From Variovorax sp. DXTD-1 (GTDB taxonomy: Bacteria; Pseudomonadota; Gammaproteobacteria; Burkholderiales; Burkholderiaceae_C): a stretch of 64,000 bases of DNA. The stretch lies in NCBI RefSeq assembly GCF_003984625.1, contig NZ_RWKH01000009.1, positions 1 to 64,000 of the forward strand. The letters are read 5' to 3'. The notes under the pieces were generated by a model that worked only from the letters and a program-made list of their open reading frames with translations, ran no database searches and had not been told where the DNA came from. This document shows positions 1 through 64,000 of the stretch, piece by piece; position 1 is the stretch's first letter; each line of letters starts with the position of its first letter. The translations under genes were made by a program, and so were the position numbers.

Positions 1-1
1 C

Positions 2-634
2 TTAGCCCGTTGCCAAGGGGCCCGCCGGCGCGGTCTTTTCGATCTTGATGGAGCCGTCCGGCCTTTCGCAGGTGCCGATCAGCAGGCCGCTCGCCAGCGC
101 ATGCTCGCGCAGCGCTTCGACTATTTCGTCGCGCCCCGGCGTGGACGAGAACGAAGGCGCGCTACCTAGCGCAAACAACTGAAAGGCGTAACGGTGCGCG
201 CCGTGCCCCGGCGGCGGGTCGGGCGGTAGCCACGCGGCCTGCAGCCCCGAGTTGCGTCCCACCTGCAGGCCGGCCGCGCCTTCGTTGTCGCGGCTCGGAA
301 TGGCGGCCTCGTCGAGCTTGCCGTCGCTCGGCCGCAGCCCCACCACGATTGCGTGCACCAGCGGATTCGGGGTCGGCGAGTCGGCATCCTCCACCACCAG
401 CACCAACGAAGTGGTTTCCGCGGGCAGTTGGGCCCACTGAAGCGGCGGCGACAAGCCTTCGCCATCGGCCGTATAGCGCAGGGGCAGCGGCCCACGGTCC
501 ACGAATGCGACGCTGGTCAGGGCGATGGACGCCATTCCCTGCCGCATTCCGAGCGTATTGAAAACGATCTTGTCCAGGCCGGCACGCACGCCGTGCAGCG
601 CGTGGCCAATGACTTCAGGCAATTTTTCGAGCAT
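2..634 (-). CDS. YbhB/YbcL (PEBP-like) family protein
   Basis: A 210-residue protein of the phosphatidylethanolamine-binding/Raf-kinase-inhibitor-like family. The anion-pocket motif is visible as VVEDADSP at about residues 80-87, followed by PLVHAIV (the pocket His), and the second family block as PPDPPPGHGAHRYAF near 137-151. The TAA stop lies at the very edge of the window (positions 2-4), so the gene is complete. There is no signal peptide, so it is probably cytoplasmic. The cellular role of bacterial members is poorly defined; no partner gene is visible. Confidence 0.85.
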   Translation of the reverse strand: MLEKLPEVIGHALHGVRAGLDKIVFNTLGMRQGMASIALTSVAFVDRGPLPLRYTADGEGLSPPLQWAQLPAETTSLVLVVEDADSPTPNPLVHAIVVGLRPSDGKLDEAAIPSRDNEGAAGLQVGRNSGLQAAWLPPDPPPGHGAHRYAFQLFALGSAPSFSSTPGRDEIVEALREHALASGLLIGTCERPDGSIKIEKTAPAGPLATG

Positions 635-843
635 GGCTTCGGTATAGCCCCGTGCGGCAGTTCACTCTGTAGGACGCCGCTGCATGCAAGAGATGGCGGT
701 AGACCGCGCCAAATTTCTCGAACGCAAATTCGATGTATTTCCTGGCCCGTGGATCCGGTTTTGCTCCGCTATCATGATCGTTGCCTGAATCAACGGGCAA
801 TGCTTTCCCGCTTCTTCCAATTCACCGCCAAAGGAACTTCTTC

Positions 844-1092
844 ATGAGCATCGTCTGGACTATTCTGATCGGGTTCATCGTGGGTCTGGTTGCGCGGGCC
901 GTCAAGCCGGGCGACGATTCCGCCGGCTTCATCGTGACCACGCTGATCGGCGTTGCGGGTTCATTGATCGTGACCTATGTCGGCCAGGCCATGGGCTGGT
1001 ACACCGCGGGCCAGGGCGCCGGTTTCATCGCGTCGGTGCTCGGCGCGATCGTGCTGCTCGTTCTTTACGGCCTGATCAAGCGCAAGAGCTGA
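844..1092 (+). CDS. GlsB/YeaQ/YmgE-family stress membrane protein
   Basis: An 82-residue, almost wholly hydrophobic protein with three predicted membrane segments (about residues 3-18, 27-48 and 58-77) separated by short Gly-rich turns. Size and the G-F-I-V-G pattern near the N-terminus are typical of the transglycosylase-associated (GlsB/YeaQ/YmgE) family, often induced by stress. The ATG at 844 was chosen because it begins the first membrane helix and follows AAGGAACTTC; an upstream in-frame start at 781 would add an unsupported leader. Biochemical function of the family is not settled. Confidence 0.85.
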   Translation: MSIVWTILIGFIVGLVARAVKPGDDSAGFIVTTLIGVAGSLIVTYVGQAMGWYTAGQGAGFIASVLGAIVLLVLYGLIKRKS

Positions 1093-1111
1093 TTCCGGGG
1101 GCTGCGGACTG

Positions 1112-1444
1112 ATGCCGCGCAAACCACGCGCCAAGCATCATGTCTACGTGGTCGAGCTCGACGACCGCGTATGGAACCATGGCCGCTTCAGGCGGGCCAA
1201 CCCCGACTATCAACTCGGCAAGCCTTTCGTCTATGTCGGAATGACCGGGCTCGACCCCGACATTCGCTTCGACAAGCACAAGGCCGGCATCCAGGCGAAC
1301 ACCTTCGTGCAGGAGTTCGGCCTGCGGCTGCTGCCAGCCCTCTATGAGCGCTACAACCCGATGAGCTACGAGGACGCGCGGTCGATGGAGGTCGAACTCG
1401 GCATCCGGCTGCGCGCGAACGGCTACGGCGTCTGGCAGGCCTGA
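1112..1444 (+). CDS. GIY-YIG-like small protein
   Basis: A 110-residue basic protein. The core resembles the GIY-YIG nuclease fold: HVYVVELD (residues 10-17) takes the place of the GIY strand, FVYVGMTG (about 39-46) is the YIG strand, and RFDKHKAG (about 53-60) carries an Arg and His in the position of catalytic residues. Tyr and Glu residues near the C-terminus (SMEVELG) could supply the metal-binding Glu. It lies 19 bp after the stress-protein gene on the same strand, so may be co-transcribed. Nuclease activity is an inference from fold motifs only. Confidence 0.6.
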   Translation: MPRKPRAKHHVYVVELDDRVWNHGRFRRANPDYQLGKPFVYVGMTGLDPDIRFDKHKAGIQANTFVQEFGLRLLPALYERYNPMSYEDARSMEVELGIRLRANGYGVWQA

Positions 1445-1485
1445 GGCCGGCGCCCTCTTTCAACGCCCTTTCTGGCGCTGCAGAC

Positions 1486-2160
1486 TCAGGCGTAAGTGAT
1501 CCAGCCCTCGTAGGCCGGGGCATCCAGGTGCGGCAGGGTGTTGTACGTCACAAGCATGTGGCGCTTGGGCGTAAAGGCGAACTCCGTCACCGCCGTATTG
1601 CGAATGCGCAAGTTGAGCTCGATCGTCGTTTCCGGGTTCGTGCCAAGCACATGCCCGACCGCCGTGCTGATCGGTCCACCGCTCGACACCACCAGCACCT
1701 TGGCACCATGGTGGCGGTCGCGCACATGGTCGAGCGCCGTGGTCACGCCCGCCAGAAAGTCCACATAGCTCGGCATGCCGGCAGGCTGGGTCTTGCCTTG
1801 CATCCAAGCGCCCAACCCGCTGCGCAAGAGGCGGAAATGGTGGCGGTACATCTCGGGCGAATCGGGCTTTTCGAGCTTGCCTTCGTGAATGGTGGCAATG
1901 ACAGCCTCGCTGTCGTACTCGTTGAGCCCGGGCCATGGCAGCACGTCGTCGCGCGCGAGGCCGAGCCCCTGTGCAATGCCCTCCCAGGTCTGCCGATGCC
2001 GCTTCAAGGTGCCCGTGATCACCGCATCGAAGTGCATGCCGCGCTCGCGCCAGTATTCACCCAGCCGCACGGACTGCCTGTGTCCGAGCTCGCTCAGGTT
2101 GTCGTAGTCGGCAGCGCCGAAACTGGCCTGCCCGTGGCGCACAAGGTAGAGGGTTCCCAT
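1486..2160 (-). CDS. Histidine phosphatase family protein
   Basis: A 224-residue member of the phosphoglycerate-mutase/acid-phosphatase superfamily. The catalytic RHG motif is at residues 8-10 (YLVRHGQASFG) and the second catalytic His fits in VVSSGGPISTAV, where the usual SHG/GHG triplet reads SGG, a variant seen in some broad-specificity members. The substrate cannot be told from sequence. It follows ppiD on the same strand after a 60-bp gap. Confidence 0.8.
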   Translation of the reverse strand: MGTLYLVRHGQASFGAADYDNLSELGHRQSVRLGEYWRERGMHFDAVITGTLKRHRQTWEGIAQGLGLARDDVLPWPGLNEYDSEAVIATIHEGKLEKPDSPEMYRHHFRLLRSGLGAWMQGKTQPAGMPSYVDFLAGVTTALDHVRDRHHGAKVLVVSSGGPISTAVGHVLGTNPETTIELNLRIRNTAVTEFAFTPKRHMLVTYNTLPHLDAPAYEGWITYA

Positions 2161-2220
2161 GCACGCGATTCTGGCGACAAGCGCAGTGCGCGCTTGTCCC
2201 TCGTGCGACGGAACGCCGGG

Positions 2221-4131
2221 TCAGCGTGCCACCGGCAGCGTGTCAGCCGGCTTCGGCACAAGGATCTCGACCTTGAAGCGTTCCTTCAGCATGTTGTAGT
2301 ACGCAACATCTTCCGCAGCGGCTACGGATTGGCCGACCTGCGCGTTCTCTTGCTGCGCCTGTTCAGGGGCAGAAGGCGTCCGCGGAACGACCTTGGTCAC
2401 GCGAACCACCGCATAGCCCTGGGTGCCCAGGTCGACACCCACGAGCGCCGGCAGCTTGGACGCATCGGCACGCAGCGCCGCATCGATGATCGCCAGGGGC
2501 TGGCTCTGCGATTCACGGCGCGAAACAGTGACCGGTGCACCAAAGTTTGCGCCGTCGGCCTTGGTGGTCCAGGCAGCAAGCTTGGCTTCGCCTTCGATCT
2601 TTGCCAATACCGCGGCGCGTTCGGTGACGAGTTGCGCGCGGATCTTGTCCTTCACTTCGGCCAACGGAATGGGACGCGCCGGCGAGTACTGCGTCACGCG
2701 GCCAGATGCGAGCTGGTTGGAACCGACTTCGATGGCTTCGGTGTTCTGCTTGCGGTCGAGCGAATCGGGCGCAAACAACGCGCTCAGGAAGTTGCGGCTC
2801 GCCAGCGCGCCTGTGGCGCCCGGTGCGGGCGTGCGCGCCACATTGGTGGCGGTCTGGATCGTGAGCTTCAGCTTTTCCGCCGCGGGCTTGAGACTGTCGG
2901 GCTGCTGGTACACCGCGTCGGTGAAGGCTTCCGCGGCCTTTGCGAACTCCTGCGTTGCCTGTTGCGCGCGAACGTCGCTCTCGATGGTGGCGCGCACCTG
3001 CTCGAACGGAGGCACCACGGCCGGCTTGATGTCGGTCAGCCGGATGATGTGATAGCCGAACTCGGTTTCGATCACGTCGCTGATGTCGCCCTTCTTGAGC
3101 GCGAACATCGCGTCGTCGAAAGGCTTGACCATTGCGCCGCGGGTCACGAAGTCGAGGTCGCCGCCCTTCTCGGCGGAACCGGGATCTTGCGAATTCTTGC
3201 GCGCCACATCGGCAAAGGTGGCAGGTGCCTTCTTCACTTCGGCCAGCAGCTGCTCCGCCTTTGCCTTGGCTTTTTCGCGGTCGGCCGCCGACGCACTCGC
3301 CGGTGCGGTAATCAGGATGTGGCTCGCGCGGCGCTCTTCCTTCGTGCCGAAGCGCGCCTTGTTCTGTTCGTAGTAGGTCTTGAGGTCGGCCTCGTTCACC
3401 GAGACGTTCTTCTTGGCTGCCTCGAGGTCGAGCACCAGGTACTCGATGCTGGCCTGCTCGGGCGCCTGGAACTGGGCCGTGTGGTCCTTGTAGTAGGTCT
3501 CGATGTCGGCGTCGCTGATCGTCACCTTCGATGCGAAGCTATCGGGAGTGAAGCGCGCGACCTGAATCTCTCGGCTGTCATAGAAAGCGTTGATGGTGGC
3601 GGCAGCCAGCGCGGGCGGCGTGAACGCCGTGCCCGAAATGCCCAGCAGCACCTGCTGCGTTGCGAGGTCGGCACGCATCGAGGCCTCGTACTGCTCCGGC
3701 GTGCGGCCGGTCACGCGCTGGAAGGTCTCGCGATCGAACTTGCCATCCGGCGTGCGGAATGCGGCAAGGCCCGAGTCCTGCGCGAAGATGCGGGTCAGCC
3801 GCTCTTCGGACACCGTCATGTTCGACTTGGCAGCAGCGGCTGCCAGCACGCGGTCGCGCACCAGCCGCTCCAGCGTGGCATAGCGCATTGCATCGGAATC
3901 GAGCAGCGTCGGGTCGACGTTCGGCGACTGCTGCCGGATGCGGTCGACTTCATTGCGGTGCTGCGCGTCCCATTCGGAACGGGTGATGTTGTTGCCATCG
4001 ACGCGCGCAACCTTTTCCTCGTTGCCGGAGCCCTGGTAGCGGTCCACACCGAAGAGGACGAACGAGGGAATGATCAGCAAGAACAAGAAAATCATGACGA
4101 TCTTGTTGTACTTGCGGAAGAAATCAAACAT
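2221..4131 (-). CDS. ppiD: Peptidyl-prolyl isomerase PpiD (membrane-anchored periplasmic chaperone)
   Basis: A 636-residue inner-membrane-anchored folding factor for proteins leaving the Sec translocon. The start at 4131 gives MFDFFRKYNKIVMIFLFLL, the classic PpiD signal anchor (TM about residues 12-31); an in-frame start at 4200 would place 23 extra residues before it, running into the tRNA trailer. A SurA-N-like chaperone segment covers about 35-170, and a parvulin domain about 270-365 (RRASHILI, GGDLDFVTRGAMVKPF, EFGYHIIRL). The gene follows hupB and tRNA-Val, the order known for hupB-ppiD in other proteobacteria. Length is close to that of E. coli PpiD (623). Confidence 0.93.
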   Translation of the reverse strand: MFDFFRKYNKIVMIFLFLLIIPSFVLFGVDRYQGSGNEEKVARVDGNNITRSEWDAQHRNEVDRIRQQSPNVDPTLLDSDAMRYATLERLVRDRVLAAAAAKSNMTVSEERLTRIFAQDSGLAAFRTPDGKFDRETFQRVTGRTPEQYEASMRADLATQQVLLGISGTAFTPPALAAATINAFYDSREIQVARFTPDSFASKVTISDADIETYYKDHTAQFQAPEQASIEYLVLDLEAAKKNVSVNEADLKTYYEQNKARFGTKEERRASHILITAPASASAADREKAKAKAEQLLAEVKKAPATFADVARKNSQDPGSAEKGGDLDFVTRGAMVKPFDDAMFALKKGDISDVIETEFGYHIIRLTDIKPAVVPPFEQVRATIESDVRAQQATQEFAKAAEAFTDAVYQQPDSLKPAAEKLKLTIQTATNVARTPAPGATGALASRNFLSALFAPDSLDRKQNTEAIEVGSNQLASGRVTQYSPARPIPLAEVKDKIRAQLVTERAAVLAKIEGEAKLAAWTTKADGANFGAPVTVSRRESQSQPLAIIDAALRADASKLPALVGVDLGTQGYAVVRVTKVVPRTPSAPEQAQQENAQVGQSVAAAEDVAYYNMLKERFKVEILVPKPADTLPVAR

Positions 4132-4206
4132 GCTTGAACACTCTCTTGCGACGGATGTCGAACGGCAATAAAAAAGGCGAACCTGTGTTCGCCTTTGCAT
4201 CGGTGG

Positions 4207-4282
4207 TGGTGGGTGCTGAGGGGCTCGAACCCCCGACCTACGCCTTGTAAGGGCGCCGCTCTACCAACTGAGCTAAGCACCC
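4207..4282 (-). tRNA. tRNA-Val (anticodon UAC)
   Basis: A 76-nt cloverleaf including an encoded 3' CCA (4207-4209). Acceptor stem GGGTGCT (4282-4276) pairs with AGCACCC (4217-4211), discriminator A at 4210. The anticodon stem GCGCC/GGCGT encloses loop CTTACAA with anticodon TAC, and the T-loop reads TTCGAGC. The tRNA sits between hupB and ppiD with no terminator visible on either side, so processing from a hupB-ppiD transcript is likely. Confidence 0.97.
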
Positions 4283-4309
4283 CACCGGGAAACTCTCCGA
4301 GTCTACGTC

Positions 4310-4582
4310 TTAGTTGAGCGCGTCTTTCAGCGCCTTGCCCGGACGGAACTTCGGAATCTTGGCGGCCTTGATTTTAATCGCGTCGCCGGTCCGGGGATTG
4401 CGGCCGGTGCGAGCAGCCCGCTTGCCCACTGCGAAAGTGCCAAAACCGACCAGCGACACGGAGCCGCCTTTTTTGAGCGTGGTACGAATGGCGCCGATGG
4501 TGGATTCGAGCGCGCGCGTGGCGGCTGCCTTGGAAATATCGGCGTTTTTTGCGATGTGCTCAATCAGTTCGGTCTTGTTCAC
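4310..4582 (-). CDS. hupB: DNA-binding protein HU-beta
   Basis: A 90-residue HU/IHF-family nucleoid protein. It begins [18 protein letters not shown] and carries the HU signature [21 protein letters not shown] at about residues 46-66, including the minor-groove-contacting RNPRTG arm and its proline, then ends in the typical amphipathic helix ([12 protein letters not shown]). HU compacts and bends DNA without strict sequence specificity. A good sigma-70 promoter lies about 120 bp upstream (4702-4730). tRNA-Val and ppiD follow on the same strand; lon, often upstream of hupB, is not present here. Confidence 0.96.
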
Positions 4583-4794
4583 AAGGGCCCCTTGTCGAGA
4601 AATAAAGTTGGTCGGCTTTCGTCAGTGCGACCTGGCCGCGAAATGACGCGGCGCAAGAAGTGTGGCAGGACTGACGCCTCGGCAGCGCGCTGCCAGCGAG
4701 GATTACAACCACTGGTCTGCAGGGTGTCAATACGACACGAGGCCATGCAGAACAGCGGAGCGCGCGATTTTAGGGGCGTTTCGTGAACTCTATT
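4583..4794. other. Intergenic region between dehydrogenase gene and hupB
   Basis: 212 bp. Contains the hupB promoter (4702-4730) on the minus strand, and no credible coding sequence. A GTGTC/GACAC inverted pair overlaps the -35. Confidence 0.6.
4702..4730 (-). promoter_or_regulatory. Predicted sigma-70 promoter of hupB
   Basis: Read on the minus strand: a perfect -35 TTGACA (4730-4725), a 17-bp spacer, then -10 TGTAAT (4707-4702, five of six consensus bases). It lies about 120 bp before the hupB start codon, in the 212-bp gap between the dehydrogenase gene and hupB. It would also drive tRNA-Val and ppiD if they are co-transcribed. Confidence 0.7.
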
Positions 4795-5880
4795 TCAAAG
4801 CGCTTCGGCAATTGCCTTGCCCAGGTCGCTGGTGCTCGCATTGCCGCCGATGTCGGGCGTGCGCGGTGCTCCGCTTTGGGGCGCGAGCACCTTTTCGATG
4901 GTGGCAAGAATCGCGTCATGCGCCTTCTTGTGCCCCAGGAACTCGAGCATCATCGCGCCGCACCAGATCTGCCCGATGGGGTTGGCAATGCCCTTGCCCG
5001 CGATGTCGGGCGCCGAACCGTGCACCGGTTCGAACAGCGAAGGCGTGGTGCGGTCGGGGTTGAGATTGGCGCTCGGCGCAATGCCGATGGTGCCGGTGCA
5101 TGCCGGGCCCAGGTCGGACAGGATGTCGCCGAACAGGTTGCTGGCCACCACCACGTCGAAGAAGTCGGGCCGCTGCACGAAGTGCGCGGTGAGGATGTCG
5201 ATGTGGAACTTGTCGAGCTTCACGCCCGGGTAGTTCTTCGCCATTTCGGCCACGCGCTCGTCCCAGTAGGGCATGGTGATCGAGATGCCGTTCGACTTGG
5301 TAGCGCTTGTCAGATGCTTCTTCGGACGCGATTGCGCAAGCTCGAAGGCGAACTTGAGCACACGGTCCACGCCCACGCGCGACATCACCGTTTCCTGCAC
5401 CACGATTTCGCGCGGCGTGCCTTCGTACATGCGCCCACCGATGCTGGAGTATTCGCCCTCGGTGTTCTCGCGCACGATGTACATGTCGATTTCGCCAGGC
5501 TCGCGCGGCGTGCCGTCGCGGCGCACCACGGGAGCCGTGATGCCGGGCATCAGCCGTGCGGGGCGCAGGTTGATGTACTGGTCGAACTCGCGGCGGAACA
5601 GCAGCAGCGAACCCCACAGCGACACGTGGTCGGCAATCTTCTCGGGCCAGCCCACCGCGCCGAAGTAGATCGCATCGTGGCCGCCGATCTGGTCTTTCCA
5701 GTTGTCGGGCAGCATCTTGCCGTGCTTCTCGCAGTAGTCCCAGCTAGAGAAATCGAAGTGGTCGAACTTCAGGTCGATGCCGAACTTCCGCGCCGCGGCA
5801 TCGACCACGCGCAGGCCTTCGGGCATGGTTTCCTTGCCGATGCCGTCGCCGGCGATGACTGCGATTCTGTGGGTGGTCAT
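4795..5880 (-). CDS. Tartrate dehydrogenase/decarboxylase or D-malate dehydrogenase
   Basis: A 361-residue NAD-dependent beta-decarboxylating dehydrogenase of the isopropylmalate/isocitrate family, subgroup TtuC/DmlA. Hallmarks are GDGIGKE at 11-17, SLWGSLLLFRREFDQYINLR around 89-107 and YIVRENTEGEYSS. The metal/substrate block is NLFGDILSDLGPA and the NAD block is PVHGSAPDIAGKGIANP. These blocks match E. coli DmlA nearly residue for residue from memory, whereas LeuB differs in the substrate loop. It likely converts tartrate or D-malate to oxaloglycolate/glycerate or pyruvate. Its start codon overlaps the stop of the upstream hydrolase gene (ATGA), so the two are translationally coupled. Confidence 0.85.
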   Translation of the reverse strand: MTTHRIAVIAGDGIGKETMPEGLRVVDAAARKFGIDLKFDHFDFSSWDYCEKHGKMLPDNWKDQIGGHDAIYFGAVGWPEKIADHVSLWGSLLLFRREFDQYINLRPARLMPGITAPVVRRDGTPREPGEIDMYIVRENTEGEYSSIGGRMYEGTPREIVVQETVMSRVGVDRVLKFAFELAQSRPKKHLTSATKSNGISITMPYWDERVAEMAKNYPGVKLDKFHIDILTAHFVQRPDFFDVVVASNLFGDILSDLGPACTGTIGIAPSANLNPDRTTPSLFEPVHGSAPDIAGKGIANPIGQIWCGAMMLEFLGHKKAHDAILATIEKVLAPQSGAPRTPDIGGNASTSDLGKAIAEAL

Positions 5881-6791
5881 GGTCTGGTTCCTTCTTGCTG
5901 GAGAGGGGGTGTAAAGAACTGGAGTGCCTCGGCGAGCACCTCGCCGGGAGCTTCTTCCGGAACATAGTGGCCGCACGGCAAGGCGCGCCCTGAAACCTGC
6001 CGGGCGCATTCGCGCCAGAGCGCCAGTACATCGAAGCACCGGCCTACCGCGCCATGTTCGCCCCAAAGCACGCGCAGGGGCTGCACAAGCCGGCGGCCGG
6101 CGTCGATGTCGGAGCGGTCATGCACCAGGTCGACGGTGGCGGAGGCCCGGTAGTCGCCACAGATGGATTCGGCCGTGCCCGCGATTGCGGCGCAGCGCTC
6201 ATACTCGGCCAGCACCTCGGGCGCGAAGGGCGCGAGCCCCGCGTGGCGCCCGCCCATCACGCTGCGCACGTAGCGCACAGGGTCCGAAGCAATCAACGCC
6301 TCGGGCAAAGGCGGCGGCTGGATCAGGAAGAACCAGTGCCAGTAAGCGCGGGCAAACGCTTCGGTGGTGTTCTCGTACATCGAGAGCGTGGGCGCGATGT
6401 CCAGCAGCATCATGCGGTCGACCGCGGCGGCATGGTCCGCCGCCAGCCGATGCGCCACGCGCGCGCCGCGGTCATGCGCGAGCACGCCGAAGCGTTCGAA
6501 GCCATGGTGGCGCATGGCGGCAAGCGCATCGAGCGCCATCTCGCGCTTGCTGTAGGCCACGTGATCGGCATCGTCCGCGGGGCGGCCCGAGTCGCCGTAG
6601 CCGCGCAGGTCCACCGCCACCACCGTGAACCGCTCGGCAAGCGCCGGCGCCACGCGATGCCAGATGAGGTGCGTTTGCGGATGACCATGCAGCAGCAGCA
6701 ACGGAGCGCCGCGGCCGCCGATGCGGCCATGCACGCGCACGCCGTCGCGTTCGATGTCGAATTCAGGAAAGTCGAAAAAGGAAGCAGTCAC
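5877..6791 (-). CDS. Alpha/beta hydrolase, fluoroacetate-dehalogenase-like
   Basis: A 304-residue alpha/beta-fold hydrolase. The oxyanion loop is LLLLHGHPQTHLIWHRV; the nucleophile elbow is AHDRGARVAHR, with Asp as nucleophile, as in haloacetate dehalogenases and epoxide hydrolases rather than Ser. The catalytic His is in LPCGHYVPEEAP near the end. The blocks RGYGDSGRP and CGDYRASATVDLVHD match the fluoroacetate dehalogenase subfamily. The GTG at 6791 is the preferred start (VTASFFDFPEF); an ATG at 6833 adds unlikely residues. Dehalogenation has not been shown; hydrolysis of another 2-substituted acid or ester is possible. It is coupled by ATGA overlap to the dehydrogenase. Confidence 0.75.
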   Translation of the reverse strand: MTASFFDFPEFDIERDGVRVHGRIGGRGAPLLLLHGHPQTHLIWHRVAPALAERFTVVAVDLRGYGDSGRPADDADHVAYSKREMALDALAAMRHHGFERFGVLAHDRGARVAHRLAADHAAAVDRMMLLDIAPTLSMYENTTEAFARAYWHWFFLIQPPPLPEALIASDPVRYVRSVMGGRHAGLAPFAPEVLAEYERCAAIAGTAESICGDYRASATVDLVHDRSDIDAGRRLVQPLRVLWGEHGAVGRCFDVLALWRECARQVSGRALPCGHYVPEEAPGEVLAEALQFFTPPLQQEGTRP

Positions 6792-6861
6792 GCAGCCATT
6801 GTGCGTTGCGCTCCGCCCGCCATCAAGCAACAATCAGCCAATTCATACTTTCCAATTTTGC

Positions 6862-7824
6862 ATGAATCCATTGTCGATGGACCGGGGCGATCTGGAGCTG
6901 GTGCTGGCCATTCGCGACCAGGGCAGCCTGGCGGGCGCGTCCGCCTCGCTGGGCGTGGTGCCTTCGGTGGTGACCAAGCGGCTCGGCGCGCTCGAGGCGC
7001 GGCTGGGCCAGCGGCTGTTCGAACGCACCACGCGCCGGCTCAGCGTCACGGCCGAGGGCGAGGCTGTCTGCCTGCATGCCAGGGCGCTGCTCGAGGGTTT
7101 TGCGGCACTCGAAAGCGAACTCGGCGAACGACAGAACGCGCTGGTCGGCACGATACGGCTCGCCGCCACCTTCGGCTTCGGCCGGCGCTGGCTCGGCCCT
7201 GCGCTGGCAGCGTTTCAGTCACGGCACCCTGGGCTGCAGATCGAACTGCTGCTGACCGAGCGGCTCCCGGACCTCGGGGCCGAAGGGTACGACGGTGCGC
7301 TGTGGCTCTGGGCCGTGCAGCAGCGCCGTGCGGCCGACTGGGTCACGCGCCGCATCGCGCGCAACCAGCGCGTGCTTGCCGCTTCTCCTTCATATATAGA
7401 GCGGCGCGGCCTGCCGGCCACGGTCGATGCCCTGGGCACGCACGACTGCCTCGTGGCGCGCGAAAACGGCGAGGTCAACCAGCACCAGTTCGCGCTGTGG
7501 ACGCTGCGCCACGCGCGCGACGGCAGCACGGCGCGCGTGCGCGTCCAGGGGCCGCTGACAAGCAATTCCGGAGAGATGGTGCGCGACTGGTGCCTGGCCG
7601 GCCACGGAATCATGCTGCGCAGCCTGTGGGATATTGCGCCGCAACTGGCGTCCGGCGAATTGGTGCGCGTGCTGCCCCACTACGCCATGCCCGATGCGGA
7701 CATCCACTGGATCGCCCCCTGGCGCCCCAAGACGCCGCGCCGCGTGCGCCTGCTGCTCGATCACCTGGCCGAACAGTTTCGCGGCGAGCCCTGGAAACCG
7801 GGCAAGGCCGGTTCGCCGCGCTGA
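6862..7824 (+). CDS. LysR-family transcriptional regulator
   Basis: A 320-residue LTTR with an N-terminal winged HTH (DLELVLAIRDQGSLAGASASLG ... VTKRLGALEARLGQRLFERTTRRLSVT, residues 8-65) and a LysR substrate-binding domain from about 95 to 300. Met at 6862 or the second Met at 6877 could be the start; both precede the HTH. It is divergent from the hydrolase-dehydrogenase pair (70-bp gap), so it probably controls that pair, with an organic acid as a plausible but unproven effector. Confidence 0.88.
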   Translation: MNPLSMDRGDLELVLAIRDQGSLAGASASLGVVPSVVTKRLGALEARLGQRLFERTTRRLSVTAEGEAVCLHARALLEGFAALESELGERQNALVGTIRLAATFGFGRRWLGPALAAFQSRHPGLQIELLLTERLPDLGAEGYDGALWLWAVQQRRAADWVTRRIARNQRVLAASPSYIERRGLPATVDALGTHDCLVARENGEVNQHQFALWTLRHARDGSTARVRVQGPLTSNSGEMVRDWCLAGHGIMLRSLWDIAPQLASGELVRVLPHYAMPDADIHWIAPWRPKTPRRVRLLLDHLAEQFRGEPWKPGKAGSPR

Positions 7825-7844
7825 TAAAGGAAAAAACCGTCGGG

Positions 7845-8732
7845 TCAGCGCTCGCTGCGCACCACCAGGCTCACGCCCGCCGCGGTCAGCCCGATGCCCA
7901 GCAAGGTCACCAGGGTAATCGGCTCGCGGAACAGCAGCCAGGCCATTACCGCCGTGCATGGCGGCACAAGGTACAGCAAGCTTGTGACGGCGGTGGCCGT
8001 GCCGCGCTGGATCAGCATGTAGAGCAGCGAGCTGCCGCCGAGCGACAGCACCAGCACCGACCACGCCATGGCGCCGGTCGAGTAAGCGTTCCATTCGATG
8101 CCTTGCGTTTCCATTGCCGCGAAGGGCAAGGTCACGAGCAACGCCGCCGCCATCTGCACGGCGCTCGCACTGCGAACGTCGCACGGCGCGACGAAGCGCT
8201 TTTGGTACAGCGTGCCCGCCGTGATTGAAAGGAGCGCCATGACTGCAAGCCCCATCGTCAACGCGCTCACCTCGGAACCCTGCCCGAACTTGCGCGACAC
8301 CACGAGCACCAGACCCGCAAACCCCAGGACCAGCCCCGCCCATTGGCGCTGCGAAATGCGCCCGCCGGTGAAGGAAAGCCAGATGGCGGTCAGCACCGGC
8401 TGAACGCCGACCATCAGCGCCACCAGTCCCGCGCCCATGCCCGCATGCACAGCAGCCCAAACGCCGCCCAGGTAACCCGCCTGCATCAGCACGCCCGTAG
8501 CCGCAAGGTGCCCCCACTGCGCGCGCTCCTTCGGCCAGGCAACCCGCGCCAGTGCGACCCAGATGCAAAAGCACACGAGAGAAAGCGCATAGCGCACGGC
8601 CAGGAACTTGAGCGGCGGCGCGTAGGGCATGCCATAGCGCGCGACGATGAAACCCGTGCTCCAGATCAGCACGAAGACCGCCGGCATGGCCCGCAGCCAC
8701 CCCGAGCTGCGTGCCGTGGCCGCCATCGTCAT
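7845..8732 (-). CDS. DMT-superfamily (EamA) transporter
   Basis: A 295-residue inner-membrane protein with about ten hydrophobic segments arranged as two EamA repeats; the first opens with PAVFVLIWSTGFIVARYG, the second includes SWSVLVLSLGGSSLLYMLI-type helices and ends GIGLTAAGVSLVVRSER. Members export amino acids or other metabolites. The ATG at 8732 overlaps the stop of pgsA (ATGA), so it is translationally coupled to pgsA. Substrate unknown. Confidence 0.85.
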   Translation of the reverse strand: MTMAATARSSGWLRAMPAVFVLIWSTGFIVARYGMPYAPPLKFLAVRYALSLVCFCIWVALARVAWPKERAQWGHLAATGVLMQAGYLGGVWAAVHAGMGAGLVALMVGVQPVLTAIWLSFTGGRISQRQWAGLVLGFAGLVLVVSRKFGQGSEVSALTMGLAVMALLSITAGTLYQKRFVAPCDVRSASAVQMAAALLVTLPFAAMETQGIEWNAYSTGAMAWSVLVLSLGGSSLLYMLIQRGTATAVTSLLYLVPPCTAVMAWLLFREPITLVTLLGIGLTAAGVSLVVRSER

Positions 8733-9295
8733 TTGCTGTGGGCCCGGATCTCGGGAATGGCCTTTTGCAGGTAATAGACCATCGACCACACGGTGAGCAC
8801 CGCCGAGATCCAGATCAGCCACTGGCCCCAGAGGCCCGTGTCGATGACCTTGAACAGACGCCCGTCATAGAGCAGGAAGGGAATCGCGACCATTTGCACA
8901 GTGGTCTTCACCTTGCCGATCATGTGGACCGCCACGCTCTTGCCGGCGCCGATTCGCGCCATCCATTCGCGCAGCGCCGAGATGGCGATCTCGCGGCCGA
9001 TGATGATCAGCGCCACGAAAACATCGGCGCGCTGCAGGTGCACCAGCACCAGCAGCGCGGCGCACACCAGGAACTTGTCGGCCACTGGATCCAGGAAGGC
9101 GCCGAAGGACGAGGTCTGGTTGAGCTTGCGCGCCAGGTAGCCGTCGAGCCAGTCGGTGGCGGCAAAGACGATGAACATCACCGTGGCAATCAGGTTGCGC
9201 ATCGGCTCGGCGATCGGCAGGTAGAACACGCCAACGATCAATGGAATCGCGACGATGCGCGTCCAGGTCATGATGGTCGGGAGGGTCCAGAACAT
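8729..9295 (-). CDS. pgsA: CDP-diacylglycerol--glycerol-3-phosphate 3-phosphatidyltransferase
   Basis: A 188-residue membrane enzyme making phosphatidylglycerol phosphate, the first committed step to phosphatidylglycerol. The CDP-alcohol phosphotransferase motif DG-x2-AR-x8-G-x3-D-x3-D is intact (DGYLARKLNQTSSFGAFLD onward, about residues 60-82). It starts at MFWTLPTIMTWTRI, where the typical NxP/TxxR N-terminal block is recognisable. The gene lies 56 bp after uvrC on the same strand, an arrangement (uvrC-pgsA) widespread in proteobacteria. Confidence 0.94.
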   Translation of the reverse strand: MFWTLPTIMTWTRIVAIPLIVGVFYLPIAEPMRNLIATVMFIVFAATDWLDGYLARKLNQTSSFGAFLDPVADKFLVCAALLVLVHLQRADVFVALIIIGREIAISALREWMARIGAGKSVAVHMIGKVKTTVQMVAIPFLLYDGRLFKVIDTGLWGQWLIWISAVLTVWSMVYYLQKAIPEIRAHSK

Positions 9296-9351
9296 GCGGG
9301 CGATTGTGTCATGCGCGCGTGACCGGCCGAAGGCCAAAGGGCAAATCGGCG

Positions 9352-11313
9352 TCAGTGCAGTGCGCGATAGATTTCCTCGGCAAGGTCGGTGGCAATGCCT
9401 TCGACCGATGCGATGTCCTCGACGCTGGCGGCCGCCACCCCGCGGATTCCACCGAAACGCTGCAGCAGGCGTGCCCGGCGCTTCGGCCCGATGCCCGGAA
9501 TGTCTTCGAGTTGGCTGCCGCCCACGCGCACCTTCGCGCGCTTGGCTCGCATGCCCGTGATGGCAAAGCGGTGCGCCTCGTCGCGGATCTGGGCGATCAG
9601 CATCAGGGCGGCGGAGTCCTTGCCCAGGTAGACCTTCTCGCGGCCATCGGCGAACACCAGTTCCTCGAGCCCGACCTTGCGGCCCTCGCCCTTCTCCACG
9701 CCCACGATGAGCGAGAGCGCCAGGCCCAGTTCGCTGAACACTTCGCGCGCCATCGAGACCTGGCCCTTGCCGCCATCGACCAGCACCAGGTCAGGCATGC
9801 GCGCGGCCTTGGTCCGTGCGGGCGCGTCGCTGCCCGCGCCCGCGGCATCGCCCATGGGCGGCGCATCGGTCTCGGCCGCCATGGCCTCGGCGAGCTTGCC
9901 GTAGCGGCGATGCAGCACCTGGCGCATGGCCGCGTAGTCGTCACCGGGCGTGATGCCCTCGATGTTGTAGCGGCGGTACTCGCGGTTCTGCATCGTGTGG
10001 TGCTCGAACACCACGCAGGATGCCTGCGTGGCCTCGCCCGCGGTATGCGAGATGTCGAAGCACTCGATGCGAAAGTTGTCGAGGTCGTCGGGCGCAAGCT
10101 CCAGCGCATCGGCCAGCGCGCGGGTGCGCGCCTGCTGCGATCCTTCTTCGGCCAGGAGGCGCGCCAGCTGCAGGCCCGCGTTCGTCTCGGCCATTTCGAG
10201 CCAGTGCCGGCGCTGCTCGCGCGGCTGGAACACCGCCGTCACGCGCGAGCCGGCCTGCTGCGAGATCGCCTCGATCAGCTCGCGGCCCACCAGATGGCTC
10301 AGCACCAGCGTGGCGGGTACCGGCACATCGATGTAGTGCTGGGCAATGAACGCCTCGAGCACCTGCACTTCGATCGAATCGGCCGGCGTGGGCACCACGC
10401 CCTCTTCCGCATCGAGTTCGCCATGATGGATTTGCGCCGCGTCTTCCACGTGCACGGGAAAGTAGGCGCGGTCGCCCAGGTGGCGGCCGCCGCGCACCAT
10501 TGCCAAATTAACGCAAGCCTTGCCGCCCTGCACCTTCACGGCGAGGATGTCCACGTCCTTGTCGGAAGCAATTTCGATCGACTGCTGGTGCAGCACACGC
10601 GAGATCGCCGACATCTGGTTGCGCAGCTCCGCCGCCTGCTCGAATTCGAGCTTCTCGGCGTGCTCGGTCATGCGCGCCTCGAGCTTCGACAGCACCAGTT
10701 GCGTGTCGCCCATCAGAAAGGCTTCGGCGCTGGCCACGTCCTGCGCATAGGCCTCGGGCGTGATGTAGCCCACGCACGGCCCGGTGCACCGCTTGATCTG
10801 GTACAGCAGGCAGGGCCGCGTTCGGTTGGCGTACACCGTGTCTTCGCAGGTGCGCAGCTTGAACACTTTCTGCAGCAGCTGGATCGATTCCTTCACCGCC
10901 CAGGCGCTCGGGTACGGCCCGAAGTAGCGGTGCTTCTTGTCGACCGCGCCGCGGTAGTAGGCCAGCCGCGGAAACTCGTGCGAGGCGATCTTCAGGTACG
11001 GGTAGCTCTTGTCGTCGCGAAACAGGATGTTGTAGCGCGGCTTGAGCGTCTTGATGAGGTTGTTCTCGAGCAGCAGCGCCTCGGCCTCGGAGCGCACCAC
11101 GGTGGTCTCCATGCGCGCGATTTTCGAGATCATGTGGCCGATGCGCGTGCCGCCATGGCTCTTCTGGAAATAGTTCGCAACCCGCTTCTTGAGGTTGCGC
11201 GCCTTGCCCACATAGAGCACCGCGCCGGCCGCATCGAAATAGCGGTACACGCCCGGCAGCTGCGGCAACGCCGCGACTTCGCTGAGCAATTGATCGGAAT
11301 GCACGTCTGACAT
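9352..11313 (-). CDS. uvrC: Excinuclease ABC subunit C
   Basis: A 653-residue nucleotide-excision-repair nuclease. The N-terminal GIY-YIG domain ([20 protein letters not shown], about 17-36) makes the 3' incision, and the UVR (UvrB-binding) motif lies in the 200-240 region. The RNase-H-like 5' incision domain contains [19 protein letters not shown] and [10 protein letters not shown], and the C-terminus has two HhH motifs ([20 protein letters not shown]). The start at 11313 gives [10 protein letters not shown], directly before the GIY-YIG domain; the open frame continues upstream but without family similarity. Confidence 0.96.
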
Positions 11314-11419
11314 GGCGGCTATTGTGGCGCGCTGAAGAAGGTGGGAAGGCGGCCGGCTCGGCCAGCATACCAAGCAGACCCCGCTGCCTCGGTCTACCGA
11401 AGACAGGCACACTGGCGCC

Positions 11420-12517
11420 ATGCAATGGGACATCTTCTGCAAGGTCATCGACAACCACGGCGACCTGGGTGTGTGCTGGCGGCTGGCCAGCCAGCTGGCG
11501 GCACTCGGCGAGCGCGTGCGGCTGTGGATCGACGATGCCACGGCGCTGCACTGGATGGCGCCCGCCGGCTGCGAGGGCGTGAGCGTGGTCGATTGGCTCG
11601 ACCCCGCCGCCATCCGGCAGGCCGCCGCAGCCCCGCCGCCCGACGTGCTGATCGAGGCCTTCGGCTGCGAACCCGCACCCGAGCTGATCGCCCGCTTCGC
11701 CGAGTCGCCGGCCGCAGGCGGGCCGGGCCGGGCGTGGATCAATCTCGAATACCTCTCGGCCGAGCCCTATGTCGAGCGTCTGCACGGCCTGCCTTCGCCG
11801 GTGTTCAAGGGACCCGGCGCAGGGCTGACCAAACGCTTTTTCTATCCCGGCTTCACGCCCGCCACGGGAGGGTTGCTGCGGGAGCCCGGCCTTCTGGAAA
11901 GGCGGGCGCATTTCGACCGTGGGCAATGGCTGGCGGCGCAGGAAATCCCCTGGCGCGAAGGCGAGCGGCTCGTTTCGCTCTTCTGCTACGAACCTCCGGC
12001 GCTGGCGACCCTGCTCGAGCAACTGGCGGCAGATTCGCAGCCGACGCGCCTCCTGGTGACTTCAGGCCGCGCCGCCCATGCGGTCAGGGCGTTCTTTTCA
12101 GGCCGGGACCAACCGGACCACGGACTTTCAGGGTGGGGAGCGCTATCAATTTCATACCTGCCCTACCTCACGCAGGCGGATTTCGACCATCTTCTGTGGG
12201 CGTGCGACCTGAACTTCGTGCGCGGCGAAGATTCGCTGGTGCGCGCCCTCTGGGCTGGCACGCCCCTGGTTTGGCAAATCTATCTGCAGGACGATGACGC
12301 GCACCACGTCAAGCTCGGCGCCTGGCTCGACTGGCTGGGCGCGCCACCTTCACTGCGGCAGTTTCACCGCGCCTGGAACGGCTTCGGCGACAGCCCTCTG
12401 CCCCCTCTCGAAATACCCGGGGCATGGCATGAAAGCGTGCTGGCGGCCCGCGAAAAGCTGTGCGCGCAAGAGGACTTGGTCACGCAACTGCGGCATCTGG
12501 TCGCCGGAAAAAGCTAA
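11420..12517 (+). CDS. earP: EF-P arginine rhamnosyltransferase EarP
   Basis: A 365-residue GT-B glycosyltransferase that moves rhamnose from dTDP-rhamnose to an arginine of elongation factor P. It opens [20 protein letters not shown], the EarP signature with the catalytic Asp in DNHGDLGV, and carries [23 protein letters not shown] (donor-binding block, about 268-290). The substrate gene efp follows 164 bp downstream on the same strand. Modified EF-P rescues ribosomes stalled on polyproline. Confidence 0.95.
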
Positions 12518-12681
12518 AATAGCGGGCTTTGCGGATTTCGGCCCGGATTACACAGATCCGAGATGCTGTCCGCCAAACCTGCCGCGGGACATGTACCGCG
12601 GGGCCAAGACGTTGCACCGCAACATTGCAAACGTCGCCCATGGCCCCGTGCACCGAGCGGCCAACATCCAGAGAACCTGAT

Positions 12682-13236
12682 ATGAAAATCGCTCAAGAAA
12701 TCCGCGCCGGCAACGTCATCATGCACGGCAAGGACCCGATGGTCGTCCTCAAGACCGAATACAGCCGCGGCGGCCGCAACTCCGCCACCGTTCGCATGAA
12801 GCTCAAGAGCCTGATCGCCAACTTCAACACCGAAGTGGTCTTCAAGGCCGACGACAAGATCGACCAGATCGTGCTCGACAAGAAGGAGTGCACCTACTCC
12901 TACTTCGCCGACCCGATGTATGTCTGCATGGACACCGAGTACAACCAGTACGAAGTCGAAGCCGAGAACATGGGCGACGCCCTCAACTACCTCGAAGACG
13001 GCATGCCGGTCGAAGTGGTGTTCTACGACGGCAAGGCCATCTCCGTCGAACTGCCGACCAGCGTCGAGCGCGAAATCACCTGGACCGAGCCGGCCGTCAA
13101 GGGCGACACCTCGGGCAAGGTGCTCAAGCCCGCCAAGATCGCAACCGGCTTCGAAGTGCCGGTTCCGCTCTTCGTCTCGCAAGGCGACAAGATCGAAATC
13201 GACACCCGCACCGGCGAATACCGCAAGCGCGTCTAA
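12682..13236 (+). CDS. efp: Elongation factor P (Arg32 type)
   Basis: A 184-residue EF-P with three beta-barrel domains. The loop that reaches the peptidyl-transferase centre reads [11 protein letters not shown] and puts an arginine at residue 32 (Met = 1), the residue rhamnosylated by EarP; the Lys34 of the EpmA-type EF-P is not used. It sits just after earP. The 5' leader (12518-12681) contains two CCGCGGG blocks able to form short hairpins. A strong intrinsic terminator follows. Confidence 0.97.
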
Positions 13237-13268
13237 GCGTTTCCTGGCTGGCTGAACAGTCACCTGAC

Positions 13269-13294
13269 AAAAGGCTCCGAAAGGAGCCTTTTTT
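13269..13294 (+). terminator. Rho-independent terminator after efp
   Basis: Stem AAAGGCTCC / GGAGCCTTT around a GAAA-type loop (13270-13290), followed directly by a run of T on the plus strand. It lies 33 bp after the efp stop codon. Confidence 0.85.
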
Positions 13295-13320
13295 CGTTGA
13301 TGGGCGTACCCTTTGCCCTC

Positions 13321-14100
13321 ATGAACACGTCCGCCAGCGTTCGCACCGAAATCGATGGGCCGGTCAGCACCATCGTCATGAGCCGCCCGAAGCAGCGCAA
13401 CGCCGTCGACCGGCCCATGGCCGACGCGCTGCGCGCCGCCTTCGAGCGCTTCGAAGCCGATGAAAGCCAGCGCGTGGCCGTGCTGTGGGGCGAGCACGGC
13501 ACCTTCTGTGCTGGCGCCGACCTGGGCGCGGTCGGAGACCCGGCCCGGCGCAATGAGCTCGACCCCGAGGGTGGCGGCTCCGGCCCGATGGGGCCAACTC
13601 GCATGGCGCTGAACAAGCCACTGATTGCCGCCATCAGCGGCCATGCGGTGGCCGGCGGGCTCGAGCTGGCCCTGCTGGCCGACCTTCGGGTGGCCGAAGA
13701 AGATGCGGTGCTGGGCGTGTTCTGCCGCCGCTGGGGCGTGCCGCTGATCGACGGCGGCACCGTGCGGCTGCCGCGCATCGTCGGCATGGGCCGCGCGCTT
13801 GATCTCATCCTGACGGGCCGGGGCGTGAGCGCCCAGGAAGCAGCCGCCATGGGATTGGTAAACCGAGTGGTGCCCAGCGGCAAGGCCCGCGAGACAGCAG
13901 AAGCGCTTGCCCGCGAGATTGCGGCGTTTCCGCAGCAATGCATGCTGGCGGACCGCCATTCCGCCTACGCCCAGTGGGACTTGCCGCTCGCCGAGGCGCT
14001 GCAGCAGGAGGGGCGCCTGGGCGTGCCGATCGTCGCGGCCGAAGGCGCTGCCGGCGCCGAACGCTTTGTTCGAGGCGCGGGGCGGCACGGCACTTTCTAA
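13321..14100 (+). CDS. Crotonase-superfamily protein (enoyl-CoA-hydratase-like)
   Basis: A 259-residue crotonase fold protein. Oxyanion-hole blocks are present (HGTFCAGADLGAVGD around 59-73 and ISGHAVAGGLELALLADLR around 105-123). Glu115 in GGLEL matches the first catalytic Glu of enoyl-CoA hydratases, but the second, normally 20 residues later in a PE pair, is Cys135 (VFCRRWG). Classical hydratase activity is therefore doubtful and isomerase, hydrolase or other crotonase chemistry is possible. The start at 13321 (MNTSASVRTE) is preferred over ATG 13300. No operon partner. Confidence 0.8.
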   Translation: MNTSASVRTEIDGPVSTIVMSRPKQRNAVDRPMADALRAAFERFEADESQRVAVLWGEHGTFCAGADLGAVGDPARRNELDPEGGGSGPMGPTRMALNKPLIAAISGHAVAGGLELALLADLRVAEEDAVLGVFCRRWGVPLIDGGTVRLPRIVGMGRALDLILTGRGVSAQEAAAMGLVNRVVPSGKARETAEALAREIAAFPQQCMLADRHSAYAQWDLPLAEALQQEGRLGVPIVAAEGAAGAERFVRGAGRHGTF

Positions 14101-14161
14101 ACCGGCGGGCATGCCGGTTGCAAGGCTGCACAATGCAGAAGTCTTCCTGTCTGATTCCTTC

Positions 14162-15025
14162 ATGAACAACACGCACGACCTTCACGACAAACGCCTTGCC
14201 GATGCCTGGGCCACGCTCAAGACGCATTCGGAAAAAGGCCTCCCGCTCGACCCCGATCCCTCGCGCATCGCCTTCGCGGACCCCGAGTTCTTGCTGCGGC
14301 GCGAAACCCGCGGCATCCGCATGCAGCTCGAGCTGATGAAGCCCGACCTCGAGCAGCGCGCCCACGGCATCGAAAACACCGTGGTGGTGTTCGGCAGCGC
14401 CCGCTTTCGCAGCGAGGAAGAAGCCGCCGCCCTGGTTGCTCAGGCCGAAGCCAGCGGCGATGCCGTGGCGGCCGAGCGCTGGCGCCGGCTGGCCCGCAGC
14501 TCGCACTATTACGAGAAGGCGCGTGCCTTCGGCAAGCTTGTGGCGCAATACAGCGAAGGCAAGCAGCCCGAAGACAAGCTCTTCGTCTGCACCGGCGGCG
14601 GCCCCGGCATCATGCAGGCGGCCAACCGGGGCGCCCATGAAGGCGGCGGTCTTTCGGTCGGCCTTGCCATTGCGCTGCCGATGGAAGAAGAACCCAACCC
14701 GTACGTCACGCCGGCGCTGAGCTTCAAGTTCCACTACTTCGCCATCCGCAAGATGCACTTCATGATGCGTGCGAAGGCGCTGGTGGCCTTCCCGGGCGGC
14801 TTCGGCACGCTCGACGAGCTGTTCGAAGTGATCACGCTGGTGCAGACCAAAAAGTCGAAACCGGTGCCGATCGTGCTGTTCGGTTCGGCCTACTGGAAGA
14901 AGCTGATCGACTTCGATTTCCTGGTCGACGAAGGCGTGATTTCGCCGACGGATGTGAACCTGTTCGAATACGTCGACGCCCCCGAAGACGCGTGGGACGC
15001 GATCAAGCGCTTCTACAAGCTGTAG
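14162..15025 (+). CDS. LOG-family (TIGR00730-type) Rossmann protein
   Basis: A 287-residue member of the LOG/lysine-decarboxylase-like family. It has the diagnostic FPGGFGTLDELFEV motif (PGGxGTxxE) near residue 215 and CTGGGPGIMQAANRGA near 145. These proteins are phosphoribohydrolases that cleave cytokinin- or AMP-type nucleotides. The N-terminal ~75 residues before VVVFGSARFRSEE are an extension also found in a longer bacterial subgroup. The start ATG at 14162 yields MNNTHDLHDKRLADAW. The in vivo substrate is unknown. Confidence 0.85.
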   Translation: MNNTHDLHDKRLADAWATLKTHSEKGLPLDPDPSRIAFADPEFLLRRETRGIRMQLELMKPDLEQRAHGIENTVVVFGSARFRSEEEAAALVAQAEASGDAVAAERWRRLARSSHYYEKARAFGKLVAQYSEGKQPEDKLFVCTGGGPGIMQAANRGAHEGGGLSVGLAIALPMEEEPNPYVTPALSFKFHYFAIRKMHFMMRAKALVAFPGGFGTLDELFEVITLVQTKKSKPVPIVLFGSAYWKKLIDFDFLVDEGVISPTDVNLFEYVDAPEDAWDAIKRFYKL

Positions 15026-15056
15026 GCGCGCCAGAGGGCGCCAGGCCTTCGGGCTT

Positions 15057-16220
15057 TCAGGCCTTCAAGCCCCAGGTGGCCCGGGCGCCCAGCGCAACCA
15101 CGGCGCCCACCACCCAGAAAACGCCGGCAATGCCGATCAGCGCGCCGATCGATCCGAACAGCATCGGCATGGCCACGCTCGACGCATTGATCGTCATGAG
15201 CCGCAGGCCCAGCGCCTCGCCGTGCCGCGCGTGCGGCGTGATCTGGTGCAGCATGCTCATCACCATGGGCTGCACGGCCCCGAGCGCGAAGCCCAGCACC
15301 ACGGAGCACAGGCCCATCGTCAGGGCCGAATCGAGCAGCGGATAGACGGCGAACACCGCCGCCGTCACGATGGTGGAAATCAGGATCACGCTGCGCTCCG
15401 ATGCGCGCGAGGCAATGAGCGGCAGCACGACACGGATGGCGGCCGCCGCAATGGCAAAGGCGCCAAGAATGGAGCCGATGACCGAAGCGCTGATGCCACG
15501 GTCGTGCCCCAGCACGGGCAGCACGAAGGCATGCACGTCCCAGCTCGACGACTGCAGCCAGTTCACGAACAGCAGGCGCCGGAACATCGGTTCGCGCAGC
15601 AGGTCCCAGGCCCGAGTCGGTGCAGCCCCTGCGGAGGGCGCGACGGGCGGCGGCTCGTGCGCGCCGCGTGCAAACAGCCAGCAGACGATGGACAGCACAG
15701 CCATGGCCGCAAAGCAGACCCGGAATGCCAGCATGTCCGCGGGCGCCCGGCCGGCGTGGTCGATGAGCATGCCAGCGACGAACGGGCCGACGAAGTTGGC
15801 GACCGCGGGCGCAATCGCCAGCCAGCTGAACACGCGCTTGAGCTGCGTGGCATTGGTAGCGGAGCGACCCACATGCCGCTGCAGCGCAATGACGGTCGCG
15901 CCGGTGGCCCCGCCGGTCAGCAGCGCCGCCAGGCACATGACCGGGAAGACCGGAAAAATCACCACGAGCCCCGCACCGCCCGAAGCCGCCAGGACCGAAA
16001 GCCACAGCGGCCGCTTGAAGCCGTGCCGGTCGGCAAACCTCCCCGCCGGCAGCGCAAGGAACACCTGCGTGAGCGCAAACAGCGCAATCAGCACCCCGAC
16101 CGCCGCTGCGCTGTACCCCTGCTGCAGCGCCAGCAGCGGCGTTGCGAGCCGCATGCCGGCCATGGTGGCGTGCAGGCACACCTGGGCCCCGATCACGCGC
16201 AGCAGTTCGGAGCCTTTCAC
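15057..16220 (-). CDS. MFS transporter
   Basis: A 387-residue inner-membrane protein with about twelve hydrophobic helices in two six-helix halves; the inter-helix 2-3 loop reads GRFADRHGFKRPLWLS, the MFS motif A. The gene overlaps the end of rmuC by 4 bp (start ATG 16220 over stop at 16217), so is likely co-translated with it. Substrate cannot be inferred; the architecture fits a drug or metabolite exporter. Confidence 0.82.
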   Translation of the reverse strand: MKGSELLRVIGAQVCLHATMAGMRLATPLLALQQGYSAAAVGVLIALFALTQVFLALPAGRFADRHGFKRPLWLSVLAASGGAGLVVIFPVFPVMCLAALLTGGATGATVIALQRHVGRSATNATQLKRVFSWLAIAPAVANFVGPFVAGMLIDHAGRAPADMLAFRVCFAAMAVLSIVCWLFARGAHEPPPVAPSAGAAPTRAWDLLREPMFRRLLFVNWLQSSSWDVHAFVLPVLGHDRGISASVIGSILGAFAIAAAAIRVVLPLIASRASERSVILISTIVTAAVFAVYPLLDSALTMGLCSVVLGFALGAVQPMVMSMLHQITPHARHGEALGLRLMTINASSVAMPMLFGSIGALIGIAGVFWVVGAVVALGARATWGLKA

Positions 16221-17587
16221 GGGGTGTCGTCGCCCTCGCTGTCGGCCGTGGGAGGCAGCAGCACCTGCGACTGCGCCTCGGGCAGCGCCTCGACCTTACG
16301 CAGTGCAAGGCGCATCTGCTTGGCGCGCGTGTCGGCCTTGTCGAGCGTGTCGGAGGCCTTGGCCACCTGCTCCTTGATGCGCGACACCCATTCGCCATAG
16401 CGTTCGAATTCGGTCTTGACCGCGCCCAGCACCTTCCAGACCTCGGAGGCCTGCTGCTCCAGGGCCAGTGTGCGAAAGCCCATGTGCAGGCTGTTGAGCA
16501 TGGCCAGCAAGGTGGTCGGCCCGGCCAGCGTCACGCGGTGCTGGCGCTGGATGGCATCCATCAGGCCCGGGCGGCGCAGCACCTCGGCGTAGAGGCTTTC
16601 GACCGGCAGGAAGAGAATCGCGAAATCGGTGGTGTGCGGCGCGGCAAGGTAGTTCTCCGCAATTGACCTGGCTTCGCTGCGGATGCGCGCCTCAAGCGCC
16701 TTCGCGGCAAGCTCCGCCCCCGCCGCATCGGCGCGCTCGTGCGCATCGATCAGGCGCTCGTAGTCGTCGCGCGGAAACTTGGCGTCGATCGGCAGCCATA
16801 CCGGCGCGCCGTCGTCGCCACGACCTGGAAAGCGGATCGCAAAGTCGACCCGCTGGCCGCTGCGCGGCTTGGTCTCGATCTGCTTGGCGTACTGGTCCGG
16901 GGTAAGCACCTGCTCGAGCAGCGCCTCGAGCTGCACTTCGCCGAACACGCCGCGCGTCTTCACGTTGGTCAGCACGCGCTGCAGGCTGCCGACGCCCACC
17001 GCCAGCGTCTGCATTTCACCCAGGCCCTTGTGCACCTGCTCGAGCCGGTCGGCCACCTGCTTGAAGCTCTCGCCCAGCCGCGCTTCGAGCGTGCTCTGCA
17101 GCTTCTCGTCGACGGTCTTGCGCATCTCGTCGAGCTTGGCGGTGTTGCTCTGCTGCAGCTGCGCCAACTGCGCTTCCATGGTCTCGCGCACTTCGGCGAG
17201 GCGGCGCGCGTTGGAATCGCTCAGCCCCTGCAGCTGCGTGTTGAGCGTGTCGGCCAGGCTCTTCTGCAGCGATGCGAGCTGCAGCGAGAAAGCATCGAGC
17301 TGCGCGTTCTGCGTGCGCGTGGCCTCGGCGCCCTGCTGCACCAGTGCCTGCTGGAAGGTGGCGAAGGCCTGAGCGGTTTCTTGTCGCGCGCCGCGCGAGC
17401 TCTCGCCGATTTCATGGCGCAGCTCGCGCTCTGTGCGCTCGTTGGCCGCGCCCATCGCGGCCAGCACGGTGAGCATTTCGCTGTGGTCGGGCTTGGGCTG
17501 GCGGCGCGCAAGGAGCCAGATCACCAGCACAAGCTGCACCACGGCAAAGGCGGCCAGCAGAAGAAGAATCAAGTCGGTCGATTGCAA
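16217..17587 (-). CDS. rmuC: DNA recombination protein RmuC homologue
   Basis: A 456-residue protein with an N-terminal membrane anchor (LILLLLAAFAVVQLVLVIWLL, residues 6-26), a long coiled coil (about 45-190), and the RmuC nuclease-like domain (about 200-420). The domain shows GVFGEVQLEALLEQVL, IDAKFPRDDYERL and DFAILFLPVESLYAEVL. RmuC limits inversions at inverted repeats. It is followed by an overlapping MFS gene. Confidence 0.9.
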   Translation of the reverse strand: MQSTDLILLLLAAFAVVQLVLVIWLLARRQPKPDHSEMLTVLAAMGAANERTERELRHEIGESSRGARQETAQAFATFQQALVQQGAEATRTQNAQLDAFSLQLASLQKSLADTLNTQLQGLSDSNARRLAEVRETMEAQLAQLQQSNTAKLDEMRKTVDEKLQSTLEARLGESFKQVADRLEQVHKGLGEMQTLAVGVGSLQRVLTNVKTRGVFGEVQLEALLEQVLTPDQYAKQIETKPRSGQRVDFAIRFPGRGDDGAPVWLPIDAKFPRDDYERLIDAHERADAAGAELAAKALEARIRSEARSIAENYLAAPHTTDFAILFLPVESLYAEVLRRPGLMDAIQRQHRVTLAGPTTLLAMLNSLHMGFRTLALEQQASEVWKVLGAVKTEFERYGEWVSRIKEQVAKASDTLDKADTRAKQMRLALRKVEALPEAQSQVLLPPTADSEGDDTP

Positions 17588-17621
17588 AATGGATCGCTGT
17601 TTTCACTTGGGTTTGTGGGTG

Positions 17622-18608
17622 TTACTTGCCGGCCGCCGGAACGGGCGTGACGGGCGCGAGCGGCCCCTTGCCGCCGAACCATGCAATGAGGTTGTCGGCC
17701 GCGAGCTCGGCCATGGCGCGGCGCGTAGGCACGGTGGCGCTTGCGATGTGAGGCGTGAGCACCACGTTGGGCACGGTCAGCAGATCGGGGTGGACCTTGG
17801 GCTCGCCTTCGAACACGTCCAGGCCCGCCGCCGCAATGCGCTTTTCGCGCAGCGCCGCGGCCAGCGCCGCATCGTCGACGATGCCGCCGCGCGCAATGTT
17901 CACCAGCGTGGCGGTCGGCTTCATCAGCGCGATTTCGGCCGCGCCGATGGTGTGGTGCGAAGCCGGCGAATATGGCACCACCAGCACCACGTGGTCGGCG
18001 GTCTTCAGGAGCTCTTCCTTGCTGACATAGCTGGCCTTGCATTCGGCCTCGAGCGAGGCATCGAGTCGCGAGCGGTTGTGATAGATCACCTTCATGCCGA
18101 AGCCGTGTGCGCCGCGCTTGGCAATGCCCTGCCCGATGCGGCCCATGCCGATGATGCCGAGCGTCGAGCCGTGGATGTCGGAGCCGGCGAACATGTCGAA
18201 GCTCCACTTCTGCCACTTGCCCGCGCGCAGGAAGTGTTCGCTTTCGGTGATGCGGCGGGCCGTGGCCATCAGGAGCGCAAAGCCGAAGTCGGCCGTGGTC
18301 TCGGTGAGCACGTCGGGTGCGTTGGTGCCCAGCACGCCGTGCGCGGCCATCGCGTCGACATCGAAGTTGTTGTAGCCCACGGCCATGTTGGCGCAGATCT
18401 TCAGGTCGGGGCAGGCGTCGAGCACAGCGGCATCGATGCGCTCGCTGCCGGTGGTGAAGGCGCCCTGCTTGCCCTGGAGCCTGGCAATCAGCTGCTCCTT
18501 GCTCCAGCTCTCGTCGGACTGGTTCGACTCGACTTCGAAATGCTGCGAGAGGCGCTCGATGGTTTCCGGAAAGATCGCGCGTGCGACCAGGATCTTGGGC
18601 TTGCTCAT
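17622..18608 (-). CDS. D-2-hydroxyacid dehydrogenase (glyoxylate/hydroxypyruvate reductase type)
   Basis: A 328-residue NAD(P)-dependent D-isomer-specific dehydrogenase. The dinucleotide motif is GIIGMGRIGQGIAKRG (about 150-165), the substrate Arg lies in NIARGGIVDD, and the Glu/His catalytic pair in FEGEPKVHPD and LTPHIASAT. The sequence resembles GhrB/glycerate dehydrogenases, reducing glyoxylate or hydroxypyruvate. The start at 18608 (MSKPKILVARAIFPE) matches family N-termini; the frame is open further upstream only by chance. It lies 14 bp after the antiporter gene, so is probably in its operon. Confidence 0.88.
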   Translation of the reverse strand: MSKPKILVARAIFPETIERLSQHFEVESNQSDESWSKEQLIARLQGKQGAFTTGSERIDAAVLDACPDLKICANMAVGYNNFDVDAMAAHGVLGTNAPDVLTETTADFGFALLMATARRITESEHFLRAGKWQKWSFDMFAGSDIHGSTLGIIGMGRIGQGIAKRGAHGFGMKVIYHNRSRLDASLEAECKASYVSKEELLKTADHVVLVVPYSPASHHTIGAAEIALMKPTATLVNIARGGIVDDAALAAALREKRIAAAGLDVFEGEPKVHPDLLTVPNVVLTPHIASATVPTRRAMAELAADNLIAWFGGKGPLAPVTPVPAAGK

Positions 18609-18622
18609 GATGATGTCTGCGC

Positions 18623-20035
18623 CTAGCGGAAAAAGATGAAGGTGGAGAGAACGAACAGCGGTATCAGGATGGCCACCGACCATGCCATGTAGCCGAAGAA
18701 ACTCGGCATGCGAACGCCCCGGCTCTCGGCAATGGCCTTGACCATGAGGTTGGGCGCATTTCCGATGTAGGTGTTGGCGCCCATGAACACGGCGCCGGCC
18801 GAAATGGCCGCCAGCGTGGTGGCGTAGGTGGTCATGAGCGCGGCGGCATCGCCGCCCGCGGTATTGAAGAACACCAGGTAGGTCGGTGCGTTGTCCAGGA
18901 ACGAGCTCAGGATGCCGGTGGCCCAGAAGTACATCGCCGGATCGGGCAGGCCGTCGGGCCGGGTCACCGCCGCCACCACCGAGCTGAAGGGGCCATGAAC
19001 GCCAGCCTTGAGCATGGCAATCACGGGGATGATGGTCAGGAAGATACCCGCGAACAGCTTGGCCACCTCCGCCATCGGGCCCCATTCGAACTGGTTGTCG
19101 GCATGCACCTTGGCCGAGGTGATCTTGAGCGAAAGCAGCGTGATGGCGATCAGGCCGATGTCGCGCACCAGCCCCGGCAAGCCGACACGCGTGCCGAACA
19201 CTTCAAAGCCCGTGGGCGTCTTCCAGATGCCCGAGAGCAGCACGAAGAAGATGATGCCGCCCAGCAGCCAGAAGTTGGCCGCGCCATCGAAGCCGACGCG
19301 CTGGGTATCGGGCGTCGGGTCGAACGGCAGCACGCCCTCCTTGCGATAGTGATGGCGGTCGATCACGTAGAACAGTGCCAGCAACGTGCCGATGAGAAAC
19401 AGCGTTTCGGGAAAGATGTTTTTTGCCGTCCAGAAAAAGTCGACGCCCTTCAGGAAGCCGAGGAACAGCGGCGGGTCGCCCAGCGGCGTGAGCGAGCCGC
19501 CTACGTTCGACACAATGAAGATGAAAAACACCACCACATGCGCCTTGCTCACGCGGTTGTCGTTGGCGCGGATCAGCGGCCTGATCAGCAGCATCGATGC
19601 GCCCGTGGTCCCCATGAAGCTCGCAAGCACAGCGCCAATCGCAAGAATGGCCGTGTTGAGCCCGGGTGCGCCATGCAGGTTGCCGCGAATATGGATGCCG
19701 CCCGCCACCGTGAACAGCGCAGTGAGCAGGATGATGAAGGGGATGTATTCCTCCACCAGCGCATGCACCAGCTGGGCGCCAGCCAGCGGCGCTCCGTAGA
19801 TTGCGGCAAAGGGAAGAAGAAACGCAAGCGCCCAGGCGGCCGATATCTTGCCGTAGTGGTGATGCCAGAAGGCCGGGGCCAGCAGCGGCATCAGCGCGAT
19901 CGACAACAGGATGCCCGCGAACGGAACGCCCCAGAGCGCAGAAAGCTTGCTGCTGTCGAATTCGGCAGCCATGGTAAGCGCGGGAAACATCATCGGCAGC
20001 ACAGCGGCTGCCACGAGGCGAACTGTTTTTTTCAT
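18623..20035 (-). CDS. NhaD-like Na+/H+ antiporter (ion transporter superfamily)
   Basis: A 470-residue membrane protein with a cleavable-looking N-terminal segment (MKKTVRLVAAAVLPMMFPALTMAAE), then about eleven helices. It includes FMGTTGASMLLIRPLIRAN and NVGGSLTPLGDPPLFLGFLKG, the latter a NhaD/arsenite-permease-type re-entrant motif, and SSFLDNAPTYLVFFN in the second half. The family exchanges Na+ (or Li+) for protons. The exported-looking N-terminus before the first transporter helix is a known NhaD trait. It precedes the 2-hydroxyacid dehydrogenase gene. Confidence 0.8.
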   Translation of the reverse strand: MKKTVRLVAAAVLPMMFPALTMAAEFDSSKLSALWGVPFAGILLSIALMPLLAPAFWHHHYGKISAAWALAFLLPFAAIYGAPLAGAQLVHALVEEYIPFIILLTALFTVAGGIHIRGNLHGAPGLNTAILAIGAVLASFMGTTGASMLLIRPLIRANDNRVSKAHVVVFFIFIVSNVGGSLTPLGDPPLFLGFLKGVDFFWTAKNIFPETLFLIGTLLALFYVIDRHHYRKEGVLPFDPTPDTQRVGFDGAANFWLLGGIIFFVLLSGIWKTPTGFEVFGTRVGLPGLVRDIGLIAITLLSLKITSAKVHADNQFEWGPMAEVAKLFAGIFLTIIPVIAMLKAGVHGPFSSVVAAVTRPDGLPDPAMYFWATGILSSFLDNAPTYLVFFNTAGGDAAALMTTYATTLAAISAGAVFMGANTYIGNAPNLMVKAIAESRGVRMPSFFGYMAWSVAILIPLFVLSTFIFFR

Positions 20036-20060
20036 GGGGCCGTACCGTACCAGACGGGCG

Positions 20061-21281
20061 TCAGGCCGGCGGCTGTTCGATCTCGAACACCTGGCGCAGG
20101 TACGCCAGGTATTTTTCGTCCTCGCACATGTTCTTGGACGGCGTGTCCGACAGCTTGGCCACCGGCTGGCCGTTGCAATTGATCATCTTGATGACGATCT
20201 GCAGCGGCTCGTAGCTCAGGTCGTTGGTGAGATTGGTTCCAATGCCGAAAGCCAGCTGGCAGCGGCCGCGGAACTGCTGATAGAGCTCGATGGTGCGCGG
20301 CACGGTCAGGCCGTCGCTGAAGATCAGCGTCTTGGTGAGCGGATCGACACGGTTCGCGGCGTAGTGCGCCAGCATGCGTTCACCCCACTGGAAGGGGTCG
20401 CCGCTGTCGTGGCGGGCGCCGTCGAACAGCTTGCAGAAATACAGGTCGAAGTCGCGCAGGAAGGCGCTCATGCCGTACACGTCGGACAGCGCAATGCCCA
20501 GGTCGCCGCGGTATTCACGGGCCCAGCTCTCGAAGCCGAAGATCTGGCTGTCGCGCAGCCGCGGGCCGAGCGCCTGGCAGGCCTGCAGGTATTCATGGGC
20601 CATGGTGCCGAGCGGAATCAGCCCCAGCTTCATGGCGTACAGCACATTGCTGGTACCCGCGAGCTGCGGCAGCCGCGCACCGGGCTTGGGGTGCAGCGTC
20701 GGCGGCGTCACCGCGCCCAGCCGCGCGTTGAGCGTGCGCAGCACTTCTTCATGCCAGTCCTTGGAAAAGCGGCGGCGCGTGCCGTAGTCGGCAATCTTGA
20801 GATCGGCCAGCCCGGCGTCCTGCAGTTGCCCGATCTTGGTCTCCAGGCGCCGCCGGCCTTCTTCGAAGTCGGGCTTCTTCTGCGTGTTGCGGAAGTAGAC
20901 CTCGTTCACGATGGCCAGCACCGGAATCTCGAACAGGATGGTGTGCAGCCACGGCCCCTGGATGCGGATCTCGAGCTCCCCCGAGGGTTGCGGAATGATG
21001 TTGATGTATTTCTCGTTGAGCCTGAAGAGCCCGAGAAAGTCGACGAAGTCGCTCTTGATGAAACGCATCGACCGCAGGTAGGCCAGCTCGGCGTCCCGGA
21101 ACTGCAGCGAGCAGAGGCTTCGCACTTCTTCCCGGATTTGCCCGGCGAACTGCGCCAGGTCGACGCCGGGGTTGCGGCACTTGAACCGGTACTCGACCCG
21201 GGCGCCGGGAAAGTGATGCAGGACGACCTGCATCATGGTGAACTTGTAGAGGTCGGTGTCGAGCAGGCTGTGAATGATCAT
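20061..21281 (-). CDS. pncB: Nicotinate phosphoribosyltransferase
   Basis: A 406-residue NAD-salvage enzyme joining nicotinate and PRPP with ATP hydrolysis. The N-terminus [20 protein letters not shown], the central [15 protein letters not shown] and [28 protein letters not shown] (with the autophosphorylated-His region), and IFSDGLTV are diagnostic for PncB. The C-terminal [22 protein letters not shown] is family-typical. It stands 25 bp before (transcriptionally upstream of) the antiporter gene. Confidence 0.95.
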
Positions 21282-21455
21282 GGTGCGGCGCGCGTTGTCC
21301 CAAGCTTTTCGGCGTGCGTTCGATTATCACGGGCAGCGTCGGCTTGTGCCTACGGGGCCTGCACTGCACGTCCTACCGTCAGGGTGAATCGGCTCCGCCA
21401 CATTTTGTTCACGGCGGCCAACAGCCCGCCGAATCAACCGTACAAGGAGATTCGC

Positions 21456-21689
21456 ATGAACAAGGACACCATCGAAGGCAACTGGAAGCAGCTCAAGGGC
21501 AAGGTCAAGGAGCAATGGGGCAAGCTGACCGACGACGACTTCGACGTCATTGCCGGCAAGCGCGACCAGCTCCTCGGCCGCGTCCAGGAACGCCACGGCA
21601 TCAGCCGCGACGAAGCCGAAAAACAAGTCAAGGAATGGGAATCGCGCGACGGCCGCACGCCTGACACCCTCTGGTATGAAAAGTACTGA
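21456..21689 (+). CDS. CsbD-family stress protein
   Basis: A 77-residue hydrophilic protein: MNKDTIEGNWKQLKGKVKEQ is the canonical CsbD opening, followed by WGKLTDDDFDVIAGKRDQLLG and a short helical tail. CsbD proteins are abundant under general stress; their molecular role is unknown. Ribosome-binding sequence AAGGAG at 21443-21448 fits the ATG at 21456. Confidence 0.92.
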   Translation: MNKDTIEGNWKQLKGKVKEQWGKLTDDDFDVIAGKRDQLLGRVQERHGISRDEAEKQVKEWESRDGRTPDTLWYEKY

Positions 21690-21696
21690 CGCCGGC

Positions 21697-21734
21697 CGGG
21701 GCAGCCAACAGCTGCCCTGCTCCTCGGCCTCTTT
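21697..21734 (+). terminator. Possible terminator after the csbD-like gene
   Basis: An inner stem GGGCAGC/GCTGCCC (21698-21717) can be extended by outer GGCCG/CGGCC pairing, and a T-run starts at about 21732. Bulges make it weaker than the other terminators in this window. Confidence 0.45.
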
Positions 21735-21774
21735 TTAAGTTTTTCCTCTCAACTGCAAAAAAGAAAGAACACCA

Positions 21775-22182
21775 ATGAAAAAACATCTGCTCATGCTCGC
21801 CCTTGCTTCCACCTGCTTCATGGCCACGCACGCCAGCGCCATGACCCAGAATGAATACAAGGCCGCCAAGGAAAAGATCGAGGCCGACTACAAGTCCGCC
21901 AAGGCCCAGTGCGACGCGATGAAGGACAACGCGAAGGACGTTTGCGAGAAGGAAGCCAAGGGCACGGAGAACGTGGCAAAGGCCGAACTCGAGCAGCAGT
22001 ACAAGCCGAGCGATGCACACGCCCGCAAGGTTGCCGAAGAAAAGGTGAAGGCCAAGTACGAAGTCGCGAAGGAAAAATGCGACGAGCAGAAGGGTGACGC
22101 CAAGTCCGCCTGCGAGAAGCAGGCCAAGGCCGATGAAGCCCAGGGCAAGGCCGACATCAAGGCCATGAAGAAGACCATGTAA
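21775..22182 (+). CDS. Small periplasmic protein with two C-x10-C repeats
   Basis: A 135-residue protein with a clear signal peptide (cleavage probably after THASA, residue 22). The mature part is Lys/Glu/Ala-rich and helical. Two similar segments are seen, KAQCDAMKDNAKDVCEKEAK and KEKCDEQKGDAKSACEKQAK, each with cysteines ten residues apart, so two intramolecular disulfides across helical hairpins are plausible. No named family recognised; similar Lys-rich secreted proteins occur in related Burkholderiales. It follows the csbD-like gene by 85 bp. Confidence 0.75.
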   Translation: MKKHLLMLALASTCFMATHASAMTQNEYKAAKEKIEADYKSAKAQCDAMKDNAKDVCEKEAKGTENVAKAELEQQYKPSDAHARKVAEEKVKAKYEVAKEKCDEQKGDAKSACEKQAKADEAQGKADIKAMKKTM

Positions 22183-22213
22183 GATCGCGGCGGTCCCAAC
22201 CGGATCGCGGCAA

Positions 22214-22243
22214 GAAAAAACGGCGCCCTCGGGCGCCGTTTTT
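22214..22243. terminator. Bidirectional intrinsic terminator
   Basis: Stem AACGGCGCCC/GGGCGCCGTT with a 2-nt TC centre, an A-run before it and a T-run after it, so it can act on both strands. It separates the convergent Cys-repeat protein gene and the thioesterase gene, 8 bp before the thioesterase stop codon. Confidence 0.85.
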
Positions 22244-22250
22244 AATGGGG

Positions 22251-22694
22251 TCAGGTCTTCAAGGAGTCGACGACTCTCTGCAGCGCCTCGGGCAACGGCA
22301 CCGGCCGCTGCGTGGCCCGGTCGACATACACATGCACGAAGTGGCCCTGCGCCGCTGCGGTTTCCGAGCCCTCCGCAAAGAGCGCAATTTCGTACCGGAC
22401 GTTCGACCGGCCCGCCTGGGCCACGCGGATGCCGGCCTCCACCGTTTGCGGAAACGCGATCGGCGCGAAGTAGTTGCACTGCGTCTCGACCACGAAGCCG
22501 ATGACCTGCCCCTGGTGGATGTCGAGCGCGCCGCGCTCGATCAGCAGCGCGTTCACCGCCGTGTCGAACCAGCTGTAGTAGACGACGTTGTTGACATGGC
22601 CGTACATGTCGTTGTCGGCCCAGCGCGTGGGGATGCTGCGAAACGCGCGGTAGCCGCTCCGGGAATTCGGCGTGGGTTTGGTGGCGGAGTTCAT
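22251..22694 (-). CDS. Hotdog-fold acyl-CoA thioesterase (YbgC/FadM type)
   Basis: A 147-residue 4-hydroxybenzoyl-CoA-thioesterase-like protein. [23 protein letters not shown] is the hotdog signature with the catalytic Asp in [10 protein letters not shown] (about residues 26-37). It hydrolyses acyl-CoA thioesters. Its start codon overlaps the stop of the deacetylase-family gene (ATGA at 22691-22694), so the two are translationally coupled. Confidence 0.88.
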
Positions 22695-23617
22695 CGCGCG
22701 GCATTTTGCCAGCGGCGCCAGTACTCGAAGGCCACCCTGAAGGTGCCGAGTTGCACCTGCACCGTCTCGGCAATGTCGCTGGCGTAGCCGCCGGCCATGG
22801 CAAAGGCCACCGGAATGCGGCGCTGCCAGGTCCAGTCGAACACCCGCCGGTCCCGCGCCTCCAAGCCGTCGAACGTCAGCTTGAGCCGGCCGAGCCGGTC
22901 GCGCTCGAAGGGGTCGGCACCCGCCAGGTAGATCGCCAGCCCGGGCGCAAAGCGCCGGTCCAGCTCGTCGAGCGCATGCTCGAGCGCGGTGAGGTAGTCG
23001 GCATCTCCGCAGCCGTCGGGCAGCTCGACGTCCAGGTCGCTCGCCTCCTTGCGGAACGGAAAGTTCTTCTGGCCGTGCAGGGAGAGCGTGAAGACGCTCG
23101 GGTCGTTGCGAAAGATGCTCGCCGTGCCGTTGCCCTGGTGCACGTCGAGGTCGATGACCGCCACCTTCAGCTGCCGGCCGCTGCGGCCATGCTCGGCTTG
23201 CATCAGCCGCGCGGCCACGGCAGCGTCGTTGAAGACGCAGAATCCCCCGCCCTTGTCGGCATAGGCGTGGTGCGTGCCGCCCGCCATGTTGGCCGCCACG
23301 CCCCCGGCAAATGCCGCGCGGCAGGCCGCGATGGTCGCCCCGGTGGAGCGGCGCGAGCGCTCGACCATCGCCTCGCTCCAGGGAAAGCCGATTTCGCGCA
23401 TCGCCTGCGGGCTTACGCTGCCGTCGCTGATGGCTGATATCCACTGCGGGGTATGGGCCAGCGCCAGCTCGCCGTCGGTGGCGCGCGGGGCCTGATCCAT
23501 GTCTACTCCGGGCAGGTGCTCGAGCAGGCGGTCGCGCAGCAGCGCGTAGCGGGACATTGGAAAGCGGTGGCCGGGCGGCAAAGGCAGGACGAACTGGCCG
23601 GAATAGAAGGCGCGCAT
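22691..23617 (-). CDS. Histone deacetylase/acetoin-utilisation family hydrolase
   Basis: A 308-residue class-II-HDAC-like Zn hydrolase. The His pair is in [19 protein letters not shown], Zn ligands are in [12 protein letters not shown] and [13 protein letters not shown], and the C-terminal GGY lies in [12 protein letters not shown]. All three metal ligands (Asp, His, Asp) are present, so it should be an active amide/ester hydrolase; the acyl substrate is unknown. It is coupled by a 4-bp overlap to the thioesterase, suggesting a shared role in acyl-group turnover. Confidence 0.87.
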
Positions 23618-23663
23618 GGCCGCATTCTGGGGTGCGAGCCGAATTTAGAAAGTGTGTTCTAAA

Positions 23664-23680
23664 TTGCTGCAAAGCAGCAA
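23664..23680. promoter_or_regulatory. PhaR-type operator candidate upstream of phasin
   Basis: A perfect 17-bp inverted repeat, TTGCTGC-AAA-GCAGCAA, just upstream of the -35 of the phasin promoter. Its core CTGCAAAGCAG fits CTGC-N3-GCAG, recalled as the binding core of the PHB-sensing repressor PhaR in Paracoccus. A second, imperfect copy (CTGCACCGCAA) lies at 23726-23736, downstream of the -10. Confidence 0.55.
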
Positions 23681-23687
23681 AACCCCC

Positions 23688-23715
23688 TTGATCGCAAAGC
23701 TGTGCTGCCTATACT
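23688..23715 (+). promoter_or_regulatory. Predicted sigma-70 promoter of the phasin gene
   Basis: -35 TTGATC (23688-23693), 16-bp spacer, -10 TATACT (23710-23715). The phasin start codon is about 88 bp downstream, preceded by GGAGA. PhaR-like boxes flank the promoter. Confidence 0.65.
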
Positions 23716-23802
23716 TGAGGTCATGCTGCACCGCAACAAAAACAAAGACGACGAGGCAGCGCAACGTGAACCGACCACCATCATCCTTACTGGAGATTCC
23801 AC

Positions 23803-24354
23803 ATGGCACTGACCGCTGACCAAATCCTCGCCGCCCAAAAAGCAAACCTCGAAACCCTGTTCGGCCTGACCACCAAGGCTTTCGAAGGCGTCGAGAAGCT
23901 CGTCGAACTGAACGTGACCGCTTCCAAGGCTGCCCTGGCCGAAGCCGCCGGCACCGCCCAAGCCGCCCTGAACGTCAAGGACGCGCAAGAACTGCTGACG
24001 CTGCAAGCCAGCCTGTTCCAGCCCCTGGCCGAAAAGACCGCCGCCTACAGCCGTCATCTGTATGACATCGCCCAAGGCACCGGCGCCGAGTTCACCAAGG
24101 CTTTCGAAGCCAAGGCCGCTGAAGCCCAGCAAACCTTCGTCGGCCTGGTCGACAGCGCTTCCAAGAATGCACCCGCCGGCTCGGAAACCGCCGTTGCCGT
24201 GCTGAAGAGCGCCGTGGCTGCCGCCAACAACGCTTTCGAATCGGTCCAGAAGGCCGTCAAGCAAGCGTCGGACGTTGCCGAAGCCAACTTCAACGCCGTG
24301 TCGTCGCAAGCCGTCGCCGCCGCCAAGACCGCGACCACCGCCCGCAAGCGCTAA
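23803..24354 (+). CDS. phaP: Phasin family protein (PHA granule surface protein)
   Basis: A 183-residue Ala-rich, helical protein lacking cysteine. [20 protein letters not shown] is the typical start of Burkholderiales phasins, and the middle reads [23 protein letters not shown] amphipathic helix. Phasins coat polyhydroxyalkanoate granules and set their size and number. The gene stands alone with its own promoter, PhaR-like boxes and terminator, implying high and PHA-responsive expression. Confidence 0.9.
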
Positions 24355-24409
24355 GCCGCCGGCCGAGCACCACCAGTTGTCTCCTTGGGTCCTCACGGAT
24401 CCAATTCAG

Positions 24410-24438
24410 GGCCTCATCTTCGGATGAGGCCTTTTTTT
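24410..24438 (+). terminator. Intrinsic terminator after phasin
   Basis: Stem GGCCTCATC / GATGAGGCC closed by a TTCG tetraloop (24410-24431), then seven T residues. It is a textbook strong terminator, 55 bp after the phasin stop. Confidence 0.9.
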
Positions 24439-24490
24439 ATGTGCTGCCGGCCCTCTTCGATAATGCGGGCCTTATTTCAGGAGACTCTCA

Positions 24491-25249
24491 ATGCAGATCG
24501 ACGGCAAGGTTTTTATCGTGACCGGTGGCGCTTCGGGCCTTGGCGAAGGCACGGCGCGCATGCTGGCCGCCAATGGCGGCAAGGTGGTCGTCGCCGACAT
24601 GCAGGCTGAAAAAGGCGAAGCCGTCGCCAAGGACATCGGCGGGGTGTTCGTGAAATGCGACGTGAGCCAGGAAGCCGACGGCCAGGCGGCGGTTGCCGCG
24701 GCCCAAAAGCTCGGCAAGCTGGTGGGCCTTGTCAACTGCGCGGGCATTGCGCCGGCCGAGAAGACCGTGGGCAAGAACGGCGCGCACGCGCTGGCCGTGT
24801 TCAGCAAGACCGTCACCGTCAACCTGATCGGCAGCTTCAACATGATTCGTCTTGCGGCCGAGGCCATGAGCAAGAACGAACCCGAAGCCACCAGCGAACG
24901 CGGCGTGCTGATCTCGACCGCCTCGGTCGCGGCCTATGACGGGCAAATGGGCCAGGCGGCCTACAGCGCCTCCAAGGGCGGCGTGGTCGGCATGACGCTC
25001 CCCATTGCGCGCGACCTGGCCCGCAACGGCATCCGCAACATGACCATCGCCCCCGGCATCTTCGGCACGCCCATGCTCTTCGGCATGCCGCAAGAGGTGC
25101 AGGACGCGCTGGCCGCCAGCGTGCCCTTCCCTTCACGCCTGGGCACGCCGGAGGACTACGCCAAGCTCGCCAGGCACATCATCGAGAACGACATGCTCAA
25201 CGGCGAGGTGATTCGTCTGGACGGAGCGATTCGACTTCCGCCCCGGTAA
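24491..25249 (+). CDS. SDR dehydrogenase, type-2 3-hydroxyacyl-CoA dehydrogenase-like
   Basis: A 252-residue short-chain dehydrogenase. The NAD motif [10 protein letters not shown] is at 11-20, [10 protein letters not shown] at about 83, and the catalytic triad in [23 protein letters not shown] (Ser, Tyr-x3-Lys). The long insertion around 90-105 and [17 protein letters not shown] resemble the human HSD17B10/3-hydroxyacyl-CoA dehydrogenase type II group, acting in beta-oxidation. Its 3' end overlaps the convergent BrkB-family gene by 53 bp. Confidence 0.87.
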
Positions 25250-26138
25250 GCGGCGGCACCGCCGTGCTGCCGGTGCGGTCCAGCCGCTCGTACTGGGCGA
25301 TGACCTGGGCTCCCAGCAGCACGAGCGTGGCGGCAATCTCCAGGCTCAGCAGCACCACGATGGCCGTGGTGAGCGAGCCGTAGACCACGTTGACCTGCGA
25401 GAGCGTCGAGAAGTACCAGATCAGCACGTGCCGCGTGGCCTCCCACAACAGCGCGGCCGTCACGCCACCCAGCAGCGCGTGGCGCAGCGACATCCGCCCG
25501 GCCGGCATCACGAGGTAGAGCGAGGTCAGCATGAAGATCTCGCCGCCCAGCCCCAGCAGGTAGAGCAGCAGCCCCGACACGCCCGAGAGCGACCAGTTGC
25601 GGCCGAACAGGTCGACGCTTTCCTGCCCGACCAGCTGCAGCGCGCCCGACACCAGCGTCATCAGCACCAGGCCCACGCACAGGAACAGGATATACAGGTA
25701 CGGCATGACGGCCGACACCAGGAAGTGGCGCTTGTGGTCCGCCTTGCGGTGATGAAAGATCACCGCCATGGCGCTTTCGAGGATGCTGAAGGCCAGCGAG
25801 CTGAAAAAGATCATGGTGACCAGCAGCACCGGCCCCATCACGTCCCGGTGGTCGAGAAAGTTCGACAGCTCCGCCACGATGGCCTTGGATTGCCCGGGCA
25901 GCAGCCACTCGAGATAGCGGCCGATGGTGCGCAGCAATTCGGCCTGCTCGATCACATGCGACATCGCGATCACGCTCACGATGAGCAGCGGCACGATGGA
26001 AAGCAGTGCGTAATACGCCACCGCGCCCGCCAGCAGCAGGCCCTGGTTCGCGCGAAACGCCTTGAGCGCGTCCCACATGAATCGGAGGGGGTGGCGCAGC
26101 AGCGGCGCGACGTGTTGCAATGGCTTGGGCGTCTTCAT
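25197..26138 (-). CDS. YihY/BrkB-family inner-membrane protein
   Basis: A 313-residue membrane protein with about six helices; [20 protein letters not shown] near residues 37-56 is the family signature and [16 protein letters not shown] blocks follow. The family was once called ribonuclease BN but has no accepted nuclease function; envelope or transport roles are proposed. Its 3' end runs 53 bp into the convergent SDR gene. Its upstream region (26139-26231) is shared with dnaG. Confidence 0.85.
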
Positions 26139-26231
26139 GCGTGAATTCCGGGGCGTTCATCCGGTGCGGGCAGTATGCCGCCCGGCGCAGGCGTTCCGCC
26201 GCTTGCGTATGATTTGCCGCTCTTCGCCTAC

Positions 26232-28214
26232 ATGACCATCCCCGCTTCTTTCATCCAGGAACTCATCGCGCGCGCCGACGTGGTGGAGATCGTCGGGCGC
26301 TATGTGCAGCTCAAGAAGGCCGGCGCCAACTTCATGGGCCTGTGCCCGTTCCACGGGGAAAAGTCGCCTTCTTTCTCGGTCAGCCCGACCAAGCAGTTCT
26401 ATCACTGCTTCGGCTGCGGGGTGCACGGCAACGCCATCGGTTTTCTCATGGAGCATGCGGGCATGGGCTTTGTCGAGGCGGTGCACGACCTGGCCGGCCA
26501 ATACGGCCTGCAAGTGCCCGAGGACGACGCCTCGCCCGCCGAACGCGCCCGCGCCGCAAACCAGCGCCAGAAGCAGGCCACCCTGACCGACGTGCTCGAA
26601 AAAGCCGGCGAGGCTTACCGAAAGGCCCTGCGGCAGGCGCCCGGCGCCATCGAATACCTGAAGGGCCGCGGCGTTTCGGGCGAAGTGGCCAAGCAGTTCG
26701 GCATCGGCTATGCGCCGGCCGGCTGGCGCGCCCTGGCCAGCGTGTTTCCGGACTACGACGATCCACTGCTCGCCGAAAGCGGCCTGGTCATCGTCAACAC
26801 CGAAGACGGCGCAGAGGACGCCAAGCGCTACGACCGCTTCCGCGACCGCGTGATGTTCCCCATCCGCAACGTCAAGGGCGAATGCATCGGCTTCGGCGGC
26901 CGGGTGCTCGGCGACGAAAAGCCCAAATACCTGAACTCCCCCGAAACGCCGGTCTTCAGCAAGGGACGGGAGCTCTACGGCCTGTACGAGGCGCGCGCCG
27001 CCTTCCGCGAGCGCGGCTATGCGCTGGTGACCGAGGGCTACATGGACGTGGTCGCGCTGGCGCAGCTCGGTTTTCCGAATGCCGTGGCCACGCTCGGCAC
27101 GGCCTGCACCACGGAGCATGTGCAAAAGCTGTTCCGGTTCACCGAATCGGTGGTGTTCAGCTTCGACGGCGATGCGGCCGGTCGGCGCGCGGCGCGCAAG
27201 GCGCTCGACGGCGCCCTGCCCTATGCCACCGACGTGCGCAGCATCAAGTTCCTGTTTCTGCCGGCCGAGCACGACCCCGACAGCTTCATCCGCGAATTCG
27301 GGGCCGACGCGTTCGCGCGCTTCGTGCAAGAGGCCACGCCGCTCTCGCGCTTCATGATCGAGGCCGCGCGCGAGGGCTGCGATCTCACCACCGCCGAGGG
27401 CCGCGCCCACATGAGCAGCAACGCGCGGCCGCTCTGGAGCGCCATGCCCGACGGCGCGCTCAAGCGGCAGATGCTGAGCGAGATCGCCACGCTGGTGCAG
27501 CTGGACGCGAAGGCCCTCTCGGAGCTCTGGGCCGCCACGCCGGGCCCGCGCAAGGCAGCCGCGGCACCCGCGCCGCGTCATTCCGGCGAGCCGGGCGACC
27601 CGTTCGACTACGCCGACATGCCGCCGCCGGCCGAATACGAACCGCCCCGCTACGAAAGCGATAGCGGCAGCAAGCCCCGCGGCAAATTCATCAAGGGCAA
27701 GCGCTGGGGCGGCAAGTTCGAGGCTCCCATCGAGCCCCTGCGCGGCCGGGGCAAGCCGCCAAGCCGGCCCGACGTGGCGGTGCGGCTGCTGCTGTCGAAC
27801 ATGGCGCAGTGGGAAGCCCTTTCGCATGAGCTCCATGTGATGCTGTGCGACCTGCCCGGTCAGCACGGGGCGCTTTTTACCTGGCTGGACAGCCAGTTGC
27901 ACGAGCACGGCGTGCAGCCTTGGGCGGCGCTGCGCGAAGGCATGCGCGGGCTCGACTTCGAGCCGCTGGCGGAGCGGCTCATGAGCGTGTCCGAAGCGGC
28001 GCCCGTACCCGAAGGAGAAGAAGACCAGCATCTGGCCGATGCGGCCAAGGAGCTTTCGAGCGTGCTCGATTTCATGCTCGACGACCGCCTGAAAGCCCAG
28101 CAGAGCGAGGCCATTGCCGCTGTGGGCACCGACCCTAAGGCCCTGGAGCGCTACAAGGCCCTGGAGGCGCGAAGGCTCGAATTGCGCACCCGGCTGAAGC
28201 CCTCCGGTGCATAA
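26232..28214 (+). CDS. dnaG: DNA primase DnaG
   Basis: A 660-residue replication primase. The N-terminal CHC2 zinc finger has Cys38, His41, Cys59 and Cys62 (GLCPFHGEKSPSFSV ... YHCFGCG). The RNA polymerase core includes GGRVLGDEKPKYLNSPETP, and the TOPRIM domain has TEGYMDVVAL at about 266 and FSFDGDAAGRRAARKAL. The C-terminal helicase-binding part is linked by a Pro/Gly-rich stretch (about 435-515). The start at 26232 is chosen over an upstream in-frame ATG at 26175 because MTIPASFIQELIARADVV is the family start. rpoD follows; rpsU, usually first in this operon, is not upstream. Confidence 0.96.
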   Translation: MTIPASFIQELIARADVVEIVGRYVQLKKAGANFMGLCPFHGEKSPSFSVSPTKQFYHCFGCGVHGNAIGFLMEHAGMGFVEAVHDLAGQYGLQVPEDDASPAERARAANQRQKQATLTDVLEKAGEAYRKALRQAPGAIEYLKGRGVSGEVAKQFGIGYAPAGWRALASVFPDYDDPLLAESGLVIVNTEDGAEDAKRYDRFRDRVMFPIRNVKGECIGFGGRVLGDEKPKYLNSPETPVFSKGRELYGLYEARAAFRERGYALVTEGYMDVVALAQLGFPNAVATLGTACTTEHVQKLFRFTESVVFSFDGDAAGRRAARKALDGALPYATDVRSIKFLFLPAEHDPDSFIREFGADAFARFVQEATPLSRFMIEAAREGCDLTTAEGRAHMSSNARPLWSAMPDGALKRQMLSEIATLVQLDAKALSELWAATPGPRKAAAAPAPRHSGEPGDPFDYADMPPPAEYEPPRYESDSGSKPRGKFIKGKRWGGKFEAPIEPLRGRGKPPSRPDVAVRLLLSNMAQWEALSHELHVMLCDLPGQHGALFTWLDSQLHEHGVQPWAALREGMRGLDFEPLAERLMSVSEAAPVPEGEEDQHLADAAKELSSVLDFMLDDRLKAQQSEAIAAVGTDPKALERYKALEARRLELRTRLKPSGA

Positions 28215-28239
28215 AGTGCTTGAAATTTGCGCAATAGGC

Positions 28240-28245
28240 TATAAT
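28240..28245 (+). promoter_or_regulatory. Predicted -10 box for rpoD within the dnaG-rpoD gap
   Basis: A perfect TATAAT lies 26 bp after the dnaG stop. The -35 is weak: TGCTTG (28217-28222) at 17 bp spacing, or TTGAAA (28220-28225) at only 14 bp. A transcript starting here would have a leader of about 300 nt before rpoD. Confidence 0.5.
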
Positions 28246-28430
28246 GTAAGGCTTCGCAACTGGCGAAATTAGGCAAGAGCGACAGCAGCACCTCCGGGCC
28301 GACCCCTAGCGCAACGCACTCCAACGGAAAAAATCCGTCGGAAAGGGTCAATAACCGCAAGGACTGCACACCAAATGTTCGCCCGACATCTTGCCTGACG
28401 AGGAATTTCTTCCTCTTTCCCAATTGTCTT

Positions 28431-28481
28431 GTCCGTGCCTGTGCGCGGGCTTTTGTGTCTCGTCCGTGCCTGTGCACGGGC
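28431..28481 (+). repeat. 20-bp tandem-like direct repeat in rpoD leader
   Basis: GTCCGTGCCTGTGCGCGGGC at 28431-28450 and the same sequence with one G-to-A change at 28462-28481, separated by 11 bp. Each copy contains a GCCTGTGC-RC-GGGC segment that can form GCCYG/CGGGC-type pairing. Confidence 0.85.
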
Positions 28482-28551
28482 CGTGGCGGTGCTGCCCATG
28501 TGGCGGCGCCCCTGTGATTTCGCTTGGTCCATCTTGCTGTAACGAGGTCGT

Positions 28552-30906
<2,355 letters not shown>

Positions 30907-30935
30907 GCCGGTCTCCCGGTATTTCTCTGACGAGG

Positions 30936-30963
30936 AGGCGCCCGCAAGGGCGCTTTCTTTTTT
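30936..30963 (+). terminator. Intrinsic terminator after rpoD
   Basis: Stem AGGCGCCC / GGGCGCTT (one G-T pair) around GCAA, then a T-rich run TTTCTTTTTT. It begins 30 bp after the rpoD stop. Confidence 0.85.
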
Positions 30964-30995
30964 GGCCTTCGGATAAGAAAAATGGAGCAAACCTC

Positions 30996-32231
30996 ATGAA
31001 TCCCGATGCAGACAAGCTCTGGCTGGCCCCGCGCTGGGCGCTTGCCGTGCTGCTCGCAGTGCTGGGCATGCTCGGTCCCTTTTCCATCGACACCTACATT
31101 CCGGCCTTCTCGGGCATTGCGCGCTCCATTGGCGCCACGCCCGCAGAAATGCAGCAGACGCTTTCGGCCTACCTGTTCGGCTTTGCGTTCATGAACCTGT
31201 TCCACGGTGCGCTGTCGGACAGCTTCGGCCGCCGGCCCGTGGTGCTATGGGGCCTTGCGGTGTTCACCATTGCTTCGCTGGGCTGCGCACTGTCGCAGAA
31301 CATTGCGCAGCTGGTGCTGTTCCGCGGACTGCAGGGCCTGTCGACCGGTGCGGGGATCGTGGTCTCACGCGCGGTCATCCGCGACATGTTCCCGCCGGCC
31401 GACGCGCAGCGCGTGATGAGCCAGGTGACCATCTACTTCGGCGTGGCGCCGGCCATTGCGCCCATCGTCGGTGGCTTTCTCTTCGTTCATGCCGGCTGGC
31501 ATGCGATCTTCTGGTTCCTGGTGGCAGTCGGCGTGATCCTGTTCGTGGCCAACTACAAGCTCTTGCCCGAAACCCTGCACCAGAGCCAGCGCCAGCCGTT
31601 CCAGGTGCGCCACCTGATGCGCGGCTACTGGGACCTGTGCTCCGACCCGCGCTTTCTGCTGCTCGCCTTTGCAAGCGGCGTTCCGTTCAACGGCATGTTC
31701 CTCTATGTGCTGGCGGCGCCGGCCTTCCTGGGCGACCACCTCGCCCTGGCGCCGACGCAGTTCTTCTGGTTCTTCCTGCTGACCATCGGCGGCATCATGT
31801 CCGGCGCGTGGGCCAGCGGCCGCATGGCGGGCAAGGTGGCGCCCAAGCGGCAGATCCGCGACGGCTTTCTGATCATGCTGGTGACCTCGCTGGTGAACGT
31901 TGCGGCCAACGCGCTGTTCACCGCGCATGCGGCGTGGGCCCTGTGGCCGCTGGCGGTGTTCGCCTTCGGCTGGGCGCTGATGGTGCCGGTCGTCACCCTG
32001 CTGGTGCTCGACCTCCATCCGGAGCGGCGCGGCATGGCCTCGTCGCTGCAGGCCGTCATCGGCTCGACTGCCAACGGCATCGTTGCCGGCGTGGTGGCGC
32101 CGCTGGTCATGCACTCCACACTGGCCCTGGCGTTGACCTCGATGCTGATGCTCGGCATCGGCCTTGTCGCCTGGGTCTGGTTGCACGGGCAGTGGCCCGA
32201 AATTGGCCGCCGTGTGGCGGCGGAGGTCTGA
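30996..32231 (+). CDS. Bcr/CflA-family multidrug efflux MFS transporter
   Basis: A 411-residue, twelve-helix major-facilitator drug/H+ antiporter. LGPFSIDTYIPAFSGIARSIGA (about 27-48) is the Bcr/CflA first-helix signature with the membrane Asp, followed by GALSDSFGRRPVVLWGL (motif A) and RGLQGLSTGAGIVVSRAVIRDMF (motif B/C region). Substrate range is unknown; members export chloramphenicol, bicyclomycin, sulfonamides or cysteine. The HPP-CBS gene begins 4 bp downstream. Confidence 0.9.
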   Translation: MNPDADKLWLAPRWALAVLLAVLGMLGPFSIDTYIPAFSGIARSIGATPAEMQQTLSAYLFGFAFMNLFHGALSDSFGRRPVVLWGLAVFTIASLGCALSQNIAQLVLFRGLQGLSTGAGIVVSRAVIRDMFPPADAQRVMSQVTIYFGVAPAIAPIVGGFLFVHAGWHAIFWFLVAVGVILFVANYKLLPETLHQSQRQPFQVRHLMRGYWDLCSDPRFLLLAFASGVPFNGMFLYVLAAPAFLGDHLALAPTQFFWFFLLTIGGIMSGAWASGRMAGKVAPKRQIRDGFLIMLVTSLVNVAANALFTAHAAWALWPLAVFAFGWALMVPVVTLLVLDLHPERRGMASSLQAVIGSTANGIVAGVVAPLVMHSTLALALTSMLMLGIGLVAWVWLHGQWPEIGRRVAAEV

Positions 32232-32235
32232 CGCC

Positions 32236-33369
32236 ATGCCGCAGCTTTCCGCTTTGCTGACGCATGCGCGCGCCTGGCTGCCGGGCCGCAACACCGTCGA
32301 CGTGCGCGAGCGCATGCGCGCCGTGGGCGGCGCGGCAATTGGCTTGCTCATCACCGCGCTGCTGTGCCGCTGGATGGCCGAGGCGGCGGGCATCAGCGTC
32401 TGGCTGATCGCGCCGATGGGTGCAAGCGCCGTGCTGGTGTTTGCGGTGCCCTCGAGCCCGTTGGCGCAGCCCTGGTCGGTCATCGTGGGCAACACGCTGT
32501 CCACGCTGGTGGGCATTGCCTGCGTGCGCTGGGTGCCCGATGCCGCCTGGGCCGCGGCGCTGGCCGTCGGCGCGGCCATCGGGCTGATGTTTGCGACGCG
32601 CAGCCTGCACCCGCCGGGCGGCGCTGCCGCGCTGCTCGCCGTGCTGACGCAGACCACCGACTTTTCGGCGGCGCTGTTTCCCACTCTCGTGAACTCGCTG
32701 CTGCTGGTGCTGGCCGGCGTCGCCTACAACACGTTCACCGGCAGGCGCTATCCGCACGTGCAGGTGGCGCGGCCGCCGTCGGCGGATGCCCGCTTCAGCC
32801 AGGCCGACGTCGACGCGGTGCTGGCGCGCTACAACCAGGTGCTGGACATCAGCCGCGACGACCTCGAATCGCTGATCCAGCAGACCGAGCTCGAGTCGTA
32901 CAAGCGGCGCCTCGGTACCCTGCATTGCGCCGACATCATGTCGCGCGAGCCGGTGTCGGTGGAGTTCGGCACGCCGCTGCAGGAGGCGTGGACGCTCATG
33001 AACCAGCGCCGCATCAAGGCCCTGCCCGTCATCGACCGCACGCGCCGCGTGGTCGGCATCGTGACGCAGGCCGACTTCTTTCGCATGCTCGACCTGGAGC
33101 ACCACGAAGGCATTGCGGGGCGCCTGCGCGACCTGATCCGCGCCACGCGCACCGTGGTGTCGAACAAGCCGGAAGTGGTCGGCCAGATCATGACGCGCCA
33201 GGTGCGCGTGGCCAGCGCCGACCGCCCGGTGGTCGACCTGGTGCCGCTGTTCTCGGAGGGCGGCCACCACCATATCCCCATCATCGACCATGAAAGGCGG
33301 CTCACCGGCATGATCACGCAGTCGGATTTCGTGCGCGCGCTCTACCGCGCCGTGCGGCCCGAGAACTGA
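32236..33369 (+). CDS. HPP-family membrane protein fused to two CBS domains
   Basis: A 377-residue protein. The first ~170 residues hold an HPP-family membrane domain with about four helices and the name-giving [15 protein letters not shown]. The C-terminal half has a CBS pair (about 235-300 and 315-375: [67 protein letters not shown]). The HPP domain is linked in some organisms to nitrite transport; CBS pairs bind adenine nucleotides, so nucleotide-gated transport is a plausible role. The ATG at 32236 follows the exporter stop by 4 bp. Confidence 0.88.
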
Positions 33370-33389
33370 AACCTTTTCAAGGAGCGCAC

Positions 33390-33710
33390 ATGGCGTGGGT
33401 CGTGTTGTTGGCGGCGGGTCTGCTCGAAATGGGCTGGGCCATCGGTCTCAAGTACACCGAAGGATTTACCAGGCTGTGGCCGTCGATCGGCACCGCCCTT
33501 TCGATGGTGCTGAGCGTGGTTCTGCTGGGCTGGGCCATGCGGTCGCTGCCCGTGGGCACCGCCTATGCGGTGTGGACCGGCATCGGCGCGGTGGGCACGG
33601 TCATCCTGGGCATCGTGCTGTTCCACGAGCCCGCCAACGCGGCGCGGCTCATCTGCGTCGGCCTGATCGTCGCGGGCATCCTCGGGCTCAAGATCACAAG
33701 CCCGGCCTGA
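33390..33710 (+). CDS. sugE: SMR-family guanidinium/quaternary ammonium exporter (Gdx/SugE type)
   Basis: A 106-residue, four-helix small multidrug resistance protein. The essential Glu13 is present ([20 protein letters not shown] region). The sequence around it ([12 protein letters not shown]) matches the SugE/Gdx subgroup, which exports guanidinium, rather than the polyaromatic EmrE group. AAGGAG at 33379-33384 is the ribosome site. The 20-bp gap to the upstream HPP-CBS gene leaves no room for a guanidine riboswitch, so it is likely transcribed with the upstream genes. Confidence 0.88.
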
Positions 33711-33720
33711 GCCCCCTGCT

Positions 33721-34707
33721 TCATTCCAATACGACGTTCGCCTTCTTCACCAGCGCCGCATAGCGTGCGGCTTCGCTTTTGAAGTAGCTCGCGGCCTGTT
33801 CGGGCGAAGTGGGCTTGATGACGTTGCCCTGCTTGTCCATGGCCTCGCGCACCTCTTCGCTCGTGAAAGCCGCGGCCACCGCGGCATGCGCGCGCTGGAT
33901 CTCGGCGGGCTGCATCTTCGGCGGGCCGATCACCGCGAACCAGCCTTCCACCGCGTAGTTGGGCAGGCCCTGCTCCGCAATGGTCTGGATATCGGGCGCC
34001 GCCGGCGAGCGCTGCGCGCTGCACAGGCCGATGGCCCGCAGCGCTCCGCTCTTGAGGTGCGGCTGCACCGCGGGCAACGCCACCACGCCCATCTCGACCT
34101 GGCCCGCGATCATGTCGGTGACCATCGGGCCGGTGCCCTTGTAGGGAATGTGCCGCGCCTTCACGCCGGCCTCTTCCATGAACATCTCTCCGGCCAAGTG
34201 AATGATGGTGCCGTTGCCCGACGAAGCGTAGTTGTAGGTGTCGGGCTTGGCGCGCAGCAGCGCCACCAGTTCTTTCACGTTCTTGGCAGGCAGCTTGGGA
34301 TTCACCACCAGCACCAGCGGCGTCGCGCCCACCACGCTGATGGGCGTCACGTCCGCGATGGCGTCGAAGGGCATCTTCTTGTACACGGCCGGATTGATGA
34401 CGTGGTTGTTCGACACCATGCCGAGCGTGAGCCCGTCGGGCGCGGCCTTGACCACCACCGATGTGCCGGTGATGCCGCCCGCGCCGGGCAGGTTTTCTAT
34501 CACCACCGGCTGGCCGAAGGCCTTGCCGAGCGCAACCGATGCCGCGCGCGCGATGGCGTCGACGCCCGAACCGGCGCTGATCGGCAGGATGAAACGTATG
34601 GGCTTGTCGGAGCCCTGCGCGAGCGCGGGGCACGCGGCCAGCGCGGCGGCGGAAGCACCAAAACCCAGTGCGGCGCGGCGGGTCATCGGGGGAAGCATCG
34701 TGTGCAT
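33721..34707 (-). CDS. Bug-family (TTT) tripartite tricarboxylate transporter solute receptor
   Basis: A 328-residue periplasmic binding protein with a Tat-like leader (MTRRAALGFGASAAALAACPALA). Characteristic Bug blocks are present: PIRFILPISAGSGVDAIARA, VIENLPGAGGITGTSVVVKA, YNYASSGNGTIIHLAGEMF and HIPYKGTGPMVTDMIAGQV. Bug proteins bind carboxylates; no TctA/TctB membrane genes are nearby, which is common for the hugely expanded Bug family in Burkholderiales. It is last in the operon with the HMG-CoA-lyase-like and CoA-transferase genes. Confidence 0.9.
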   Translation of the reverse strand: MHTMLPPMTRRAALGFGASAAALAACPALAQGSDKPIRFILPISAGSGVDAIARAASVALGKAFGQPVVIENLPGAGGITGTSVVVKAAPDGLTLGMVSNNHVINPAVYKKMPFDAIADVTPISVVGATPLVLVVNPKLPAKNVKELVALLRAKPDTYNYASSGNGTIIHLAGEMFMEEAGVKARHIPYKGTGPMVTDMIAGQVEMGVVALPAVQPHLKSGALRAIGLCSAQRSPAAPDIQTIAEQGLPNYAVEGWFAVIGPPKMQPAEIQRAHAAVAAAFTSEEVREAMDKQGNVIKPTSPEQAASYFKSEAARYAALVKKANVVLE

Positions 34708-34748
34708 GGTCTTGTCTCTCTTTATGGTTTTCGAAGAAAAAATCGCGC

Positions 34749-35963
34749 TCAGGCGATGGCCAATTCGGCCTGCATGGCCGCCACCTGCGCCTCGGCATAG
34801 CCGAGTTCGGCCAACAGTTCCCGCGTGTGCTCGCCGAGTGTCGGCGGGTCCAGCCGCACGCCCAGGCGCTCGCCGCCCAGCGTGATCGGGAACAGGGTGG
34901 TCTGCGCGGTTTCCCCTGCGCGCTCGCCGTCGGGCAGGCGGATCTCGGCAAGGCCGCCGGTGGCCTTCAGGTGCGGATCGTCGTAGAGGTCTTCAGGCCG
35001 CACGATGGGCGCGAAAGGCAGGCCGCGCGCCTCGAAGATGGCCGACAGCTCGGCGGCCGAATGGTCGGCCAGCCGGCCGCGCAGGTCCGCGAGCAAGGCG
35101 GGCCGCACGCGAACCCGGTCGTTGTTGGTGCGCAAGGCCGGGTCGGCCTTCAGGTCGTCGAAGCCGAGCGCATCGCAGAACACCCGCCATTGCGCGTCGC
35201 TCACCGCGGCCAGAAAGATCTGCTCGCCGTCCTTCACCGTGAACACGTCGTACAGCGCCCAAGCCGAGATGCGCTCGGGCATCGGCGCTGCGGCCTGGCC
35301 CGTGATGGCGTACTGCAGCATGTGCTGGCCGACCAGAAACACGTTGTTCTCGAACAGCGCGGACTGCACCTCGCAGCCCTTGCCGGTCTGTATGCGCTGC
35401 ATGAGCGCGGCCATGGCGCCGATGGCGCCGAACATGCCGCCCATGATGTCGTTCACGCTGGTGCCCGCGCGCAGCGGGTCGCCAGGCCGGCCCGTCATGT
35501 AGGCCAGGCCCCCCATCATCTGCACCACCTCGTCGAGCGCGGTGCGGTGCTCGTAGGGCCCGGGCAGAAAACCGGTGTGGTTCACGTACACCAGCCGCGG
35601 GTTGAGCTTGCCGAGCGCGGCATAGCCGAGCCCGTACTTGTCCATGGTGCCGGGCCTGAAGTTCTGCGCCACCACGTCGGCCGTGGCGCACAGGCGCAGC
35701 GCCGCCTCGAGCCCCTGCGGGTGGCGTAGGTCGAGCGCAATGCTCTTCTTGTTGCGGTTGAACATCGGGAAAAAGCCCGTGCCCGCGCCCAACAGCTGTC
35801 GCGTGCGGTCGCCTTCGATGGGCTCGACCTTGATGACCTCCGCACCCAGGTCGGCCAGCACCATGCCGCAAGTCGGGCCCATGACCATGTGCGTGAACTC
35901 GACCACGCGGATGCCGGTGAGCGGCAGGCGCTTTTCCTCGGGCTTCGTCGTGGTGTCGTTCAT
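34749..35963 (-). CDS. CaiB/BaiF-family (class III) CoA-transferase
   Basis: A 404-residue family-III acyl-CoA transferase. LTGIRVVEFTHMVMGPTCGMVLADLGAEVIKVE (split here into two blocks: FTHMVMGPTCGM and LADLGAEVIKVE) is the N-terminal signature. NRNKKSIALDLRHPQG and the catalytic Asp region GTSVNDIMGGMFG follow. Such enzymes pass CoA between carboxylic acids. The start overlaps the stop of the lyase gene (ATGA, 35960-35963). With the lyase it suggests activation of a branched dicarboxylate to its CoA ester followed by retro-aldol cleavage. Confidence 0.9.
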   Translation of the reverse strand: MNDTTTKPEEKRLPLTGIRVVEFTHMVMGPTCGMVLADLGAEVIKVEPIEGDRTRQLLGAGTGFFPMFNRNKKSIALDLRHPQGLEAALRLCATADVVAQNFRPGTMDKYGLGYAALGKLNPRLVYVNHTGFLPGPYEHRTALDEVVQMMGGLAYMTGRPGDPLRAGTSVNDIMGGMFGAIGAMAALMQRIQTGKGCEVQSALFENNVFLVGQHMLQYAITGQAAAPMPERISAWALYDVFTVKDGEQIFLAAVSDAQWRVFCDALGFDDLKADPALRTNNDRVRVRPALLADLRGRLADHSAAELSAIFEARGLPFAPIVRPEDLYDDPHLKATGGLAEIRLPDGERAGETAQTTLFPITLGGERLGVRLDPPTLGEHTRELLAELGYAEAQVAAMQAELAIA

Positions 35964-36931
35964 GCCGCGACTCCGGCGCTTGCCGCAAAGGTCTTCGGAA
36001 AACCCGCGCGCCACACGGTGCCCTGCAGCGTTTCGCCTTCGAGCCAGCCGGCCACGCGCTCGCGCAAGTCGAGCAGCTTCGGCAGATCGACGCCGGTGCG
36101 CACGCCCATGCTCTCGAGCATGAACACGAGGTCTTCGGTGTCGACGTTGCCGCTGGCGCCGGGCGCGTGCGGGCAGCCGCCGATGCCGGCCAGGCACGCA
36201 TCGAAGCGCGAAATACCGACTTCCAGTGCGGCGTACACGTTGGCAAGACCGAGGCCGCGCGTGTCGTGGAAATGGCCGCACCACAAGCGGTCGCCCGCGA
36301 TGCGCTGCGCGCGCTCGAACAGGCTGCGGACCATGGCGGGATCGGCATAGCCGACGGTGTCCGCCAGGCCCACCCGGTCGGCGCCGGCATCGAGCAGTGC
36401 CTGCATGAGGCGCAGCACTTCTTCCGTCTCTACGTGGCCCTGGATGGTGCAGCCGAAGGCGGTGCCGACGCCGCCCTCGATCATCGTCTTGGAGCCCGCG
36501 GCATCGCGCGCGGCGCGGATGCGTGCGACTTCGGCCACCACTTCGTCGGGCGTCTTGCGCAGGTTGGCCAGGCTGTGCGCGTGGCTGGCCGACAGCGGCA
36601 CCATCATCAGGTCGGCCTCGCCCGCAATGGCGAGTTCCGCGCCCCGCAGGTTGGGCACCAGCACCGAAGTGAAAAGCCCCGGCAGCGTCTTGGCGTAGGC
36701 CAGCAGTTCGGCTGTGTCCGCCAGTTGCGGCAGCAGACGGGCGGGCACGAAGGAGCCGACTTCGATCTCGTGCTGGCCGGCGGCATGCGCGTCGCGAATC
36801 CATTCGAGCTTCTGCGCGGTGGGCAGCGTTCTCGCGATGCTCTGCAGGCCGTCGCGCAGCCCCACTTCGCGGACAACCGCGCTGGGCGGCAAAAAGGCGT
36901 GAGCGGCGGGCGCTACCGATGCGTCGTTCAA
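35960..36931 (-). CDS. HMG-CoA-lyase-like aldolase
   Basis: A 323-residue TIM-barrel lyase of the HMGL-like family. VVREVGLRDGLQS (about 19-31) holds the Arg/Asp catalytic and metal residues. GHFHDTRGLGLANVYAAL holds the metal-binding His pair, and CLAGIGGCPHAPGASGNVDTED is the HMGL signature with the active-site Cys loop. Substrate could be HMG-CoA, citramalyl-CoA or a related 3-hydroxy-3-methyl acyl-CoA; the adjacent CoA-transferase fits any of these. It is the first gene of the operon and divergent from a LysR gene. Confidence 0.88.
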   Translation of the reverse strand: MNDASVAPAAHAFLPPSAVVREVGLRDGLQSIARTLPTAQKLEWIRDAHAAGQHEIEVGSFVPARLLPQLADTAELLAYAKTLPGLFTSVLVPNLRGAELAIAGEADLMMVPLSASHAHSLANLRKTPDEVVAEVARIRAARDAAGSKTMIEGGVGTAFGCTIQGHVETEEVLRLMQALLDAGADRVGLADTVGYADPAMVRSLFERAQRIAGDRLWCGHFHDTRGLGLANVYAALEVGISRFDACLAGIGGCPHAPGASGNVDTEDLVFMLESMGVRTGVDLPKLLDLRERVAGWLEGETLQGTVWRAGFPKTFAASAGVAA

Positions 36932-37008
36932 GGCTGTCTCCTTCGTGGTCTGGCGCGATGTTAGGAGTTCCCATTCGAATCAGAAAATAGATTTTGGAAG
37001 CCAATTCG

Positions 37009-37021
37009 TTCCAGAATGGAA
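37009..37021. promoter_or_regulatory. Palindromic LysR-type operator candidate
   Basis: TTCCA-GAA-TGGAA, a perfect 5-bp-arm inverted repeat with 3-bp centre, in the gap between the lyase operon and the divergent LysR gene. It covers an upstream in-frame ATG (37016), which argues that the LysR protein begins at the later ATG at 37049. A second small palindrome, ATTCGAAT, lies at 36973-36980. Confidence 0.5.
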
Positions 37022-37048
37022 TACCACATCTCAAGACCCGGCAACCAC

Positions 37049-37951
37049 ATGAGAGACCTCGACCTCACTACCCTCCGCCTCTTCGTCTCCGTGTGCGAAA
37101 CCCGCAGCATCGCGCGCGCCGGGGAGCAAGCCAGCATCGTCGGCTCGGCCATCAGCAAGCGCCTCGCGCAACTCGAAGACGCCGTCGGCACGCCGCTGCT
37201 GCTGCGAAAGCGCCGCGGCGTGGTACCCACGCCGGCCGGCGAAACATTGCTCGAGCATGCGCGCGCGATGCTCGGCAGCGCGCAGCGCATCGAGCGCGAC
37301 ATGGCCGCGTACGCAAGCGGAGCGCGGGGGCATGTGCGCATCCTCGCGTCGGCCTCGGTCATGGCCGAATCGCTGGCCGAAGACGTGGCCAACTTTCTGC
37401 AGAACCCCGCGCACCGCGACATCCGGGTCGACATGGAAGAGCGCGTGAGCCCCGAGATCGTGCGCGGCATTCGCGAGGGCAGCGCGTCGATTGGCCTGTG
37501 CTGGGACGCCGCCGACCTTGAAGGCCTGCAGCGGCGCAGCTACCGCACCGACCACCTGGCCGTGGTCGCGCACCCGTCGCACCCGGCAGCACGCCGCGGC
37601 AAGGTGCGCTTCGAGGATGTGCTCGAACACGAGTTCGTCGGCATGCCCGCGCTGAGCGCCGTGCAGTTGATGCTCGCCCGCGAAGCCGCCGTGGCCGGCA
37701 AGCCGCTGGCCTATCGCGTGCTGGTGACCAACTTCGACGCCGCGCTGCGCGTGGTGCGCGCCGGCTTGGCCATCAGCGTGGTGCCCGCGGAAGTGGCGCA
37801 GCCCTTTGCCGACGCCTATGGCCTGCGGCTCATGCCGTTGACCGACGCCTGGGCGCGCCGCCGCTTCGCGATCTGCTTTCGCGGCGAAGAGACGTTGTCG
37901 CTGGCGGCGCAGTTGCTCGTGGCACATCTCGAAAAGTGCGCCACGGACTGA
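37049..37951 (+). CDS. LysR-family transcriptional regulator
   Basis: A 300-residue LTTR from the ATG at 37049 (MRDLDLTTLRLFVSVCETRS), with HTH in residues about 6-65 (SIARAGEQASIVGSAISKRL) and effector domain from about 90. A start 33 bp earlier (37016) is in frame but lies in a palindrome and adds residues before the family start. It is divergent from the HMG-CoA-lyase-like operon and likely regulates it, and may also read through to the MBL-DsbA pair downstream. Confidence 0.87.
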   Translation: MRDLDLTTLRLFVSVCETRSIARAGEQASIVGSAISKRLAQLEDAVGTPLLLRKRRGVVPTPAGETLLEHARAMLGSAQRIERDMAAYASGARGHVRILASASVMAESLAEDVANFLQNPAHRDIRVDMEERVSPEIVRGIREGSASIGLCWDAADLEGLQRRSYRTDHLAVVAHPSHPAARRGKVRFEDVLEHEFVGMPALSAVQLMLAREAAVAGKPLAYRVLVTNFDAALRVVRAGLAISVVPAEVAQPFADAYGLRLMPLTDAWARRRFAICFRGEETLSLAAQLLVAHLEKCATD

Positions 37952-37965
37952 CCATCGGCATTTCA

Positions 37966-38001
37966 ATTCGACCGAAAACAGAAACTATTCGTTGGTCGAA
38001 T
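37966..38001. repeat. 8-bp inverted repeat upstream of the MBL-fold gene
   Basis: ATTCGACC (37966-37973) and GGTCGAAT (37994-38001), perfect arms with a 20-bp centre, 85 bp before the MBL-fold start codon and 14 bp after the LysR stop. Could be an operator for a dimeric regulator or a weak transcript hairpin; the T-rich stretch after it is not a clean terminator. Confidence 0.5.
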
Positions 38002-38086
38002 CGGGATTTTTATTCCTTTTAATGAAACCTACCATCGGGTCTGTCACGTTGTCACCCATCAAGCCCATTCAACCGAAAGACCCGAA

Positions 38087-38986
38087 ATGTTCCGCAGAAG
38101 CCTTATTTCCGCTGCCGCCCTTTCCGCCGCGCTGTCCCTTGCCTCGTTCGCAGCCGGGGCTGCCGAGCCGCTGAAGCTGGACGTGTACAACCCCGGCGCC
38201 AAGTCGATGTTCCCCGTGTCTTCCGAGCTGGTCACGGGCCAGGCCGATGCGGTGCTGATCGACGCGCAGTTCCAGCGCAACGACGCCGAGGCGCTGGTGA
38301 AGAAGATCAAGGCCAGCGGCAAGAAGCTGACCACGGTCTACATCAGCCACAGCGATCCCGACTACTACTTCGGCCTCGACGTGATCCAGGCCGCCTTCCC
38401 CGACGCGAAGATCGTCGCCACGCCGCAGACCGTGGCCGCCATCCAGGCATCGAAGGACGGCAAGCTCGCGCACTGGGGCCCCATCCTGAAGGAGAACGCG
38501 CCCAAGGCACTGGTCGTGCCCGAGCCGCTCGCCGGCGACAGCATCGAGCTCGAAGGCCGCAAGATCCAGGTGGTGGGCCTCGACGGCCCGACCCCGGCGC
38601 GCACCTTTGCGTGGATTCCCTCCATCAAGGCCGTGGTCGGCGGCGTGCCCGTGTCGGCCAACATCCACCTGTGGGTCGCCGACACGCAAACGCCCGAATC
38701 GCGCCGCGACTGGCTCAAGACGCTCGGCCGCATCGAAGCGCTGCGCCCCAGGACCGTGGTGCCCGGCCACTTCGAGTCCAATGCCGATGGATCGATGCCC
38801 TACTCGGTGGCTTCGGTGAAGTTCACGCGCAGCTACCTGCAAGCCTTCGAAACCGAGGCCGCCAAGGCCAAGGACTCGGCCGCGCTTGTCGCCGCCATGA
38901 AGAAGCGCTACCCCAAGCTGCAGCACGCTTCGTCGCTCGAACTGAGCGCAAAGGTGATCAAGGGAGAAATGAAATGGCCGCAGTGA
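38087..38986 (+). CDS. Exported MBL-fold protein with a degenerate metal motif
   Basis: A 299-residue periplasmic protein (signal peptide to about AGAAE, residue 27) with a metallo-beta-lactamase fold. The usual HxHxDH metal motif reads His88-Ser-Asp90-Pro-Asp92-Tyr93 (SHSDPDYYFG), so only the first His and the Asp are retained. Further possible ligands are in VVPGHFES near residue 228. A changed metal centre or a non-hydrolytic role is likely. Its last 13 bp overlap the start of the DsbA-family gene. Confidence 0.82.
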   Translation: MFRRSLISAAALSAALSLASFAAGAAEPLKLDVYNPGAKSMFPVSSELVTGQADAVLIDAQFQRNDAEALVKKIKASGKKLTTVYISHSDPDYYFGLDVIQAAFPDAKIVATPQTVAAIQASKDGKLAHWGPILKENAPKALVVPEPLAGDSIELEGRKIQVVGLDGPTPARTFAWIPSIKAVVGGVPVSANIHLWVADTQTPESRRDWLKTLGRIEALRPRTVVPGHFESNADGSMPYSVASVKFTRSYLQAFETEAAKAKDSAALVAAMKKRYPKLQHASSLELSAKVIKGEMKWPQ

Positions 38987-39702
38987 GCAACAACAACACC
39001 ACGCTGCACTACATCTTCGATCCGATGTGCGGCTGGTGCTATGCGGCCGCACCGCTGGTCGATGCGGCGCGCAGCGTGGCCGGGCTCAAGGTCGAGTTCC
39101 ATGGCGGCGGCATGATGACCGGCGCCAACCGGCGGTCCATCACCGCGCAGTGGCGCGACTACGTGATGCCGCACGACCGGCGCATTACCGAGCTCACGGG
39201 CCAGCCCTTCGGCGAAGCCTACTTCGAAGGGCTGCTGCGCGACACCGGCGCGGTAATGGATTCCGAGCCGCCGACCACCGCGGTGCTCGCGGCTGAGGCG
39301 CTGCGAACGGGTGGCGGCCTCGACATGATCCATCGGCTGCAGCGCGCGCACTATGTCGAAGGCCGGCGCATCGCCGACGTGGACGTGCTCGCAGCGGTGG
39401 CCGCAGAACTTGGCTTTGATGCCGAGTCCTTTGCATCGGCTTTCGCACGCCTGTCCGGCGAGGCCACTGCGCAGCACATTGCCGCCAGCCGGCAGCTGCT
39501 GCAGCGCGCAGGTGGCCAGGGCTTCCCGACCTTTGTGCTGGTGCAAGCCGATGGCAGCGCGAGCCGGGTCGACATCGGTCCGTGGCTCGGGCGTGCCGAC
39601 GAATGGAAGGCGCAGCTGGCCACGCTGGCAGCGCCTGCTGGCGACGCGGCAAACGCTGGCGCCGGCCAAGCGTCGTGCGGCCCCGACAGCTGCGCAATCT
39701 AG
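38974..39702 (+). CDS. DsbA-family (FrnE-like) thioredoxin-fold protein
   Basis: A 242-residue thioredoxin-fold protein with active-site Cys19-Gly-Trp-Cys22 (DPMCGWCYAAAP), a helical insert (about 75-170), and the cis-Pro loop GQGFPTFVLV. There is no signal peptide, so it is likely cytoplasmic, as in the FrnE/DsbA-like oxidoreductase or isomerase group. An added C-terminal cysteine pair (Cys235, Cys240; SCGPDSCAI) is unusual. It starts inside the MBL-fold gene (13-bp overlap), implying translational coupling. Confidence 0.85.
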   Translation: MAAVSNNNTTLHYIFDPMCGWCYAAAPLVDAARSVAGLKVEFHGGGMMTGANRRSITAQWRDYVMPHDRRITELTGQPFGEAYFEGLLRDTGAVMDSEPPTTAVLAAEALRTGGGLDMIHRLQRAHYVEGRRIADVDVLAAVAAELGFDAESFASAFARLSGEATAQHIAASRQLLQRAGGQGFPTFVLVQADGSASRVDIGPWLGRADEWKAQLATLAAPAGDAANAGAGQASCGPDSCAI

Positions 39703-39723
39703 GCCATCACAGCCTTCGCGCTG

Positions 39724-41424
39724 CTACCTGCTGCACTGGAAGCTGCCCGCCTGCGATGCGTCGCCACCCGTGTAGCGAGGCCACAGCGGCCATTCGCACA
39801 GCGGACGGGAACGAACCACCCTGAACGGCGGCTGCACTTCCTGCTCGGCCAATTGCAGGCCGCCCGGTGCGCGGCCGCGTTCGACCCAGTCGGCCAGCGC
39901 GCCGAGCATGTCGACATTGGCCGGCGCGCCGGCGCCCACGTGGTCCACGCCCGGTGCGGTGTAAAGGCGCATGAAGCGGTCGACGTTGTCGCGCCCCATG
40001 CGCGCCACCACCGATTCGTAATAGCGAATGCCGGCGAACGGGCTCTGGGCATAGTCGGCCATGTGCTCCAGCATCAGCAGCTTGCCGCCGCGCGCATGGA
40101 ACGCGCTGAGATCGGGGTTGGTCGAATCCATCAGCTGCGAGACGGTGGCAATGCGCGCGGCGAAGTCTTCCGCACGGTAGTTGCGCACGTCGAGCGACGG
40201 ATTGCGCGCATAGAAATACTGCAGCGCCCCGCTGCCGTAGAACCATGCAATGCCGTTGCTCTGTTGCGGCGGCACCGTGGGCGCGGCAGTGCCCGTCCAC
40301 CACGCGTTCCAGCCGCCCGTGGCCGCAAAGGCCGGCGTGCCTTCGCCGCCGATGCCCCAGCCGGGGTACTCGGCCACGCCGTGCGCCAGCGGCACGGGTG
40401 AGCGCCACGGCGAGCGCAGCGTGCGCACCGCCTGCACCTGCGCATCGTTCAGGCAGTTGTCGCCGCTGGTGCCCGCGGCGCAGCGCAGGCTGGCGGGATC
40501 GAAGCGCTGCAGGCAGGCCACCGGGTTCGACACGATGCCGTCCACAGCACCGTCAGTGGCGTCGCACGATGCGAGCACTGCGTTGTGCACCAGCTGCACC
40601 TGCGCGGGCCGCAGCCATCCTTCGCCCATGGTGGCGATGCCGTTGCGCGTGCCGGCATGCTGCAGTCCCGTCCAGTTGATGACAGGCACGCGGCTGAAGA
40701 TGCCGTCGAAATCCCGCGGATAGCGCTGCGCCATGGTGAGCCCCTCGCGCCCGCCCTCGGAGCTGCCCACGAAGTACAGCTTCTGCGGTGCCTGCCCGTA
40801 GGCGCGCTGCATCAGCGCCACGGCCACGTCGCGCACCTTCTTGTACGAGGCATGCGCAAAATTGACCAGTGCCTCGTCGTTGAGCGCAAAGGCCTGCGGC
40901 GGCTGGCCCTGCACGTTCTGGTGGCCGGAGTCGGTGCCGTAGGTCACATAGCCTTGCGCGAGCGGCGTGGGCTGGTCGAAGCGCGCGCCCGGCACCAGCG
41001 CAAGGCCGGTGATCAGCACGCCGTTGAAACCGCCGCCGCCGTACTGCACGCTGCGCCCGTTCCACGCGAGCGGCAGGTTGACCTGGAACAGGATCGGCGG
41101 CGCCGCCGCATCGAGCGGCGCAATGCGCCCGAGCACCCTGCAGTGCGCGGGCGTAGGCGGCGTGATGCGCGCCGCGGGAGTACCTGCGCGCTCGGCCACG
41201 GCCAGTGCGGCGGCCGGAACAAGCGTGGCCGAGTCGATCGTCGCTGCGCCGCTCGGCAGGCCGATGGCCGCGGGTGCCACCGGCGCGATGAGCGCCGCGC
41301 AAGACGCCGCCGGATTGGCGCCGAGCGTGAGGTTCTGCGGCCCTGTGGTGGTGCTGCAAGCAGCCAGCAAGATGGCGGAGGCCAGCATGGCGCCCCCGTA
41401 AAACACTGTCTTGGGGATCGCCAT
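39724..41424 (-). CDS. Tannase/feruloyl-esterase family lipoprotein
   Basis: A 566-residue secreted esterase. The leader ends in LLAACST with lipobox Cys23, so it should be lipid-anchored. The tannase-family nucleophile motif GSSEGGREGL holds the Ser, and the C-terminal YTAPGVDHVGAGAP holds the catalytic His. It cleaves ester bonds of aromatic acids such as gallate, ferulate or phthalate monoesters. Placed directly after livF on the same strand (33-bp gap), it would liberate the substrate that the Liv system imports. Confidence 0.88.
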   Translation of the reverse strand: MAIPKTVFYGGAMLASAILLAACSTTTGPQNLTLGANPAASCAALIAPVAPAAIGLPSGAATIDSATLVPAAALAVAERAGTPAARITPPTPAHCRVLGRIAPLDAAAPPILFQVNLPLAWNGRSVQYGGGGFNGVLITGLALVPGARFDQPTPLAQGYVTYGTDSGHQNVQGQPPQAFALNDEALVNFAHASYKKVRDVAVALMQRAYGQAPQKLYFVGSSEGGREGLTMAQRYPRDFDGIFSRVPVINWTGLQHAGTRNGIATMGEGWLRPAQVQLVHNAVLASCDATDGAVDGIVSNPVACLQRFDPASLRCAAGTSGDNCLNDAQVQAVRTLRSPWRSPVPLAHGVAEYPGWGIGGEGTPAFAATGGWNAWWTGTAAPTVPPQQSNGIAWFYGSGALQYFYARNPSLDVRNYRAEDFAARIATVSQLMDSTNPDLSAFHARGGKLLMLEHMADYAQSPFAGIRYYESVVARMGRDNVDRFMRLYTAPGVDHVGAGAPANVDMLGALADWVERGRAPGGLQLAEQEVQPPFRVVRSRPLCEWPLWPRYTGGDASQAGSFQCSR

Positions 41425-41457
41425 TTGTGTATGTCTCCTTCTTGTTTGCCGGGACAG

Positions 41458-42154
41458 TTACCGGGCCACGCCCAGCAATCTTTCAAGCACCTGGGGCTGG
41501 CTGCGCAATGCCGCCGCGCTGTCGGTGTGCACGATGGTGCCGTGGTCGAGCACCACCGCGTGGTCGGAAATCGCGAGGATCGCCTGCGGGTGCTGTTCCA
41601 CGATGATGGCCGCCAGCCCCTCGTCCTGCGTGATGCGGCGGATGGCGCGCAACAGCTCTTCCACGATGATCGGCGCGAGGCCTTCGAGCGGCTCGTCGAG
41701 CAGCAGCAGCCGGGGGTTGAGCACCAGCGCCCGGCCCACAGCCAGCATCTGCTGCTCGCCGCCCGAAAGCTGCGTGCCGAGGTTGGTCTTGCGCTCGGCC
41801 AGGCGCGGGAACATCTCGTAGACGCGCTGCGGGCTCCACTTTCCGGGCCGCTCCACCGCCGTGAGGTTCTCGTGCACCGTGAGCGACTTGAAGATGTTGC
41901 GCTCCTGCGGCACCCAGCCAATGCCAGCCGCCGCGCGCTGGTGCGGTGCGAGCTTGTGCAGTGCCAAGCCACCGAGCGAGATGCTGCCGCCGTGCTGCCG
42001 CGTGGCGCCCGCCAGCGTGTTGATGAGCGTGGTCTTGCCCGTGCCGTTGCGGCCCAGGAGCGCCAGCGTTTGCCCTTCGCCGAGCGAAAAAGCCACGTCG
42101 TGCAGCACCACGGCCTCGCCGTAGCCGGCGCTCAGGTTCTCGATGCGGAGCAAC

Positions 42155-42162
<8 letters not shown>
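41458..42162 (-). CDS. livF: Branched-chain-type ABC transporter ATPase LivF
   Basis: A 234-residue ABC ATPase. Walker A GRNGTGKTT, signature LSGGEQQMLAVGRAL, Walker B LLLLDEPLEGLAP, and the LivF-typical IIVEQHPQAIL at the end. The ATG at 42162 is preferred to an upstream in-frame TTG at 42183; it overlaps livG by 8 bp. It powers HAAT-family uptake with LivG. In this neighbourhood the ligand is more likely an aromatic or other organic acid than a branched-chain amino acid. Confidence 0.9.
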
Positions 42163-42912
<750 letters not shown>

Positions 42913-42916
<4 letters not shown>

Positions 42917-43896
42917 GCGCCGCTCCCCTTTCTCTTGCCCAGCCACGTCCACGGCTTGAGCACGCGGTCGCGCCCCACCAGAACCAGCAGCACCAGCAGC
43001 AGCCCGATCCAGAACATCCAGTACTGCGGCGTCACGGCCGAGAGCCAGTTCTGCAGCAGCTTGAAGACGATGGCCCCCGCCACGCCGCCGTAGAGCCAAC
43101 CCACGCCGCCGATCACCAGCATGAGCAGCACGTCGGCCGATCGGTCGAAGGCCAGCACGTCGAGCGAGGCGAAGCCGGTGGTCTGCGCCAGCAGCGCGCC
43201 GGCGGCACCGGCAATGCCGGCCGCCACGGTGTAGATGACCACCACCCGCGACACCACCGGAATGCCGATGGCCATGGCACGCAGCCGGTTGTCGCGAATC
43301 GCCTTCAGCGTGGCGCCGAAGGGCGAATGCACGATGCGGCGCATCACGAGGAAGAGCAGAAGCATCACGGCCAGCGAATACCAGGCGGCCGTGCGGCCGT
43401 ACAGGTCGAACTCGAACAGGCCGAGCACCGGCCCCATCACCACGCCCTGCAGCCCGTCTGCACCGCCGGTGAGCCAGTCGAGCTTGTTGGCGAGCTCGAG
43501 CAGTAGCAGCGCGGTGCCGAGCGTGACCATCAACCGCGTGAGGTCGCTGCCCCGCAAAATGGTGACGCTGGCCACGAGCCCGAGCATGGCTGAGAGCACG
43601 GTGGCCACCAACAAGCCCACGGTCGGGTCCGGCATCACGAGCTTGGCGAAGAGTGCGGCCGTATACGCGCCAAAGCCGAAGAAGGCGGCATGGCCGAGCG
43701 ACACGATGCCCGTATAGCCCAGGATCAGGTCGAGCGACATCGCGAACAGCGCGACGATGGCAATCTCGTTGACCAGCAGCGAATGCGAAGGCATGAGGAA
43801 CGGCAGCGCGAACGCCACGGCCCACACCACGAATTCGAGTGGGCGCCACCGCGCCTTGTGCAGCAGGGTCGACTGGTACGTTGAAGGCTCGTTCAT
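42913..43896 (-). CDS. livM: Branched-chain-type ABC transporter permease LivM
   Basis: A 327-residue permease with about ten helices. The block GYTGIVSLGHAAFFGFGAYTAAL (about residues 60-82) and the cytoplasmic coupling helix RRIVHSPFGATLKAIRDNRLRA are LivM signatures. Adjacent to livH (stop and start abut) and overlapping livG by 4 bp. Confidence 0.93.
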
Positions 43897-44769
43897 TCAG
43901 CGGCCTCCCTTGCGCGTGAACAGGCCTTGCGGCCGCCACATCAATATCAGGATCATGAGCAGGTAGACGGTGAACGCGCCCATCTTGGGAATGAAATACT
44001 TGCCTGCCACGTCGGCAATGCCGAGCAGCAGCGCGGCCGCGAGCGGCCCGGTGATCGACGAGGTGCCGCCGACCGACACCACGATCAGGAAATAGATCAT
44101 GTACTTGAGCGGAAAGGTCGGATCGAGCCCGAGGATCTCGGCACCCAATGCACCACCGAGCCCCGCAAGGCCGGAGCCGACCGCAAAGGTCAGCAGGAAC
44201 ACGATGTTGACGTTGATGCCCAGCCCCGCCGCCACGCGCGGGTCATCGACTGCGGCGCGCAGCCGGCTGCCGAATCGGGTCTTCGAGAGAATGAGTTGAA
44301 GCACCACGGTGAGCACGGCGCACACGGCGATGATGAAGAGCCGGTAGTGCCCCATGCCGAGCAGCAGCGCACCGTCGCCCACCTCGGTGCGGCCGCGCAG
44401 CCATTCGGGCAACTGGATGTTCTGCTGCGAAGAACCGACGAAGTAGTCGATGGCCGCCACGGCCATGAAAGCGAGGCCGATGGAGAACAGCACCTGGTCG
44501 AGGTGCGGCTTGCCGTACATGGGCCGGTACAGCGTGCGCTCGAGCAATGCGCCAGCTAATGCCACCACGATGAACGCGAGCGGAAGGCAAGCCAGAAATG
44601 GCACGCCGAGTTTCTGCATCGCAAACACCGTGAGATAGCCGCCCGCCATCGCGAAGGCGCCGTGCGCCAGGTTGATGAAGTTCATCAGCCCGAGCGTCAC
44701 GGCCAAGCCTACCGCGAGCACGAAGAGCAGCATGCCGTAGGCAATGCCGTCGAAAAGAATGGTCAACAT
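43897..44769 (-). CDS. livH: Branched-chain-type ABC transporter permease LivH
   Basis: A 290-residue permease with about eight helices; [24 protein letters not shown] near the N-terminus and SKTRFGSRLRAAVDDPRVAAGLG (coupling helix) are LivH hallmarks. It is the first gene of livHMGF; the receptor gene lies 328 bp upstream on the same strand, separated by a structured repeat block. Confidence 0.93.
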   Translation of the reverse strand: MLTILFDGIAYGMLLFVLAVGLAVTLGLMNFINLAHGAFAMAGGYLTVFAMQKLGVPFLACLPLAFIVVALAGALLERTLYRPMYGKPHLDQVLFSIGLAFMAVAAIDYFVGSSQQNIQLPEWLRGRTEVGDGALLLGMGHYRLFIIAVCAVLTVVLQLILSKTRFGSRLRAAVDDPRVAAGLGINVNIVFLLTFAVGSGLAGLGGALGAEILGLDPTFPLKYMIYFLIVVSVGGTSSITGPLAAALLLGIADVAGKYFIPKMGAFTVYLLMILILMWRPQGLFTRKGGR

Positions 44770-44821
44770 GTTTGTTCTTCGGGTCTTGTGCTGTTGTTCA
44801 GGGCGCTGTTGTTCAGGGTGT

Positions 44822-44917
44822 GTGCAAAGGCCACCGGGTACTCCCCTCCGCGAATGTCCCCCGGCCTTCGGCCTCCTCCTTTATTTCGCTGCGGGGAGCA
44901 CCCGATGGCCTGTGCAC
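44822..44917 (-). repeat. Structured hairpin element, copy A
   Basis: Outer arms of 25 nt (44822-44846 and 44893-44917) pair at 22 of 25 positions. Two of the three mismatches become G-U wobbles if the minus strand is transcribed, so minus is the likely RNA strand. The conserved centre, read on minus, is CGCAGCGAAATAAAGGAGGA, an inner hairpin GGCC-GAA-GGCC, then GGGGGACATTCGCGGA. GCGAA/TTCGC pairing continues the stem inside the outer arms. Confidence 0.75.
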
Positions 44918-44962
44918 TTGGACGCGCTTCTGGTGCACCGCTGATCAACGACTGCTCTGAAT

Positions 44963-45064
44963 CACGCACCCGCCGGCGGGGTGCCTTGCGCAGCGAAATA
45001 AAGGAGGAGGGGCGCAGCCCCGGGGGACATTCGCGGAGCAAGGTACCCCGTCGGCGGGTGCGCG
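44963..45064 (+). repeat. Structured hairpin element, copy B
   Basis: Same conserved centre as copy A but in the opposite orientation. Outer arms of 27 nt (44963-44989 and 45038-45064) differ fully in sequence from those of copy A yet pair at 24 of 27; two of the mismatches are G-U wobbles on the plus strand. The inner hairpin is GGGGC-GCA-GCCCC instead of GGCC-GAA-GGCC. Pairing is kept while sequence changes, i.e. covariation. Confidence 0.75.
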
Positions 45065-45097
45065 CCCTGAACAACGCACGTCATGCACCCCGGGCAA

Positions 45098-46273
45098 TTA
45101 CTTCGCCTTGCCCGGATCCTTCACACCCTTGATCACATCGAACTCGACGTTGTAGAGCTGCCCGTCCTTCTTCTCGACCTTGCGCAGATACACGTCCTGC
45201 ACGATGTCGCGCGTCTGCGCATCGATGTATACCGGACCGCGCGGGCTCTCGAAGATCTGGCCCTTCATGGCCGCAAGCAGCGCATCGCCGCCGCCCTGCC
45301 CCTTGGTCGCCTTCAGGGCTTCGTAGATCACGCGCATGCCGTCATAGCCGCCGACGGCCATGAAGTTGGGGCGCATCTTCGGGTTGGCCTTCTGGAAGGC
45401 TTCGACAAACTTCTTGTTGGTGGGCGAAGGATGCGCGGCCGAGTAGTGGTGCGAGGTGACCACGCCCAGCGCGCCGTCGCCCATGTCGTTCAGCTGATCG
45501 TCGTCGGTCACGTCGCCGGTGGCGATCATGCGGATGCCGGCCTTGTCCATGCCACGCTCGAGAAACTGCTTCATCACCGCCGCGCCCGCGCCCGAGGGTA
45601 CGAAGACGAACAGCGCATCGGGCTTGAGGTCGCGCACCTTCTGCAAGAAAGGCGCGAAGTCCGGGTTGCGCAGCGGCACGCGCAGCTTCTCGACCACCTT
45701 GCCGCCGTTGAGCTGGAAGCGCTCGGTGAAGAACTTCTCCGCGTCGTTGCCCGGGCCGTAGTCGGCGACCAGCGTCACCACCGACTTCACGCCGTTCTTG
45801 GGTGCCCAGTCGCCCATGGCCACCGACACCTGCGGCAGCGTGAAGCTGCTGCGCACGATGTAGGGCGAGGCTTCGGTAATGCTGGAGGTGGCCGCGGCCA
45901 TCACGACCTGCGGCGTCTTCGATTGGGTGGCCAGCGGCGCGGCGGCCAGCGCGGCCGGCGTGACGCCAAAGCCGGCGATCACGTTCACCTTGTCGTTCAC
46001 GATGAGTTCCTGCGCAAGGCGCTTGGTCACGTCCGGCGTGGCCACGTCGTCCTTGACGATCAGCTCGATCTTCTTGCCCGCCACGGTGTCGCCGTTCTGC
46101 GCCATGTACAGCCGCGCGGCGGCTTCGATCTGCCGGCCGGTGGAGGCCTGCTGACCGGTCATGGGCAGGATGAGGCCGATCTTGAACTTGTTGCTGTCTT
46201 GCGCGCTGGCAAGCGACATGGAAAGCGCGAGCGCCGTGAGGCCTGCGGTCTGGATGAGTTGGCGTCTTTGCAT
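45098..46273 (-). CDS. LivJ-like ABC transporter substrate-binding protein
   Basis: A 391-residue periplasmic type-1 binding protein with signal peptide (MQRRQLIQTAGLTALALSMSLASAQ). KIGLILPMTGQQASTGRQIEAAARLY is the HAAT receptor opening, followed by VIAGFGVTPAALAAAPLATQSKTPQV and GYDGMRVIYEALKAT. The start at 46273 follows AAGGAAAAC; an open frame upstream to 46354 lacks a signal sequence. It provides substrate to LivHMGF. Receptors of this type in Burkholderiales often bind aromatic acids. Confidence 0.9.
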   Translation of the reverse strand: MQRRQLIQTAGLTALALSMSLASAQDSNKFKIGLILPMTGQQASTGRQIEAAARLYMAQNGDTVAGKKIELIVKDDVATPDVTKRLAQELIVNDKVNVIAGFGVTPAALAAAPLATQSKTPQVVMAAATSSITEASPYIVRSSFTLPQVSVAMGDWAPKNGVKSVVTLVADYGPGNDAEKFFTERFQLNGGKVVEKLRVPLRNPDFAPFLQKVRDLKPDALFVFVPSGAGAAVMKQFLERGMDKAGIRMIATGDVTDDDQLNDMGDGALGVVTSHHYSAAHPSPTNKKFVEAFQKANPKMRPNFMAVGGYDGMRVIYEALKATKGQGGGDALLAAMKGQIFESPRGPVYIDAQTRDIVQDVYLRKVEKKDGQLYNVEFDVIKGVKDPGKAK

Positions 46274-46401
46274 GAAGTTTTCCTTGGAGAGACGGAATGC
46301 GAACCAGCGGTCATTTTTCAACACTTTGCAACACGCGGCGGAGCAGGCAATCACCTACTCCGCCCCCGAGCCGGGACTTTGTTGCGCGATGAACAAATGA
46401 A

Positions 46402-46420
46402 CTGCGCGATGATCGCGCAG
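46402..46420. repeat. 19-bp near-perfect palindrome after the reductase gene
   Basis: CTGCGCGAT-G-ATCGCGCAG, nine-bp arms with a single central base, 8 bp beyond the reductase stop. The half-site TGCGCGATGA also occurs alone at 46383-46392. With no T-run on the minus strand it is not a normal terminator; it might be an operator or a mRNA end stabiliser ahead of the receptor gene. Confidence 0.5.
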
Positions 46421-46427
46421 CGGGTCT

Positions 46428-47414
46428 TCAGCTGTCGGGCCGGTACGAAGAATCGAGCGTGAGGGTGCCCACGGCACGCGACACGCAGGCGCAAATGCGA
46501 GTGGCCGCCTGCTTCTCATGTTCGCTCAGGAACACGTCGCGGTGGTCGACCTCTCCGTCGACGGCGAGCACGTCCATGGCGCACAGGCCGCACTCGCCGC
46601 GTTTGCAGTCCCACAGCGTTTCCACGCCGGCGGCGTCCAATGCCTCGAGCAAGGTGCAATCGGCCGGCACGGTAATCGCCAGGTCGTGCCGCGGAATGCG
46701 CACCGTGAAGGCCTGCGTTGCGAGGCGCCCGCTGCTGCCGAAGGTTTCGAATCGCAGGTCCGCCGGGGCGCGGCCCGCGGCTTGCCAGGCGCGCTTGACG
46801 GCTTCGAGCATCGGCACCGGCCCGCAGGTGTAGAGCTGGCCGCCTTGCGGCAAAGCGGCGATGGCCGAAGCGAAGTCGATGGGCACTGCGCCTTCATGCG
46901 CCGCAACGTCGTCGCCCAACGCCTCGCGCAACCGGTCGAGGTAAGCGAACTCTCCAGCATGGCGCGCGCCATAGAGCATCTTCACGGGCACGCCGGTGCG
47001 CCGCGCATGCTCCCCCAGGCGTTCGGCCATCAGCACCAGCGGCGTAATGCCGATGCCGCCGGCCACCAGCAGGTAGCCCGGTGCGCTGGTGTCGAGCGGA
47101 AAGTGATTCTGCGGGGCGCTCACCTGCAGCCGGTCGCCCACGGCCAGGCGCCACATTGCGAGCGAGCCGCCGCGGCCGTCGTCGAGCCGCTTCACGGCGA
47201 TGCACCAGCACTGGCCGTCGCCCTCGCCCACCAGCGAGTAAGAGCGCGTCTGCAGCTTGCCCTGGGCGGTCATCACCTGCACCTGCAGGTGCGAACCGGG
47301 ATCGTAGGTGGCGGCAAAGCCCGGCTCCGGCCGCAGTTCGAACTCGCGCACCGTGGGTGTGACGTCGCGCAGCGCAACGACCTGCGCCTGCATCCATTGA
47401 AGATCGCTTTTCAT
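46428..47414 (-). CDS. PDR/VanB-family FMN–2Fe-2S oxygenase reductase
   Basis: A 328-residue reductase that passes electrons from NAD(P)H to a Rieske oxygenase. FMN domain (TRSYSLVGEG, about 56-65), NAD domain (YLLVAGGIGITPLVLMA and YTCGPVPMLEAVK), then a C-terminal plant-type 2Fe-2S domain with Cys270, Cys275, Cys278 and Cys310 (WDCKRGECGLC, CVSR). The domain order FMN-NAD-2Fe-2S is that of phthalate dioxygenase reductase/VanB. Its oxygenase partner is almost certainly the Rieske gene two genes upstream. Confidence 0.92.
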   Translation of the reverse strand: MKSDLQWMQAQVVALRDVTPTVREFELRPEPGFAATYDPGSHLQVQVMTAQGKLQTRSYSLVGEGDGQCWCIAVKRLDDGRGGSLAMWRLAVGDRLQVSAPQNHFPLDTSAPGYLLVAGGIGITPLVLMAERLGEHARRTGVPVKMLYGARHAGEFAYLDRLREALGDDVAAHEGAVPIDFASAIAALPQGGQLYTCGPVPMLEAVKRAWQAAGRAPADLRFETFGSSGRLATQAFTVRIPRHDLAITVPADCTLLEALDAAGVETLWDCKRGECGLCAMDVLAVDGEVDHRDVFLSEHEKQAATRICACVSRAVGTLTLDSSYRPDS

Positions 47415-47455
47415 CGGGGACACCAACAGAAAAAAGGAAGAGAAAGGCCGTTCGC

Positions 47456-48238
47456 TCAGCCGCGCCGGCGGATCAATTGCACGCCGGGCAGCGCGCGCCG
47501 CTCGGCGCCGGGCGTGCCGTGCAGCGCCTCGCGCAGGTTGCGCCGCGCGATGCGGCTGTGCTCGCGCATCAGCGCCTCGGCGCGCGAACCCTCGCCGGCC
47601 TCGATGGCGTCGAGCACCTGCAGGTGCTGGTCTTGCGCAATGACGAGCATGTCGCGCGCGGCGGGCGAATTGGCCTGCACGACGACAAAGCCGGAGGGCG
47701 ATGCGAACGGCAGGTTGATCACGCGCTCGAGCTGCTGCGCAATCACAGGGCTCGCCGCCATTTCGCACAGCAGCGCGTGAAACTTTTCGTTGTGCGTGAC
47801 GTAGCGCGAAAAAGCCGCATCGTCGAGCGCGGGTTCGCGCAGCAGTTCGTCGATGCGTGCCAGGCAGGCGCGCGCCTCGCGCAGCACCACCGGCGCCGCG
47901 CCGCGCTCGGCCGCAAGCCGCGCCACCAGGCCTTCGAGCGTGCCGCGCAATTCGATGGCGTCGGCCACGTCGCGCTCGGAAAACGTACGCACCGCATAGC
48001 CGCCGTTGGGCAGCGCCTCGAGCAGGCCTTCTTGCTCCAGCCGCATGAGCGCGCTGCGCACCGGCGTACGCGAGACGCCGAGTTGTTCGGAGATGGCTAC
48101 TTCGGCAATGCGCGCGCCGCCCGGCAGTTCGCCGGCCAGGATCATTTCGCGCAGGCGCAGCTGCGCCTTCACGGCCTGCGAGCTGCCGCCGTCGCCGGCT
48201 TCGACGGGCGAGACAGGAGAGATGGCCGCGGTCTTCAT
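47456..48238 (-). CDS. GntR-family (FadR/FCD-type) regulator
   Basis: A 260-residue regulator: winged HTH in about residues 22-88 ([24 protein letters not shown]) and an all-helical FCD ligand domain (about 95-230) with typical Asp/His metal-binding positions. It sits between the oxygenase gene (4-bp ATGA overlap) and the reductase gene (41-bp gap), an unusual position for a regulator. Its probable operators are two ATGTATACAGA sites in the divergent promoter region at about 49.35-49.42 kb. Confidence 0.88.
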
Positions 48239-49341
48239 GCGGCCTGCTTCTCGGCGGGGCGGATCGGAATCGCGGCACGCGCGGGCTTTTCCTTCTCGAT
48301 CATGCGATCGATCAGGCGGCGCGCCCACATCGAGCCGGCGTCGATGTTCAGGTTGTAGAACTGGTGGTCCGGACGCTCGTCCATCGCCTTCTGCTGTGCC
48401 TCGAGCACGATTTCGTCCTCGCGGAAGATGCCGGCCACGCCTTCGCGCAGCTCATGCGTCAGGCGCTGTTCGCCCAGGCAGTAGTTGCGCGCAAACGCCC
48501 AGAAGTAGAGGCAGGTCTTGTCCGTCTCGGGCGTGATGGTGTTCAGCACATAGCCGTTCACGCCCTTGCTGCGGTCGCCGGGGTTGCCGTCCTTCGGCAC
48601 CGCACCGCTGCCCGCCTCGGCCACGCCCACGTCGATGTTCACGGTGCATGGCCCCTCGAAGCGGATGATCTGCCAGCGGTCGACCTTGCCGGTGTAGCCG
48701 CGCGCATGGCGAATCTGGCCGCCCCAGAACGGCGGCGCGTCGATGCTCTCCATCCAGCGCGTGACGGTGGCCGAGCGGTCGCCGTGCGTGGCAACGAAGG
48801 GCGCCTCGGCCACTTCGCGGTTGCCGATGGAGGAGCCGTGCACGAAGGTCTCATGCGTCAGGTCCATCAGGTTGTCGACCACCAGACGGTAGTCGCAGGC
48901 CACGCGAATCATCTTGCCGTCGCCGGCCCAGGCCGGGTCGTCGTTCCAGTGCATGTCGGGCACCAGGGCCGGGTCGGCCTTGGCCGGATCGCCGGGCCAG
49001 ATCCAGACGAAGCGGTGCTTCTCCACCACCGGAAAGCTGCGCACGCAGGCCGAGGGATTGAGCGTTTCCTGGCTGGGCATGTGGGTGCAGCGGCCCTGGC
49101 TGTTGTAGACCAGGCCGTGATAGCCGCACGCCACTTCGTCGCCTTCGAGCTTGCCCAGCGACAGCGGCATCAACCGGTGCCAGCAGGCATCTTCGAGTGC
49201 GGCGACCTGGCCGTCGGTGCGGCGGAACAGCACCAGTTTTTCATTGCAGATGGTGCGCGGCAGCAGCGCGTGACGCACTTCGACGTCGTAAGCGGCGGCA
49301 TACCAAGCGTTCAGCGGGAAAGTGGGCTTTGGTGTCTTCAT
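48235..49341 (-). CDS. Rieske non-heme iron oxygenase alpha subunit (VanA-like)
   Basis: A 368-residue ring-hydroxylating/demethylating oxygenase. The Rieske cluster ligands are Cys53, His55, Cys72 and His75 ([10 protein letters not shown] ... ACGYHG), and the mononuclear iron site uses Asp160-x2-His163-x4-His168 (DLTHETFVH), probably with a later Asp. N-terminus [15 protein letters not shown] matches vanillate/dicamba O-demethylase-type oxygenases. It probably demethylates or hydroxylates an aromatic acid. It heads the minus-strand operon. Confidence 0.9.
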
Positions 49342-49350
49342 GAATACTCA

Positions 49351-49361
49351 ATGTATACAGA
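49351..49361. promoter_or_regulatory. GntR operator candidate, site 1
   Basis: ATGTATACAGA containing the palindrome TGTATACA (49352-49359), 10 bp upstream of the Rieske oxygenase start codon. TGTATACA-like sites are known operators for FCD-type GntR regulators. Confidence 0.6.
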
Positions 49362-49414
49362 AATCAGAAAAATGCCACTGAAAATCACTGAATTAAGGGT
49401 AATTACCAAGAAAG

Positions 49415-49425
49415 ATGTATACAGA
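49415..49425. promoter_or_regulatory. GntR operator candidate, site 2
   Basis: A second exact ATGTATACAGA with palindrome TGTATACA (49416-49423), on the same strand as site 1 and 64 bp from it (about six helical turns). The two sites lie inside the 145-bp divergent region between the oxygenase and MetE-like genes. Confidence 0.6.
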
Positions 49426-49486
49426 CGCGAGAGTTTCCAAGGCGATACGATGCTCGATTCGTTTACAGCCACGACGGAGATACTCA

Positions 49487-50608
49487 ATGTCCCAGCACGC
49501 CGCCCTGCCCGCCCGCTATGACCACGTCGGCAGTTTTCTGCGTCCCAAATACCTGCTCGAAGCACGCGAGCAGAACGCCAAGGGCGAGATCACGCCCGAG
49601 CAGCTGCGCAAGGTCGAAGACAAGGCCATCACCGAGATCGTCCGGTTCCAGGAAGACATCGGCCTGAAGAGCATTACCGACGGCGAGTTCCGCCGCACGT
49701 ACTTCCATATCGACTTTCTCGACCAGCTCGGCGGCGTGAAAACCGACATTCCGGTCACCATCCGCAAGCCCGACGGCACCGAGGAACTCGCGCCGCCCGC
49801 AATGCGCGTGATCGACAAGGTGCGCCACGTCAAGGACATCCAGCTGGCCGACTTCCAGTACCTCAAGAGCCAGGTGTCCGCGGGCCGCACGCCGAAGGTG
49901 ACCATTCCCTCGCCCACCATGCTGCACTTCCGCGGCGGCCGCGCCGGCATCAGCAAGGACGCGTATCCAGAGCTCGACCCCGTGTTCTACGACGACGTGG
50001 CCAAGGCCTATGGCGACGAGCTGCGCTCGCTGGCCGCGGCCGGTTGCACCTACGTGCAGATGGACGACACCAACCTGGCCTACCTGTGCGACGAGCACAT
50101 GCGCGAAGCCGCACGCAAGCGCGGCGACGACCCGAACGAACTGCCGCACCGCTACGCCGCCTTCATCAACAAGGTGGTGGCGCAGAAGCCGCCGGGCATG
50201 CTGCTCGCCATGCACCTGTGCCGCGGCAACTTCAAGAGCACGCACGCCGCGGCCGGCAACTACGAGCCCGTGGCCGAGGCGCTCTTGAAGGAGATGGACC
50301 TGGACGCCTACTTCATGGAATACGACGACGCGCGTTCGGGCGACTTCAAGCCGCTGCGCTACCTGCCCAAGGGCAAGACCGTGGTGCTGGGCCTCGTGAC
50401 CACCAAGTTCGGCGAGATGGAAGACAAGGACGAGCTCAAGCGCCGCATCGAGGACGCCGCCAAGTACGCGCCGCTCGAGCAGCTCGCGCTGTCGCCGCAG
50501 TGCGGCTTCTCGAGCACGGTGCACGGCAACAACATTGCGGTGGAAGCGCAACGCAACAAGCTGCGCCTCGTGGTCGAGACGGCACAAGAGGTGTGGGGCT
50601 CGACCTGA
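49487..50608 (+). CDS. MetE-like cobalamin-independent methyltransferase family protein
   Basis: A 373-residue protein like the C-terminal catalytic half of MetE (YxjG-type). Probable zinc ligands are His243 and Cys245 (MHLCRGN), Glu278 (FMEYDD) and Cys339 (LSPQCGF); all four are present. It lacks the N-terminal half of full MetE, so it likely moves a methyl group from a small donor to a thiol rather than from folate to homocysteine. The start at 49487 ([20 protein letters not shown]) fits the family. Divergent from the Rieske oxygenase operon. Confidence 0.85.
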
Positions 50609-50635
50609 AGCGGCATTTCTGGTGAAGTCGGGGGC

Positions 50636-51322
50636 ATGACAAAGACCACCACAAAAATCTACTCAGGCCCCCTCAGCATGTTCGGCGCGAAGGTGCAGAT
50701 CGCCGCGCTCGAAAAAGGCATCGACTTCGAACTGGTGATGGTGCCGTTCACCAAGGGCGATGCCTACGAGCCCAAGCACCCGGATGTGCTGCGCATCAAC
50801 CCCGTCAAGCAGCAGGTGCCGGTGCTGATCGACGGCGAGGTCGAGCTCTTCGACTCGACGCAGATCTTCGAATACCTCGAAGACCGCTACCCAGGCCCCG
50901 CGCACCTCGCGCTTTGGCCCCAGGGCATTGCCGAACGGGCACGGGCGCGGCAGCTGGAGCAGAAGTCCGACGAGGTCTTCTTCCCCAACGTGATCAGGCT
51001 CTTCGGCCTGCAGCACGACATGCAAAGCGCACCGGCCGTCGCGGCCTGCGCCGCCTGCGCGCGTTACTACGACGAGATGGAAGGCCTGCTGGCCACGCGC
51101 GATTACCTCGCCGGTCCGTATTCCTTCGCCGACATCGCCTTCTACATGGCCTGCATCTTTGCCGACCGCAAGGGCGCCCGCATGACCGACGCCACGCCGC
51201 GGCTCCTGGCGTGGCGCAGCCGCGTAGGCGAGCGGCCCGCGGTGCGAATGGTGGTCGATCCGATGATGCGCTTTCTCGCCTCCGAGGGGCGCGACGTGGC
51301 CTCGTTCCTGATGCCGCGCTGA
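50636..51322 (+). CDS. Glutathione S-transferase family protein
   Basis: A 228-residue GST-like protein: thioredoxin-fold N-domain (IYSGPLSMFGAKVQIAALEKG; cis-Pro in QQVPVLIDG; FDSTQIFEYLEDR for glutathione gamma-Glu) and helical C-domain with YSFADIAFYMACIF. The catalytic Ser/Tyr position in the first loop reads SGPLS. It lies 27 bp after the MetE-like gene on the same strand, so the two probably form an operon, hinting at thiol-dependent steps in the neighbouring pathway. Confidence 0.86.
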   Translation: MTKTTTKIYSGPLSMFGAKVQIAALEKGIDFELVMVPFTKGDAYEPKHPDVLRINPVKQQVPVLIDGEVELFDSTQIFEYLEDRYPGPAHLALWPQGIAERARARQLEQKSDEVFFPNVIRLFGLQHDMQSAPAVAACAACARYYDEMEGLLATRDYLAGPYSFADIAFYMACIFADRKGARMTDATPRLLAWRSRVGERPAVRMVVDPMMRFLASEGRDVASFLMPR

Positions 51323-51362
51323 TCGCTGGCGGCACCACCCGGTCCTCAGGCATCATTGCCGC

Positions 51363-52742
51363 ATGCCGAACACGAGTTTCGACTGGCTGCCTTCACCGTC
51401 ACAGCATTTTCTCGTCGTCACCTTCGCGCTGCTGGTCTACATACTGACCACGCGCGCGCGCCGCGAGCAGCGCGCGCCCACCACCGCCATTGCCTGGGTC
51501 ATGGGGCTGGTTCTCATGCCCTACCTGATCCTGCCGGCCTACCTGCTGTTCGGCCAGCGCAAGCTGCGCCCGGCGGGCTCGCCACGGCCGCCGCGCTCGA
51601 TGCCGCCGGGGCACTGGGCGGCCGACCTGATCGAGAGCTTCGGCCTTGCGCCGCCCGGGCGCTGCGCGATCCGCCTGCATGCCGACGGCGAAGCCGCGCG
51701 CGAGGCGCTGTGGCAGGTGATCGAAGGCGCGCGGGAGCGCATCGACGTGTGCACCTTCATCATCGGAGACGACGCGATGGGCCGCGCCGTCATCGAGCGG
51801 CTGGCGCAGCGCGCGCGCGAAGGCATCAAGGTGCGCGTGCTGCTCGACGGCTTTGGCGCGCTGACCTTGCCGCGCCGCCACTTCGAAGTGCTGCGCTCGG
51901 CAGGCGGCGAGATTGCCGTGTTCCGACCCTTCTTCAGCCTGCGCCGCATCGGACCGCGCAACCTGCGCAACCACCGCAAGTTCACCATCGCCGACGACGG
52001 CTGGCTGTGGTCGGGCGGCCGCAACCTGGCAGGCGAATACTTCACCGGCAGCGAGAGATACCCCCAGGCCTGGCACGATCTTTCATTCGACCTGCGCGGC
52101 AGCGTGGCCGCGGCGGCGGCGCGGCAGTTCGACCATGACTGGAGCTCGGTGCGCAGCCGTAAGGCGCGCACCATCACGGCCGACGACGTGCAGGAAGGCC
52201 CGGGCTGCGCCATGGCGCAGTTCCTGCCGAGCGGCCCCGACCAGACCGAGGACACCGCCCACGCGCTGCTCATCGATGCCTGCTTTCGGGCCGAGCACCG
52301 CGTGCTTGCAATCACGCCCTACTTCGTGCCTGGCGACGGGTTGCGCGATGCGCTGCGGCTGGCCGCGCGGCGCGGCGTGCAGGTCACCATCGCAATGCCT
52401 GCGCAGTCGAACCACCGCCTGGCGGACTTCGTGCGCGCACGCGCCATGCGCGACCTGGCCCGCGCGGGCGTGAGCTTTCGCATGCTGCCCTTCATGGCGC
52501 ATGCCAAGGCGGTGGTGGTCGACAACGAACTGGCCATGTGCGGATCGATCAACCTCGACCTGCGCAGCCTGCTGCTCAACCACGAGGCGGCCGTGGTGTT
52601 CTACGGCCCGCATGAAATCGATTGGCTGGCCGAGTGGATCGAAACCACGGCCTCCGCCGGCGAGCCCTACCGCGCCCGGCGCCCGGGCCTTTTGCGCGAC
52701 GTGGCCGAGGGGCTGCTGCTCACCGTCGCTTTCCAGCTGTAG
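51363..52742 (+). CDS. Cardiolipin synthase-like phospholipase D protein
   Basis: A 459-residue protein with two N-terminal membrane segments (about 16-30 and 43-63) and two PLD domains. HKD motif 1 uses His204, Lys206, Asp211 (NHRKFTIADD), and motif 2 is HAKAVVVDNELAMCGSINLD near residue 380. This is the layout of bacterial cardiolipin synthases, which join two phosphatidylglycerols. Its 3' end overlaps the convergent TetR gene by 23 bp. Confidence 0.88.
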   Translation: MPNTSFDWLPSPSQHFLVVTFALLVYILTTRARREQRAPTTAIAWVMGLVLMPYLILPAYLLFGQRKLRPAGSPRPPRSMPPGHWAADLIESFGLAPPGRCAIRLHADGEAAREALWQVIEGARERIDVCTFIIGDDAMGRAVIERLAQRAREGIKVRVLLDGFGALTLPRRHFEVLRSAGGEIAVFRPFFSLRRIGPRNLRNHRKFTIADDGWLWSGGRNLAGEYFTGSERYPQAWHDLSFDLRGSVAAAAARQFDHDWSSVRSRKARTITADDVQEGPGCAMAQFLPSGPDQTEDTAHALLIDACFRAEHRVLAITPYFVPGDGLRDALRLAARRGVQVTIAMPAQSNHRLADFVRARAMRDLARAGVSFRMLPFMAHAKAVVVDNELAMCGSINLDLRSLLLNHEAAVVFYGPHEIDWLAEWIETTASAGEPYRARRPGLLRDVAEGLLLTVAFQL

Positions 52743-53442
52743 CGGCAGCGGGCGCCGCGGCCTTGGCCTCCTTCGCAACGGCGTCGAGGCCGGCGAAGAC
52801 ATAACGCATCAGGTCGTCCGCCAGGCCCTCGGTGTTCTTCAGGGCCGGCAGCACTTCATTGCGCAGGTCCTTGGGGGCCACCGTCATCACGATGCAGGGC
52901 AGCACCACGAAGAGCATGCCCCGCTGCACCGAGGGATGATCGTCCGGCAGGCCCATGATGCCGCCGATCAGGCCGCGGATCAGCTTGGCCTTGGGCAGCA
53001 CAGCCTGGCGCACCATCACCGGCAGCGCCGGTGAAGGCGACAGCGCCTCGCGCAGCACCACCCGAAATCCCCACGGCGCCTTGGGCTGGCTGCCCATCTC
53101 CATCAGATGCGTGAGAAAGGTGCGCAGCTTTAGCCGCGGGTCGGCCGGCACGCTGGCCAGGCTGACCAGCTCATCCATGCTCACGAGCTGGCGGTGCGCC
53201 TCGATGAGCACGGCTTCGTACAGGCCGTCCCTGCTGCCGAAGTGGTAATTGACGGCCGCCATGTTGGTGCCGGCGCGTGTGCAGATTTCCTTGCTGGTGC
53301 TTTCGGCGAAGCCGCGTTCCGCAAACAGCTGGCCGGCCGTCTCGAGGATGTGCAGCCGGGTGGCGTTGCCATCGGTGCGCGAGGTGCGGGCGGCTGTCTG
53401 GCGTGGAGCGGGAGAACGGGTACTGGAAGAGCGTGAAGCCAT
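52720..53442 (-). CDS. cecR: TetR-family regulator of the CecR (YbiH) type
   Basis: A 240-residue TetR-family repressor. HTH in about residues 27-75 (ILETAGQLFAERGFAESTSKEICTRAG is the first part, then NMAAVNYHFGSRDGLYEAV). The C-terminal domain (VSMDELVSLASVPADPRLKLRTFL ... LREALSPSPALPVM) matches the CecR/DUF1956 group, which in E. coli controls the ybhGFSR exporter. It is divergent from just such an operon here. A Ser/Thr/Arg-rich leader (residues 1-24) precedes the HTH. Confidence 0.87.
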   Translation of the reverse strand: MASRSSSTRSPAPRQTAARTSRTDGNATRLHILETAGQLFAERGFAESTSKEICTRAGTNMAAVNYHFGSRDGLYEAVLIEAHRQLVSMDELVSLASVPADPRLKLRTFLTHLMEMGSQPKAPWGFRVVLREALSPSPALPVMVRQAVLPKAKLIRGLIGGIMGLPDDHPSVQRGMLFVVLPCIVMTVAPKDLRNEVLPALKNTEGLADDLMRYVFAGLDAVAKEAKAAAPAAATAGKRR

Positions 53443-53473
53443 GGCCTAAGGTTAATCGAATTGAAAAAATACT

Positions 53474-53495
53474 TCAAATTCAAATTTGAATTTGA
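53474..53495. promoter_or_regulatory. 22-bp perfect palindrome, likely CecR-type operator
   Basis: A fully symmetrical AT-rich palindrome; its right half reads TTTGAATTTGA (53485-53495). It lies in the 97-bp gap between the TetR gene (start 53442) and the HlyD-family gene (start 53540), 45 bp before the latter, well placed to repress both. The AT-rich sequence stands out from the high-GC surroundings. Confidence 0.7.
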
Positions 53496-53539
53496 TAACA
53501 TGCGGCCACTCCAAGTCTGGAACCCGGCAGGAACCGCTC

Positions 53540-54550
53540 ATGAACAAGAAACCTCTCATCGCCGTTGCCCTCGTGGCGCTCGCCGTCACGGCGGGTGGCT
53601 GGTGGTACCTCCATCGCTCGGCACCGCCGTCCGACACGCTCGTGCTGTACGGCAATGTCGATGTGCGCCAGGTCTCGCTGGCCTTCAACGCCAACGAGCG
53701 CGTGGCGGAACTCGCCGTGCGCGAAGGCGACCACGTTCACGCCGGGCAGGTGCTGGGCAGACTGGACACCCGCTCGCTGGCGCTGCGCGTGGCGCAATCG
53801 CAGGCGCGCATCGGCGTGCAGGAACAGGCGCTGCTGCGCCTGAAGACCGGCAGCCGCCCTGAAGAACTCGCCCAGGCCGGCGCGCAGGTGGCCGCCGCGC
53901 GGGCCGATGCCGACCTGGCGCAGCAGCAGCTCGAGCGCCTGCAGGCCATCGGCCAGACCACGGCCGGCCGCGCCGTGAGCCAGCAAGACCTCGACAGCGC
54001 ACAGGCGCGCCGCAAGGTGGCGCTTGCGCAGCTGGACAACGCGCGCAAGGCGCAGCAGCTTGCCGTGGCCGGTCCGCGCAAGGAAGACATTGCGCAGGCG
54101 CAGGCGCAGCTCGAATCGGCCCGCGCCGACCTCGCGTTCATGAACCACCAGCTGGCCGAAGCCGAGCTCACGTCTCCCATCGACGCGGTGGTGCGCGCCC
54201 GCCTGCTCGAACCCGGCGACATGGCCTCGCCGCAGCGCCCGGCCTTCACGCTGGCCATCACCGATCCCAAGTGGGTGCGGGCCTACGTGGCCGAGCCCGA
54301 CCTCGGCCGCGTGCGACCGGGCCAGCAGGCGAGCGTGACCACCGACAGCCGTCCCGACCGGCCGGTTGCGGGCAAGGTGGGCTACATCTCCTCGGTGGCC
54401 GAGTTCACGCCCAAGACGGTGCAGACCGAAGAGCTGCGCAGCAGCCTTGTGTATGAAATCCGCGTGATGGTCGACGACAAGGAAGACCGGCTGCGGCTCG
54501 GCATGCCGGCCACGGTGCGGCTTCAGCTGACTTCGAATGGCAGCCCGTGA
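53540..54550 (+). CDS. ybhG: HlyD/YbhG-family periplasmic adaptor (membrane fusion protein)
   Basis: A 336-residue adaptor with one N-terminal membrane anchor (about 6-24), a lipoyl half-motif (NANERVAELAVREGDHVHAGQVLGRLD, positions about 49-75), a long coiled-coil hairpin (about 80-205), then the second lipoyl half and barrel (ELTSPIDAVVRARLLEPGD). The coiled coil should dock an outer-membrane channel, encoded four genes downstream. The start at 53540 gives MNKKPLIAVALVAL; an in-frame ATG at 53486 lies within the palindrome. Confidence 0.9.
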   Translation: MNKKPLIAVALVALAVTAGGWWYLHRSAPPSDTLVLYGNVDVRQVSLAFNANERVAELAVREGDHVHAGQVLGRLDTRSLALRVAQSQARIGVQEQALLRLKTGSRPEELAQAGAQVAAARADADLAQQQLERLQAIGQTTAGRAVSQQDLDSAQARRKVALAQLDNARKAQQLAVAGPRKEDIAQAQAQLESARADLAFMNHQLAEAELTSPIDAVVRARLLEPGDMASPQRPAFTLAITDPKWVRAYVAEPDLGRVRPGQQASVTTDSRPDRPVAGKVGYISSVAEFTPKTVQTEELRSSLVYEIRVMVDDKEDRLRLGMPATVRLQLTSNGSP

Positions 54551-54579
54551 TGACGAACCTCATCGCTCGTCGTCGCGCA

Positions 54580-54687
54580 TTGCTCCCTCCCCTTTCGGGG
54601 GAGGGCTGGGGTGGGGGCAAGCGGCGTGTCTATCGGGCGCTCTGCCCTGCCCCCATCCCAACCTTCCCCCGGAAGGGGAAGGAGCAA
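54580..54687. repeat. Paired GC-rich inverted repeat in the exporter operon
   Basis: Arms of 40 bp (54580-54619 and 54648-54687) are inverted and similar: TTGCTCCCTCCCC-type start, an inner GGGGGAGGG/CTTCCCCC hairpin in each, and TGGGGTGGGGGCA end. The 28-bp centre is unrelated. This is the common clinical-sequence-like CTCCCTCCCC/GGGGAGGG dispersed repeat of proteobacteria. It fills the 162-bp gap between the adaptor and ATPase genes and could form a strong mRNA hairpin. Confidence 0.75.
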
Positions 54688-54712
54688 GACCGCATACCCG
54701 GAGGGACGTTGA

Positions 54713-56520
<1,808 letters not shown>

Positions 56521-56524
<4 letters not shown>

Positions 56525-57657
56525 GCGGCTTCTGGACCCGGCTGGTCTCGCTCACGCGCAAGGAGTTTCGCCAGCTGCTGCGCGACCGCAGCAACCTGGC
56601 CATCGGCATCCTGCTGCCGATGGTGCTGATCCTGATCTTCGGCTACGGCATGTCGCTCGACGTGAAGAACGCGCCGGTGGGCGTGGTGCTCGAAGACGCC
56701 TCGCCAACGGCGCATGAAGCCATTGCAGGCCTGCAGCTTTCGCCCACCATCGCGCCCGTGCTGCTCGGCTCCATGCACGACGCCGAGGCGCTCATGCGCG
56801 ACCGCAAGATCGACGGCATCGTGCGCGTGCCGGCCGACTTTTCGCGCTCGCTGGCCGCGGGCAACGCGCGCGTGCAGCTCCTCGTGCACGGCGCCGACGC
56901 GGGGCGCGCGACCATCATCCTCGCCTACGTGAGCGGCGCCCTGGGCCAATCGGCTGTGCGCCAGGCCGACCGCGGCGGCGGCACCGCCGGTGCAGCAACA
57001 GCCTCCGCGGGCCGAGTGACCGTGGAGCAGCGCATGTGGTTCAACACCGCGAACACCAGCACCTGGTACCTGGTGCCCGGCCTCATCGTGCTCATCATGA
57101 CGCTGGTCGGCGCATTTCTTACCGCGCTTGTCATGGCCCGCGAATGGGAGCGCGGCACGCTCGAGGCGCTGTTCGTCACGCCGGTGCGGCCGGTGGAAAT
57201 ACTGGTGGCAAAAATTATTCCGTACTTTGCGGTCGGCATGCTGGGCCTGGTGCTGTGCCTGCTGGCCGCGCGCTTCCTGTTCGCGGTGCCCATGGTCGGT
57301 TCGCTGTTCGCGGTGGTGCTCAGTTCGATGCTCTACCTGATCGTGGCGGTAAGCCTCGGCCTCGTGATCTCGTCCGTCACGCGCAACCAGTTTCTTGCAA
57401 GCCAGGTGGCGCTCATCGCAACCTTCATGCCTTCGATGATGCTGTCGGGCTTTTTGTTCGACCTGCGCAATGTGCCCGCGGTGGTGCGCGCCATCGGCCA
57501 TGTGCTGCCGGCCACCTACTTCATGGATCTGATCAAGACACTGTTTCTCGCGGGCGACGTCTGGCCGCTGATCTGGCGCAACTGCGCAATCCTCACGGCC
57601 TATGCGGTCGGACTGCTGCTGCTTGCCCGCGCCGTCACGCGCAAGAGCCTCGACTGA
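56521..57657 (+). CDS. ybhS: ABC-2 type permease (YbhS type)
   Basis: A 378-residue ABC-2 permease: N-terminal helix (LAIGILLPMVLILIFGYGMSL), a large periplasmic domain (about 45-170), then five helices including TLVGAFLTALVMAREWERGTLEALFVTPV, the ABC-2 signature containing the E-G-T-x-E loop. Transporters of this group in E. coli export drugs such as cefoperazone and affect Na+/Li+ handling. It overlaps the ATPase gene by 4 bp (ATGA). Confidence 0.9.
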
Positions 57658-57670
57658 AGGGAGGCGCCCC

Positions 57671-58789
57671 ATGACCGATTTTCTGCTGCGCATCGCCAAC
57701 CTCTGCCGCAAGGAGCTGCTCGCCATCCTCAAGGACCCGGCAAGCCGCGTGATCCTGTTCGTTCCGGCCATCATGCAAAGCCTCATCTTCGGTTACGGGG
57801 CCACGTACGACCTGTCGAACGTGCCCTATGCGCTGCTCGACCAGAGCCGCACGGGTGCGTCGACGGAGCTGATTGCGCATCTGGACAGCACCGGCGTCTT
57901 TCACCGCGTGGCCACGCTGCGCACCCAGGCCGATATCCGCGAGGTGATCGACACCGAGAAGGCGCTGATGGTGATCCAGATCGCACCCAACTTCGAGCAG
58001 CAGCTGAGCGCCGGCCAGCTCGCGGCCATCCAGCTGATATTGGACGCGCGCAACTCGAACACCGCGGGTTCGGCGGCCGGCTATGTGGGCTCTGTGGTCG
58101 AGCGCTACAACGCCGAGCTGCGCACGCGCGCCGGCGCGCCAATGGCCCCGCTCACCATCGAATCGCGCGCATGGTTCAACCCGAACCTCGAGACGCGGTG
58201 GAACCTGCTGCCCGGCCTGATCGCCGCGCTCAGCATGCTGCAGACGCTGCTGCTCACCGCGCTTTCGGTGGCACGCGAGCGTGAGCAAGGCACCTTCGAC
58301 CAATTGCTGGTCACCCCGATGTCGCCGCTCGAAATCATGATCGGCAAGGCGCTGCCGCCGGTGCTGGTCGGCCTTGCGCAGTCGACGCTCATTCTGCTGG
58401 TGGCGCTCTTCTGGTTCGGCATTCCGATGGCGGGCTCGCTGGCCACGCTCTATACCGGGCTGATCTTCTTCACCGTGGCCAGCGTGGGCATCGGCCTGTC
58501 GATCTCGGCGGTGTCGGCCAACATGCAGCAGGCCATGCTCTACACCTTCGTTCTGCTGATGCCGATGATGCTGCTGTCAGGCCTGACCACGCCGGTGCGC
58601 AACATGCCTCACGTGCTGCAGGTGATCACCATGGCCAACCCGTTGCGCTTTGCAATCGACCTGGTACAGCGCGTGTACCTGGAGGGCGTGGGCCTGGCCA
58701 CGGTGTGGCACAACCTGATTCCGCTTTCGATCATCGCCCTTGTCACGCTGCCGCTGGCAGCCTGGCTGTTTCGCCATCGCCTGGCCTGA
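57671..58789 (+). CDS. ybhR: ABC-2 type permease (YbhR type)
   Basis: A 372-residue ABC-2 permease paralogous to the preceding gene: MTDFLLRIANLCRKELLAIL, helix at about 27-45, periplasmic domain, then SVAREREQGTFDQLLVTPMSPLEIMIGK (ABC-2 loop) and four further helices. It lies 13 bp after the YbhS-type gene. The two should form the membrane heterodimer. Confidence 0.9.
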   Translation: MTDFLLRIANLCRKELLAILKDPASRVILFVPAIMQSLIFGYGATYDLSNVPYALLDQSRTGASTELIAHLDSTGVFHRVATLRTQADIREVIDTEKALMVIQIAPNFEQQLSAGQLAAIQLILDARNSNTAGSAAGYVGSVVERYNAELRTRAGAPMAPLTIESRAWFNPNLETRWNLLPGLIAALSMLQTLLLTALSVAREREQGTFDQLLVTPMSPLEIMIGKALPPVLVGLAQSTLILLVALFWFGIPMAGSLATLYTGLIFFTVASVGIGLSISAVSANMQQAMLYTFVLLMPMMLLSGLTTPVRNMPHVLQVITMANPLRFAIDLVQRVYLEGVGLATVWHNLIPLSIIALVTLPLAAWLFRHRLA

Positions 58790-58804
58790 ACCCGGGAGCC
58801 TTGC

Positions 58805-60340
58805 ATGTCCGCACCACGAACCCTCCTCTTCTCCCTCTCATGTTCCGCGCTCGCGCTTCTTCTTGCGGGGTGTGCCGTGGGGCCCGACCATCGGCCCGCA
58901 CAGGCGCAGGCGCCGGCCGATTGGTCCGCATGGCATGGCGGCTCGCCGGCGCTCCTCGGCGCCGAGCGGAATGCGGCGCCCATGGCCGCCGCGTCCGGCG
59001 ACTGGAAAGCCTTCAACGATCCGCTGCTCGACCGCCTGCAGGCGCTTGCGCTCGCGGCCAACCACGACCTGCAGACCGCCGCCCTGCGCTTCGCGCAAAG
59101 CCGCGTCCAACGCACGGCGGCGGCCGCGCAGCAGGGTCCGCAACTCAATGCCAGCGGCGGCGTCAACCGGCAGCGGCAAAGCGAGACCGGCGCCGCCACG
59201 CGGATGATCGACGCACTGGGTTCGTCGGTGTCCAACCGCGACCAGTTGATTCGCACGCTCAGTGAGCCCTACAACCTCTACCAGGCGGGCTTCGACGCAT
59301 CGTGGGAAATCGACCTGTGGGGCCGCGTGCGCCGCAGCATCGAAGCCGCCGATGCGGATACGGGCGCATCGGCCGCGCTGCTGCGCCAGGTGCAGCTGAG
59401 CGTGGAGGCCGAGGTGGCGCGCAACTACTTCGAACTGCGCGGTGCACAGCGCGAGTTGCGCCTGGCGCGCGCCGACATCGAAGCCGCCGCCGAATCGCTC
59501 GAACTGGTGCAGGCGCGTGCGAATGGCGGCCTGGTCACCGATCTGGACCCGACGCGCCAGCGCACGCAGCTGGCCGAACTGAAGGCGCGCATTCCGGCGC
59601 TGCTGCAGCAGGAGGCGCAGGCGATGAACCAGATCACGCTGCTGACCGGTGCCATGCCCGGCACGCTGAACGCCGAGCTTGCGGCGCCGGAGTCCGGCCG
59701 CGCAAGCGACATGCCCGAGGCACCGCCGCTGCCCGAGCTTGCCCTCGGCCTGCCGTCCGACCTGGCGCGCCGCCGGCCCGACATCGCCGCGGCGGAAGCG
59801 CAGCTGCATGCCGCCACCGCGCGCATCGGCGTAGCCGTGGCGGATCTCTATCCGCGCGTGACACTGGAAGCAGGCTTCGGCTTCGAATCGGTGGGCAGCG
59901 AACGTTTCGGCGAATGGGGCAGCCGGCAATGGCATATCGGGCCTTCGATCAGCCTCCCCATCTTCGACAACGGCCGGCGCCGAAGCACAGTCACGCTGCG
60001 CGAGCTGCAGCAGCAGGAGGCGGCGGTGGCCTTTCAGCAGACCGTGCTCAAGGCGTGGCACGAGATCGATTCCGCGCTGAGCGCCTATGCCGCCGAACGC
60101 CAGCGCCACGCCGAACTGGCCGAGCGCGAGCGCCACAGCCGCGACGCGCTCACGCTGGCCCAGGCGCGCTACGCCAACGGGCTCACGGATTTCGGTGTCG
60201 AGCTCGACGCCCGCCGCACGCTGCTGCAGGCACGGCGCGACCAGGCGCAAAGCACGAGCCGGCTGGCCGTGGGGCTGGTGGCCGTCTACAAAGCTCTTGG
60301 CGGCAATGTTCCGCCGGCAGCCAGCGCACCGCCGGACTAG
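58805..60340 (+). CDS. Outer-membrane efflux channel lipoprotein (NodT/OprM type)
   Basis: A 511-residue TolC-like channel subunit. The leader ends in LLLAGCAVGPDH with lipobox Cys23. Two outer-membrane-efflux repeats follow (about 60-265 and 290-495), with GFDASWEIDLWGRVRRSIEAA and RPDIAAAEAQLHAATARIGVAVADLYP as hallmarks. It is the last gene of the YbhG-F-S-R-like operon, 15 bp after the YbhR-type gene, so this system carries its own channel, unlike E. coli, where TolC is encoded elsewhere. Its 3' end overlaps the convergent ROK gene by 4 bp. Confidence 0.92.
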   Translation: MSAPRTLLFSLSCSALALLLAGCAVGPDHRPAQAQAPADWSAWHGGSPALLGAERNAAPMAAASGDWKAFNDPLLDRLQALALAANHDLQTAALRFAQSRVQRTAAAAQQGPQLNASGGVNRQRQSETGAATRMIDALGSSVSNRDQLIRTLSEPYNLYQAGFDASWEIDLWGRVRRSIEAADADTGASAALLRQVQLSVEAEVARNYFELRGAQRELRLARADIEAAAESLELVQARANGGLVTDLDPTRQRTQLAELKARIPALLQQEAQAMNQITLLTGAMPGTLNAELAAPESGRASDMPEAPPLPELALGLPSDLARRRPDIAAAEAQLHAATARIGVAVADLYPRVTLEAGFGFESVGSERFGEWGSRQWHIGPSISLPIFDNGRRRSTVTLRELQQQEAAVAFQQTVLKAWHEIDSALSAYAAERQRHAELAERERHSRDALTLAQARYANGLTDFGVELDARRTLLQARRDQAQSTSRLAVGLVAVYKALGGNVPPAASAPPD

Positions 60341-61389
60341 AAGGTATTGGTGAAGCTCGCGTTGCCAAGGCCCGTGCCGATGGTCAGCACGCCCCAGTGG
60401 GAAACGTCGCGCATGAACGGCAGCTCGCTCAGCCCTTGCACCACCGCGTCGTTGTGCATCAGGATGAGCGTGGGGCCGGAGCCGATCATCGGCATGCGCC
60501 GCCACAGCGCGCTGGGCAGGTGGAACGCGCGGCTCTGCCAGTCGCCTGGCAGGTTCTGCGTTCCGCGCTCGATCGATCCGTCCTTGCGGATCAGGCCCGG
60601 GCACGCAATGCCGATGAAGGGCGCCAGGCGGATGTCCTTGCGCTCGCAATAGCGAACCATGTCTTCGAGCATGAGCGCAATGCGCTCGACCATGTCGGTG
60701 CGGTTCGGCCCGTCGTCCGCATGTCGCCACTTCTCCCTGCGCACCACCTTGGCCTGCGACAGGTCCGAGGCCTTGCTCTGGCGCGTCTTCACGATACCGC
60801 AGCGCACGTTGGTGCCGCCGATGTCCACCGCCAGGATGGCGTCGTGCTTCTTCAGCATGGCGCGCGGGGTCAGGTGCACCCAGCCGATCAGCCCGCCGTC
60901 GTCCACATCGTGCGACAGCCGGCCGAGCTGAACGTGCACGCCCATGTCTTCGAGGATGGCTGCGGTTTGCAGAATGGCGCGCTCGCCCACGTCGCTTTCG
61001 ATGAAGCCGCCGCCCACCACGATGCGCTCGACCTTCTTCCATGAAGGCTGCCGGGTGAACCGCTGGATCACGAAGGACAGCTCCTCGGCGAATTCCTCGA
61101 TGGCACCGTGCATCAGGTCGCCGGCGGCCGAGGTCTTTTGCAGCACGCGGTCGAGCTGCTTCTTGCTGAGGTCGCGCGAGTGCTGCTTGCCGAGCGGGTC
61201 GGTGCCGGTCTTGCGGCGGCGCTTGCGCCAGCGCTCGAGCAGTTCCCGGAACGCGGTCTGGCTGGCCTGGTCGCCCACAAAGCCGTCCTTGTCGCGCAGC
61301 TGCAGGCTGTAGCCCTCCACCCGCAGCCCCGGGAGTTCGCGCAGGCCGTGAACGTCAGGGCCGGGCGGGAGATCGGTTTTCTTGTTCAT
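60337..61389 (-). CDS. ROK-family kinase-like protein with permuted domain order
   Basis: A 350-residue protein with all main ROK/hexokinase-fold motifs, but in a rotated order. The block normally near the ROK C-terminus comes first (RIVVGGGFI at 122-130 and DDGGLIGW at 163-170). Then comes the phosphate-1 motif AVDIGGTNVRCGIV (187-200), normally at residue ~5-15. GIACPGLI (260-267), the catalytic-Asp motif HNDAVVQGLSE (Asp314) and phosphate-2 GTGLGNASF (338-346) close the chain. The ROK zinc motif is absent. It is probably a sugar or related kinase; substrate unknown. The frame is unbroken. It is convergent with the channel gene. Confidence 0.75.
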   Translation of the reverse strand: MNKKTDLPPGPDVHGLRELPGLRVEGYSLQLRDKDGFVGDQASQTAFRELLERWRKRRRKTGTDPLGKQHSRDLSKKQLDRVLQKTSAAGDLMHGAIEEFAEELSFVIQRFTRQPSWKKVERIVVGGGFIESDVGERAILQTAAILEDMGVHVQLGRLSHDVDDGGLIGWVHLTPRAMLKKHDAILAVDIGGTNVRCGIVKTRQSKASDLSQAKVVRREKWRHADDGPNRTDMVERIALMLEDMVRYCERKDIRLAPFIGIACPGLIRKDGSIERGTQNLPGDWQSRAFHLPSALWRRMPMIGSGPTLILMHNDAVVQGLSELPFMRDVSHWGVLTIGTGLGNASFTNTF

Positions 61390-61502
61390 GGCAAGGACTA
61401 TGGATGAGTCGGCTTCTGCGAAGCATCGGTAGCCCGCACCAAGGTTTGTAGGAGATTGGCGGGTGCAACCGGCCGCCGTCGATCTCTATACACTGCCCTC
61501 CG

Positions 61503-63056
61503 ATGCACCTGCCCCACCGCATCCTGCGCGCCGCCTGGCTGTTGTTCACCCTCGCCTGGATTGGCGCCACCGCATCGGCGCAGCCGGCCGACGGCACGCT
61601 GCGCGTCGGTTCCAAACGCTTCACGGAGTCGTACATCCTGGCCGAGCTGCTGGCGCAGACGGCCGCGCCGCACACCGCATCGCCGCCGGTGGTGCGCCAG
61701 GGCCTGGGCAACACCGCCATCGTTTACGAGGCGCTGCGTTCGGGTGCCATCGATGTGTACGCCGAATACACCGGCACCATTGCTTTGGAAATCCTGAAGG
61801 GCTCGCCGGCCGACACGCGCGAAGCCATGAATGCCGCGCTGGCACCGCTGGGCCTGGGCGTGGCCGTTCCGCTGGGCTTCAACGACGGCTATGCGCTCGC
61901 GGTGCGCGCGGCCGATGCCGAACGGCTCGGCCTGCGCACGCTGAGCGACCTGGCGCGCCACCCCGAGCTCAAGCTCGGCCTGTCGAACGAGTTCATCGGC
62001 CGCGCCGACGGCTGGAAGGGCCTTGCCGCGCGCTACGGCTTCACGCAGACGCCGACCGGCCTCGACCACGGCCTGGCCTACGAAGCCGTGGCCGCGAAGC
62101 AGATTGATGCGATCGACATCTACACCACCGACGCCAAGATCGAGCACCTCGGCCTGCGCGTGCTCGAAGACGACAAGAAGTACTTTCCACGCTACGACGC
62201 CGTGCTGCTGTACCGGCTCGACCTGCCCGCGCGGCTACCGAAAGCCTGGGCCGCGCTGCAGACGCTCGAAGGCCGCATCGACGAGCACGCGATGATTGCG
62301 ATGAACGCGCGCGCCGAGCTGCAAAGCGTGCCCTTCGATGCGATTGCGCGCGACTTTCTCGCCAGCACGGGCAAGGGTGGCACGGCCCAGCCCCAGGACC
62401 TCCGGTGCGGCTTCACCGCCAAGCTCTTCGGGCCCGACCTTTGGCAACTTACGCGGCAGCACCTGGTGCTGGTGTTCGTTTCGGTGGGCGTCGCGATCCT
62501 GATTGGCGTGCCGCTCGCGATCCTGGTGTTCTCGCATGTGCGGCTGCGGGCGGCGGTGCTTGGTATTGCAAGCATCTTGCAGACCGTGCCGTCGCTCGCA
62601 TTGCTCGCGGTGCTCATTTCACTGCTCGGCGCCATCGGTGCATTGCCGGCGTTGATTGCGCTCACGCTCTATTCGCTGCTGCCGATCATGCGCAACACGG
62701 TGACCGGCCTTGCCGAAGTGCCGAACGGCCTGCGCATGGCGGGCACGGCCCTTGGCATGACGCCGCCGCAGAGCCTGCTGCTGGTGCTGCTGCCGCTTGC
62801 GTTGCCCACGCTGCTGGCGGGCATTCGAACAGCCACGGCCATTGCCATCGGCACGGCCACCATTGCGGCTTTCATCGGCGCGGGCGGCTTCGGCGAGCGC
62901 ATCGTGACCGGTCTCGCGCTCAACGACCGCGAGCTGCTCTTGGCCGGGGCGCTGCCGGCCGCGGCGCTGGCGCTGCTGAGCGAGGGGATTTTCGAGCTCG
63001 TGGAAATGCTGATGCGGCGCCGCCGCCGGGCGCCGCCGCTTTCGCTTCCGCCATGA
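61503..63056 (+). CDS. Quaternary-amine ABC transporter: receptor–permease fusion
   Basis: A 517-residue fusion of an OpuAC-like binding domain and a ProW-like permease. A signal sequence (to about ASAQP, residue 28) is followed by the receptor domain (about 33-295; VGSKRFTESYILAELLAQ, VYAEYTGTIALEILKG). The permease (about 310-505) has five to six helices and the EAA loop GLRMAGTALGMTPPQSLLLVLLPLALPTLL. Order is receptor first, permease second, as in exported-receptor OpuC/OsmF-like fusions. No ATPase gene is adjacent. Its end overlaps the convergent LysR gene by 137 bp. Confidence 0.87.
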   Translation: MHLPHRILRAAWLLFTLAWIGATASAQPADGTLRVGSKRFTESYILAELLAQTAAPHTASPPVVRQGLGNTAIVYEALRSGAIDVYAEYTGTIALEILKGSPADTREAMNAALAPLGLGVAVPLGFNDGYALAVRAADAERLGLRTLSDLARHPELKLGLSNEFIGRADGWKGLAARYGFTQTPTGLDHGLAYEAVAAKQIDAIDIYTTDAKIEHLGLRVLEDDKKYFPRYDAVLLYRLDLPARLPKAWAALQTLEGRIDEHAMIAMNARAELQSVPFDAIARDFLASTGKGGTAQPQDLRCGFTAKLFGPDLWQLTRQHLVLVFVSVGVAILIGVPLAILVFSHVRLRAAVLGIASILQTVPSLALLAVLISLLGAIGALPALIALTLYSLLPIMRNTVTGLAEVPNGLRMAGTALGMTPPQSLLLVLLPLALPTLLAGIRTATAIAIGTATIAAFIGAGGFGERIVTGLALNDRELLLAGALPAAALALLSEGIFELVEMLMRRRRRAPPLSLPP

Positions 63057-63945
63057 GGCACTCGCGCAGCAGCGCGGCGCCTGCGCCCGGTGTCTTGTCG
63101 GCACGGTGGCAAAAGTGGCACTGCTGGCTGGTTGCGCCTTCAGGGCCGATGCGGCTCACCGGCAATTGCACCAGCGTTCCGGCGGCCAGGTCGCCCGCCA
63201 CGAGCCACGAGGGCATCTTTCCCCACCCCAGGCCCGCGCGCAGCAGCGCAAGCTTGGCGTACATGTCGGTCACGCGCCAGGTCGAAGGCGAGAGCACGTC
63301 GATGTCGTAGCCCTGGCTGAGCGTGCTCGGGTCTTCCACCACGATTTGCACGTGCTCCGCCGCGGCGGTGTCCAGGCCCTTGGCGCCGCGTTGCCGCGCG
63401 TGGACGGCCAGTGCGTGGGAAGGCGCCGCTACGGCCAGCGTATGCAGCACCATCAAAAATTCGCGGCTGATCTTTTCGTCGGCATGGCCGAAGGCCGCAA
63501 TGGCCAGATCGCACCGGCCCGCGCTCAATGCATCGATGGTGCCGCCCATCGAGCTGTATTCCACGCGAATGGCAATGCTCGGGTAGACCGCATGCATGCC
63601 GCGCAGCGCGCTGGCCAGGAGATCGGGCGGATAAAGCGTGTCGACCGCTATCGCGAGCCCGAGCTCGATGCCTTGCTCGAGCCCCTGCGCACGCGAGCGC
63701 AGCGCCTCGACCTTCGACAGGATGACCCTCACGTCGCCAAGCAGCGCCTTGCCCGTGGGCGTGAGCACCGGCTTGTGGCCCGACCGGTCGAAGAGCCGCA
63801 CCTGGAGCTGCTCTTCGAGATTGGCAATGGCATGGCTCACGGCCGACTGCACGCGGTGCAGCCGCGCGGCGCCGGCGCGAAAACTCCCCGCGTCCGCCAC
63901 GGCGACGAACATCTGCATCTGGCTGAGCGTGAGGATGTCCAGCAT
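62920..63945 (-). CDS. LysR-family transcriptional regulator with extended C-terminus
   Basis: A 341-residue LTTR: HTH in about residues 6-65 ([29 protein letters not shown]), effector domain from about 92 to 290. The last ~45 residues are Ala/Pro/Arg-rich low-complexity sequence encoded opposite the 3' end of the receptor-permease gene, so the usual LTTR length (~300) is exceeded by read-through. Whether the stop at 62920 is ancestral or resulted from loss of an earlier stop cannot be told here. It is convergent with the transporter, so regulation of that gene is uncertain. Confidence 0.85.
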   Translation of the reverse strand: MLDILTLSQMQMFVAVADAGSFRAGAARLHRVQSAVSHAIANLEEQLQVRLFDRSGHKPVLTPTGKALLGDVRVILSKVEALRSRAQGLEQGIELGLAIAVDTLYPPDLLASALRGMHAVYPSIAIRVEYSSMGGTIDALSAGRCDLAIAAFGHADEKISREFLMVLHTLAVAAPSHALAVHARQRGAKGLDTAAAEHVQIVVEDPSTLSQGYDIDVLSPSTWRVTDMYAKLALLRAGLGWGKMPSWLVAGDLAAGTLVQLPVSRIGPEGATSQQCHFCHRADKTPGAGAALLRECLMAEAKAAAPGGGAASAFPRARKSPRSAAPAPRPAAPRPRAARGR

Positions 63946-64000
63946 GATCTTTTCAATCGATTGACTTGGCCAATATTATTCGCTTTTATTGATCACGCAT

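Follow-up and report, generated by a model that had tools for sequence, protein, structure and literature searches.

The window (the whole 64,000-nucleotide stretch analysed, from Variovorax sp. DXTD-1 contig NZ_RWKH01000009.1) contains, on its minus strand, an open reading frame of 350 amino acids at 60337-61389, which runs from an ATG start codon to a TAG stop codon with no internal stops and is thus intact, as the original prediction stated. The phosphate-1 (DxGGT), catalytic N-D, and phosphate-2 (GTG) motifs of the ROK kinases are all present in its product, and the motif positions previously given are all right, with VGGG at 125, DDGGLIG at 163-169, DIGGTN at 189, HND at 312, and GTGLG at 338. 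The features of the gene are as follows:

60337..61389, minus strand: permuted ROK-type kinase gene, 350 codons plus stop codon
60844..61389, minus strand: residues 1-182, corresponding to the canonical ROK C-terminal part (most of the second domain), from hhalign and structure-model matches
60340..60843, minus strand: residues 183-350, corresponding to the canonical ROK N-terminal part up to the phosphate-2 hairpin
61348..61350, minus strand: His14, aligned in our alignments with the His of the canonical GExGH; the cut precedes it
61261..61284, minus strand: GFVGDQAS (residues 36-43), aligned with the canonical GC[VI]ExxxS, the zinc Cys and the Glu being lost
61006..61017, minus strand: VGGG (residues 125-128), with GGG in 71/71 sequences
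60883..60903, minus strand: DDGGLIG (residues 163-169), whose canonical place is near the C-terminus
60808..60825, minus strand: DIGGTN (residues 189-194), the phosphate-1 motif, whose canonical place is the N-terminus
60712..60729, minus strand: WRHADD (residues 221-226), in a segment longer than in the aligned canonical ROK proteins
60538..60558, minus strand: QNLPGDW (residues 278-284), conserved and not seen in the aligned canonical ROK proteins
60448..60456, minus strand: HND (residues 312-314), with the putative catalytic base Asp314
60364..60378, minus strand: GTGLG (residues 338-342), the phosphate-2 motif, here near the C-terminus

The stop codon of this gene overlaps that of a convergent outer-membrane efflux gene (58805-60340, plus strand) at window positions 60337-60340. 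Next comes a divergent gene for an OpuAC/permease fusion (PF04069 and PF00528; 61503-63056), and then a LysR gene.

Compared as a single sequence, the window protein scores 21.7 bits with the ROK family (PF00480), under the gathering cut-off of 22.9, which two of its relatives exceed (L007, 34.8 bits; L022, 32.5 bits). It likewise falls under the cut-off for glucokinase PF02685 (12.6 versus 22.1 bits) and scores 15.5-17 bits with the NCBIfam polyphosphate glucokinase, ROK_glcA, BglK, and allose kinase models, which have cut-offs of 250-550; for the 27 members of alignment A2, the best E-value against such models is 4.1e-7, and PHROGs gave no match at E<=0.001. Restoring the canonical order hardly raises the single-sequence Pfam scores (21.7 to 21.9 bits for the window protein, with 20.6 for its C-terminal half alone and 17.6 with a shuffled N-terminal half; 34.8 to 36.1 for L007; 32.5 to 33.3 for L022). 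This is nearly no gain and counts against a permutation, and we therefore turned to profile comparison instead.

A profile of 71 permuted proteins (A3) was aligned by hhalign with one of 31 canonical ROK proteins, 12 of which are close Variovorax-type relatives of one another; the E-values are those for one profile pair. In its native order the permuted profile aligned over 137 columns (score 87.1, E 1.9e-11), and un-permuted it aligned over 289 columns (score 119.7, E 2.1e-16), as against 152 columns and a score of 84.1 for a control in which the N-terminal half of the un-permuted profile was reversed. The N-terminal half matched the ROK C-terminal half with a probability of 94.7 (E 5.7e-8) and the ROK N-terminal half with 0.4, the C-terminal half matched the ROK C-terminal half with 0.5, and the reversed N-terminal half gave 0.4 to 3.2, with an E-value of 0.15 against the ROK C-terminal half. 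In a search of PDB chains, the native profile matched 4htl as three pieces in permuted order, each weak alone. Going from the native A2 profile (27 rows) to the un-permuted A5 profile (7 rows) changed the 4htl score from 17.1 to 18.2 bits and that of 2yhy, where the native match spans the N-terminal tag, from 24 to 14.3 bits; because the row sets differ, this comparison is not a clean test.

The predicted structure points the same way. The AF2 model of the window protein has a pLDDT of 90.9 and a pTM of 0.88, and in a structure search with the whole model residues 183-349 match ROK N-terminal parts. Modelled alone (pLDDT 70.2, which is middling), the N-terminal half matches residues 147-300 of 3r8e and 144-296 of 3vgk; its best VIA Z values, 8.4 and 8.2, lie close to what the tool gives as typical of common arrangements, and all of its 50 listed matches have names that we take to be those of ASKHA-type proteins. 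The two match lists share 24 PDB entries. In 23 of these the whole-model match lies within residues 176-350, and in all 23 the N-terminal half matches further along the same chain, the two matches overlapping by up to about 45 residues; the remaining entry, 3bp8, was aligned over 1..350. Among the viral structures of BFVD, the single match at E<=0.001 is a viral Hsp70. Both domains of the two-domain fold of ROK kinases (PF00480; 2yhy, a ManNAc kinase, 3r8e, 4htl, and 1woq) are therefore matched separately by the permuted protein, in swapped order. A predicted structure unlike ROK, set beforehand as an outcome that would speak against permutation, did not occur when the halves were compared separately, and the suggestion that the fold may be new is not borne out, as the half-by-half matches identify it as the ROK fold re-ordered. 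It is very improbable that only the C-terminal half is ROK and the N-terminal half an unrelated domain with VGGG and GLIG by chance: single-sequence searches found no Pfam family in the N-terminal half, and Foldseek with its model gave no match at E<=0.001, but this half is far closer to the ROK C-terminal half in profile than its reversed counterpart, and its model aligns best with ROK C-terminal domains.

A protein of the same order is encoded in 22 of 398 Pseudomonadota genomes (24 loci, all aligned; the match in a 23rd genome, L023, is a canonical ROK), so the arrangement is not a matter of chance. In a further set of 107 loci (L031-L110 and L169-L195), partly from the same genomes, an open reading frame with the signature G[TS]GLGNA was found in 104, of which 103 are distinct over their last 330 residues. 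The five motifs follow the order VGGG, DxGLIG, DIGGT, HND, GTGLG by strict pattern in 103 of the 104, with a spacing of 40/26/123/26 residues in 89 of the 103; the other, L170, is one letter off in one motif (DEAGLTG). The three loci outside this count (L037, L063, and L077) have GTGLGNV where the signature would stand, downstream of DIGGTN and HND. Among the 20 commonest tail lengths, the frame stops 5-44 residues past the signature. Whether relatives keep the permuted order, a check the original prediction had called for, is thus answered: it is permuted in all 104 signature frames and is fixed in every relative inspected across the Alpha- and Gammaproteobacteria (in the GTDB sense, which includes the Burkholderiales). 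The permuted protein is accordingly real, as first proposed, and belongs to a family rather than being a lone oddity.

The family is probably large. A protein search returned at least 8000 candidates, all at E<=1e-3, of which the 120 listed are 67-95% identical; the relatives listed from two distant members include Reyranella/Enhydrobacter and Pseudoxanthomonas/Luteimonas/Lysobacter/Stenotrophomonas. Named contigs among the best 80 of 523 matches include Variovorax, Acidovorax, Pseudacidovorax, Xenophilus, and Bradyrhizobium. Matches also occur in 206 plasmid records and cover 80% or more of the protein in 200; Rhizobium (111) and Sinorhizobium (79) account for most. Family members are usually labelled just "ROK family protein", and some sources name relatives glucokinase. 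Two genomes, G200 (L011, L025) and G217 (L012, L024), have two permuted gene copies; in each genome, one copy has as its neighbour a divergent gene encoding a product that starts with MFAVIKTGGRQYRVVP and looks ribosomal L21-like by eye. The locus L099, from a record titled Frankia sp. RB7, has a gene order and protein like those of the Bradyrhizobium loci, and its name may be wrong.

A truncated tandem ROK fusion, or a mis-called gene, could make a permutation only apparent. Tandem hexokinases exist (including human HK1/HK2), and the sequential alignment of the permuted protein spans the junction between their two copies, beginning late in copy 1 and ending in copy 2; on 1hkb, residues 33..350 align with 288..691. 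The permuted protein, in contrast, is a single domain pair: none of the 104 signature frames contains a second phosphate-1 or phosphate-2 motif, no phosphate-1 motif lies within 1.2 kb upstream on the same strand, and no VGGG lies within 1.2 kb downstream on the same strand. The duplicated upstream DxGGT that had been set beforehand as the mark of such a truncation is therefore absent, and for the sampled loci the truncated-tandem reading is refuted. With lengths of 318-416 amino acids, the 360 listed relatives are also one domain pair long, in a search that admits 0.55 to 1.75 times the query length, so that long tandem proteins could not appear among them. Overall, we regard a tandem or mis-called origin as extremely improbable. 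We also searched the 398 genomes for a canonical-order sister with the un-permuted 7-row profile, scoring up to five candidates per genome, and in 22 of them the matches are two swapped pieces of the permuted genes, with one additional 42-position fragment in G200 (26.9 bits); the sole other genome matched, G227, gave 24.5 bits over positions 3-170 only.

A permutation of the ROK order is thus well supported, with the N-terminal half corresponding to the canonical C-terminal part and the C-terminal half to the N-terminal part by both profile and structure comparison, as claimed. The proposal of one cut with the old ends joined also stands, with the cut site refined: computation places the opening of the chain after the phosphate-2 hairpin (GTGLGNASFTN) and before the GExGH region, with the junction of the old ROK ends at about residues 176-183. 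As a consequence, the chain begins within the second domain, passes through the whole of the first, and finishes with the opening hairpin of the second. We consider it highly probable that the protein descends from the ROK sugar kinases by circular permutation.

In addition to the fold, the permuted protein and ROK (PF00480) have in common the DxGGT, GxxxPG, catalytic N-D, GTG, VGGG, and GLxG motifs. Residues D189, G191, G192, N194, H312-N313-D314, G338-T-G340, and G126-G128 are kept in 71/71 permuted sequences, and position 193 is T in 66 and S in 5. In ROK kinases the zinc motif and sugar site form the pattern GExGH ... CxCGxxGCxE, in which the glutamates are sugar ligands and the cysteines zinc ligands. 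Unlike ROK, the permuted proteins lack the CxCGxxGC cysteines, and the GExGH and GCxE glutamates are not aligned with a glutamate: in a joint alignment of nine permuted and nine canonical sequences, His14 lies over the GExGH His, the only residue of the pattern that is kept, and GFVGDxAS lies over GC[VI]ExxxS. Within the family, His14 is found in 69/71 sequences (with a gap in two), and F37, G39, D40, A42, and S43 of GFVGDQAS in 71/71. A further difference from ROK is the longer first domain, with WRHADD (W221 71/71, R222 65/71, H223 65/71, D225 67/71) and QNLPGDW (N279, P281, G282, and W284 71/71; Q278 69/71). Because the motif order and the zinc and sugar motifs all depart from the canonical pattern, the permuted family should not be filed as canonical ROK. 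One canonical-order ROK, L126, is likewise without the zinc cysteines, and its DGLVWEDYAS is close to the DGFVGDxAS of the permuted family.

Judging from these residues, the family is likely to be a kinase and is not likely to have an ordinary glucose or ManNAc site, because the ATP-binding and catalytic residues are kept, the zinc and sugar ligands are lost, and WRHADD and QNLPGDW are present. For the same reason (the missing zinc site and sugar-site glutamates, together with the two other conserved segments), the substrate probably differs from glucose or ManNAc. In other respects the protein probably works like a canonical ROK member. Its two halves would come together as they do in ordinary ROK, with ATP-Mg bound at DIGGT/GTG, and the phosphate would go to a sugar or polyol hydroxyl, with Asp314 as the putative base. 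It is improbable that the permuted protein merely stands in for the usual glucokinase of the cell. PF02685 is absent from the window's genome and from the other genome of this genus in the sample, and the name glucokinase given to some relatives would agree with such a role; however, the window's genome has four other ROK genes of canonical order, and the sugar-site residues differ. PF02685 is moreover present in 14/22 genomes with the permuted protein versus 226/376 others; with no anticorrelation, there is no replacement pattern, and we rejected this role.

By our own gene calls, the neighbourhoods of the window gene and of 67 named loci, 68 in all, contain no operon partner that recurs from genus to genus, and neither do 26 additional neighbourhoods, among which gene calling missed the permuted gene itself in L188. 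A divergent trehalose-phosphatase gene adjoins the permuted gene in R. leguminosarum, R. phaseoli, two Shinella plasmids, and L186 (L169, L173, L176, L177, and L186, with a Pfam check on L169), and in S. meliloti the neighbour encodes an M42 peptidase that its annotation assigns to the NAGGN osmoprotectant system. Within two genes of the permuted gene are also found DUF892 (L180, L183), a ferritin-like protein (L100), and an ATP-dependent DNA ligase (L184); none of these stress-type genes is adjacent to it in the Phyllobacterium and Ensifer plasmids.

A sequence resembling the EcfG-type promoter, whose consensus we take to be GGAAC-N16/17-CGTT, lies at -54 to -78 relative to the starts of nine alphaproteobacterial plasmid loci (L169-L177), matching at 9/9 positions in seven and at 8/9 in two; S. 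meliloti is represented twice, and the counts ignore relatedness. Seven of the starts are annotated, and those of L171 and L175, which are unannotated, were placed at the corresponding position. In random 150-base windows from the same loci, 9/9 matches occurred in 68/9000 and 8/9 matches in 286/9000, and upstream of 41 hand-picked other annotated genes from six of these nine loci they occurred in one and three cases, respectively. Among further alphaproteobacterial loci, L183, L186, and L188 score 9/9, L182 and L184 score 8/9, and L185 and L187 are weak (7/9). Six named Bradyrhizobium loci have an 8/9 motif, which lies at -55 to -64 in five and at -197 in the sixth; 53/1200 background windows reach this score too. 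The exact pattern was found in 9/53 alphaproteobacterial loci and 0/51 beta/gamma-type loci, in a survey in which the start finder misplaced some starts. The promoters, with some of the neighbours, suggest that in several Alphaproteobacteria the permuted protein serves in the general or osmotic stress response; in the window's own genus, the link to stress consists only of the neighbouring osmoprotectant-type transporter gene.

The same observations bear on a somewhat unlikely alternative, in which the protein is a catalytically silent or weak ROK-like sensor whose role is to bind ATP or a sugar (phosphate) and to regulate metabolism, not to act as a kinase. The missing sugar-site glutamates and zinc site would be in keeping with a sensor, as would the stress-type promoter and neighbours in some genera; against it, 71/71 sequences retain the catalytic Asp and the motifs for the ATP phosphates, and no DNA-binding domain was matched in Pfam at E<=10. 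A bolder reading, which we judge about as likely as not, is that a natural circular permutation of a sugar-kinase/actin-type fold is fixed in a large proteobacterial family that phosphorylates a non-glucose sugar or polyol in the general or osmotic stress response; its new termini and the loss of the zinc site would then give a new assembly and substrate range.

Other known systems offer partial parallels. The MurK-type sugar kinases (8zo3) share with the permuted protein a ROK-like fold with a catalytic Asp; MurK is not ROK by sequence, yet its fold is very similar, and in the accessible part of its description no permutation is mentioned, the word "circular" being absent from the paper (PMC10465942). 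A literature search, with most subscription papers outside its reach, found no report of a permuted ROK protein among the titles and abstract openings listed, and none appears in the accessible parts of PMC1079889, PMC1976428, PMC3327638, PMC10465942, PMC7824862, PMC10326533, PMC7701253, PMC11046441, and PMC2876114, where circular permutation is discussed for other folds or, in PMC1079889, for groups of kinase folds generally.

The permuted proteins are a circularly permuted, zinc-less branch derived from the ROK kinases. Many proteins labelled "ROK family protein" would belong to this branch, with its own conserved segments, and it would number thousands if the remaining matches resemble those inspected; glucokinase labels on its members may be wrong. 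The family also offers a natural test of how an actin-like-fold kinase tolerates a cut inside its second domain, with bearing on folding order, hinge motion, and oligomerisation. It further suggests that rhizobia and other soil bacteria possess a kinase that has gone unrecognised and may be linked to stress.
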